DNA from: Sphingomonadales bacterium
GTDB taxonomy: Bacteria > Pseudomonadota > Alphaproteobacteria > SMXS01
Length of the DNA: 40,324 bases
Assembly (NCBI GenBank): GCA_022844405.1
Contig: JALHLV010000035.1
Span: 1-40,324, forward strand
Direction of reading: 5' to 3'
Shown here: one piece after another, positions 1-40,324 of the stretch
Numbering within the stretch: the stretch's first letter is position 1
Layout: each line of letters begins with the position of its first letter
The notes under the pieces: generated by a model
Databases searched by the model: none
What the model saw: only the letters and a program-made list of their open reading frames with translations
Told to the model about the DNA's origin: nothing
Position numbers and translations under genes: made by a program

Positions 1-140
1 ACCAGCAGCGGAACGACTTCATCCACACCTTCGTCAGGGACTACAATCGAACCAGACTGCGATGCCTCGGACACAAGGCACCTGCCGAAATCTTGGCTAA
101 CCTTCCGGGACACAACACGAAGGCCGGGACCCAGACTTGA
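1..140 (+). CDS. IS481-family transposase, C-terminal end (cut by window edge)
   Basis: The frame read from base 3 gives about 45 residues ending at a TGA at 138-140. It contains FVRDYNRTRLRCLGHKAPAEI, the usual last stretch of the DDE integrase-core domain of IS481/IS3-like transposases. The catalytic D, D and E residues lie upstream, outside the window, so it cannot be judged whether the gene is intact. The last codons run into one arm of an inverted repeat (118-134). The end of the transposase is therefore either natural or has been rewritten by the repeat. No second insertion-sequence end was recognised inside the window. Confidence 0.8.
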   Translation, partial: QQRNDFIHTFVRDYNRTRLRCLGHKAPAEILANLPGHNTKAGTQT

Positions 141-204
141 CAGTGCGGCGCGCTTCGCGCCGGTCTTTCCGTAAGTAAGGCCTGGGTCCCGGCCTTCGCC
201 GGGA
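118..204. repeat. REP/BIME-like inverted repeat
   Basis: A perfect 17-bp inverted pair (118-134 against 182-198) flanks a smaller perfect hairpin (146-152 against 156-162, loop CTT). The right arm itself folds as CCCGGC-CTTC-GCCGGG (188-203), followed by GATGACGA. The unit CTGGGTCCCGGCCTTCG resembles the dispersed extragenic palindromes of GC-rich proteobacteria. The left arm encodes the last residues of the transposase. Confidence 0.7.
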
Positions 205-234
205 TGACGATTGAGTGGGTGGCGGGGCCAACGG

Positions 235-260
235 AAAAAGGGGCGCCGAAGCGCCCCTTT
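235..260 (-). terminator. Rho-independent terminator of the Rieske gene
   Basis: Stem GGGGCGC (240-246) pairs perfectly with GCGCCCC (251-257) around a CGAA loop, extended by AAA/TTT pairs. Read on the minus strand the stem is followed by a run of five T. It lies 19 bases downstream of the stop of the gene at 279-1655. Confidence 0.85.
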
Positions 261-278
261 CCCGTCCTGTCTGTTGGC

Positions 279-1655
279 CTATTCCGCCGCGATGGCGCTG
301 GACCGCTTCGGCGCGGGCCGCTTGCCCTCGATGTATTCGTCGATCACCTCGTGATAGCGCCGGATGCGGTGCTCCTGCTTGGCCAGGTACACGCCCTTGT
401 AGGCGCGGCTGCGGAAGCCGAGCTGCTGGCCGGTGGTGATGCCCATGTCCTGGTCGATCAGGCCGCTCAGGCTTCGATCCAGGTACTGAAACACCTCGTG
501 CTCGACATCCGCGTCGCGCTCGACCGGGCCGTTGATGGTCATCACCGGCGTGGTCAGGCCTTCGGGCGCCGGCGCGTACCACCAGTTGTCGAACAGGCAC
601 TGGCCGGGATCGGTCGCATGCGGCCGGGCGCGCAGGAAGTGGAAGCCGTCGGCCCACACCGACACCGCGAAGTTGGGGAACAGCGTGTAGTGGTAGGTGT
701 CGGTGAGCTGGTGGTCCTTCAGATTGTCGAACTGGGTGTAGCCCATCTCCTTGCCCTTGACGCGCATGGCCTTCTGCAGCGCCTCGCGGGTTTCGAACTC
801 GCGGCCGCCGCGGAAATCGTCCGGGTTCAGGCCCCACTGCTCCAGCATGAACGCCAGGCCCGGCTTCAGCAGTTCCTCGTCGCCGCGCTTGGCCAGCGAG
901 TGCGACGGCGTGCCCGACTGCATCCACATGCGGTTGTGGCCTTCCTCCGACATGTCGAACTGGGTCCACCGGTAGTTCTCTTCCACCACGCCGTCGACCT
1001 GCGGATGGACGGTCGGCAGGTGATAGGACTCGTTGAAATTGTCCAGGATCACCTTCCAGTTGCACGGCACCGTGGCGGTCAGCGCCAGGTAGCGCTTCCA
1101 GGTGTGGATCTCGTAGGCGTTCCAGTCGTCCCAGATCGGGCCGAGGAATTCCTTCAGCGACACGCAGTCCGGGTCCATGTTGACCCAGATGAAACCGGCG
1201 AAGGTGTCGCAGGCGATCTCGTTCAGGGTCAGCTTGCCGCAGGGATCGCCCTCGGGGAAATCCTCGGGATCGAGCGCAAAGGTCAGGCTGCCGTCGATCT
1301 CCCAGCGCCAGCCGTGATACGGGCAGGTGAAGGCGTCGACCGTGCCCAGCTCGTTGAACACCAGCCGCGCGCCGCGGTGCTGGCAGACGTTGTAGAAGGC
1401 CCTGATGGACATATCCTGCTGGCGCACCATCAGGATCGATTCGGGGCCGACCTCTTCCTGCTGGTAGTCGCCCGGCTCGGGAATCTCGTCCTCGCGGCCC
1501 AGCAGCAGCCACACCTTGGTCCACATGTTCTCCCACTCCTGGTGGAAAAACTCCTTCGAGTGATAGCGATAGCCCGGAATGATCTGGCCCTTCAGTTGCG
1601 GATCGGGCCACTTCTCGGCGGGCTGTGCGTACCAGCTTTCGGTGCGGGCGGTCAT
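279..1655 (-). CDS. Rieske [2Fe-2S] aromatic ring-hydroxylating oxygenase, large (alpha) subunit
   Basis: 458 residues, the usual size of an RHO alpha subunit. The Rieske cluster site is C91-x-H93 with C111-x2-H114. The catalytic domain shows D205-NFNES-Y-H212-LPTV-H217, matching the bridging aspartate and two histidine ligands of the mononuclear iron. The third carboxylate ligand is probably in the FDNWWYAP region. Such enzymes dihydroxylate or demethylate aromatic or related substrates using electrons from a ferredoxin/reductase. No reductase, ferredoxin or beta subunit is nearby, so electron supply must come from elsewhere and the substrate cannot be named. The ATG is preceded by GGGAG at a suitable distance. 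The gene stands alone and ends at a clear terminator. Confidence 0.9.
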   Translation of the reverse strand: MTARTESWYAQPAEKWPDPQLKGQIIPGYRYHSKEFFHQEWENMWTKVWLLLGREDEIPEPGDYQQEEVGPESILMVRQQDMSIRAFYNVCQHRGARLVFNELGTVDAFTCPYHGWRWEIDGSLTFALDPEDFPEGDPCGKLTLNEIACDTFAGFIWVNMDPDCVSLKEFLGPIWDDWNAYEIHTWKRYLALTATVPCNWKVILDNFNESYHLPTVHPQVDGVVEENYRWTQFDMSEEGHNRMWMQSGTPSHSLAKRGDEELLKPGLAFMLEQWGLNPDDFRGGREFETREALQKAMRVKGKEMGYTQFDNLKDHQLTDTYHYTLFPNFAVSVWADGFHFLRARPHATDPGQCLFDNWWYAPAPEGLTTPVMTINGPVERDADVEHEVFQYLDRSLSGLIDQDMGITTGQQLGFRSRAYKGVYLAKQEHRIRRYHEVIDEYIEGKRPAPKRSSAIAAE

Positions 1656-1718
1656 ATGGTCAATCTCCCGGTTTCGGTCGTGGGCTTCAGGCCGGGTAAT
1701 ATGACATATGTTCAGGCA

Positions 1719-1738
1719 AACAGGCGAGTCCGCCTGTT
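1719..1738 (-). terminator. Possible weak terminator of the ArsR operon
   Basis: A perfect 8-bp stem AACAGGCG/CGCCTGTT with a 4-base loop overlaps the stop codon of the upstream minus-strand gene. Only two or three T follow on the minus strand, so it may be a weak terminator or simply an mRNA-end hairpin. Confidence 0.45.
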
Positions 1739-3065
1739 ACAACGCGGCGGCCTCGGCAACATCGCGGATGCGCCGCATGACTCGGCTGTTGTTCTGGTGG
1801 ATCGCCCAGCGTGCGATCGGTATCCAATAGGACAGCGGTTCCAGATACAGTTCGTGGTTGGTTCGTTCCACTAGCCTTGTCCGTCCACCCACTAGCGGCA
1901 CAAGTTCGAACGTGGTTTGGGTCATCCGGAAGTAGCCGGTGACGTGCGGTGCGTGTACATGCCTGTAAGGGCTGAGCTCACGCAGAGCCGGAATGTCGTT
2001 CAGCACCGCCAGAGTCAGCTTGCGTCCAGGCTGCCATTCGGTGACGCGCTCATAGGCAATGCCGGTGGAGAAAACGCCTTTTCGGGTCGCGCCGACGCCT
2101 TCGCCGATCACCTCGCCGCTGATCGGATACGCCACGCCAAGCCTGGAAGCAAGCGTGCGATCCTTGTCCAGGCGATCCATCCGCAGCAGCGTACTCCAAA
2201 CCGTCTCCGGACTAGCATCGATCTCGATTTCCTCACGTGTGCCGAACGCTGCCAGACTGGCGGTCTGCTGTTCGACGAAAAATAGCAGGGGAAGGACGGC
2301 AAAGCACATGACCGGAGGAGAACGCCGCCCTCCGATTCCCATCACGCTTCGGGCAAGCAGGGCGCCCAGTCCCGCAAAGGGCAGGGCGATGGGCGCAGCC
2401 ATGACCAGGCATACGGCGCCCTCAAGGGCGGCCAACACCAGCGCCACGCCGCCAAGTGCACAGGCCCCCATGGCCAGAAGGAATGTCTCGCGCGAGTTGA
2501 TGAGGTGATGCCGGTTGGCGATATAGCCGGTCACCAGTCCCACTAGGAACGGCGTGCAGACGAAGACGCCCCAGCCATAGGTGCCGAATGCCAGCGCGCC
2601 CAGCGCGACCGCCACGATCGTCAGGGCGATGCCCGCTATGACGCCCTGCGTCGCCACCGCCCAGTTCAGCAAACCGGAATGCGGTGCCTCGGGCGGCGTG
2701 TCCGACTGCCGCGACGGAACGAAGGACAGGATGATCCATGCAAAGACTTGGAGTCCGGGGACAATGGCCATGGAGGCGATCCAGCCGTCGATTCCGGCAT
2801 CGGCGGCACGACGGAACGCCAGGAAGGCGAGGCCGGCCGTCACCGCCAGCGTATAAGCCATCCACAAGACGGCGAATTCGGGCGAGTGCGACTGTGTGAC
2901 CAGTTCCCGTATCGGCGCAAGCGCGAACAGGAAGTCCCGCTCGGCCCTGCCCCGAATGTCAACGACGAACAGCGTCACGGCATGCTGGGAGAGGAAGAGG
3001 GCCGCGAACAGGATGCCGAACGGTAGCCGCGACATTCTTTGATGGAGAAGCGGGATGCTTGGCAT
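1737..3065 (-). CDS. Membrane protein with C-terminal SRPBCC (START/polyketide-cyclase-like) domain
   Basis: 442 residues. The first 260 or so are strongly hydrophobic with about seven probable membrane segments. From about residue 285 the sequence turns soluble and reads like an SRPBCC lipid/ligand-binding domain: EIEIDASPETVWSTL opening strand and helix, then GVGATRKGVFS, ERVTEWQPGRKL and a C-terminal helix with IARWAIHQNNSRVMRRI. SRPBCC folds bind hydrophobic ligands. Tethering one to a membrane, one codon-gap after a fatty-acid desaturase, suggests handling or sensing of lipids, which is inference. The ATG lies 4 bases after the desaturase stop, so translation is probably coupled. Membrane topology and exact function are unknown. 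Confidence 0.8.
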   Translation of the reverse strand: MPSIPLLHQRMSRLPFGILFAALFLSQHAVTLFVVDIRGRAERDFLFALAPIRELVTQSHSPEFAVLWMAYTLAVTAGLAFLAFRRAADAGIDGWIASMAIVPGLQVFAWIILSFVPSRQSDTPPEAPHSGLLNWAVATQGVIAGIALTIVAVALGALAFGTYGWGVFVCTPFLVGLVTGYIANRHHLINSRETFLLAMGACALGGVALVLAALEGAVCLVMAAPIALPFAGLGALLARSVMGIGGRRSPPVMCFAVLPLLFFVEQQTASLAAFGTREEIEIDASPETVWSTLLRMDRLDKDRTLASRLGVAYPISGEVIGEGVGATRKGVFSTGIAYERVTEWQPGRKLTLAVLNDIPALRELSPYRHVHAPHVTGYFRMTQTTFELVPLVGGRTRLVERTNHELYLEPLSYWIPIARWAIHQNNSRVMRRIRDVAEAAAL

Positions 3066-3069
3066 GGCG

Positions 3070-4023
3070 TCACCCGATTGTCAGGCGCAGCGCGCCACAG
3101 ACGGGGCAGCCGCCACCATCGCTCGGCAATCGCCGCAACTCCCGCCTGGCAGGCAGGTCGTCGGGCGTGACGATGTTCGATGCCAGGCCCAGGAACTCGA
3201 ATGACTTGATCAGCCACCAGCCCGGGTCGGCCTGGCCGGGGAACAGACCCAGCTTGGCCGAGCCGGGGAAGGCGTGATGGTTGTTGTGCCAGCTCTCGCC
3301 CATGCTGATCAGACCGGCGATGGAGACGTTGTAGCCCTGTGCCGCCGCGCCCTCGACCACCCAGCTCTGGCCGCCCTCCCGGTGGGCGAAGTGGCCGACC
3401 AGCCAGTGGCCGGTGACGCTGACCGCCACGCGGGCGCAGATGCCCCAGACCACCCAATCCACGCCGCCGACGGTGAAGAACAGCACCGCCCACGGAAGCT
3501 GCTGCAGCATCCAGGTCCGCTCGACCACCGCATAGAAACGGTCGGCGGCGAGCCGTGGCTCCAGCCGGAACTCAGGCGGCCGGTCGAGCGCCAACTCGCA
3601 GTGGAGCTGCCACCACGCGTCGTGCCAGAAGCTTTTCCGGTGGCAGAAGAAGTCGTGGCACTGGCGCTGGCGCTGCGCCCAGTCGCGAAAGTCGTGGGTG
3701 CGGATCATACCGATTGGACCGGCCATGCCGACCAGCGTGCCGAGATAGACGCAGGCCCGCTCCAGCCACAGCGGGCAGCGGAAGCTGGAATGGATCAGCC
3801 GCCGGTGCATGCCGACCGAATGGCCGAAGCACAGTGTAATGGCGCTGGTCACGCAGAAGAGCAGGAACGCGTCCCAGGAGAAGTAGATCGGCCCCAGGAT
3901 AAGTGCCGCGGCGGTCATGCCGCCGATCCAGAGTGATTTCGCCGGCGACCAGCGGACACGGCCGTCTCTGGCGTTGCAGCCCGTTGGCGCGACAATGCGT
4001 TCCGAACCTGATACGAGCGTCAT
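3070..4023 (-). CDS. Membrane fatty-acid (acyl-CoA/acyl-lipid) desaturase
   Basis: 317 residues from the chosen ATG. Histidine-rich iron ligands are visible: box 1 H73-RRLI-H78, box 3 H246-NN-HH250, and extra histidines in GHWLVGHFAH (205-214). The second box is not the textbook HxxHH. It reads H110-D-F-R-D-W-A-Q followed by a CHDFF stretch, a form I associate with a bacterial subgroup of OLE1-like desaturases. Four membrane spans are plausible. The start at 4023 is preferred over an upstream one at 4110 because GGAGGGG sits six bases before it, while the longer N-terminus would overlap the ArsR gene end. It is the middle gene of the ArsR-desaturase-SRPBCC operon and probably introduces a double bond into membrane acyl chains. 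Confidence 0.85.
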   Translation of the reverse strand: MTLVSGSERIVAPTGCNARDGRVRWSPAKSLWIGGMTAAALILGPIYFSWDAFLLFCVTSAITLCFGHSVGMHRRLIHSSFRCPLWLERACVYLGTLVGMAGPIGMIRTHDFRDWAQRQRQCHDFFCHRKSFWHDAWWQLHCELALDRPPEFRLEPRLAADRFYAVVERTWMLQQLPWAVLFFTVGGVDWVVWGICARVAVSVTGHWLVGHFAHREGGQSWVVEGAAAQGYNVSIAGLISMGESWHNNHHAFPGSAKLGLFPGQADPGWWLIKSFEFLGLASNIVTPDDLPARRELRRLPSDGGGCPVCGALRLTIG

Positions 4024-4029
4024 GGAAAT

Positions 4030-4036
4030 CCCCTCC
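4030..4036 (-). promoter_or_regulatory. Shine-Dalgarno site fixing the desaturase start
   Basis: GGAGGGG on the minus strand, six bases before the ATG at 4023. It decides for the 317-residue form of the desaturase. Confidence 0.75.
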
Positions 4037-4046
4037 AGAAAATTGG

Positions 4047-4358
4047 TCAGGTATCGCGGCTGCGCTTGATGCGCGAACTTTCCTTCTTCAGCGGTCGTGA
4101 AACGGGGCACACGTTCTGGACGAAGCCGTTCAGCGTGTTCACCAGGTTCTCGCGCACCAGCGCGTAGTGGACGAACTGGCCGCGCTTCTCGCTGCGCACC
4201 AGCCCGGCGTTCTCAAGAATCTGCAGGTGCTTGGAGATAGCGGGCTTGCTCATGTCGAAGCGCGCCGCGATCTCGCCGGCGGTGAGGTCGACCTTGGCCA
4301 GATACGCCAGGATCTTCCGGCGCGGCGTCGACGCGAGGGCTTCGAAGACCTTGTCCAT
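4047..4358 (-). CDS. ArsR-family winged-helix transcriptional regulator
   Basis: 103 residues, typical ArsR length. The DNA-binding core is residues 12-70: STPRRKILAYL, then LTAGEIAARFDMSKPAISKHLQILENAGLV as helix-turn-helix and GQFVHYAL as wing. There is no ELCVCDL-type metal site in helix 3. The only cysteine is near the C-terminus (NVCPVS), so classical arsenic or metal sensing is unlikely. It resembles the SdpR-like branch. It is first in a minus-strand operon with the desaturase 23 bases downstream, and it diverges from the LuxR gene. AT-rich inverted repeats just upstream are good candidates for its own operator, which implies autoregulation of the lipid operon. Confidence 0.88.
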   Translation of the reverse strand: MDKVFEALASTPRRKILAYLAKVDLTAGEIAARFDMSKPAISKHLQILENAGLVRSEKRGQFVHYALVRENLVNTLNGFVQNVCPVSRPLKKESSRIKRSRDT

Positions 4359-4367
4359 GGTGCTTCC

Positions 4368-4392
4368 AAATAATTAACTATTTAGATAAATA
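4368..4392. promoter_or_regulatory. Candidate ArsR operator (overlapping AT-rich inverted repeats)
   Basis: TATTTA-GA-TAAATA is a perfect inverted repeat at 4379-4392. A second imperfect one, AAATA...TATTT, covers 4368-4383. They lie 10-34 bases upstream of the ArsR start in an otherwise GC-rich stretch, where its promoter should be. Confidence 0.5.
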
Positions 4393-4497
4393 CTCCGTTA
4401 GTTCATCGGTGTCAACGATGCCCGGTGACGGGCGGCAGCCGCTTCGCTATCATCGGCATGGAGCGCGGCGATCGGCAGGCAAGGGGAGCAGGTTCGC

Positions 4498-5283
4498 ATG
4501 CCAGGGGAGTCCGGCGAGCTGGGGCCGATGCTGAAGGCGCTCGAGCGCACCCGCGACACGCAAGAGGCGGTCGCCATCGCCAAGCAGATCGGCGCCGTCA
4601 TCGGCCTGCCCTATCCGTCGTGCATCGCCGATTACTCCGATCCGCTGCTGACCCGCGCGCCCGACGGGCGCACCTACGCCGAGCTGTTCGGCTGGGCCGC
4701 CGACTTCCGCGAGGACTGGGAGCGCAACCGGCTGAACCTGATCAGCCCCATCGCCAATGTGTGCCGCTATTCCAACAAGCCGTTCATCTGGCGGGCCAAG
4801 GACATGGTCGCCATGACGCCGCTCGCGGGCGGCGCGCGCGGCAAGCACTGGCACCTCACGCCCGAGCGCCAGATCGCCGGCGGCCTGACCATTCCGGTGC
4901 ATCTGCCGCTGGGCCGCGTGGCGTCGTTCGGCTGGGTGGCGCGCACCGAGGACCGGCCGTTCGAGGACGTGCTCGCCGATTATTCCACCCAGCTCCGCAT
5001 GGCGGCGATTCTGTTCATGGATATCGTGGTGGCGCAGGGAGCCGACATGCCGCCCGTCACTGTCGGCGCGGGCGATACCGGCCTGTCCGAGCGCGAGGTG
5101 GAGTGCCTGTCCTGGGTGGCGCTGGGCAAGACGGATTCGGAGATCGCCACCATCATCGACCGGTCGGTACCGACCGTGCGGTTCCACCTGGAAAACGCCA
5201 TGAAGAAGCTCAACGTGCACAATCGCACCCAGGCCGCGGCGCTCGCGGCGCAGGCCGGCATTCTCGGTCCGCTCGTTCAGTAG
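4498..5283 (+). CDS. LuxR-family regulator with autoinducer-binding domain (LuxR solo)
   Basis: 261 residues. The N-terminal region, about 15-175, resembles the acyl-homoserine-lactone binding domain, with conserved-type features such as DYSDP (45-49), W74 and PFIW (95-98). Residues 195-255 are the LuxR helix-turn-helix: LSEREVECLSWVALGKTDSEIA, then TVRFHLENAMKKL. No luxI-type synthase is visible in the window, so it is called a solo that may sense exogenous or other ligands. The ATG follows AGGGGAG at a normal distance. The acyl-CoA dehydrogenase starts 96 bases downstream on the same strand and is an obvious candidate partner or target. Confidence 0.85.
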   Translation: MPGESGELGPMLKALERTRDTQEAVAIAKQIGAVIGLPYPSCIADYSDPLLTRAPDGRTYAELFGWAADFREDWERNRLNLISPIANVCRYSNKPFIWRAKDMVAMTPLAGGARGKHWHLTPERQIAGGLTIPVHLPLGRVASFGWVARTEDRPFEDVLADYSTQLRMAAILFMDIVVAQGADMPPVTVGAGDTGLSEREVECLSWVALGKTDSEIATIIDRSVPTVRFHLENAMKKLNVHNRTQAAALAAQAGILGPLVQ

Positions 5284-5379
5284 GGCGAGGCTTCCTGCCC
5301 GCCCCGGTTTTGCTTGTGTCCCCCGGCCAAACCGCCGATGAATACGGCCGCGAAAGAGCCAGTCTGAAGGGACACACCG

Positions 5380-6597
5380 ATGGATTTCCAACTCAGCCCC
5401 AGGGCGAAAGAGCTGCAGCAGCGTCTGCTCGCCTTCTTCGACGAGCACATCTATCCGAACGAGGAGACCTACGACGCGCAAATGGCGGCGTTCGGGTCGA
5501 ACCGCTGGCAGATTCCCCGGATCATCGAGGATCTGAAGAAGACGGCGAAGCAGGCGGGCCTGTGGAACCTGTTCCTGCCGCACAGCGGCACCGTCGAGGG
5601 CCTGAGCAATCTGGACTATGCGCCGCTGTGCGAGATCATGGGCCGGGTGAGCTGGTCGTCCGAGGTGTTCAACTCGCTGGCGCCCGATACCGGCAACATG
5701 GAAGTGCTGGAGCGCTACGGCACCGTCGAGCACAAGGAAAAGTACCTGAAGCCGCTGCTCAACGGCGACATCCGCTCGGCGTTCCTGATGACCGAGCCGG
5801 ACGTGGCCTCGTCGGACGCGACCAACATTTCCACCCGCATCGAGCGCGACGGCGACGACTACGTCATCAACGGCCGCAAGTGGTGGAGCTCGGGCGTCAT
5901 GGACCCGCGCTGCAAGGTCTACATCCTGATGGGCAAGTCCAACCCGGATGCGCCGACCCACCTGCAGCAGTCCATGATCCTGGTGCCCGCCGGCGCGCCC
6001 GGCATCACCATCGAGCGCCACCTGCCGGTGTTCGGTTTCGACCATGCGCCCAAGGGCCATGGCCAGGTGCTGCTGGAGAACGTCCGCGTGCCGGCGTCCA
6101 ACATGCTGCTGGGCGAAGGCCGGGGCTTCGAGATCGCCCAGGGCCGCCTCGGCCCGGGCCGCATCCATCACTGCATGCGCGCCATCGGCGTTGCCGAGCG
6201 GGCGCTGGAGAAGACCTGCAAGCGGCTGGTCTCGCGCACGCCGTTCGGCAAGAAGCTGTCCGAGCAGTCGCTGTGGCAGGACCGCATCGCCGACGCGCGC
6301 ACCGAGATCAACATGTGCCGCTGGCTGGTCTATCACGCCGCCTGGAAGATGGACATGGAGGGCAACAAGACCGCCCGCTCCGACATCGCCCAGATCAAGG
6401 TGGCCTGCGCCCGCATGGCCTGCAAGGTGGTCGACATGGCCATCCAGGCCCATGGCGGCGCCGGCGTGACCACCGATTTCGGTCTGGCCGCGGCCTATGC
6501 CAACGCGCGCACCCTGCGCATCGTCGACGGCCCGGACGAGGTGCACAACCGCACCATCGCCAGCCTCGAGCTGAAGAAGTACTCCAACCGCGTCTAG
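5380..6597 (+). CDS. Acyl-CoA dehydrogenase family protein
   Basis: 405 residues, normal for the family. The N-terminal helical domain is followed by the middle beta-domain, where [15 protein letters not shown] is the FAD/substrate-binding signature. [10 protein letters not shown] follows. The C-terminal helical domain has [12 protein letters not shown] and [14 protein letters not shown], the stretch that carries the FAD contacts and the position near the catalytic base in ACAD10/11-like enzymes. It should oxidise an acyl-CoA at the alpha-beta bond and pass electrons to ETF. The chain specificity cannot be read. The ATG is preceded by GAAGGGA. It may be co-transcribed with the LuxR gene and ends at a strong terminator. 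Confidence 0.92.
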
Positions 6598-6605
6598 CAG
6601 CTGAG

Positions 6606-6631
6606 AAAGGGCGCGGCCGGCGCGCCCTTTT
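6606..6631 (+). terminator. Rho-independent terminator after the acyl-CoA dehydrogenase
   Basis: GGGCGCG (6609-6615) pairs with CGCGCCC (6621-6627) around GCCGG, flanked by AAA and TTTT. It starts nine bases after the stop codon. Confidence 0.85.
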
Positions 6632-6640
6632 CATCGCCGG

Positions 6641-7576
6641 TCATTCCGCCGGATGCTTCGGCCGCCTCCACGGCCGCAGGCGACGGACGGCGTGCCTCAG
6701 CGCCGAAGCGACCACGCCAAACACCCCGTCGCCCCTGCGCGGCCGCCAGCGCCGCCCGCCATCCCATTCGAGGACGGAGGGTTTGACCGGATGATAGAGC
6801 ATGTCCCGCTGCGGAAAGCGCCCAGGCTCCTCGTGGAAGTAGACGGGCATGGACGGTCGCCACACGAAGGTGCCGGGCGACAGCCTCTTGTCGGCCGGCG
6901 TGTTGCAGTAGTTTCGGCCCTTTCGTTCGGGAGGGCAGAAGCCGAGGGTGCCGCCGATGTCCTCGATGGTGAATCCTCGGGCGAGTGCGAACGTGGGAAC
7001 GATGTACTCGTAATGCCCCTCCCATCCGGGCGCTCCCACCTCGGCGGCGTAGGCCTCGAGGAAGCGGCGCGAAAGACGCATGATCGGGTTGAACGCCCTG
7101 TGAGCAACCTGGTGCGGCGCCGGGGACCGGGCGGTGTGCCAGTGCCACCAGCGCGGGGTTTCCCGCATGGACGCGATGGTGCTCGTCAGCAGGTCGGCGT
7201 CATTGGCGGCGAACTGGTCAAAGAAGCGGCGCCAGTCGCCCGAATAGTCCACGTCGTACTCCATGGCCCAGACGAACGGCGCCTTCAGCTCCAGGGCGCC
7301 AGGGACGATCACCACGTCCATGTAGCCGCCCTGGACACCGCCGTTCCTGATCATGCGTGCATGGCGGTCGGGCATGCAGGCGGCCGCGCGATCGGCGCCG
7401 CTCGCTGCGTCGTCGATGAAGTGCCACTCGATCAGGCCCTTGGTGTCACCAACCAGCCGCTCGAAATGGCGCTCGATTCTGGAAGACTGGACGTGGCTGA
7501 GGAACAGACCCTGTGCCGGAGAGATGGCGTCTCCGGATCGAGTTTCATGGCCGCCATCTGGCTTGATGCCCGGCAA
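6641..7576 (-). CDS. Unknown protein, possibly a glycosyltransferase-like (DUF3405-like) enzyme
   Basis: Up to 311 residues, depending on start. After a polar N-terminus the recognisable fold begins at GLFLSHVQSSRIERHFERL, a short strand-helix start like many nucleotide-sugar transferases. FVWAMEYDVDYSGDWRRFF follows, with an acidic E-x-D-x-D cluster that could bind metal. Later segments are rich in W, H, P and R (HYEYIVPTFALARG, FVWRPSMPVYF). The general look resembles DUF3405-type proteins, but I cannot confirm this without a profile search. The longest start is a TTG with AAGGAAAG upstream; a shorter start near residue 20 is possible. The gene converges with the acyl-CoA dehydrogenase and no partner is obvious. 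The 216 bases upstream to the TetR gene hold nothing I recognise. Confidence 0.6.
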   Translation of the reverse strand: MPGIKPDGGHETRSGDAISPAQGLFLSHVQSSRIERHFERLVGDTKGLIEWHFIDDAASGADRAAACMPDRHARMIRNGGVQGGYMDVVIVPGALELKAPFVWAMEYDVDYSGDWRRFFDQFAANDADLLTSTIASMRETPRWWHWHTARSPAPHQVAHRAFNPIMRLSRRFLEAYAAEVGAPGWEGHYEYIVPTFALARGFTIEDIGGTLGFCPPERKGRNYCNTPADKRLSPGTFVWRPSMPVYFHEEPGRFPQRDMLYHPVKPSVLEWDGGRRWRPRRGDGVFGVVASALRHAVRRLRPWRRPKHPAE

Positions 7577-7792
7577 TGGTCGCTTTCCTTACCGTACACC
7601 GAATTGTGGGCTGACTGCGACCACCGTTAGGGCTGCTATGTGGTGCGCGTCGTCCGCACGTCCGGCGGGTGGCGGTTCGACCGCATCCGTCTGGTCGTGT
7701 GCGGCGAACATAGCGGCGCCCGCGTTGGCGGGCAACGCCGCAGACCCTGGCCGCCCGTATTCCGAGCGCGGGACGAAACATGGCTCGATCGC

Positions 7793-8569
7793 CTACTCGC
7801 TTTCGCCGGTCTGGGTTTCCTCGAACAGCGCCGCCACCATCTTCTTCAGGTGCTCGCGCAGCGCCGTGTCGGTTTCCTCATCCGACAGGCCCAGCGTCTG
7901 GCGGAACGCCATGCCTTCCAGCACGTAGTTCACCAGCGTGCCGCCCAGCCGGAACTTCTCCTTGTCGTGCTGCCACTCCGGCATGATCACCGCGGTGAGC
8001 TGCCGCGACTTCTGCCGGAACTGCCAGTACTGGCTATTGACTAGGTCGCCCAGATGCGGGTCGGTGCGCGCCGCCATGGCGATCTCCAGGAACGCCACAT
8101 AGGATGAATCCTGCACGAAGCCCCAGAGCGCGTCGATCCGCCGGCCATGCAGCTGATCGTCCGACGGTTCGGAGGGACCACGCGCATAGGATTGTTGCAG
8201 CTCGATCTGCTGCTGGAAGATGAACTGCAGCGCCGCCTCGATGGCCGCGGATTTGGACTCGAAATGATGTTGCATGGCGCCTTTCGACAGGCCGGCCTTG
8301 CGCGCCACCTGGCCAAGCGTCAGGTTCGAATACCCGTATTCGGCGAGACACTCGACGATGGCACGCAGGATGCTGTCGCGGGTGAACTCGCTCTTGGTGG
8401 TCTGCCAGTGCTCCGGGTCCGAGTTCTCCTTCGCCTGCTGCAATGCAAGCTTGCGGCGCTGCCGCGAGTCGAGCTCGGTGGTGCGGCTGCCGTCGGAACC
8501 CGAATCCCTGTCCCGGCGGGCGAACGTCGCGCCATGCTGTCGAACGTTCGCCAGATCCCCCATGGCCAT
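7793..8569 (-). CDS. TetR/AcrR-family transcriptional regulator
   Basis: 258 residues. The DNA-binding domain is at about 60-108 (RDSILRAIVECLAEYGYSNLTL, then VARKAGLSKGAMQHHFESKSA), followed by a helical ligand domain. About 58 charged residues precede the helix-turn-helix, longer than usual for the family. The chosen ATG has GGGGAGGAAG upstream, and a second in-frame ATG lies two codons later. The first codons contain a perfect palindrome CGAACGTTCG (8541-8550) and another CGAACGT copy (8521-8527), possibly an internal operator. The nearest plus-strand gene is the GT4 at 8980, separated by 410 bases. Confidence 0.85.
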   Translation of the reverse strand: MAMGDLANVRQHGATFARRDRDSGSDGSRTTELDSRQRRKLALQQAKENSDPEHWQTTKSEFTRDSILRAIVECLAEYGYSNLTLGQVARKAGLSKGAMQHHFESKSAAIEAALQFIFQQQIELQQSYARGPSEPSDDQLHGRRIDALWGFVQDSSYVAFLEIAMAARTDPHLGDLVNSQYWQFRQKSRQLTAVIMPEWQHDKEKFRLGGTLVNYVLEGMAFRQTLGLSDEETDTALREHLKKMVAALFEETQTGESE

Positions 8570-8979
8570 GAACGTCTTCCTCCCCTCAGTTATCGGTCAC
8601 ATGCTATGCCGCAATCAACATTCCGTCCATAAGAGATGCATTTTTCTTGATGGGTCCAACGGCCTCCCCGGCAATGACGAGGCCGCTGGATACACCATCA
8701 AGGAACTGATTATAATGGGATTTATAGGATCTCACATCGACGAGAAAGCAATCACGTTTGTCTTATTGTTTTGTGTGGGCCTGCTCGCGGCGCCCCTCGC
8801 TGGCGCGCGGGCGAGCGTCGATACGCTGCTGGCGCGGTGTGCGATCAGGGCGCCATCGACCCGGACATCCGGCGTCATGCGGATGCGGCCGGACGAGTAT
8901 CCCTGGGCATGGCCGCCGCGCCCGCGCGTCACCCTCCACCGGCTGGAAAAGCGCCCTGCCTTCGGCTATAGCGGTCCGG
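8570..8979. other. 410-base intergenic region between TetR and GT4 genes
   Basis: The first part (8585-8770) is AT-richer than its surroundings and contains a TATAAT at 8711-8716, with TGGATA 18 bases upstream, a plausible sigma-70 promoter for the GT4 gene. An ATG overlapping that box opens a 107-codon frame with a hydrophobic stretch at about residues 12-31, running past the GT4 start to 9038. It has no good ribosome site and a low-complexity arginine/proline tail, so I do not call it a gene. Confidence 0.4.
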
Positions 8980-10128
8980 ATGCACATTCGTTTTCTGACG
9001 GCGCGTCTGAACGGAACGGCGGGCGCCGGCGCCTATGACAGCCACCTGATCGAAGCCCTCGCGGCCCGCGGCCACCGGATCAGCGTCATCGTGCGCGCCG
9101 GCCAGGGGCAGGATGGTCCGGTCGCGGTCTATCCGCTGCCGGTCGCGTCGCTGGCCGGCGGGCCGCTCGGGAAATTCGACCTGCCGATCTCGCTGATGCG
9201 CGGGCGCCGCGCCGTGCGGCGGCTGTCATGCCCGGCGCCGGACGTCACCATCGCCTCCGAGCACCTGTTCCTCCGGGGGCATGCCGCGAAGTTCCGCCGC
9301 CGGCCCTGGGTCTATTTCCCCCATGCCTTCAGCTACCCCGATGACGTCGAGCAATTCACCGTGTCCAAGCTGCATCACCGCCTGTCCATGCGGGCGGCGC
9401 GCCGGTTGCAGCGCTGGGCCGTGGCACACGCCGATACGACGGTCAGGCTGTGCCGGACCAGCATGGAAGGCATCATGGAGCAGCTGTCCATCGAGGACAT
9501 GGGACGCTTCACCCTGGTCACGCCGGGGACATGGACCGAGGCCACGCCCAGCCGCCGCGATCCGTCCGCGCCGCTCCGGCTGCTGTTGGTCGCGGACGGC
9601 CTGCACCCGAGCACGCGCGTCGACCTGGCGATCCGCGCCGCGCTGTCGCTGCCGGCCGGGTCGCGCTGGGAACTGCATATCGTCGGCGATGGCGACGACC
9701 GCACGATCTACGAAACCCAGGCCGCCGATGACGGCCGCATCCTGCCGATCCATTTTCACGGCGCCCACGACGACCTGAGCCCGTTCTACGGGCGATGCGA
9801 CTTGCTGCTGTTCCCGTCGCGGCTGGAGCATATGGGGCTCGTGCTGACCGGCGCCATGAAGCACGGCCTGCCGGTGCTGGCGCTCGACAGCCGCATCAAG
9901 GGACTGCACACCGCCAGCAACGAGATCATCGACAATGGCGAAACCGGCTGGCTGGCGGACTCCGACGCGGCGTTCATCGCCGGCGTGCACCGGCTGGTGG
10001 CCGATCCGGAGCCGGTCGCGGCGGCGGGCGCGCGCGCCCACCTGGTGGCCAGCCAGCGCTTCGCCTGGCCACGCCACGTGGACCGCTGGGAAGAGGTGCT
10101 GCACGAGATCGTGGCGCGCTCCCGGTGA
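8980..10128 (+). CDS. Glycosyltransferase family 4 (GT-B) protein
   Basis: 382 residues from ATG 8980. MHIRFLTARLNGTAGAGAY is the typical first strand and glycine loop of a GT4 N-terminal Rossmann domain. The C-terminal domain shows LRLLLVADGLHPSTRVDLAI and LLLFPSRLEHMGLVLTGAMK, the nucleotide-sugar binding E-x7-type region, followed by HGLPVLALD. The acceptor and donor are unknown. The frame is open for 74 more codons upstream, but that part does not look like protein, so the internal ATG is preferred although its ribosome site is weak. The gene lies outside the main polysaccharide operon, followed by the glutaminase 79 bases later. Confidence 0.85.
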   Translation: MHIRFLTARLNGTAGAGAYDSHLIEALAARGHRISVIVRAGQGQDGPVAVYPLPVASLAGGPLGKFDLPISLMRGRRAVRRLSCPAPDVTIASEHLFLRGHAAKFRRRPWVYFPHAFSYPDDVEQFTVSKLHHRLSMRAARRLQRWAVAHADTTVRLCRTSMEGIMEQLSIEDMGRFTLVTPGTWTEATPSRRDPSAPLRLLLVADGLHPSTRVDLAIRAALSLPAGSRWELHIVGDGDDRTIYETQAADDGRILPIHFHGAHDDLSPFYGRCDLLLFPSRLEHMGLVLTGAMKHGLPVLALDSRIKGLHTASNEIIDNGETGWLADSDAAFIAGVHRLVADPEPVAAAGARAHLVASQRFAWPRHVDRWEEVLHEIVARSR

Positions 10129-10207
10129 TCCCGGGGCCGGGCCGGGCACCCAATGGCATGGATTTTGCTGGAATTCAGCTATCTCGGGGCGTCGATCGGG
10201 CGAGAAT

Positions 10208-11236
10208 ATGGAAGCGGCGGATTCCGTCGAACAGCCAGGCCATTCGAAAGTAGGGACGCTTTCCATCTCGGCGCGCGCGGAGATCGAAGGCAACCTTCGT
10301 CGTGTTCATGACCAGTTTTTGGGCAATCGCGAGGGAAAAGTAGCCGACTACATCCCCGAACTGGCGAAAGTGCCTCCGGACCAGTTCGGCCTCGCCATCG
10401 CCCTGACCACCGGCGAGGTGATTGCCGTCGGCGATGTAGACTCGCGGTTCACCATCCAGTCCACCTCCAAGGCACTCACCCTGGCGTTGCTGCTGGACAC
10501 CGTCGGCCACCAGGAGACCCTGCGCGTCGTCGGCACCCAGCCGAGCGGCGATCCGTTCAACGCCATCACCCTCGATCCGTCCACCAACCGCCCGTTCAAT
10601 CCCATGGTCAACGCCGGCGCCATCGCGGTGAGCGGCCGGCTGCTCGAGGCGCTGGGGCCGTCCGCCTTCGACCAGATACTCGAACATTTCAGCCGGGCGG
10701 CGGGCCGTGAGCTCACGGTGGACGAGAACGTCTTCGAATCGGAGCGCGTCACCGGCCACCGCAACCGGGCGATCGGCCATCTCCTGCGCGCCGCCGGCGT
10801 TTTCGATCTGCCTGTCGACGACGTGCTCGACGTGTATTTCCGGCAGTGCTCGATCCTCGTCACGGTGACCGACCTGGCGGTCATGGGCGCGACCCTGGCG
10901 AATATCGGCGTCAATCCTGCCACCCGCCGTGCCGTCTTCGGCGTCGACGCGGTGCGGGACACGATCTCGATCATGTTCACCTGCGGCATGTATGACGGCG
11001 CCGGCGACTGGGCGTGCAAGGTCGGGGTGCCGGCGAAAAGTGGCGTCGGCGGCGGCATCATGGCGGTGCTGAACCGGCAACTGGGCATCGGCGTGTTCTC
11101 GCCGCGCCTGGACATCGCCGGCAACTCGGTGCGCGGCAAACTGGTCTGCCGCAGCCTGGCAGATGAGCTGGGGCTGCACACCTTCGACTGGACCAACATG
11201 GGCTCGAGCTTCCTCAAGGCCCTCGGCGTCGGGTAA
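10208..11236 (+). CDS. glsA: Glutaminase (GlsA type)
   Basis: 342 residues. The serine-lysine dyad is visible as S85-T-S-K88 in FTIQSTSKAL, with NPMVNAGAI, ERVTGHRNRA and SGVGGGIMAVL as further family signatures. It hydrolyses L-glutamine to glutamate and ammonia in the cytoplasm. The frame is open far upstream but overlaps the GT4 gene; ATG 10208 with GGGCGAG before it is chosen. The N-terminus is about 30 residues longer than the usual E. coli-type protein. It converges with the phosphatase gene, leaving only nine bases between the two stops and no visible terminator. Confidence 0.9.
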   Translation: MEAADSVEQPGHSKVGTLSISARAEIEGNLRRVHDQFLGNREGKVADYIPELAKVPPDQFGLAIALTTGEVIAVGDVDSRFTIQSTSKALTLALLLDTVGHQETLRVVGTQPSGDPFNAITLDPSTNRPFNPMVNAGAIAVSGRLLEALGPSAFDQILEHFSRAAGRELTVDENVFESERVTGHRNRAIGHLLRAAGVFDLPVDDVLDVYFRQCSILVTVTDLAVMGATLANIGVNPATRRAVFGVDAVRDTISIMFTCGMYDGAGDWACKVGVPAKSGVGGGIMAVLNRQLGIGVFSPRLDIAGNSVRGKLVCRSLADELGLHTFDWTNMGSSFLKALGVG

Positions 11237-11245
11237 CGGAGGGTA

Positions 11246-11998
11246 TCAGTCGCCGGTCGCGATGAACCGGCGATCCTCGCCGTCGAGCACCACGCAGGTC
11301 AGCCGTCCGGAATGGTAGGCGCCGGTGTCCACCGAGATGCGGTGCGGCAGGTCGATGGCCTCGGTGACCTGCGAATGGCCGTGCACCACGCACAGCCCGC
11401 CGAAGGCACCGGCGTCGAGGAATTCGCGCCTGATCCACATCAGATCCTCGGGATCCTGCCGCTCGACGGGCACCCTGGGCCGGATGCCGGCATGGGCGAA
11501 CAGGTAGTCGCCCGACCGGTGGCTGAGCGCCAGGCCGTCGAGGAAGGCATGATGCGCCGCCGGCATGGCCTCGCGCAGCCGCAGCGCCACGGCAGTGAAG
11601 TCGGCCGCCCTGCCGGCCAGCCCTTCGCGAATGCCGTAGCTGACCACGGTCATGATGCCGCCGGTGTCGAACCAGGCGGGGCCGATCTCGGGCGCGTCCA
11701 GGAAGCGCTTCCACAAATCTTCGTGATTGCCCTTGAGGAACACCGGATCGAAGCGCCGATCGACTGCCTCCAGCATGAAATCGATCACGCCGGCGCTGTC
11801 GGGTCCCCGGTCCACATAGTCGCCGAGGAAGACGATGACGCAGGGGCCGGCCGCGTCCGCGGCATCCTGCTCGATCCGCCGGTAGAGCGCGCGCAGCAGA
11901 TCCAGCCGGCCATGGATGTCGCCGACCGCGTAAATCCGCGCCGTCCCGGCAGGCCGGGGGGCCGCGGCGCGTCTGGAGCGGAACAGGTGGTTGAGCAT
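11246..11998 (-). CDS. PPP-family metallophosphoesterase (serine/threonine protein phosphatase-like)
   Basis: 250 residues. The metal-binding motifs of the PPP/calcineurin fold are all present: GDIHG (26-30), GDYVDRG (59-65), GNHE (90-93), a later HAG in LFAHAGIRP, and VVHGHS. It resembles bacterial PrpA/PrpB- or ApaH-like phosphatases. Substrates could be phosphoproteins or small phosphate esters. The short N-terminus carries a basic patch (FRSRRAAA). It lies just beside the polysaccharide locus, which encodes a tyrosine kinase, but a link is only speculation. The ribosome site before the ATG is poor. Confidence 0.88.
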   Translation of the reverse strand: MLNHLFRSRRAAAPRPAGTARIYAVGDIHGRLDLLRALYRRIEQDAADAAGPCVIVFLGDYVDRGPDSAGVIDFMLEAVDRRFDPVFLKGNHEDLWKRFLDAPEIGPAWFDTGGIMTVVSYGIREGLAGRAADFTAVALRLREAMPAAHHAFLDGLALSHRSGDYLFAHAGIRPRVPVERQDPEDLMWIRREFLDAGAFGGLCVVHGHSQVTEAIDLPHRISVDTGAYHSGRLTCVVLDGEDRRFIATGD

Positions 11999-12154
11999 GA
12001 TCTACAGTTGGGTCTGACGGCGCGTCATGTCCAGCGGCATGTCGTGGACGGCCGATCGGCGGGGCGGTCGCCGCCGGCGCCTAACAAATGCCATCATTCC
12101 TTGAACCCTTAGGGCGACCCAATACCAGTGAGCGCCGGATGAAGAACCGGGGCC

Positions 12155-13549
12155 GTGACCGGATTTGCCTTGAGCCTCAATCAGCTTCCCTTCTACATCC
12201 TGTTGGCCGCGGTCTGTCTGTCGCCGCTTCCATTCGGCGCGGTGCAGATCGGCGCCTGGAGCCTTCTCGCGTTCGTCGTCGGGCTGGTGACCGTGTGCTG
12301 GGCGGCGGCCGCGGCGCTGGGCGCGGGTCCCGATGTCCGTGTGCGCCGCCTGACATGGCCGCTCGTCGCGTTCCTGCTCGCCGTGGCCTGGATCGTGTTC
12401 CAGCTCAGCACGCTCGCACCCGCCTCGTGGCACCATCCGATCTGGGCCATGGCCGGCGAGGCGCTGGGCAAGCCGCTGGCCGGCCGTGTCGCGATCGATC
12501 CCGAAGCCGGCCGGTTCGCGCTGATCCGGCTGCTGAGCTACGCCGCCATATTCTGGCTGGCCGTCCAGTACGGCGCCGACGCGACGCTGGGCGAGCGGGC
12601 GCTGCGCATCCTCACCGTGACGGGCGCGGTCGCGGCGGGCGTCGGCCTGCTGATCTGGGGCGCCGGCCTCTCCCACCTGCTGTGGTTCGACGAGGGCTTC
12701 GTGGCGGTTCAGACGCGCTATGGGTCGCGCCTGGCCATGCCGTTCGTCAACCCCAATCACCTGGCGGCCTTCGCCGGCATGGGACTGATCTGCGCCGTCG
12801 GGCTGCTCGCTGGAGAGACTCGCGGGCTGTGGCGGCCGGAGACTGCCTGGCGCGAGAAGCTGCGGCGGTTCTTCGTCACGGTCATATCGCGACAGTGGCC
12901 CCTGCTGGTTTCCGTCATGGTCTATGCCATGGCCGTCCTGCTCAGCCAGTCGCGTGGCGGCGCGCTGGCATTGCTCTTCGGGCTGCTGGTGCTGGGGGCG
13001 GCGCTGGTCCGGCGCAGGAAGCCGCGGTTCAGCCAGATCATGGCGGCCATCGTGCTGGTGGCCGTCGTGGCCGGCGTGCTGTTCGCGCCAGCCGTCGACC
13101 GGCTCGCCGACCGGATCGGCGCCGTCGAGGCCGAGGCCGGCCAGCGCATGGAGATTTACCGCAATGCCGGCAAGGCGATCGAGGCGTCGCCGCTCCTGGG
13201 CTACGGCTATGGCGGGTTTCCGGCGCTCTACCGGATGTACGACCAGCAGGACATCGCCGGCGTGGTCGACTTCGCCCACAGCACGGTGCTCGAGAACGTC
13301 GTGGAGCTTGGGATACCGGCCGCCGCGCTGCTCTACGGCGCCATCCTGTGGACGGTCATCGCCTGCTGGCGCGGCGCCGGCGACAGGCGACGGGACCAGC
13401 ATATCCCGGCGCTGGCGGCGGCGGTCGCGGCCCTGGCGCTAATACACTCCATGGTTGATTTTCCGCTGCAGATTCCCGCCATCGCGGCAACGTTCTCGCT
13501 GATCCTCGGCGTGGGGTTCGCGCAGTCCGTTAGTTCGAAAAGTTCCTAA
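12155..13549 (+). CDS. O-antigen ligase/polymerase-like membrane protein (Wzy_C family)
   Basis: 464 residues with about ten to twelve hydrophobic spans. Family signatures are FVNPNHLAAF, SQSRGGALAL, and a periplasmic GYGYGGF loop with HSTVLENVVELG. Such proteins join polysaccharide units to lipid A-core or polymerise them. A separate Wzy-like protein lies at 26883, so this one may be a ligase or a second polymerase. The start is uncertain: a GTG at 12155 gives a sensible short N-terminus, with only a weak GAAG upstream, and a TTG a few codons later is possible. It heads the export block on the plus strand. Confidence 0.85.
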   Translation: MTGFALSLNQLPFYILLAAVCLSPLPFGAVQIGAWSLLAFVVGLVTVCWAAAAALGAGPDVRVRRLTWPLVAFLLAVAWIVFQLSTLAPASWHHPIWAMAGEALGKPLAGRVAIDPEAGRFALIRLLSYAAIFWLAVQYGADATLGERALRILTVTGAVAAGVGLLIWGAGLSHLLWFDEGFVAVQTRYGSRLAMPFVNPNHLAAFAGMGLICAVGLLAGETRGLWRPETAWREKLRRFFVTVISRQWPLLVSVMVYAMAVLLSQSRGGALALLFGLLVLGAALVRRRKPRFSQIMAAIVLVAVVAGVLFAPAVDRLADRIGAVEAEAGQRMEIYRNAGKAIEASPLLGYGYGGFPALYRMYDQQDIAGVVDFAHSTVLENVVELGIPAAALLYGAILWTVIACWRGAGDRRRDQHIPALAAAVAALALIHSMVDFPLQIPAIAATFSLILGVGFAQSVSSKSS

Positions 13550-13605
13550 CCTATTTATTTCAAAATGGAAAATAAATTTCTCGCGATCAAAATTTGCTTT
13601 CTGGG

Positions 13606-13622
13606 TTTTCGCACTGCGAAAA
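13606..13622. repeat. Inverted repeat in the leader of the small secreted protein
   Basis: TTTTCGC-ACT-GCGAAAA is a perfect 7-bp inverted repeat in an AT-rich gap (13550-13674). No T run follows on either strand, so it is more likely an operator or an mRNA structure than a terminator. It is 53 bases upstream of the ATG at 13675. Confidence 0.45.
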
Positions 13623-13674
13623 GCGTGATACAACCGTAAGCATTGTTGGGCATCTGAAAACTGTGAGGCTCGTT

Positions 13675-14115
13675 ATGGCAACATCCTTTACGAGGCTGAT
13701 CTATGCTATTGGGTTTGGGGCTATATCGACGGTAGGAGCGGCGCACGCTGACGAAAACGCGCTGCCGCCTCCGCTGGCGCAACAACTGAGTGCTCTGATA
13801 CAGGGCTCTGTGGGTGGCAACATCGACCCGGGAATCTTCGCACTTGCAGTGCAAAACCCCGGGTTCTCGGACGAGATCGCCTGCATTTCGGTGCAGTTCT
13901 TCGGTCAACCCGAGACCATCGAGCAGCAGATTCTTCAGGGTATCTCGGATCCCGAGCAACAAGCCGCTGTGAGCACCGCCGTGTCGGCATGCTCCCAGAA
14001 GGATGTTGCCGGTGGGTATGGCGTGGCGATCGCGTCATTCAATCAGGGAATCATCGGCGGTGACGTCAACACGTTGTCCAACACGCAGGACAACGCGTCG
14101 CCCGTGTCGCCGTAG
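13675..14115 (+). CDS. Small secreted protein of unknown function
   Basis: 146 residues. Residues 1-24 form a signal peptide (LIYAIGFGAISTVGAAHA, cleavage after AHA). The mature part is acidic and rich in Q, S and A, with two cysteines (DEIACIS and VSACSQKD) that could form a disulfide, and glycine-rich stretches (SVGGNIDPG, NQGIIGGDVN). I recognise no family. The ATG with TGAGG upstream is preferred over the longer open frame because it puts the signal peptide at the N-terminus. It sits 45 bases before the beta-barrel gene, so it is probably exported to the periplasm and linked to polymer export. Confidence 0.75.
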   Translation: MATSFTRLIYAIGFGAISTVGAAHADENALPPPLAQQLSALIQGSVGGNIDPGIFALAVQNPGFSDEIACISVQFFGQPETIEQQILQGISDPEQQAAVSTAVSACSQKDVAGGYGVAIASFNQGIIGGDVNTLSNTQDNASPVSP

Positions 14116-14160
14116 GTCTGATCAGGCACCCACCGAACAAGAACAGATTAGGGAGCAGGC

Positions 14161-15447
14161 TTGCGTTTGCCTGAAGCAAATATGTTGCGTCGGACACGGA
14201 AGTGTTTGGTGGCGGCCTCGGCATGTGCCGCCGCCGTATCGGCCGGTACCCAGACAGCTTGGGCCCAGCTAGCGAACGGCCAGCACGGGAATACCGTGCT
14301 GACGACCCCCGGTCCCTATGACCCCATCGGCTTCAGGGCGGGACCGATCTTCTTCTTTCCGTCGGTTTCGGTCCAGGGCATCTACAACGACAACATCTAC
14401 GCCGAGGAAACCAATAAGCGCGGGGACGAACTCCTTGTCATCCGCCCGGAACTGCAGGTGCAGACCGATTGGTCGCGGCACGAAGTGCAGCTCTATGCCA
14501 TGGGTGAATTCGGCCTGTACGAGGGCTTTACGGACGAGGACTATCAGGACTACCTCTTCCAGGGCCGGTTCCGCCTCGATGTAAGCCGGGCCACGAACAT
14601 CATCTTCGAGGCCGGCCACGGGCGCGACCACCAGCAGCGCGGCGATCCCGAGGAAGTCGAGGGTCTCGAGCCTACCGAGTTCGACCTCACCGACGCCAAG
14701 GTCCAGGTCAACCAGGCGCTCGGTCGCCTCAAGCTGTCCGGCGGTGGCAGCTTCCGCAAATACGACTTCAACGACGTGGAGGCCGTCGGCGGTGGCTTCA
14801 TCAACAACGACGACCGCGACCGCGACATCTTCGTCGCCAATGCCAAGGCCGCGTTCGAGTTCTCGCCTGGCTACAGTGCCTATGCCGAGTTCTCCTACAA
14901 CTGGCGCGACTTCGACGATCTGGTCGACGACGTCGGCATCAATCGCGATTCCAAGGGCTTCGAGCTCAATGCCGGTCTGACATTCGAGCTGACCAACCTG
15001 ATCCAGGGCTCCATCTATGGCGGCTATATGCAGCAGGATCCGGAAGACCCGGCGCTGCAGAAGATCAAGGGGCCTGCCTTCGGCGCCAGCCTCGACTGGA
15101 ACGTCACGCCGCTGACGACTGTCGGCCTCAAGGGCCAGCGGACGATCGAGGACAGCCAGTTCGCGCTGTCGTCGGGCTACTTCGCCGACCGGGGCCGACT
15201 GACCGTCGACCACAAGATACGCGAGAACATCATCATCAGCGTGTTCGGCGAGATCGGTCAGGACGACTATCGCGGCATCGCCCGGAACGATTTCCGTTAT
15301 GGCGTCGGCGGCTCGCTCGAATGGCGGTTCAACCGGCACTTCGCGGCGAATGTCGCGTACAGCTACCAGGGCCGGGATTCCAACTTCGCCGCCATCGAGG
15401 ACTTCAACAGGAACCTGGTGAGCGTCGGTTTGAAGGCACGTTACTGA
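14161..15447 (+). CDS. Outer-membrane beta-barrel protein of the polysaccharide export block
   Basis: 428 residues. A signal peptide (basic RRTRK, then hydrophobic, then AWA|QLA near residue 35) is followed by alternating amphipathic strands rich in Y, F, D and G. The protein ends in VSVGLKARY, a C-terminal aromatic residue typical of BAM-inserted barrels. It resembles the BBP2-type barrels found in exopolysaccharide loci. The TTG start is chosen because AGGGAG lies five bases upstream; an ATG eight codons later is possible. The short OPX gene follows 63 bases downstream, suggesting that the two make one outer-membrane exit. Confidence 0.85.
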   Translation: MRLPEANMLRRTRKCLVAASACAAAVSAGTQTAWAQLANGQHGNTVLTTPGPYDPIGFRAGPIFFFPSVSVQGIYNDNIYAEETNKRGDELLVIRPELQVQTDWSRHEVQLYAMGEFGLYEGFTDEDYQDYLFQGRFRLDVSRATNIIFEAGHGRDHQQRGDPEEVEGLEPTEFDLTDAKVQVNQALGRLKLSGGGSFRKYDFNDVEAVGGGFINNDDRDRDIFVANAKAAFEFSPGYSAYAEFSYNWRDFDDLVDDVGINRDSKGFELNAGLTFELTNLIQGSIYGGYMQQDPEDPALQKIKGPAFGASLDWNVTPLTTVGLKGQRTIEDSQFALSSGYFADRGRLTVDHKIRENIIISVFGEIGQDDYRGIARNDFRYGVGGSLEWRFNRHFAANVAYSYQGRDSNFAAIEDFNRNLVSVGLKARY

Positions 15448-15510
15448 GGTCGTTTCTGAAGTATCGGGGGGATATGTCCGGGACCCATCTCCTTTGCTTC
15501 GGAGGTCGCA

Positions 15511-16050
15511 ATGCACACATGGGGGCGTGATTTGGTAAGACTGCTCGCAACTGTCATGTTGCTTCTTGTTTCCGTTACGGCCGCTTCGGCCAGCGACCCG
15601 ACCGGCTACAGGCTGGGCGCCGGCGACGAAGTGCGGGTGACGGTATTCAACCACGCCGACCTGTCCGGCCAGTTCACCATCAGCGGCGATGGCGTGATCG
15701 CCCTGCCGCTGGTGGGGGACGTCAAGGCCGGCGGCCTGACACCGCAGGAAGTCGAGGCTCAGATCAAGGATGCGCTGGAGCCCGACTTCCTCAAGAACGC
15801 ATCGGTCAACGTCGACGTTCTCAACTACCGGCCGTTCTACATCCTGGGCGAAGTCAACAAGCCCGGCAGCTATCCGTATGTTTCCGGCATGCGGGTGGTG
15901 AATGCGGTCGCTTTATCGGGCGGCTATACCGTGCGCGCCAGTCAGGGAAAGATATTCATTGAGCGGGGCGGGCAGAAGAAGGTCCCCGCCGATCCGCAGA
16001 CCCAGGTGCTGCCCGGCGACATCGTTCACGTACCCGAACGGTTCTTCTGA
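15511..16050 (+). CDS. Short polysaccharide export protein (OPX/Wza family)
   Basis: 179 residues, about half of E. coli Wza. A signal peptide (about 1-28) lacks a lipobox cysteine. The Poly_export domain covers about 31-105 (YRLGAGDEVRVTVFNHADLSG), and one SLBB domain covers about 107-155 (YILGEVNKPGSYPYVSGM, then LSGGYTVRA). The C-terminal amphipathic helix that forms the Wza pore is absent, as the chain ends in VHVPERFF. This protein therefore probably gates a periplasmic channel and needs a partner barrel. GGAGG precedes the ATG at a good distance. Wzc follows 77 bases later. Confidence 0.92.
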   Translation: MHTWGRDLVRLLATVMLLLVSVTAASASDPTGYRLGAGDEVRVTVFNHADLSGQFTISGDGVIALPLVGDVKAGGLTPQEVEAQIKDALEPDFLKNASVNVDVLNYRPFYILGEVNKPGSYPYVSGMRVVNAVALSGGYTVRASQGKIFIERGGQKKVPADPQTQVLPGDIVHVPERFF

Positions 16051-16127
16051 TGTCACGGCGGGCCGGTTCGCCCGTTTGCCCGGCGCGGGTGGGCTTCTCG
16101 AAACTCCAGTAAGCGGATTGCAGCAGC

Positions 16128-18383
16128 ATGGATCAACGCACGCCGTATTCAGCGGTCAAGGACTGGGGTTACGAGCCCTCGGCAACACCGGCACCCGGCA
16201 AAGGCATCGATTTGTTCGGCTTCGTGGCGTCGGTCTGGCGCCGCAAGACCATCGTGCTTTCGGTGTCGACGATCCTGTTCGTCGCGTTCGTGATCTATCT
16301 GTTCCAGCTCGTGCCACGCTACGAAGCGATGACCACGCTGCGCGTGGGCGGGCCCAAGGCCAACGTGGTCGATATCGAAGCGGTGTTGCAGTCGCCCGGT
16401 CAGAGCCAGAGCCTGGTGGTGACGGAAATCGGTGTCATCAACTCGCGGCAGCTGATGGGCCGCGTGGTCGACAAGCTGAAGCTGCTGGAAGATCCCTTCT
16501 TCAATCCGACGCTGAGACCCGAAGAGGTCGAGAGCGCCTGGCGCTTCATCAACCCGTTCCATTACCTCGGGCTCGCCTGGACCGCCATGTTCGGCGGCGA
16601 CGAACCCGCCGGCAAGGGAATGACCGACGAGGAGAACCAGGCGCAGCTGCGCAGCAATGCGGTCAGCAAGGTTCTCGACATGACCGAGGTGCGCGCCCAA
16701 GGCCTGTCGTCGATCATCGAGATCCGCGTCGAAACACCGGAACGCGGGCTTTCCGCGCGCCTCGCGAACGCCATCGCCGACCAGTATCTGGTGAGCCAGT
16801 TCGAGGCCAAGTTCAGCGCCGCCGAGCGGGCGAGCGCCTGGCTGAACGAACGCCTGGGTAGCCTGCGCACCGAGGTCGAGGCGGCCGAGCGGGCGCTCGA
16901 GCAGTTCCGCGCCAGGTCGGGCCTGATGTCGAGCGGCAACGACAACTCGCTGCTGTCGCAGCAGGCGTCCGAGGTCAACGCCCAGATGATCCTGGCCAAG
17001 ACCGACGCCGCAACCGCCCAAGCACGCCTGTCGCGCATCGAACAGCTCTACAAGACCGGTGGGCTCATCGCGGTGGCCAAGATCCTCGATTCGGACGCGA
17101 TCGCGCGGCTTCGCGCGCAGGAGTCCGAACTGGCGCGCCAGCTGGCGGACCAGTCGCAGGAGTTCGGCGAGCGCCATCCGAAGATGGTGTCGCTGAAGGC
17201 ACAGATCGCCGACACGCAGGAGCAGATCAAGTCGGAAGTCGACAAGATCATGGCCAACCTGCGCAATGATGCCGCGGTGGCGCAGGCCCGCTACGGCACG
17301 TTGGCCGGCAGCCTCTCGTCATTGCAGGGGCAGGCCGGCGCCAACAGCGACGACGCGGCCCAGCTGCGCATGCTCGAGCGCGAGGCCCAGGCCAAGCGGA
17401 CCCTGTTCGACACCTTCCTGAAGCGATTCCAGGAGACTTCGGCGTCCGAGGACCTGCAGACCGCCGACGCCGATATCATCTCCCGCGCCGAAGTGCCGCA
17501 GAAGCCCAGCTTCCCGCCGGTGCAGGAATATCTGATCATCTTCGCCCTGGTCTCGCTGAGCGGCGGCGTGGGCGCGGCGGTGTTCATCGACCGCATCCTC
17601 GACCGCGGCTTCCGCCGGCTCGACCAGATCGAGGAGATGACCGGGCTGCATGCGCTCAGTTCGATTCCGATCGTGAAGGATGGCGATCTGATCCGCACCG
17701 TGCTCGAGAAGCCGAACTCCAGCTTCGCCGAGGCGCTGCGAAACCTGCACACCGGCATCAAGCTGTCCGGCGTCGACGACGACCCCAAGGTGATCCTGAT
17801 GGTGTCGGCGGTTCCCGGCGAGGGCAAGACGGCGGTGTCCACCAGCATGGCCGCCATGCTGGCGAAATCGGGCCACCGGGTATTGCTGATCGACAGCGAC
17901 CTGCGGCGCGGCCGGACGCATGAGCGGCTGGGGCTCCTGCCCGAGCCCGGGCTGGTGACCCTGCTGCTCGAACACCGGTCGATCGCCGAGGTGGCGCAGC
18001 GGCATGTGCCGAGCGGCGTCGACGTCATCGTCGGCGGCGGCTCGGTGCGCAGCCCGCAGGATTTGCTGGGGTCCAAGTCCATGCTCGACTTCCTCGCCCA
18101 TGCGCGGACGCTCTACGACTACGTGATCATCGATACGCCGCCATCGAGCATCGTCAGCGAGGCGCGCCTGCTGGCGGCCGCGGGCGACCGGGTGGTGATG
18201 ATCACCCATTGGAACCGCACGCCGCGCAGCATCGTCATCGCCGCGATCCGGCAGCTCACCGAAGCCGGCGCGAAGTTCGCCGGGGTCGTGCTGTCCCAGG
18301 TCGGGTCGCGTGGCGCGCTGATCTACGGCTACGACAGCTACAGCCCCTATTACGGCAAATATGGTGAGTACTATCAGGACTGA
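16128..18383 (+). CDS. Polysaccharide co-polymerase with BY-type tyrosine kinase domain (Wzc-like)
   Basis: 751 residues. A first membrane span is at about 38-60, then a Wzz domain and a long coiled-coil periplasmic region (about 215-410). A second span at about 465-490 leads into a cytoplasmic P-loop kinase. Walker A is G564-EGKT568, Walker A' is LLID589SD591, and Walker B is VIID669TPP. The last 19 residues contain eight tyrosines, the autophosphorylation cluster of BY-kinases. It controls chain length and export in Wzx/Wzy systems. The next gene starts inside its last codons. No Wzb-type phosphatase is seen in the window. Confidence 0.93.
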   Translation: MDQRTPYSAVKDWGYEPSATPAPGKGIDLFGFVASVWRRKTIVLSVSTILFVAFVIYLFQLVPRYEAMTTLRVGGPKANVVDIEAVLQSPGQSQSLVVTEIGVINSRQLMGRVVDKLKLLEDPFFNPTLRPEEVESAWRFINPFHYLGLAWTAMFGGDEPAGKGMTDEENQAQLRSNAVSKVLDMTEVRAQGLSSIIEIRVETPERGLSARLANAIADQYLVSQFEAKFSAAERASAWLNERLGSLRTEVEAAERALEQFRARSGLMSSGNDNSLLSQQASEVNAQMILAKTDAATAQARLSRIEQLYKTGGLIAVAKILDSDAIARLRAQESELARQLADQSQEFGERHPKMVSLKAQIADTQEQIKSEVDKIMANLRNDAAVAQARYGTLAGSLSSLQGQAGANSDDAAQLRMLEREAQAKRTLFDTFLKRFQETSASEDLQTADADIISRAEVPQKPSFPPVQEYLIIFALVSLSGGVGAAVFIDRILDRGFRRLDQIEEMTGLHALSSIPIVKDGDLIRTVLEKPNSSFAEALRNLHTGIKLSGVDDDPKVILMVSAVPGEGKTAVSTSMAAMLAKSGHRVLLIDSDLRRGRTHERLGLLPEPGLVTLLLEHRSIAEVAQRHVPSGVDVIVGGGSVRSPQDLLGSKSMLDFLAHARTLYDYVIIDTPPSSIVSEARLLAAAGDRVVMITHWNRTPRSIVIAAIRQLTEAGAKFAGVVLSQVGSRGALIYGYDSYSPYYGKYGEYYQD

Positions 18384-19062
18384 GCGAGGCGGCGGCCGAG
18401 ACATACGCCGACTGGCGGCGGCGGCCGGCGGGCTGCTGGCGGGCTGCTGCCTGCTGGCCCTGGCCGGACCCATCGTCGCGGGGGCCGCGGCGGCGCTTCC
18501 GGGCGACATGATCGCCCGCGATCTCCGCCAGCGGGCGGCGGTGGACGACGAGCGGCTGCTCACCCTGATCTCGACCCGGTCCCGCGCGCTCGAACGCTAT
18601 GGCGCCCTGGAGTGGCGCCGCGAGCTGGCGACCGCCTCGGTGGTGCCGCGCGGCGGCAAGCCGGTGGAGCCCGCCGCCGTCGAGCGCAGCGTGACGCAGA
18701 CCCGCACCGCGCTGGAGGAAGGACCCGCCAGCCCGCAGGACTGGCTGCGCCTGGCGATCCTGGAAACCAGGCTAGGCAACCGGCCCGCCGCGGTCGGTCA
18801 CCTGTCGACGGCGCTGCTGACCGGCGCCGACATGCCGCGGCTGCGCTGGGGCGTGCTGGAAGTCGGATTCGAGCTATGGCGCGACCTCCCGGGCGAGACG
18901 CGCGTGGCCACCCTGGTCGCCCTGCGCCATGCCTGGCAGGCTGGCGACAGGAACGAGCGGCGTTCCCTGCTCGGCGGCATGCGCGACCGCGGCTTCCTGC
19001 CGCTTGCCCGCATGGTATTGGCGCAGGAGGACGGATTGCAGGAGGCGCTGGACAGGCTTTGA
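18361..19062 (+). CDS. Membrane-anchored protein of unknown function in the export block
   Basis: 233 residues. A basic N-terminus (IRTERGGGRDIRR) and one hydrophobic span (about 20-47, with two adjacent cysteines GCCLLAL) suggest a type II anchor. The rest is helical, alanine/arginine/leucine-rich, with a TPR-like stretch (PQDWLRLAILETRLGNRPAAVGHLSTALL). It starts at ATG 18361, overlapping the kinase gene by 23 bases, so it is translationally coupled. The overlap covers the codons of the kinase tyrosine tail. I do not know its function; similar small proteins occur beside Wzc in other alphaproteobacterial loci, from memory. Confidence 0.75.
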   Translation: MVSTIRTERGGGRDIRRLAAAAGGLLAGCCLLALAGPIVAGAAAALPGDMIARDLRQRAAVDDERLLTLISTRSRALERYGALEWRRELATASVVPRGGKPVEPAAVERSVTQTRTALEEGPASPQDWLRLAILETRLGNRPAAVGHLSTALLTGADMPRLRWGVLEVGFELWRDLPGETRVATLVALRHAWQAGDRNERRSLLGGMRDRGFLPLARMVLAQEDGLQEALDRL

Positions 19063-19125
19063 CGGGGCTGGCGGCCGGGCGCGTGGCGCCGGGACCTGAG
19101 TATTGGGCGGCAACGAGGATGCGTA

Positions 19126-19644
19126 ATGCCTGCAACTGACGGAAGAGAATGGTTCGTGGCCCAGACCCAGCCGCGCAAGGAGGCGCTCGCCCTGCAGAAC
19201 CTCCGGAACCAGGGGTTCGATGCCTATTGCCCCCGGGTCAGGCGCACCCGCCGGCATGCGCGGAAATTCGAAACCGTCAGCGAGCCGCTGTTCCCCGGCT
19301 ATGTGTTCGTCGGCATCGATGTCGCGCAACAGCCCTGGCGCAGCGTCAACGGCACCTTCGGCGTTTCCCGCATCCTGACCGACGGCGCCGGTCCGGTGGC
19401 GCTGCAGGAGGGCCTCGTCGAGCAACTGATGGCGGCGACCGGCGCGGATGGCGGCGTGCCCGGGCGCGCGGCGCGGGTCGGCCAGGACGTGCGGCTCCGG
19501 ACCGGCCCCTTCGCCGATTTCGTCGGCTGCATCGTCGGCCTGTCGGCCGGCGGCAGGGTCCGGATTCTGCTGCGGCTGATGAATCGCGAGATCACCATCG
19601 GCGCCAGCCTGTCCGAACTGGACCTGCTGGGCCAGACCGCCTGA
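19126..19644 (+). CDS. Specialised NusG paralog (RfaH/LoaP-like antiterminator)
   Basis: 172 residues. The NGN domain covers about 7-100: REWFVAQTQPRKE opening strand, FDAYCPRVRR, and LFPGYVFV at 55-62, a strong NusG/RfaH signature. The KOW domain covers about 118-167 (GQDVRLRTGPFADFVGCI, then RVRILLRLMNREI). It is in a sugar locus and not next to secE/rplK as housekeeping nusG is, so it is read as a NusG specialised paralog that makes RNA polymerase ignore termination in long operons. An ops-like element lies 125 bases past its stop, in front of the 17-kb downstream operon. The start at ATG 19126 is 64 bases after the previous gene. Confidence 0.92.
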   Translation: MPATDGREWFVAQTQPRKEALALQNLRNQGFDAYCPRVRRTRRHARKFETVSEPLFPGYVFVGIDVAQQPWRSVNGTFGVSRILTDGAGPVALQEGLVEQLMAATGADGGVPGRAARVGQDVRLRTGPFADFVGCIVGLSAGGRVRILLRLMNREITIGASLSELDLLGQTA

Positions 19645-19697
19645 ACCCGCCGGGACGCCACGCGATTTTTTGCATGACCGGACCGCCCAATTGCCCG

Positions 19698-19728
19698 TAG
19701 ACACTGAATAGTAGAATGTAATTATAAG
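19698..19728 (+). promoter_or_regulatory. Possible promoter of the gmd operon
   Basis: TAGACA (19698-19703) and TATAAG (19723-19728) each match the sigma-70 boxes at five of six bases, but the spacing of 19 is long. An alternative pair is TTGCCC (19691) with TAGAAT (19712) at 15. The stretch is clearly AT-rich against its surroundings. Confidence 0.35.
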
Positions 19729-19743
19729 TAAAATTCGGTCAGG

Positions 19744-19765
19744 GAGGGTGAACTGTTTCACCCTC
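19744..19765 (+). promoter_or_regulatory. RNA hairpin just upstream of the ops-like element
   Basis: GAGGGTGAA pairs perfectly with TTCACCCTC around CTGT (9-bp stem). No U run follows, so it is not an intrinsic terminator. Its 3' foot is 12 bases from the C (19777) of the ops core, the spacing of a classical pause hairpin to the RNA 3' end. Confidence 0.6.
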
Positions 19766-19768
19766 GAG

Positions 19769-19780
19769 TGCGGTAGCATG
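19769..19780 (+). promoter_or_regulatory. ops-like recruitment element for the NusG paralog
   Basis: TGCGGTAGCATG matches the E. coli RfaH ops consensus GGCGGTAGCGTG at 10 of 12 positions, including the full GCGGTAGC core. It lies in the gmd leader, 125 bases after the stop of the NusG-paralog gene and 91 bases before the gmd start. Confidence 0.6.
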
Positions 19781-19798
19781 GAAAAACCGTCGAATATG

Positions 19799-19824
19799 AA
19801 TCAAATACGCAGCGAAATTTGATT
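19799..19824 (+). repeat. Second stem-loop in the gmd leader
   Basis: AATCAAAT pairs perfectly with ATTTGATT across a 10-base loop. It sits between the ops-like element and the gmd start and could shape the 5' untranslated region. No function is known. Confidence 0.45.
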
Positions 19825-19871
19825 AATTCCGTCCGGAGTTCTTTTGTCAATTTTGGTTCAATCGCAGAGAC

Positions 19872-20990
19872 ATGGGGCACATGGCCAAGACAGCACTGAT
19901 CACCGGCGTCACCGGACAGGACGGCGCCTATCTCACCGAACTCCTGCTCGACAAGGGCTATGAGGTTCACGGCGTCAAGCGCCGCTCCTCGTCGTTCAAT
20001 ACCGGCAGGATCGACCATCTGTATGAGGATCCCCATATCGAGGATGCCCGGCTGCACCTGCATTACGGCGACATGACCGATGCGACCAACCTGATCCGCA
20101 TCGTGCAGGAGACGCGGCCCGACGAGATCTACAACCTGGCCGCCCAGAGCCATGTGCAGGTGAGCTTCGAAACCCCCGAGTATACGGCCAACGCCGACGC
20201 CATGGGCACGCTTCGCCTGCTGGAGGCGATCCGGCTGCTCGGCATGTCGCAGAGCACGCGGTTCTACCAGGCATCCACGTCCGAGCTCTACGGCAAGGTG
20301 CGGGAAATCCCCCAGTCCGAGACGACGCCGTTCTATCCGCGCTCGCCCTATGCGGCGGCCAAGCTCTACGCCTACTGGATCACGGTGAACTACCGCGAGG
20401 CCTACGGCATCCACGCCTCCAACGGCATCCTGTTCAACCATGAAAGCCCGATCCGCGGCGAAACCTTCGTCACCCGCAAGATCACCCGGGCGGTGGCGGC
20501 GATCCATCATGGGCTGCAGGAGCGCCTCTATCTCGGCAATCTGGACGCCAAGCGCGACTGGGGCCACGCCAGGGACTATGTCGAGGGCATGTGGCGCATC
20601 GTGCAGCACGGCACGCCCGACGACTTCGTCCTCGCCACCGGCGAGACCCGCAGCGTCCGCGAGTTCGTCGAACGGGCGTTCGCCGAGGTCGGCACCGATG
20701 TGGTGTGGCACGGCGAGGGCGTGGACGAGATCGGGCACGACCGAAAATCTGGCCGCCTTCTGGTCGAGATCGATCCGAAATATTTCCGGCCCACGGAAGT
20801 CGATATCCTCATCGGCGACCCCTCGAAGGCCAAGCGCGAACTGGGCTGGGAAGCGACCACCCCGTTCGACGCCCTGGTGCGCGAGATGGTGGCCGAGGAC
20901 GTGAAGAACGTCGCCCTCGAAGCCGGCAACCGACGGCTCGACGAGGACCGTGGGCCCGGCCTCGTGGCTGCGGGCGGCGTGCGGCGCTAG
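19872..20990 (+). CDS. gmd: GDP-mannose 4,6-dehydratase
   Basis: 372 residues. Rossmann fold G12-VT-G15-QD-G18, catalytic S/T-S-E in ASTSELYGK (S137, E138), and Y160-xxx-K164. [16 protein letters not shown] and [10 protein letters not shown] are Gmd signatures. It makes GDP-4-keto-6-deoxymannose, which the GDP-fucose synthase at 36222 can convert to GDP-L-fucose. The chain carries a polar extension after about residue 350. Two in-frame ATGs (19872, 19881) are possible; the first is listed. It is the first gene after the ops-like leader and so heads the long operon. Confidence 0.93.
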
Positions 20991-21043
20991 GCGCACGTCT
21001 GCGCGAAATATGAACAAGGGGCGGTTGGCGGGAGAGGCATGAG

Positions 21044-21844
21044 ATGATCAAGCAGATGGTCAAGAATATCGGCATGACGGTTGTGCCGGGGTTGACGCTC
21101 GAACTGCTGTCGGCGCGATCGCAAAGGCTGATCATGGAGCGTGAGCGCGAGACCGGGCGTCTCGCCGCATCACAGGCCTTCATCGAGAAGCACGGTCGCA
21201 CGGTACTCGGCGGCCCGTTTGCCGGCATGACCTATCCCGAGAGCACGGTACGGTGCCGCAATCTCGTCCACCGGATGGTCGGCAGCTATGAATGCGAACT
21301 GCACCCTTGGATCGGCGAAGTCGTAACGCGCGGCTACGCGATGCTGCTCGACATCGGCACCGCGGACGGCTTCTACGCGGTCGGCTTCGGGCGGCTGATG
21401 CCCCGGACGCGGGTCATCGGTTTCGATACCGACGCCTGGGCACGCAAGGCGACGCGTGCGCTGGTTGCAGAGAATGGTACACCCAATGTCGAGGTCGAGA
21501 CGATGTGCGACGCCAACTGGATCAATAGCCATGTCGTGCCAGACACGCTGATCTTCTCGGACTGCGAAGGCTACGAGGCGCTTCTGTTCGACTTGGACAA
21601 ATGCCCGATCCTGCAGCAATGCGACATGGTGATCGAACTCCATGAGCGCCCCGCGCCCGGCGTCGAGGCCCTGCTGCGCGGGCGTTTCTCCAACACCCAC
21701 GACTGCCGCTCGCTGACGTACCGAGACCATGACACGGCGCTGTTTCCGGCGTTGGCTGACGTGGAGGCACCCATGCGCCCGACGCTGATCAGCGAGGGTC
21801 GCGGCGGACCCCAGAACGTCATCTTCCTGTCCCGCCGGGGCTGA
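21044..21844 (+). CDS. SAM-dependent methyltransferase (FkbM-like)
   Basis: 266 residues. The SAM-binding motif I is LLDIGTADGFYAVGF (DIGTADG at 103-109), followed by RVIGFDTD as motif II and by VVPDTLIFSDCEGYEALLF, which resembles the FkbM-type metal/catalytic stretch. The N-terminal 60 residues contain a basic amphipathic helix. A role in O-methylation of a sugar of the repeat unit is likely from context, but the target is unknown. GGGAGAGG precedes the ATG. Base use here is slightly less GC-rich than in gmd. Confidence 0.8.
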   Translation: MIKQMVKNIGMTVVPGLTLELLSARSQRLIMERERETGRLAASQAFIEKHGRTVLGGPFAGMTYPESTVRCRNLVHRMVGSYECELHPWIGEVVTRGYAMLLDIGTADGFYAVGFGRLMPRTRVIGFDTDAWARKATRALVAENGTPNVEVETMCDANWINSHVVPDTLIFSDCEGYEALLFDLDKCPILQQCDMVIELHERPAPGVEALLRGRFSNTHDCRSLTYRDHDTALFPALADVEAPMRPTLISEGRGGPQNVIFLSRRG

Positions 21845-21860
21845 TCTGGAGCGTCGGTCA

Positions 21861-23468
21861 TTGGAGAATCCGTTCAGCCGGGCCATGCCGGTCCGCTCGC
21901 CGAGCCAGCGGGTGGAGGCGCGGCGTCAGGCGCGAACGCTACGCAACGACCGGGCGCTGGGCGCCGAGGTCGGCCTGGACGAACTGGGCGGACATGTGGC
22001 GCGCGGCAGCATGGTCGCGCTTGCCTCGTATGGTGTCTTCGTTGCGATCCAGGTTGCGCAGCTCGTCATCCTCTCGCGGCTGCTCACCCCAGACGATTTC
22101 GGCGTCGTTGGGATGGCGCTTGCCGTGACCGGGTTCATCCGCCTGTTTCAGGACATGGGCCTGACCAGCGCGACGATCCAGCGTCGCGACATCGACCAGG
22201 ATCTGGTCAGCTCGCTGTTCTTCATCAACCTGGCGGTCGGGGTGGCGCTGATGCTGGCCTGCTGGGCGGCGGCGCCGTTCGCTGGCATGGTATTCGACGA
22301 CCAGCGTGTGGTGGCGGTGATCGTTCTGCTGGCGCTGACCATGCCGATGCTGGCGCTACGGGCGCAACACCGCGCGCTTGTCAGCCGGCGTATGGAGTTC
22401 GTCAAGCTCAACCTTGCCTTGGTCGTCTCCAATCTTGCCGGTTTGCTCGTCGCGTGCCTCCTCGCATGGTTTACCGACTGGGGCTACTGGGCGGTGGTGG
22501 CGGGACAGCTCGCGGCCGGGTTTGTCGACATGGTTTTCTTTTGGGTCGCGTCGGCGTGGCGGCCTCAATGGCCCAGAGCGTACGACGGCCTTCGCTCGGC
22601 CTTCTCCTTCGGCGTCAACATCATGGGCGCCAACATTCTCGGCTGGGTCTGGAAGCAGTCGGATAACGCGCTGATCGGCTGGCGCTGGGGCACGGTCGAA
22701 CTCGGCTACTATGCGCGTGCCTATTCGATCCTGCTGATGCCGCTGGCCATCATCAGCGGGCCGGTTGCCTCGTCGGTCATTCCGGCGCTCAGCCGCCTGC
22801 AGGACGAGCGCGACAAGTGGGCGCGCCTGTTCACCCGTACCGCGCGGATCCTCTCTGCGTTCAGCGCGCTGATGGCGCTGTTGCTGATCCTCAACGCCAA
22901 ATTCCTGGTGGACCTCGTGCTCGGGCCGGGCTGGGACGCGAGCGCGCGCATCTTCTCGATATTGGCGCTATCGGTCGTGCCGAGCGTTGCCTGGGAGTTG
23001 TCGCGGTTCGTGTTCCTGTCGCTCGGCCGTTCGGATGTCATGTTGAAATACAGCCTGATCGCGGGTCCGCTGCACCTCGCCGCGTTCTGCCTGGGTCTCG
23101 CGTCGGGCGGAGTTGGCGTCGCCTGGGGACTGACCGTCGTCTCCTGGGGACTGGCGGTTCCGATCCTGGTCGTGTCCGCGCGCACCGCCGGGATCGGCGC
23201 CGGCCGGCTGCTCGGCGACCTAGCGCCGGTCCTCGCCGCCTTCGCGGCGGCCTATGCGCTGGGCATCTCGCTGGTCGCCGGATTGACCAGTGGCAGGCCG
23301 CTGCTCGACGCGCTGGCCTTGTCCGCCCTGGCCATAGCCGCCTTTGTCGCGGTGCTGGCGCTGGCCGGCTCGCTCCGGGAGAGCTGGCGCGCCGACATGG
23401 CCCTTGCTGCGCGCCGGATTGCCAGGTGGGTTGCGCGCAGCGACCGCGACACGGCCGTCGGCTTATGA
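21861..23468 (+). CDS. wzx: Oligosaccharide flippase (Wzx, MOP superfamily)
   Basis: 535 residues with 12 to 14 hydrophobic spans. Signatures of the WzxC-type flippases are SRLLTPDDFGVVGMA, FQDMGLTSATIQR and YYARAYSILLMPLAIISGP. It should move undecaprenyl-linked repeat units across the inner membrane. The start is a TTG at 21861 with GGAG upstream; the first 50 residues are charged and cytosolic, and an ATG at residue 9 (21885) is possible. It follows the methyltransferase by 16 bases. Confidence 0.9.
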   Translation: MENPFSRAMPVRSPSQRVEARRQARTLRNDRALGAEVGLDELGGHVARGSMVALASYGVFVAIQVAQLVILSRLLTPDDFGVVGMALAVTGFIRLFQDMGLTSATIQRRDIDQDLVSSLFFINLAVGVALMLACWAAAPFAGMVFDDQRVVAVIVLLALTMPMLALRAQHRALVSRRMEFVKLNLALVVSNLAGLLVACLLAWFTDWGYWAVVAGQLAAGFVDMVFFWVASAWRPQWPRAYDGLRSAFSFGVNIMGANILGWVWKQSDNALIGWRWGTVELGYYARAYSILLMPLAIISGPVASSVIPALSRLQDERDKWARLFTRTARILSAFSALMALLLILNAKFLVDLVLGPGWDASARIFSILALSVVPSVAWELSRFVFLSLGRSDVMLKYSLIAGPLHLAAFCLGLASGGVGVAWGLTVVSWGLAVPILVVSARTAGIGAGRLLGDLAPVLAAFAAAYALGISLVAGLTSGRPLLDALALSALAIAAFVAVLALAGSLRESWRADMALAARRIARWVARSDRDTAVGL

Positions 23469-23502
23469 CTTGCGCCTGCCTGATCAACTTGCCGGAACCC
23501 GC

Positions 23503-24576
23503 ATGCACATCGTCCTGATCGGCTATCTGCACCATGACGGCGGTATCCAGACGCATAGCCATTGGCTAGCCAGGGGGCTGGTGGCGCGGGGTCACAGCGT
23601 CGAGATTCTGACGCCCGGCCCGCTGCGGGGCGCGGCGCCGGGACTTCCAGTCGACCCGCCCTATGCCGTTGGCGAATATCGTGGCGCGGCCGACCTCTGG
23701 CGGCTCGCGCGCCGGCCGCGCCTGGCGGTCGACGCGGTGGTCATCGCCGGGACCGGCTGGAAGGCCATGGCATTGGCGCTCGCCATTCGTCCGGCAGGAA
23801 AGCGCATCTTTTTCGAGGTCATGAGCGGCGAGCGCAACGCTTGGCCGGATCCGCGCGACCTAGTGCACCTGGGCTTCGACGCCATCGTGGCGCAGGGCAG
23901 GGGCGTCGAGCGGGCATTCCTCCGCGCTTTCGGATGGCAACGCGCAAGGACGGTCATTCCCGCATTGCCAGAGCCGCTGGAGGTCGCTTGCCATATTCCG
24001 CCGGCGCTGCCGCGTCGGACGTCCCGCAAACTGAGCCTCGCCTATTTCGGCCGGCTCGTCGTGTACAAGGGTGCGGGCTTCCTGATCGAGAACTGGGAGC
24101 GCCTCGCTCGCCACGCCGACCGGCTCGACATCTGGGGTGCCGGACCGGCGCATGACGAGTTCGCCGCCAAGATCGCCGCCGCCAGCCTCGGCGACCGGAT
24201 CGCGCTCAAGGGTCGCTACCCGCGGGGCCAAGCGTATGTCGACCTACTGCAGAGCTACGATATGACGCTGCTGCCTACCTGGGGCAAGGAGGGCGCGCCG
24301 CTGGTGCTGCTCGAATCCATGGCATGCGGCGTGCCCTTCGTCGCCAACGGCGTCGGGGGCATCCCCGATTATGCTAATCCGCAATGCGCGGTCACCTCGG
24401 GCGACGTCGCCGAACTCCTGACCCTCTACGACGGGCTGGCCGAGCGCCTGCGTGCGGGCGGCGTGAACACCGCGGCGCTCCAGGCCCACTACCGCGACCG
24501 CTTCGGTTATGAACGGTTGGTCGATCGCTGGGAGCAGTTCCTGGCTTCGCCCCTGCCCGCGGCGGGCGCGCCATGA
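23503..24576 (+). CDS. Glycosyltransferase family 4 protein
   Basis: 357 residues from ATG 23503. MHIVLIGYLHHDGGIQTHSHWLARGLVARGH is the usual GT4 opening, with a glycine loop and a helix for acceptor binding. The C-terminal domain has LAYFGRLVVYKGAGFLIE and GAPLVLLESMACGVPFVAN, which is the E-x7-E nucleotide-sugar motif. The frame is open 53 codons further upstream, but that part overlaps the flippase. It ends in a 4-base ATGA overlap with the next gene, indicating coupled translation. The linkage it forms is unknown. Confidence 0.9.
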   Translation: MHIVLIGYLHHDGGIQTHSHWLARGLVARGHSVEILTPGPLRGAAPGLPVDPPYAVGEYRGAADLWRLARRPRLAVDAVVIAGTGWKAMALALAIRPAGKRIFFEVMSGERNAWPDPRDLVHLGFDAIVAQGRGVERAFLRAFGWQRARTVIPALPEPLEVACHIPPALPRRTSRKLSLAYFGRLVVYKGAGFLIENWERLARHADRLDIWGAGPAHDEFAAKIAAASLGDRIALKGRYPRGQAYVDLLQSYDMTLLPTWGKEGAPLVLLESMACGVPFVANGVGGIPDYANPQCAVTSGDVAELLTLYDGLAERLRAGGVNTAALQAHYRDRFGYERLVDRWEQFLASPLPAAGAP

Positions 24577-25568
24577 CCACCGCGCTCATCACCGGTATCA
24601 CTGGCCAGGACGGTTCCTATCTGACGGAGCTGCTCATCGGCAAAGGATATGCGGTGCACGGCGTCGTGCGCCGGTCCAGCATCATCGACCGGCAGCGCAT
24701 CGATCATCTGACCCGGGATCCGGCGATCTACCACAAGCAGCTCTTCCTCCACTATTGCGATCTCAACGACATCACCACGCTACGCCGGATACTGAACAAG
24801 GTTCAGCCGGACGAATTCTACCACCTCGCCGGCCAGAGCCATGTGGGCCTCAGCTTCGAGATTCCGGAATCCACATGCGAGTTCACCGCCATGGCGACCC
24901 TGCGCATCCTGGAGGTGCTGCGGGATATGGACCAGGTGCCGCGGTTCCTTACCACCGGCAGCAGCGAGATATTCGGCGCGGCCGCGGAATCGCCGCAGAC
25001 CGAGTGGACCGCCATGCGGCCCACTTCGCCCTACGGCGTGGCCAAGAGCTTCGCGGTCAACATCACCCGCGTCTACCGGGAGGCGTTCGGCATGTTTGCC
25101 TGCACAGCCATCTGCTACAACCATGAGTCAGAGCGGCGCAGCCCCAACTTCGTGACCCGCAAGATCAGCCGCGCCGTCGCGGCGATCGCCGCGGGGGGCG
25201 TCGAGACACTGAAGCTTGGCAATCTCGATGTCTGGCGCGACTGGGGCTACGCGCCTGAATATGTCGATGCCATGTGGCGGATGCTGCAGGCCGATCAACC
25301 GGAAGATCTGATTGTCGCGACCGGCATCCTGACGTCGCTCGAGCAGTTTCTCGATGCGGCCTTCGCCCATGCGGGCCTTTCCTGGCGCGACCATGTGGAG
25401 ATCGACCAGCGGCTGATCCGGCCGAGCGAGCCGCAACGGCTGGTCGGCGATCCTTCCCGTGCCGCGCGAACCATAGGCTGGCACGCGCGGACCAGCGCCG
25501 TCGAACTCGCCCGCAAGCTCGTAACCGCCGACCGATTGCTGCCGGAACAGGAGCTGGTGGCCGTATGA
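24573..25568 (+). CDS. Second GDP-mannose 4,6-dehydratase-like SDR enzyme
   Basis: 331 residues. G8-IT-G11-QD-G14, S130-S131-E132 in TTGSSEIFG, and Y154-GVA-K158 preserve the extended-SDR active site. It shares GQDGSYLTELL, the NHES stretch and FVTRKI with Gmd at 19872, but reads RDWGYAPEYVDAMW where that one reads [14 protein letters not shown]. It is therefore a different subgroup and not a recent duplicate. It may make GDP-4-keto-6-deoxymannose for another sugar, or act on a related nucleotide sugar. It overlaps both neighbouring GT4 genes by four bases. Confidence 0.85.
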   Translation: MTTALITGITGQDGSYLTELLIGKGYAVHGVVRRSSIIDRQRIDHLTRDPAIYHKQLFLHYCDLNDITTLRRILNKVQPDEFYHLAGQSHVGLSFEIPESTCEFTAMATLRILEVLRDMDQVPRFLTTGSSEIFGAAAESPQTEWTAMRPTSPYGVAKSFAVNITRVYREAFGMFACTAICYNHESERRSPNFVTRKISRAVAAIAAGGVETLKLGNLDVWRDWGYAPEYVDAMWRMLQADQPEDLIVATGILTSLEQFLDAAFAHAGLSWRDHVEIDQRLIRPSEPQRLVGDPSRAARTIGWHARTSAVELARKLVTADRLLPEQELVAV

Positions 25569-26860
25569 CGGCCTGCGCTCTAGCTTCCCGGACCCGCGCC
25601 GCGCCGGAGATCGTGATTGCGCCCGATGCACGGGCGATCGTGGTTCAGATGGGCGCGCGGCGAAACTATGCCATTCCGGCTGCGTTCGCCGCCGCCGGGC
25701 GGCTCGAGGCGCTCTATACCGACCTTGCCGCGACGAGCGGGCTCGGCCGGATGGCGCGGCAGCTCGCGCGGCTGCCGCTGCCCGATACGCTGGCGGCGCC
25801 GTTGGCTCGGCTGGGCAACCGGATGCCGCCACCCTCCGTCGCGCCGCTGACCCACAGCTTCGACATCGCCGCCGGCCGATATGAGTGGACGATGTCGCGC
25901 GCCAAAAGCCCGCGCGAGCGCGTCGAGGCCCGGCTTCGCTTCAATGAGGAATGGAGCAGGGCGATGCTGCGCCAGGGTTTCGCCGGAGCGACACATGTCT
26001 ATGCGATGATGAGCGGCCAGACGCTTGAATCCGCCCTCTTCCTGGAGGCGGCCCGCGCCCGGGGGCTGGAAGTCGTGATCGACGTAACCATTGCGCTCTC
26101 GACCGAACGGACCATCGCCCAAGAGTACGCCGCACATCCCGGCTGGGGAGCGCCGCCCGTCACCTATCTGGGCGCGATGGGCCAGGATAATCCGGCCTAT
26201 GGGATGATGTTGGCCCTCGGCACGCGGTTTCTTTGCGCTTCGCCTTTCGTGGCCAATGACATGATCGACAATTGGGGCGCCGACCCGGTGACGGTTCGCG
26301 TCGAACCGTATTCGTTCAACCCGCGATGGCTGGAGGTGCTTAACACGCCACGGCGCGGAAGAGTCCTGTTCGCAGGCTCGGCCGATTTGCGCAAGGGCAT
26401 CCATTACTTCGCCCGCGCAGCGCAAATCCTGCACGCGCGGGGGCACCACTACGAGTTTCGCGTTGCCGGCAATGTGCACCCGGAGGTGCGGGTCCACCCT
26501 GATGCTGGACTGCTCGACTTTGCCGGGCGGCTACCTCGGGAGTTGATGTTCCATGAGTTCGCCGAGGCTGACGTCATGGTACTGCCGACACTCGCCGAAG
26601 GCTCCGCCGGCGTCACCTATGAGGCCATGGCGGCCGGTGTCCCCACTGTCACGACCGTGGCCTCGGGATCGCTCGTCGAGGACGGCGTCCATGGGCATAT
26701 CATACCCTCGCGCGATGGTGCCGCGCTGGCCAATGCCATCGAGGCGATCGTCGAGGACCGGCCGCGCCGGGCGGCGATGTCTGCGGCCGCCCGGGCGAAG
26801 GTCAGGAGTTTGTCGTGGGATGACTATGCCCACCGGTTCCTCGTCGCAGCGTTGCGATGA
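25565..26860 (+). CDS. Glycosyltransferase family 4 protein
   Basis: 431 residues from ATG 25565, which overlaps the previous stop by ATGA. The N-terminal domain is unusual: an R/A-rich leader, then AIVVQMGARRNYAIPAAF as the first strand. The C-terminal GT-B domain shows GRVLFAGSADLRKGIHYFARA, EVRVHPDAGLLDFAGRL and MVLPTLAEGSAGVTYEAMAAGVPTV, where the E-x7-E motif contacts the donor. Donor and acceptor are unknown. A longer open frame upstream is rejected because it would lie over the dehydratase gene. Confidence 0.88.
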   Translation: MTACALASRTRAAPEIVIAPDARAIVVQMGARRNYAIPAAFAAAGRLEALYTDLAATSGLGRMARQLARLPLPDTLAAPLARLGNRMPPPSVAPLTHSFDIAAGRYEWTMSRAKSPRERVEARLRFNEEWSRAMLRQGFAGATHVYAMMSGQTLESALFLEAARARGLEVVIDVTIALSTERTIAQEYAAHPGWGAPPVTYLGAMGQDNPAYGMMLALGTRFLCASPFVANDMIDNWGADPVTVRVEPYSFNPRWLEVLNTPRRGRVLFAGSADLRKGIHYFARAAQILHARGHHYEFRVAGNVHPEVRVHPDAGLLDFAGRLPRELMFHEFAEADVMVLPTLAEGSAGVTYEAMAAGVPTVTTVASGSLVEDGVHGHIIPSRDGAALANAIEAIVEDRPRRAAMSAAARAKVRSLSWDDYAHRFLVAALR

Positions 26861-26882
26861 TGGCTGCGGGGAACACTGAGCA

Positions 26883-28193
26883 ATGGTAGATGGCGTTCTG
26901 TTTCTGGTCCTGATCGCGCTCACCGGTTCAATGCTGTTCGTCGGTATCGCCAGGCGGGGCGGATATCTGCACGTGCCAACCTTGTTCGCCGCAGTTTACG
27001 CCGGTTGGGTCATACCGCAGTTGTGGAGCCTAGACGGTCAGTATCTGACATGGGGGGACTCGCTGCGCATCCTGCTGATCATGGCCATGCTATGCCTGGT
27101 GGCGACATGGCTGGGTTGGCAAACCGCGATGAACAGCCGCCGTGACCGGCTGGAACCCTTCCTGCCGCGCCTCGACGACCGCGCCACCACCTGGGCTGCG
27201 GTCCTTCTGACCACCTTCGCGGCTGCTGCATTCGGCTTGATGGGGTTCACGCCGATCGACGAGCAGCAAACCTCGATGTGGACCGGCAACATCACTATTT
27301 TCTACTTCTTTCTGAACCTGAAATCGGCGGCGCTTGCTCTGTCGGTCATGTTGTTCCTGCGCAAGCGCTCGGTGCTCAGCACGGCGTTGCTGCTGATCAA
27401 CGTCGGCCTGTACTTTCCCTATATGGTGCTGCTGTTCAAGCGGCGGCACATCGCGGAATTTCTACTCATCGGCGCATTCTCCGTGCTCATGATGCGCAAC
27501 TGGGCGATTCCACGCGCTGCGGTTATCGCCAGCCTGGTCATCGCGTCGATCACCACTTTCGCGGCAACCGAACTTCGTTACATCACCGCGGACGGCGGCC
27601 TGCCGTCGATCGCCGAAATCCGCGACATCGACTTCCTGGCGCTCAATCCGATCAATGACCCGACGGCGTCACCTGAAATCACCAACGCCGCCAACTTGGT
27701 TCACGCCGTCTCGACCACCGGCCGGTACACCTTCGGCGGTCAGACATGGAACCGTATCGTGTTCCAGTACGTGCCGGGTCAGATCGTCGGCTTCGACTTC
27801 AAGCGGTCGTTGATGGCGACGCCGTGGCCCGAGGAGATCATGCTCGAAACCACCGGCTACCGAACGCCGACCGGCACTACTCAGACCGGTATCGCCACCT
27901 CTTACATGGAGTTCGGCTATCTGGGTTGCGTCTTCTTCTTTGCGACCGCCTATGTGCTGGGGCTGATGTGGAGGCGTGCACTTGTTGGCAACGTCTGGGA
28001 CAAGAGCTGGTATGCCGCCGCGATGGTTCCGTCGTTCCTCGCCATCACTTCGCACGCCTCGTATTTCTTCATCGCATTTTTCCTGTTCTTTGTGGTCATG
28101 GGCGGGCTTGGCGTCGTGCTGCGTTCCATCAGCAGGTGGCAAAGCGGCCCGGAGCCGTTACATCACCGCTATTCAATCGGACCGCGCGCCTGA
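26883..28193 (+). CDS. Wzy-like O-antigen/exopolysaccharide polymerase
   Basis: 436 residues with about ten to twelve hydrophobic spans and one large soluble loop (about 220-320, including PSIAEIRDIDFLALNP and the stretch QTWNRIVFQYVPGQI). This is the periplasmic loop pattern of Wzy polymerases, which have little sequence conservation. The context (flippase, co-polymerase, GTs) supports a polymerase that joins repeat units on the periplasmic face. It starts 22 bases after the GT4 stop and ends three bases before the next start. Confidence 0.78.
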   Translation: MVDGVLFLVLIALTGSMLFVGIARRGGYLHVPTLFAAVYAGWVIPQLWSLDGQYLTWGDSLRILLIMAMLCLVATWLGWQTAMNSRRDRLEPFLPRLDDRATTWAAVLLTTFAAAAFGLMGFTPIDEQQTSMWTGNITIFYFFLNLKSAALALSVMLFLRKRSVLSTALLLINVGLYFPYMVLLFKRRHIAEFLLIGAFSVLMMRNWAIPRAAVIASLVIASITTFAATELRYITADGGLPSIAEIRDIDFLALNPINDPTASPEITNAANLVHAVSTTGRYTFGGQTWNRIVFQYVPGQIVGFDFKRSLMATPWPEEIMLETTGYRTPTGTTQTGIATSYMEFGYLGCVFFFATAYVLGLMWRRALVGNVWDKSWYAAAMVPSFLAITSHASYFFIAFFLFFVVMGGLGVVLRSISRWQSGPEPLHHRYSIGPRA

Positions 28194-28196
28194 ACG

Positions 28197-28820
28197 ATGA
28201 AATACTGGGGCTGGACAGTCCGGGCCTGCTCGCACGTGCTCCACCGTTGCGCCTGCGCGCTTCGCTGGGTCTACTACAACCTGACCACCTTCATTTTCTT
28301 CAGTCCCCTGCCGTGGAGCACCACTGTCTACGGCCGTATACTAGTTCTGCACCGTCCCTGCCGCCTCAGGATCGGCAGGCGGTGCCGGATCGGCGACAGC
28401 ACGTATTTCGCGACCTCGCTGACGTCGACCATCGAATGGGGCAGTGACGTGACAGTCAATCTGGGCTGCGTCTTCGTCGCCGTCGAGGGTATCCGCATCG
28501 GCGACAATACAGCCATCGCCGAATATGTATCGATCCGCGACCAGGCGCACAACAGCGCCCCGGGTCACGGCGTTCGTGGCCAGGGCTACAAGGCCGGCGC
28601 GGTCGAGATCGGGAAGAATGTGTGGATCGGCCGGGGTGTCTATATCGGCGCGGGCACCCGCATTGGCGACAATTGTGTGATCGGCGCCAATAGCGTGGTG
28701 CATGGCGAATTTCCCGCCAACTCGCTGATCGTCGGCGCCCCGGCCAAGGTGAAGCGGCAGCTTTACGGCGCGGTGACAATGACAGAGGAGTCCCGGTTGG
28801 TGACAGGAGCGAACGCGTGA
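28197..28820 (+). CDS. Hexapeptide-repeat (left-handed beta-helix) acyltransferase
   Basis: 207 residues. The N-terminal 50 residues are aromatic and basic (WVYYNLTTFIFFSPLPW). Residues 55-185 show hexapeptide turns: RIGRRCRIGD, GIRIGDNTAIAEYVSI, VEIGKNVWIGRGVYIGAGTRIGDNCVIGANSVV, then NSLIVGAPAKVKR. QAHNS near residue 117 may hold the catalytic histidine. It should acetylate or otherwise acylate a sugar using acetyl-CoA. The next gene overlaps it by a GTGA. Confidence 0.88.
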   Translation: MKYWGWTVRACSHVLHRCACALRWVYYNLTTFIFFSPLPWSTTVYGRILVLHRPCRLRIGRRCRIGDSTYFATSLTSTIEWGSDVTVNLGCVFVAVEGIRIGDNTAIAEYVSIRDQAHNSAPGHGVRGQGYKAGAVEIGKNVWIGRGVYIGAGTRIGDNCVIGANSVVHGEFPANSLIVGAPAKVKRQLYGAVTMTEESRLVTGANA

Positions 28821-29521
28821 GCGAATCAGGCTTGCTCCCCACGCCGGCACGATGGCGCGCGCTGCTGGCTTTTGGGCTCGGCCTCGTCCTGCCGGGCGGC
28901 CTCCGCCGCCGGCTCTATTCCCTGGTTCTCGGCTATCGCATCCACCCGCGCGCCACGCTCGGCCGTGCCTATATCCAGGTCGGTGCGCTGGATTTGGCGG
29001 CGCACAGCCGCATCGGACATCTCAGCGTGATCCGCAATATCGACCGGGTCGTGCTGGGCGAGTACGCCCGGATCGGTACCTTCAACTGGATGTACGGCTT
29101 TCCCGGCCGGTCGGAAAGGCACTTCGAGACGGAGCACGAGCGCGCGTCGGAACTTATCATGGAGCCGCACAGCTCGATCACTTCGCGCCACATCGTCGAC
29201 TGCACCAACCGGGTTACCATCGGCACACTGAGCACGGTGGCGGGCTTCTATTCCCAGATTCTCACCCACGGCATCGACTACAAGACCAACCGCCAGACCT
29301 CGCGGCCCGTCACGATCGGCCGCAGCTGCCTGATCGGGTCGCGGGCGATCATCGTCAAGGGGGCCGTTGTGCCGGACGGCGCGGTGGTCGCCGCCGGCTC
29401 GACTTTCCGGGGCCGGCCGGAGCAGACCCATAGCCTCTATTCGGGTGTGCCCGCCGTGCCGGTGCGCCAGCTGGATGCGAACCTGCCTTACTTCGTTCGC
29501 AACCACGGCCCGGTCGACTGA
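28817..29521 (+). CDS. Hexapeptide-repeat acyltransferase-like protein
   Basis: 234 residues, starting at a GTG that overlaps the previous stop, with AGGAGC seven bases upstream. A short hydrophobic helix (LLAFGLGLVLPGG) is followed by irregular hexapeptide turns (HPRATLGRAYIQV, SRIGHLSVIRNI, EYARIGTFNW) and a more regular set after ILTHGIDYKTNRQ (TIGRSCLIGSRAIIVKGAVVPDGAVVAAGS). THGID holds a candidate catalytic histidine. It ends in the usual SGVPAVPVR. It probably acylates a sugar of the polymer, distinct from the target of its neighbour. Confidence 0.8.
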   Translation: MSESGLLPTPARWRALLAFGLGLVLPGGLRRRLYSLVLGYRIHPRATLGRAYIQVGALDLAAHSRIGHLSVIRNIDRVVLGEYARIGTFNWMYGFPGRSERHFETEHERASELIMEPHSSITSRHIVDCTNRVTIGTLSTVAGFYSQILTHGIDYKTNRQTSRPVTIGRSCLIGSRAIIVKGAVVPDGAVVAAGSTFRGRPEQTHSLYSGVPAVPVRQLDANLPYFVRNHGPVD

Positions 29522-29545
29522 GCGGCCGATGGGGTTCCATGGCGT

Positions 29546-30718
29546 ATGAGCGATACGGACGCGCGCCCGCTTTCCCTGGGCATTCTTACCGGTTCCATGT
29601 CGCGCCGCGCGGGCGGGCTGTTCAACTCGGTGCGCAAGTCGGCGTTGCACCTGGCCGGGACGGGTATGGCCGTTAGCATCTATGCTGGCGAGGACGACTA
29701 CAGCGCCGAGGACTGCGCCGCCTGGGCGCCGCTCGCGCCACGGGTGCTGCCGCGCCGCGGGCCGGTCGCACTGGGCTATTCGCCCGGACTCGGGTCCGTG
29801 TTGCGTGAGGGCGGTCACGACGTCCTCCATCTGCACGGCATCTGGCAACTGCCTTCCCTTGCCCTGCTGCGCTGGAAGCGGGCTACAGGCCGGCCGGTGA
29901 TGATCTCGCCCCGGGGCATGCTCGACCCTTGGGCGGTGGCCAATTCGGCGTTCAAGAAGCGTGTCGCCAGCGTTCTCTTCGAGCAACGCAACCTGCGGCA
30001 GGCCGATTGCCTGCACGCGCTCAATGCGGCTGAAGCCGGGGCGATGCGGGCCTATGGCCTCGACAATCCCATCGCGATCATCCCCAACGGCGCCGACTTG
30101 CCGGAACTGGCGCCATCGATGCCGCGCGAGGGGAAACGGACGCTGCTATTTCTGGGGCGCATCCACCCCAAGAAGGGGCTGAGGGAATTGTTGGCCGCCT
30201 GGGCGCTGCTTCGCGCCGTCGCCCCTGAACAGGCCGGGTGCTGGCGGCTGGTGGTGGCGGGCTGGGACGACGGCGGCCATCTCGACGGGCTGCGCGCGCT
30301 GATCGCTGCGCACGGCCTCGAAGACGGTGTGGAACTGCTTGGACCCGTGTTCGGTGAGGCGAAGGACCGGCTGCTGCGCGAGGCCGATGCCTTCATCCTG
30401 CCCTCCCATTCGGAAGGGTTGCCGATGTCGGTGCTCGAGGCCTGGGCCTATCGCCTGCCGGTGCTGATGACGCGGATGTGCAATCTGCCAGTCGGCTTCG
30501 AGCGAAGGGCGGCGGTCGAGATCGGCACCGAACCCGGGGCGATGGCGGCTACGCTCGGTGCGACGCTGGCGCGCGACGATCTCGCCGAGTTGGGACAGCG
30601 CGGCCACGCGCTGGCAGAGGCGGAGTTTTCGTGGGGCCGCATCGCCGCGGATCACAAGCAGGTCTACGATTGGCTCTGCGGCCGGGCGGACCGGCCGGCC
30701 TGCGTGATCCTGGATTGA
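29546..30718 (+). CDS. Glycosyltransferase family 4 protein
   Basis: 390 residues. LGILTGSMSRRAGGLFNSVRK is the N-terminal glycine loop. VLHLHGIWQLPSLALL and PVMISPRGMLDPWA are hallmarks of WcaI/WcaL-like colanic-acid transferases. The C-terminal domain has TLLFLGRIHPKKGLRELL and FILPSHSEGLPMSVLEAWAYRLPVLM (E-x7-E). It starts 24 bases after the acyltransferase and the acyltransferase-3 gene begins one base after its stop. Confidence 0.9.
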   Translation: MSDTDARPLSLGILTGSMSRRAGGLFNSVRKSALHLAGTGMAVSIYAGEDDYSAEDCAAWAPLAPRVLPRRGPVALGYSPGLGSVLREGGHDVLHLHGIWQLPSLALLRWKRATGRPVMISPRGMLDPWAVANSAFKKRVASVLFEQRNLRQADCLHALNAAEAGAMRAYGLDNPIAIIPNGADLPELAPSMPREGKRTLLFLGRIHPKKGLRELLAAWALLRAVAPEQAGCWRLVVAGWDDGGHLDGLRALIAAHGLEDGVELLGPVFGEAKDRLLREADAFILPSHSEGLPMSVLEAWAYRLPVLMTRMCNLPVGFERRAAVEIGTEPGAMAATLGATLARDDLAELGQRGHALAEAEFSWGRIAADHKQVYDWLCGRADRPACVILD

Positions 30719-30719
30719 G

Positions 30720-31919
30720 ATGAGCGGCGCGCCGGCACCCGATTCCGCGGCCAAGCTCGACATCGTCGACGCCATGCGCGGCGTCGCCGCGCTGATGGTC
30801 GTGGTCTACCATGCCCGCGCCGAATACTGGGTCGGCACAGGCGCGACCTGGGCGGCCAACGGCCTCACCTCCGATCCGGGCGTGCTTGCCGGCTATGCCA
30901 GCTATCCGTTTTCATATGGCTGGTTCGGCGTTCAGGTCTTCTTCGTTCTGAGCGGCTACTGCATCCACCGCCGCTTCGCCTTCGAACTGGCCGCGGACCC
31001 GGACGCCGCGATCCAGTGGCGACGGTTCTTCGTCCGCCGCTTTCTGCGCATCTACCCGGTCTATCTGTGCGCGCTGATCCTCACCGGCCTGGTCGATGGC
31101 ATCTATCTGCGTCAGGGCGGGACCATCGCCGGCGGCGAGGTGAGCTGGGGTGCGTTTCTTGCGAGCGCGCTGACCCTGCAGGGAATCACCGAGCCCATGT
31201 TTGGCACCAACACGGTGTTCTGGACGCTGTCGATCGAGGTGCACCTCTACTTGTTCTATCCGTTGGTGTTCGCCATCAACCGCCGCGCCGGCGCGGGCAG
31301 CGCGCTTGCCTTCGCCTTCGCCGTCAGCGCCATCTATGTCGCGCTTTACCTCACCTTCGGCTGGTCACGGTACTTCCCGCAAGGCCATGGTGGCGGGCCG
31401 ATCTTCCTGCCCTTCGTGTTCATGTGGACGATTGGCGCCTACCTTGCGGATATCGAGGCCGGCCGCGCGCCGCGCCTCGACGGACCGCTGTGGCATCTGC
31501 TCTGGATTGCAGCGCTGGGTGGTGGGTTCGCCGTCCATATGCTCACCGGCGAGGTGGCGAGCGCGCTGCCGCTTGCGGTCGGCGCTGCGGGACTTGTGCT
31601 GTGGATCATGCAGCTTCCCCATCGCATGCCGGTTCTCGTGGCACGTGTCATGCCGCTGCTGGTCTGGCTGGGCGTTGGCAGTTATTCGCTCTATGCCACG
31701 CACCGCGTGGTGTTCGGCATGATCAATGTTTCCGGATTCGAGGGCCAGAGCGCATCCGTGCTGAAATTCCTCGTAGCGGCGCTGCTGGCGGTGGTGTTCG
31801 CCCGGCTATTCTATCTCGGGGTAGAGCGCACCTCGCTCAACCTGTCGAGCCGGCTGCGCGGTCGTGGCCGGCCTGTCGCGCCAGCGATCCCGGCGGCGCG
31901 GGACACGCCTCGGACGTGA
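30720..31919 (+). CDS. Acyltransferase-3 family membrane protein (OafA-like)
   Basis: 399 residues with about ten spans. IVDAMRGVAALMVVVYHARAEYW carries the R and H near the first span that are essential in this family. FFVLSGYCIHRRF, RFFVRRFLRIYPVYL and FWTLSIEVHLYLFYPL are further signatures. It transfers acyl groups, usually acetyl, to sugars at the membrane. The ATG overlaps nothing but lies one base past the previous stop. It ends in a GTGA overlap with the next gene. Together with three LbH enzymes it implies a heavily acylated polymer. Confidence 0.92.
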   Translation: MSGAPAPDSAAKLDIVDAMRGVAALMVVVYHARAEYWVGTGATWAANGLTSDPGVLAGYASYPFSYGWFGVQVFFVLSGYCIHRRFAFELAADPDAAIQWRRFFVRRFLRIYPVYLCALILTGLVDGIYLRQGGTIAGGEVSWGAFLASALTLQGITEPMFGTNTVFWTLSIEVHLYLFYPLVFAINRRAGAGSALAFAFAVSAIYVALYLTFGWSRYFPQGHGGGPIFLPFVFMWTIGAYLADIEAGRAPRLDGPLWHLLWIAALGGGFAVHMLTGEVASALPLAVGAAGLVLWIMQLPHRMPVLVARVMPLLVWLGVGSYSLYATHRVVFGMINVSGFEGQSASVLKFLVAALLAVVFARLFYLGVERTSLNLSSRLRGRGRPVAPAIPAARDTPRT

Positions 31920-32476
31920 GGCCCGAGCTTGTTCCGCCGCCGGGCCTGGGCAACAAGCTGCGCCGGCTTGCGTGGTCTGTCACGTGGCGGCTGCTGTTCC
32001 GCCCTTCGCCGATCCCGCTGCATGGCTGGCGGCGCTTCCTGCTGCGCTGCTTCGGCGCCCGGATCGGTCCGCAGGCGCATCCCTATCCCAGCGCGCGCGT
32101 GTGGGCGCCGTGGAACCTTGTCATGGAGGAGGGTAGTTGCCTGGGTCTCGAATCCGACACCTACAATGTGGTGCCGGTACATCTGGGGCGATGGTGCGTG
32201 ATCAGCCAGAAGGCGTATCTGTGCACAGCCAGCCATGACATCGGAAATCCCGGCTTTCGCCTGACCGGTGCGCCAATCCGCATCGGCGCGGGCGCCTGGG
32301 TCGCGGCGGCGGCCTTTGTCGGTCCGGGCGTGACGATGGGGGAAGGGGCTGTTGCGGGCGCTTCGGCGGTCGTCACCCGCGACGTCGCCGACCACGAGAT
32401 CGTCGTCGGCAATCCGGCGCGATCGGTCGGGCATACCGATCGTTTGTTCGCCGGCAGTAAAGGGCACGCGGCATGA
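31916..32476 (+). CDS. WcaF-like putative colanic-acid-type acetyltransferase
   Basis: 186 residues from a GTG that overlaps the preceding stop. WRLLFRPSPIPLHGWRRFLLRCFGARIG is the N-terminal helical cap of WcaF/NodL-like enzymes. The beta-helix follows (VWAPWNLVMEEGSCLGLESDTYNV, WCVISQKAYLCTASHDIGN with a catalytic-type histidine in ASHD, then APIRIGAGAWVAAAAFVGPGVTMGEGAVAGASAVV). It ends in VVGNPARSVG. It probably acetylates a sugar hydroxyl. It overlaps the next gene by ATGA. Confidence 0.88.
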   Translation: MRPELVPPPGLGNKLRRLAWSVTWRLLFRPSPIPLHGWRRFLLRCFGARIGPQAHPYPSARVWAPWNLVMEEGSCLGLESDTYNVVPVHLGRWCVISQKAYLCTASHDIGNPGFRLTGAPIRIGAGAWVAAAAFVGPGVTMGEGAVAGASAVVTRDVADHEIVVGNPARSVGHTDRLFAGSKGHAA

Positions 32477-33153
32477 CGGCAGCAGCCGAACGGATTTCCG
32501 GCTACAGATACGCCAATGCGCGCGCCAAGCACACGCACGCCTATCTCATGCCTACCGTCCGGCGGGAGCTTGCGGCGTTCTTTTCCGGCGGTGGATACGA
32601 GAGCGAAGGCCAGGCGGCGGAACGCGTCTTCGACCTCGGCTGTGGCAACGGCAGCATGGCTGCGCGCTTGAGCGAGATAGGATACAGCGTCTGCGGAATC
32701 GATCCGAGCACCGAAGGCATCGCACAGGCACGCGCGGCCTATCCCGGTCTTCGCCTCGAAACCGGCTCCGCCTATGACGACCTCGTCGCACGGTTTGGCA
32801 CCTTCCCGGCGGTCATCAGCCTGGAAGTGGTCGAACACGTCTTCGCCCCCAGAGACTATGCCCGAACCCTGTTCGATCTGGTCGAGCCAGGAGGCATGGC
32901 GCTGGTGTCGACGCCCTATCATGGCTACGTGAAGAACCTTGCGCTCGCCGCCACTGGGAAACTGGATGCCCACTTCACGGCGCTTTGGGACAATGGCCAC
33001 ATCAAGTTCTGGTCGATACCGACACTGACCACACTTCTCACCGAAGCGGGGTTCCACGATATCCGCTTCTGGCGCATCGGCCGGATTCCGCCGCTCGCGA
33101 AGTCGATGATCGCGGTTGGGCGAAAGTCTCGGGACTCGCGTGGCGGAAAGTGA
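32473..33153 (+). CDS. Class I SAM-dependent methyltransferase
   Basis: 226 residues. RVFDLGCGNGSMAARL is motif I (DLGCGNG at 54-60), VCGIDPS is motif II, and VISLEVVEHVFAPRDYARTLFDLVEPGGMALVSTPYHG covers motifs post-I to III. FWSIPTLTTLLTEAGF is the usual C-terminal helix. It resembles UbiG/type-23 methyltransferases. In this operon it may methylate the polymer or a lipid-linked intermediate. It is the last gene of the tightly overlapped run that begins at 23503; the next gene starts 80 bases later with its own strong ribosome site. Confidence 0.88.
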   Translation: MTAAAERISGYRYANARAKHTHAYLMPTVRRELAAFFSGGGYESEGQAAERVFDLGCGNGSMAARLSEIGYSVCGIDPSTEGIAQARAAYPGLRLETGSAYDDLVARFGTFPAVISLEVVEHVFAPRDYARTLFDLVEPGGMALVSTPYHGYVKNLALAATGKLDAHFTALWDNGHIKFWSIPTLTTLLTEAGFHDIRFWRIGRIPPLAKSMIAVGRKSRDSRGGK

Positions 33154-33233
33154 CCGCTGCGGGAGAGCGCCCGGCTGCTTTGACGCATGTCGAAGTGAAA
33201 CCCAACCCGTCGTGAAAACCCGAGGAGGATAGC

Positions 33234-34220
33234 ATGCGTGTTTTGGTTGTCGGCGGCGCCGGATACATTGGCTCTCACGCGTGCAAGGCTCTGGCGGTTG
33301 CCGGTCATGAGCCCATCACGTTCGACAGTCTACGCACGGGTCATCGTTGGGCGGTGAAGTGGGGGCCGCTCGAACACGGAGACATTCGCGATGCGGACGC
33401 ATTAGACCGGGTACTCAGGTCCCACAAGCCGGAAGCCGTCATGCACTTCGCCGCCCTGGCCTATGTCGGCGAGTCCGTTCAACACCCCGACGTCTACTAT
33501 CGCACCAATGTCACGGGGACGGCGATATTGCTCGATTCCATGCGCCGCGCGGGAGTCGGCCAGCTGATTTTCTCGAGTAGCTGCGCGACCTATGGCGTGC
33601 CCGAAATGATGCCGATTACCGAAACGACGGTTCAAAACCCGGTCAATCCCTACGGCAGATCCAAGCTGATGGCCGAGCAAATCATCAGGGATTATTGCGA
33701 GGCCTATTCGATGTCCGGCATGGCCCTGCGGTACTTCAACGCCGCAGGCGCGGATCCGGAGGGGCACCTGGGCGAGGAACACGATCCCGAAACCCATCTT
33801 ATACCGCTCGTTCTGCAGGTTGCGTCAGGCCACAGGAGCCACGTATCGGTTCTGGGTGCGGATTACGATACCTCCGACGGGACGTGCGTCCGTGACTACA
33901 TTCATGTCGCCGATCTTGCGGATGCGCATGTCAGAGCACTCCAGGCCTGTGAGGCGAGCGGGTTTCAGGCGGTCAACCTCGGGACAGGCACGGGAAGTTC
34001 GGTCCGGCAGGTCATCGACGCCGCCCGCGGTGTTTCCGGACGAGCCATCAGGACCGTCGATTCGGATCGAAGACCAGGCGATCCGCCGGTGCTCGTGGCG
34101 AGCGCGGCAAAAGCCGTCGAAAGACTCGGCTGGAAACCCCAGCACACCGACCTCGATCAGATCATTGGTCACGCATGGGAGTGGATGGTCAGTCATCGCG
34201 ATAGGGTTATTCACGGCTGA
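33234..34220 (+). CDS. galE: UDP-glucose 4-epimerase
   Basis: 328 residues. G7-GA-G10-YI-G13 for NAD, SSSCATYG (S114-S116) and Y140-GRS-K144 form the active site. RYFNAAGADPEGHLGE and CVRDYIHVADLADAHV are GalE signatures. It interconverts UDP-glucose and UDP-galactose, supplying galactose to the repeat unit. GAGGAGG stands five bases before the ATG, stronger than any other ribosome site in the locus. Its base use and spaced layout differ from the overlapped genes before it. Confidence 0.93.
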   Translation: MRVLVVGGAGYIGSHACKALAVAGHEPITFDSLRTGHRWAVKWGPLEHGDIRDADALDRVLRSHKPEAVMHFAALAYVGESVQHPDVYYRTNVTGTAILLDSMRRAGVGQLIFSSSCATYGVPEMMPITETTVQNPVNPYGRSKLMAEQIIRDYCEAYSMSGMALRYFNAAGADPEGHLGEEHDPETHLIPLVLQVASGHRSHVSVLGADYDTSDGTCVRDYIHVADLADAHVRALQACEASGFQAVNLGTGTGSSVRQVIDAARGVSGRAIRTVDSDRRPGDPPVLVASAAKAVERLGWKPQHTDLDQIIGHAWEWMVSHRDRVIHG

Positions 34221-34276
34221 CGTCGCGGCGTCCGGTCTCCGGAATGGTCTGAACGCGGGAAACATCGGGGTATTCC

Positions 34277-35110
34277 ATGGAAGTCTCTGTCCTTCTTCTG
34301 ACCTACAACGAGGCGTCGAATCTCCCAAGGTGCCTGGAGGCGCTTGGTTGGTGCGATGACATCATCACCGTCGATTCCGGCAGTACGGATTCGACGGTCG
34401 AGATATGCGAGGCGAAAGGGGTCAGGATTCTGACGCGCAAGTTCGACAACTTCGCGAACCAGCGCAATTACGGTCTGACCGAGGGCCATCCGAAGCACCA
34501 GTGGGTTCTGCACCTCGATGCCGACGAGGTGGTGACCTCCGGCTTTGTCGAGGCGCTGCAAGCCCTCCTTCCTCCTGCTGGCATCGATGCATACAACGTC
34601 CCCTCGAAGACAATATTCTTCGGTAAGTGGCTGCGCCATGCGGGGATGTGGCCGACCTACCAGGTTAGGCTGGGCGATCGGGACCGCCTTCGCTTCATCC
34701 AGGTCGGACACGGCCAGCGCGAGGACTTGCCGCCATCGCGCGTGGCGACGTTTGAAGAACCATATCTGCATTATTCGTTTTCTCATGGCCTCCAGCGGTG
34801 GCTCGAAAAGCACGTGCGGTACGCGGAGGATGAGGCTGGTCTGATAATTCAGACGCGAAAATCCGGAAATATAGACTATTTATCCGGAGAAAATACCACA
34901 TCAAAACGGCGAAAATCGAAATACATATCAACAAAGATTCCTTTTTTTGTCAGGCCTGTTGCAAGATTTTTCTATATATATTTTATCAGACAAGGGTTCA
35001 GAGATGGGAAATCCGGGTTTGTTTATGCATTCATGCTGTCGGTGTATGAGGGTATGATGGCCATTCTTGCCTATGAGAAAAGCAGGGTCGATCAGGGAGA
35101 CCGGGTCTAG
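34277..35110 (+). CDS. Glycosyltransferase family 2 protein (WaaE/KdtX-like)
   Basis: 277 residues. VSVLLLTYNEASNLPRCL and DDIITVDSGSTDST open the GT-A fold. The metal-binding DxD is HLDADE (D81, D83). NQRNYGL and RHAGMWPTYQVRLGDRD follow the pattern of the WaaE-like family. The C-terminal 85 residues (from about codon 190) are encoded by a strongly AT-rich stretch, unlike the first part of the gene. They still read as the family tail (PFFVRPVARFFYIYF, GFRDGKSGFVYAFMLSVYEG), so the protein looks intact and mosaic. No overlap with its neighbours. Confidence 0.9.
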   Translation: MEVSVLLLTYNEASNLPRCLEALGWCDDIITVDSGSTDSTVEICEAKGVRILTRKFDNFANQRNYGLTEGHPKHQWVLHLDADEVVTSGFVEALQALLPPAGIDAYNVPSKTIFFGKWLRHAGMWPTYQVRLGDRDRLRFIQVGHGQREDLPPSRVATFEEPYLHYSFSHGLQRWLEKHVRYAEDEAGLIIQTRKSGNIDYLSGENTTSKRRKSKYISTKIPFFVRPVARFFYIYFIRQGFRDGKSGFVYAFMLSVYEGMMAILAYEKSRVDQGDRV

Positions 35111-35231
35111 GATCGCAGTGGCTCGCTCTGTCATCATCGATATCCGGTCTCCAGAGATATCTTCGGCAAGAAAACGCGGGCCGACGCAACAGGTTATTCT
35201 ATCGTGACACGGCATCAGAAAGGTACGTCTC

Positions 35232-36209
35232 TTGGCCCGACTCTACGACAGCCGCAAGCGCATCCTGGTCACCGGCGGCTCCGGCTTCATCGGCTCGCAT
35301 CTGATCGACCGGCTGCTCGAACTCGGCCACGAGGTGATCTGCGCCGACAATCTGTTCACCGGCACCAAGCGCAACGTCGATCATCTGCACAACCACCCGC
35401 GCTTCGAGTTCCTGCGCCACGACGTGACCTTTCCGCTCTATCTGGAGGTGGACGAGATCTACAACCTGGCGTGCCCGGCCTCGCCGGTGCATTACCAGTA
35501 CGATCCGGTGCAGACCACCAAGACCTCGGTGCACGGCGCCATCAACATGCTCGGCCTCGCCAAGCGGCTGAAGTGCAAGATCTTCCAGGCCTCGACCAGC
35601 GAGGTCTATGGCGATCCGGTCGTCCATCCGCAGACCGAGGAATACTGGGGCAACGTCAACCCGATCGGCCCCCGCTCGTGCTACGACGAGGGCAAGCGCT
35701 GCGCCGAGACGCTGTTCTTCGACTATCACCGGCAGCACGGCCTGCAGATCAAGGTCGCGCGCATCTTCAACACCTACGGTCCGCGCATGCACCCGGCCGA
35801 CGGCCGCGTGGTGTCGAACTTCATCATGCAGGCGCTGCAGGGCGAGCCGATCACCCTCTATGGCGACGGCAGCCAGACCCGCTCGTTCTGCTTCGTCGAC
35901 GACATGGTCGAGGCGTTCATCCGGCTGATGGCCACCGGCGACGAGGTCACCGGCCCGGTCAACCTGGGCAATCCGGGCGAATTCACCATCAGGGAACTGG
36001 CCGAGAAGGTGGTGAGGCAAACCGGCTCGAAAAGCCAGATCGTCTACCGCGACATACCGCAGGACGACCCCAAACAGCGCTGCCCGGACATCACCAGGGC
36101 CAAGGCGCTGCTGGGCTGGCAGCCGGCCATCCCGCTCGATCAGGGACTGGGCTGGACCATCGACTATTTCAGCAACCTGATCGCCGACCGGAAGTCGGCC
36201 CGGCCTTGA
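35232..36209 (+). CDS. UDP-glucuronate decarboxylase (UDP-xylose synthase)
   Basis: 325 residues. G15-GS-G18-FI-G21, STSEVYGDP (S121-E124) and Y151-DEG-K155 form the SDR site. [12 protein letters not shown] and [21 protein letters not shown] are distinctive of the UXS family. It converts UDP-glucuronate to UDP-xylose. No UDP-glucose dehydrogenase is in the window, so glucuronate must be supplied from elsewhere. The start is a TTG, chosen because it gives the short N-terminus typical of this family ([15 protein letters not shown]). Confidence 0.93.
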
Positions 36210-36221
36210 CGGGAGCATCTC

Positions 36222-37220
36222 ATGACGGCTGACACCAGCCTCGCGGGCAAGCGCATCTTCGTCGCCGGTCATGGCGGCATGGTCGGCTCGGCCATCCTCA
36301 GGAGGCTGACGGCGGACGGCCATCCGCCGGACCGCATCGTCACCCGGCCGCACGCCGAGCTGGACCTGTCGGACCAGGCGGCGGTGCGGCGCTTCTTCGC
36401 GGCCGAACCGGTCGATGTCGTCATCCTCGCCGCCGCCAAGGTCGGCGGCATCCACGCCAACGACACCTACCCGGCCGAGTTCATCTACGAGAACCTGATG
36501 ATCGAGTGCAACGTCATCCATCAGGCGTTCGCGGCGGGTGTCGGGCGCCTGCTGCTGCTCGGCAGCTCGTGCATCTATCCCAAGCATGCCGGACAGCCCA
36601 TGGGCGAGGCGGCACTGCTCACCGGCACGCTCGAGCCGACCAACGAGCCCTATGCCATCGCCAAGATCGCCGGCATCAAGCTGTGCGAGAGCTACAACCG
36701 GCAATATGGCGTCGACTACCGCAGCGTCATGCCCACCAACCTCTACGGCCCCGGCGACAATTTCCACCCGGACAACTCGCATGTGGTGCCGGCGCTGATG
36801 CGGCGGTTCCACGAGGCGGCGCGGGGCGGCCTGCCTGAGGTGGCGATCTGGGGCAGCGGCACGCCGCTGCGCGAGTTCCTGCATGTGGACGACATGGCCG
36901 AAGCGTCGCTGTTCGTGCTCGGCCTCGACGACGCGGTCTACAGGGCGAACACCCGGCCCCTGCTGTCGCACATCAATGTCGGCACGGGGACGGACGTCAG
37001 CATCGCTGAGTTGGCGCGGCTGCTCGCGGGCATCACCGGCTTCAGGGGCCGGGTCGTGTTCGACCCGTCCAAGCCCGACGGTACGCCGCGCAAGCTGCTC
37101 GACGTCTCGCGGCTGTCGCGGATGGGATGGCAGGCGCGGATCCCGCTCGAACAAGGCCTGCGCACGACTTACGAGTGGTATCTGGCGCGGCAGGGACCCT
37201 TGCGCGGCGAAGCGGCTTAA
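36222..37220 (+). CDS. fcl: GDP-L-fucose synthase
   Basis: 332 residues. G16-HG-G19-MV-G22, [15 protein letters not shown] and Y144-AIA-K148, with [27 protein letters not shown] and [11 protein letters not shown] as Fcl/WcaG signatures. It epimerises and reduces GDP-4-keto-6-deoxymannose to GDP-L-fucose, completing the path that begins with Gmd at 19872. It follows the UDP-xylose gene by 12 bases and its stop codon shares bases with the stop of the convergent GT4 gene. Confidence 0.94.
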
Positions 37221-37227
37221 GCCGCTT
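37210..37227. repeat. 18-bp perfect palindrome holding both convergent stop codons
   Basis: AAGCGGCTTAAGCCGCTT reads the same on both strands. The TAA of the GDP-fucose synthase (37218-37220) and the TAA of the opposite GT4 gene (37217-37219) share its central TTAA. No loop or T run is present. Confidence 0.8.
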
Positions 37228-38443
37228 CTGGCCTGATGGCGGGGCCGAACACCCGCTCGAACTGCTCGAGGCTGATCGCCCGGTTGAATTCCGTCTCGTA
37301 GGCATGGCGGGCGCCGTCGCCCATGCGGGCGAGCAGGCGCCGGTCGTGTTTGCTGGCGACGATCCAGGCGGCGGCCGTGGCCATGTCGGTGCCCATGGCC
37401 GGCGCGCCGGCGCCGAAGCTGTCGACGATGCGCTGGATGCTGCTCTGCGCCGAACCCAGGAACAGCGTCGGCCGTCCCGCCGCCAGGATGCCGTAGATCT
37501 TGCTCGGCATGATCAGGCCTTCCATCTCCTCGCGCAAACTCACCAGGTGTACGTCCGGCACCGACAGGCTCTGCGACAGGCGCTCTCGCGGCTGGTAGGC
37601 GCGGAACTGCACGTTGCGCAGCAGCGCGGCCGTCGTCATGACCTTCAGCCGGTCGAGCCCGGCGCCGCCGCCGATGAACAGGAAGGCGATGTCGTCATGG
37701 CCGCGCAGGCGCTGCATCAGGTCGAGCAGCGCGTCGTGGTCGTGCGCCCGGCCCAGATTGCCCGAATAGCCGATCACGAACCGGTCGCCCAGTCCCCATT
37801 CCCGGCGCAGCGGATTGGCGTCGCGGCTCACCGGCGTGATGTCGCCGTCGGCCCAGTTGTGGACGATGACGGTGCGCTCGGCCGGCACCCGCTGGCCCAG
37901 CAGGTGGCTCGCCATGGTGTCGCACAGCACCACGTTGGCGTGGGCGGCGCGGAACGAGGCGTTGCGGGCGGACAGCAGCGCCCGGGCCACGGCGCCGCGG
38001 ACCATGGGCACCTCCAGCCGTTCGGCGATCTCCGGGAACAGATCCTGGCACCAGTTCACCAGCCGTGCCCGTTTCACCGCCGCGACCGCGCCGGCCACCA
38101 CCGACAGCAGCGGCGGGTCGGTCATCGCCAGGATCGTGTCTCCCCGGCGAACCCTGAACAGCAGCGTCGCCAGCGCCGCCGCATAGAAGCTCAGATAGTC
38201 GAACGCGCGCCCGGCCAGGCCCGAGCGGCCGAATCTCGTGCTCCACAGCCGGCGGATGCCGACGCCCCGATGCGTCTCGGACGCGGCCAGCGCCGCGTCC
38301 GGCCGGTCGTAGCGCTGCCGGCTGGTGATCGCCAGCACCTCCTGTCCGCCCGCCGCCAGATGCTCCAGCAGGTCGGTCAGGAGCTGGCTGGTGGCGGAGT
38401 GGTCCGGCCAGTAGTAGCGGTTGACCGCGACGATCCGGCCCAT
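37217..38443 (-). CDS. Glycosyltransferase family 4, WbuB/WcaI-like
   Basis: 408 residues. [26 protein letters not shown] is the WbuB/WcaI opening. [19 protein letters not shown] and [22 protein letters not shown] follow, then [26 protein letters not shown] with the donor-binding motif. This subfamily often adds the second sugar to the lipid-linked primer, often a fucosamine or similar, in O-antigen and colanic-acid synthesis. It lies six bases downstream of the WecA-like gene, in the same minus-strand operon, so the pair would make the first two steps of the repeat unit. Confidence 0.9.
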
Positions 38444-38449
38444 GCCGTC

Positions 38450-39586
38450 CTACTCGCGGTTCTGGTAGGGCTTCGGGCTGTGCTTGAAGCCGCCGCCGCC
38501 ATAGACCGGCTGCTGCTGCTCGACCCGGGCGGGCAGCTTCGTGGCGGGAACCTGGCCGCGGTTGGCCGTCAGCACGGCGCCATAGGCCAGCATCTGCAGG
38601 CCCATCACCAGCAGCAGCGGCGCGCCCAGATAGGCGTGCAGCGCGGGAATCGCGCACAGCAGCAGATAGACCGCGACCGCCCGGTTCGAGCTGCCGGTCC
38701 AGTCCTTCAGGTAATGGTGCAGGTGGTCGCGCCCGGGCGTGAACGCGCCGGTGCCGCGCCGGATGCGCACCGCCATCACCCGGCCCATGTCGAGCACCGG
38801 GATCAGGAAACAGGCGCCCAGATACAGCGCCGGCATGCCGCCGCGGTGGCTGGTATAGGCCTCGATGGCCGCGAAGCCGATCAGCGAGGACATCATGTAG
38901 GCGCCGGAATCGCCGGTGAACAGGCGGCCCTTCATGTTGGCGAGCAGCAGCACGGCGAGCGCGCCCGCCGTCGGGATCATCAGCACGCTGGTCTGCGGCG
39001 TCATCCACGGCGCCAGCAGCACCAGCCAGATGATGCACATGCCCAGGAACAGCCCGTTGAGGCCGTCGGCAAGATTGGAGCCATGCTTGAGGCACAGCAC
39101 GCAGAACACGGTGAACGGGACGGCCGCCAGGCCGAGGATGATGGTGAAGCCCAGATCCGGCAACCACAGCGCCGCCACGCGCAGCTCCGGCACCGCGATC
39201 GCGGCGGCGCCGACGCCCAGAATGCCGGCCGCGAGGCGCAGCCAGGGGTTGATGTGCTTGCGGTCGTCGATGAAGCCGAGCAGGAAAAACACGCCTGAAA
39301 CCAAGGCGATGGCCGTCACGGCGGGGGAGACGCGGCCGAATGCCGCGGCCTGCAGCACCATGCCGGCGGCCAGCGCCAGGAACAGGCCGATGCCGCCGAC
39401 CAGCGGGGTCGGGGCCGCGTGCAGCTTGCGCGTGCCGTCCGGCTTGTCCATCACGCCCAGCGCCGCGCCCAGCGGCCGCGCCCAGATGGCGGTGGCGAGC
39501 GCCAGGCCGCAGCCCGCCGCCATGCCCAGCGTCGTAACGTCGACGGCGCCAAATCCGCCTTGTAACTCGGCCCAATTCCACAACAA
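38450..39586 (-). CDS. Undecaprenyl-phosphate sugar-1-phosphate transferase (WecA/MraY-like)
   Basis: 378 residues from the chosen start, with ten to eleven spans. Signatures are MDKPDGTRKLHAAPTPLVGG, LGFIDDRKHINPW (the DD pair), SNLADGLNGL, LFTGDSGAYMMSSLIG and FTPGRDHLHHYL. It transfers a sugar-1-phosphate, probably GlcNAc or another N-acetylhexosamine, onto undecaprenyl phosphate to start each repeat unit. The start is a TTG at 39586 because GGAGG stands six bases before it and the protein then begins a few residues before the first span. Longer starts would add unstructured residues. The last 30 residues are a polar tail with PVYGGGG and PKPYQNRE. Confidence 0.9.
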   Translation of the reverse strand: MLWNWAELQGGFGAVDVTTLGMAAGCGLALATAIWARPLGAALGVMDKPDGTRKLHAAPTPLVGGIGLFLALAAGMVLQAAAFGRVSPAVTAIALVSGVFFLLGFIDDRKHINPWLRLAAGILGVGAAAIAVPELRVAALWLPDLGFTIILGLAAVPFTVFCVLCLKHGSNLADGLNGLFLGMCIIWLVLLAPWMTPQTSVLMIPTAGALAVLLLANMKGRLFTGDSGAYMMSSLIGFAAIEAYTSHRGGMPALYLGACFLIPVLDMGRVMAVRIRRGTGAFTPGRDHLHHYLKDWTGSSNRAVAVYLLLCAIPALHAYLGAPLLLVMGLQMLAYGAVLTANRGQVPATKLPARVEQQQPVYGGGGFKHSPKPYQNRE

Positions 39587-39941
39587 GTTCCGCCTCCGCA
39601 ATATCCGGACAGGACAACTTGTTGGCCTCAGCGTTATCGGTGCAGCGCCACATGCCGGACAGGGCGGCCCACGCCCCGTTCGCCATGGCCCCACCTCCTA
39701 GGAGGATGACCCTGCGTTGCAAAGCATGTCGCTTCGTACAACCCCAGGTCAACATTATTTTGCAGTCGCGAAATAGAACAGACGGATCACCGGCAAATAG
39801 CCCGGAAATCGCCACAATGTCTCCACCAGATCACCACAAGAAACGGCACGCGGCGGCGGCGAATCCACACAATCGCCACAGAAAAACTTTGATTCAAATT
39901 GTTTTCAATTTCGATATGGTGAGTCCGCGGACCGCGGCGCG
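39587..39941. other. 355-base intergenic region upstream of the WecA-like gene
   Basis: It must hold the promoter of the WecA-GT4 pair. The part 39720-39911 is AT-rich compared with its surroundings. Seen in it are a 12-bp palindrome CCTCCTAGGAGG (39694-39705), a short hairpin AAATTG-TTTT-CAATTT (39896-39911) that may mark the end of the sigma-factor transcript, and a palindrome GTCCGCGGAC (39923-39932). I find no clear promoter pair and no gene. Confidence 0.5.
39593..39597 (-). promoter_or_regulatory. Shine-Dalgarno site fixing the WecA-like TTG start
   Basis: GGAGG on the minus strand, six bases before the TTG at 39586. A second, stronger site (AGGAGG, 39694-39699) lies further upstream but opens another frame. 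Confidence 0.65.
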
Positions 39942-40324
39942 TCAGTTCAGGTGACGCAGCTTGTCCGGGTTGCGCACGATATAGATCGCGGTGATCGCGT
40001 CGTCCGCGATCTGGAAGGCGACGGTCTGACGTTCGCCCGCGGGATCGATCATCAGCAGGCCCGGCATGCCGTTGACGGTTTCCGGCCGGATGTGCCAGTG
40101 CGGCCAGTAGCCCTTGCGGGCGACGCCCAGGAAGAAGCGCGCGACCCGGTCGCGGCCGGCGATGACGTTGAGCGCCGCGAGCCGCTTGCCGCCGCCGTCG
40201 GAGTGCAGCGCGGCGTCCTCCGACAGCAGCCTGGCCAACGCGGCCGGGTCGCCGCTTCCGGCGGCGGCGAGGAAGGCCTGCACCAGCCGCGCGCCGTCGG
40301 CCGGCGCCACGGTGAAGCGGGGGC
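39942..40324 (-). CDS. ECF41-type RNA polymerase sigma factor, C-terminal part (cut by window edge)
   Basis: About 127 residues are visible; the frame runs off the end of the window. They form the SnoaL-like C-terminal domain that marks ECF41/SigJ sigma factors: PRFTVAPAD linker, LLSEDAALHSDGGGKRLAALNVIAGRDRVARFF, and the diagnostic YIVRNPDKLRHLN end, where the NPDKL motif is the hallmark. In this group the C-terminal domain regulates the sigma factor itself. The sigma-2 and sigma-4 domains should lie beyond 40324. ECF41 partners (carboxymuconolactone-decarboxylase-like or oxidoreductase genes) are not seen in the window. Confidence 0.88.
   Translation of the reverse strand, partial: PRFTVAPADGARLVQAFLAAAGSGDPAALARLLSEDAALHSDGGGKRLAALNVIAGRDRVARFFLGVARKGYWPHWHIRPETVNGMPGLLMIDPAGERQTVAFQIADDAITAIYIVRNPDKLRHLN

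Follow-up and report, generated by a model that had tools for sequence, protein, structure and literature searches.

A beta-barrel and a short, non-lipidated OPX protein as the probable outer-membrane translocon of a Wzx/Wzy-type polysaccharide pathway in a Sphingomonadales bacterium

Introduction

The locus described here raises the question of what forms the outer-membrane pore of a polysaccharide exporter whose OPX protein is short and apparently devoid of both lipid anchor and membrane-spanning helix. A first-pass annotation, made from the sequence alone, proposed that this role falls to the beta-barrel encoded directly before the OPX gene. The composite translocon of a D1D2-OPX protein and a barrel was published in 2022 (PMC9601211, PMC9603273), and its precedents also include WzpX/S/B (PMC9603273). 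We have analysed the window, which is the whole of contig C35 (40,324 bases) of a 3.78 Mb genome in 41 contigs, together with related loci in other genomes.

The polysaccharide cluster of the window

The barrel and OPX genes lie in a Wzx/Wzy-type cluster (Table 1), with Wzy_C, Polysacc_synt_3, Wzz/AAA_31 and glycosyltransferases present in the window. Further genes 3' of the OPX gene have Pfam or NCBIfam matches to glycosyltransferases, acyl- and hexapeptide transferases and sugar epimerases. The co-polymerase has hydrophobic segments at residues ~41-59 and ~469-487, with ~410 residues in between, and carries 8 tyrosines within its last 25 residues. Its gene is followed by a weakly VpsP-like one, a succession that resembles the vps gene order. 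The product of the latter scores 13.2 bits with the VpsP model NF038257, whose cut-off is 125, leaving it outside that family; the model is matched by 3/3 scanned homologues of this protein, with a best E of 0.012.

The NusG paralogue is a probable operon antiterminator by its sequence similarity to RfaH (TIGR01955, E 9.6e-29, under the cut-off of that model). Paralogues of the same RfaH/UpxY/LoaP-like kind also occur in loci L062, L063 and L066. Promoters and terminators predicted in the window are at chance level (1 found vs 1.1 expected; 3 vs 3.4). The window contig has no Bac_transf initiating transferase; the genome's one match to PF02397 lies on contig C8 (C8:41244-41795), which also carries the second barrel-OPX pair of this genome. 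The window cluster may share the C8 transferase or use one of another type.

Table 1. Main features of the export locus and its surroundings (positions in the window).
Feature	Position	Strand	Evidence
Wzy-like polymerase (Wzy_C / O-antigen ligase family)	12155..13549	+	PF04932 E 3.1e-22
Small secreted protein, 146 aa, two cysteines, candidate accessory subunit	13675..14115	+	conserved 5' of window-type barrels
BBP2_2 outer-membrane beta-barrel, 421 aa, proposed outer-membrane pore	14182..15447 (TTG 14161 possible)	+	PF10082; AF2
Short OPX protein, 179 aa, Poly_export (D1) + one SLBB (D2)	15511..16050	+	Pfam; model
Polysaccharide co-polymerase with BY-kinase domain (Wzz + AAA_31)	16128..18383	+	
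Weakly VpsP-like protein, 233 aa	18361..19062	+	NF038257 E 0.051
NusG paralogue, RfaH/UpxY/LoaP type	19126..19644	+	PF02357 E 4.6e-19
GDP-mannose 4,6-dehydratase	19872..20990	+	TIGR01472 603.8 bits, cut-off 415
Wzx-like flippase	21861..23468	+	PF13440 E 2e-72

The short OPX protein

The OPX gene follows the barrel gene on the same strand after 63 bp. Its product had been described as consisting of Poly_export and one SLBB domain only, with neither a lipobox cysteine nor a C-terminal helix, and each part of this description is borne out. Pfam finds Poly_export at residues 29-103 (E 9.7e-25) followed by SLBB at 109-155 (E 6.9e-14), or alternatively SLBB_2 at 109-174, and no other domain. There is no cysteine anywhere in the protein, and its model, in which the OPX domains reach a pLDDT of ~88-96, has no C-terminal helix. 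The trait of Wza-type (Class 1) proteins, a C-terminal membrane-spanning helix (Wza_C), is absent by both Pfam and the model. The closest relative by sequence in the PDB is 9n9a, aligned over residues 24-179 (E 1.6e-22), and Wza chains come next (e.g. 2j58, E 3.1e-7).

The predicted lack of a lipid anchor is a trait of the window group, since a lipobox pattern is found in none of its six OPX proteins with a readable N-terminus (that of L013 is not readable). The same search gives one match among seven proteins of the C8 group (L011, inside the hydrophobic core) and seven among the eight of the Parvibaculum-type group. PMC9603273 puts predicted lipoproteins at almost 50% of Class 3 OPX proteins at large, and those with Sec/SPI signals at about 30%.

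In short helix-less OPX proteins the very last two residues are a hydrophobic one and Phe (ERFF, ERYF, ESFF, ERLF), and five short OPX proteins with a hydrophobic tail have other endings. When sorted by hand, the hydrophobic-Phe end is present in 32/32 OPX proteins of barrel loci and in 21/22 short OPX proteins without a BBP2_2 partner. An aromatic-Phe end as a signature for docking to the barrel was rejected as unspecific on account of these 21 partnerless proteins.

The BBP2_2 barrel

The gene directly 5' of the OPX gene codes, as previously annotated, for a beta-barrel with a signal peptide and a C-terminal aromatic residue. The reading frame 14161-15447 aligns with positions 2-378 of the 378-position PF10082 (BBP2_2) profile at E 2.2e-107; a Sec-type signal, assigned by eye, ends in TAWA before a Gln, and the last residue is Tyr. 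The start at TTG 14161 given by the first-pass annotation is probably a minor error. Translation probably begins at ATG 14182, because both closest homologues (L007 and L009) have their first Met there with no in-frame ATG, GTG or TTG 5' of it. TTG 14161 is kept as the alternative since AGGGAG is found 5 bases 5' of that codon, and the mature protein is identical either way.

The AF2 model of the barrel, built on 35 sequences, has a mean pLDDT of 88.5 and a pTM of 0.81. It displays 18 long strands, the first at residues 56-69 and the last at 408-420, and residues 1-36 are disordered. Structural comparison gives AlgE (5iyu) as top match with Z 19.7, rmsd 4.8 and 316 aligned residues, tied with OprD-family porins that score Z 19.2-19.3, within 1 Z unit. 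In the E-value order of Foldseek, TonB-type receptors and porins outrank AlgE, whose first entry is at rank 14. A search of PDB sequences with the barrel profile reveals no natural homologue at E 0.001, the best match being chain TMB12sol9_3 (E 0.0052). The lumen would hold 19 basic and 20 acidic residues when counted from strand alternation rather than coordinates, a count too rough for the type of polymer to be predicted from it.

Wzi is likewise an 18-stranded barrel of Wzx/Wzy capsule clusters (PMC9601211, PMC9603273), and the window barrel might by this likeness be a surface lectin of that kind, or an accessory that anchors or organises a polymer leaving the cell elsewhere. We consider this improbable. 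The barrel model has neither an N-terminal helical bundle nor a Wzi-like helical plug, its sole helix-like turn being at ~117-119; the OPX protein has no helix with which to build a pore of its own; and deletion of the barrel gene prmC makes Sphingomonas LM7 EPS-negative (PMC11340318). Wzi is not among the best 50 structural matches listed for the barrel, which has no bearing on the matter.

Linkage and shared history of barrel and OPX

The genome has only two BBP2_2 barrels, on contigs C35 and C8, and each is encoded directly 5' of a short OPX protein. A third OPX (L003, on contig C3) is a 688-aa frame in which Poly_export is accompanied by four SLBB stretches; contig C3 has no BBP2_2 barrel.

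The co-occurrence that the first-pass annotation offered as a check is found in 41 related genomes, where 20 of 21 strong BBP2_2 barrels (E 6e-60 or better) lie within 3 kb of an OPX gene, all 20 on the same strand, with the OPX gene downstream in 18 cases and upstream in 2. The remaining strong barrel, in genome G018, has no OPX within 3 kb. Weak matches (E >1e-9), which make up 13 of the 34 listed, were left out of this count. Strong barrels accompany 20/33 OPX frames of 300 aa or less and 0/11 longer ones (Fisher p 3.5e-4, relatedness ignored). The association stands above chance because the matches far exceed curated cut-offs and the pairing recurs at 20/21 barrels.

A wider scan of a genome collection found 41 loci with a related barrel. 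An OPX, detected with its own profile, is present in 19 of them, on the same strand in 17 and on the opposite strand in 2. The 22 loci where no OPX was found comprise 11 of a three-barrel type, 2 cut at a contig end and 9 others; as a sequence match, BBP2_2 alone is therefore no proof of a role in export.

The barrel tree, computed for 61 barrels (56 different, L102 left out), places the window barrel in a 19-row clade (14 distinct sequences; SH-aLRT 92) whose members are all encoded directly 5' of an OPX protein. The OPX tree covers 27 of the 32 distinct same-strand pairs (L082 and L098-L101 left out) and shows the same three groups as the barrels. Barrel and OPX distances correlate with a Spearman r of 0.73, and 0/2000 permutations are as high. 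In the four genomes with both barrel types (G000, G002, G005 and G006), each OPX groups with the clade of its own barrel (4/4). By these phylogenies the barrel and OPX genes are jointly inherited; linkage alone could give congruent trees.

These data also bear on the reading in which the barrel is an ordinary porin encoded here by chance, with the OPX protein served by an unlinked barrel or export left to a helix-bearing OPX. BBP2_2 barrels do occur outside OPX loci and the fold of the window barrel is also close to OprD-family porins. Such a coincidence is nonetheless very improbable in view of the barrel-OPX linkage and the congruent trees, of the position of both BBP2_2 barrels of the genome next to a short OPX, and of the third OPX, whose 688-aa frame is on a different contig. 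That the OPX protein crosses the outer membrane by itself, as its octameric Wza relatives do via their C-terminal helix, is hardly conceivable for a protein with no such helix, hydrophobic tail or lipid anchor.

A composite export route

We hold it very likely that the barrel and the OPX protein together make up a translocon of the composite OPX/beta-barrel kind, the match originally put forward for this locus, and serve as the outer-membrane end of an exporter in a Wzx/Wzy-dependent polysaccharide pathway. Each sequence-level trait of this route that could be examined is present at the locus. The reading draws support from the domains, the barrel fold and strand count, the absence of a helix and a lipobox, the surrounding operon, the linkage and shared history seen in the congruent trees, and the published precedents. 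The 18-stranded BBP2_2 barrel would be the outer-membrane pore through which the sugar polymer leaves. The OPX protein, without lipid anchor or membrane helix, would assemble under it in the periplasm into a ring built from its D1 and D2 domains, connecting the barrel to the co-polymerase encoded next. We infer ring formation, the contact of ring and barrel and the passage of polymer through the barrel from the Myxococcus and Sphingomonas systems.

EpsX/EpsY (WzpX/WzaX) of Myxococcus xanthus shares with the window pair a helix-less D1D2 OPX protein, an adjacent 18-stranded barrel of AlgE-like fold, a co-polymerase and a Wzx/Wzy-type pathway (PMC9601211, PMC9603273). A difference lies in the lipid anchor: myxobacterial D1D2 OPX proteins are nearly all lipoproteins, those of the EpsY type in all but one case (PMC9601211), whereas the window OPX has no cysteine. 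The window also has a small secreted protein encoded directly 5' of the barrel, of which there is none in the parts of the Myxococcus accounts drawn on here (PMC9601211, PMC9603273). The promonan cluster of Sphingomonas sp. LM7, likened by description, has the barrel gene prmC directly 5' of prmD, which encodes an SLBB OPX protein, co-polymerase and kinase genes 3' of the latter, and a small hypothetical gene, prmB, directly 5' of the barrel gene; prmB presumably is a 64-aa ORF, shorter than the 146-aa protein of the window (PMC11340318). Deletion of prmC or prmD abolishes EPS in that strain, and deletion of prmB has no effect (PMC11340318). VpsM/VpsN of Vibrio cholerae, a named couple of barrel and short OPX (PMC9601211), is likewise compared by description, the VpsP match in the window being weak. 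PelB/PelC of Pseudomonas aeruginosa shares the arrangement of a barrel on a periplasmic protein ring, but that ring is made of 12 PelC lipoproteins and not of OPX (PMC12141448).

The complex was modelled with AF2 as a single chain of barrel, linker and OPX, in which the TGA stop of the barrel gene and a second, intergenic TGA were read as Ser to join both proteins. Since ~37 barrel C-terminal residues fell on the OPX in the joint alignment, only the final 152 residues of each OPX row were kept and the number of barrels was reduced; by an equivalent local alignment, each row still seems to have ~8 residues of the barrel C-terminus out of place. The resulting pTM of 0.63, obtained with one OPX copy instead of the proposed eight and with mostly unpaired rows, gives no confident relative placement of OPX and barrel. 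As a version of the refuting test given in the first-pass annotation, a predicted complex that lacks an interface, this model is a weak one.

The composite translocon being already published, the window pair is a new member of it and gives this recently recognised route a well-documented case from the Alphaproteobacteria. Lacking both a lipid anchor and a membrane helix, the OPX protein should rely entirely on its barrel, which makes it a clean test case for what keeps ring and barrel together.

A co-inherited small secreted protein

The 146-aa protein encoded 5' of the barrel gene has a signal-like start (by eye) and cysteines at positions 70 and 106. Both cysteines, as well as a C-terminal pattern, are invariant in 6/6 distinct homologues. 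It is encoded directly 5' of all six distinct window-type barrels, at a distance of 24-67 bp in the other five loci. A profile search of 60 relatives gives 6 matches in 5 genomes, each match adjoining a window-type barrel. A further search of 240 genomes of the class yields 4 matches in 3 genomes, the same ones as among the relatives, and neither set contains the protein away from window-type barrels. No homologue is found within 1.3-1.4 kb upstream of the C8-type barrels that the same genomes also encode, or of the sister barrel L013. The protein belongs to no Pfam or NCBIfam family; when ten homologues and counterparts were compared with Pfam at E 0.1, eight had no match and two had matches below the cut-offs.

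Parvibaculum-type loci encode a secreted-looking protein of different, unalignable sequence between OPX and barrel in 8/8 cases (L006, L017, L065, L066, L070-L073), with the genes arranged as OPX - small protein - barrel. That these proteins are homologous to the window-type ones is unproven (hhalign probability 0.9%, from low-diversity alignments). Comparable small ORFs are present 5' of the barrel in L016, L097, L101, L082, L075 and L076, and none is seen there in L008, L014, L064, L068, L069, L098 and L099.

This co-inheritance raises the question of a third translocon subunit. It is possible, but rather unlikely, that the 146-aa protein is such an undescribed subunit of this lineage, acting as adaptor or gate between OPX ring and barrel, or else a small cargo exported through the barrel. 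As an adaptor, it would take over the role played elsewhere by the lipid anchor, and the Parvibaculum-type small secreted proteins would be its functional counterparts. The lack of detectable homology between the two kinds of protein argues against a third subunit, as do the C8-type pairs, which manage without the 146-aa protein, and prmB of Sphingomonas LM7, a gene at the same position whose deletion has no effect (PMC11340318). It is nevertheless a lead worth following.

Additional observations on related barrels

L069, whose record bears the title Candidatus Kuenenia stuttgartiensis MAG, and L015, from a genome in the genus to which the window belongs, have identical barrels; the title or the binning of the L069 record looks wrong. 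In Thiobacillus and relatives, eleven loci (L078, L080, L081, L084, L085, L086, L088, L089, L090, L093 and L094) group as a single clade (SH-aLRT 99), and the stretches covered contain no OPX. Each has a single frame of ~900 aa in which the BBP2_2 barrel is followed by repeated domains of an 8-stranded type (OMP_b-brl/OmpA, matched by Pfam in L078, L084 and L094, i.e. 3/11), the layout of a tandem multi-barrel outer-membrane protein.
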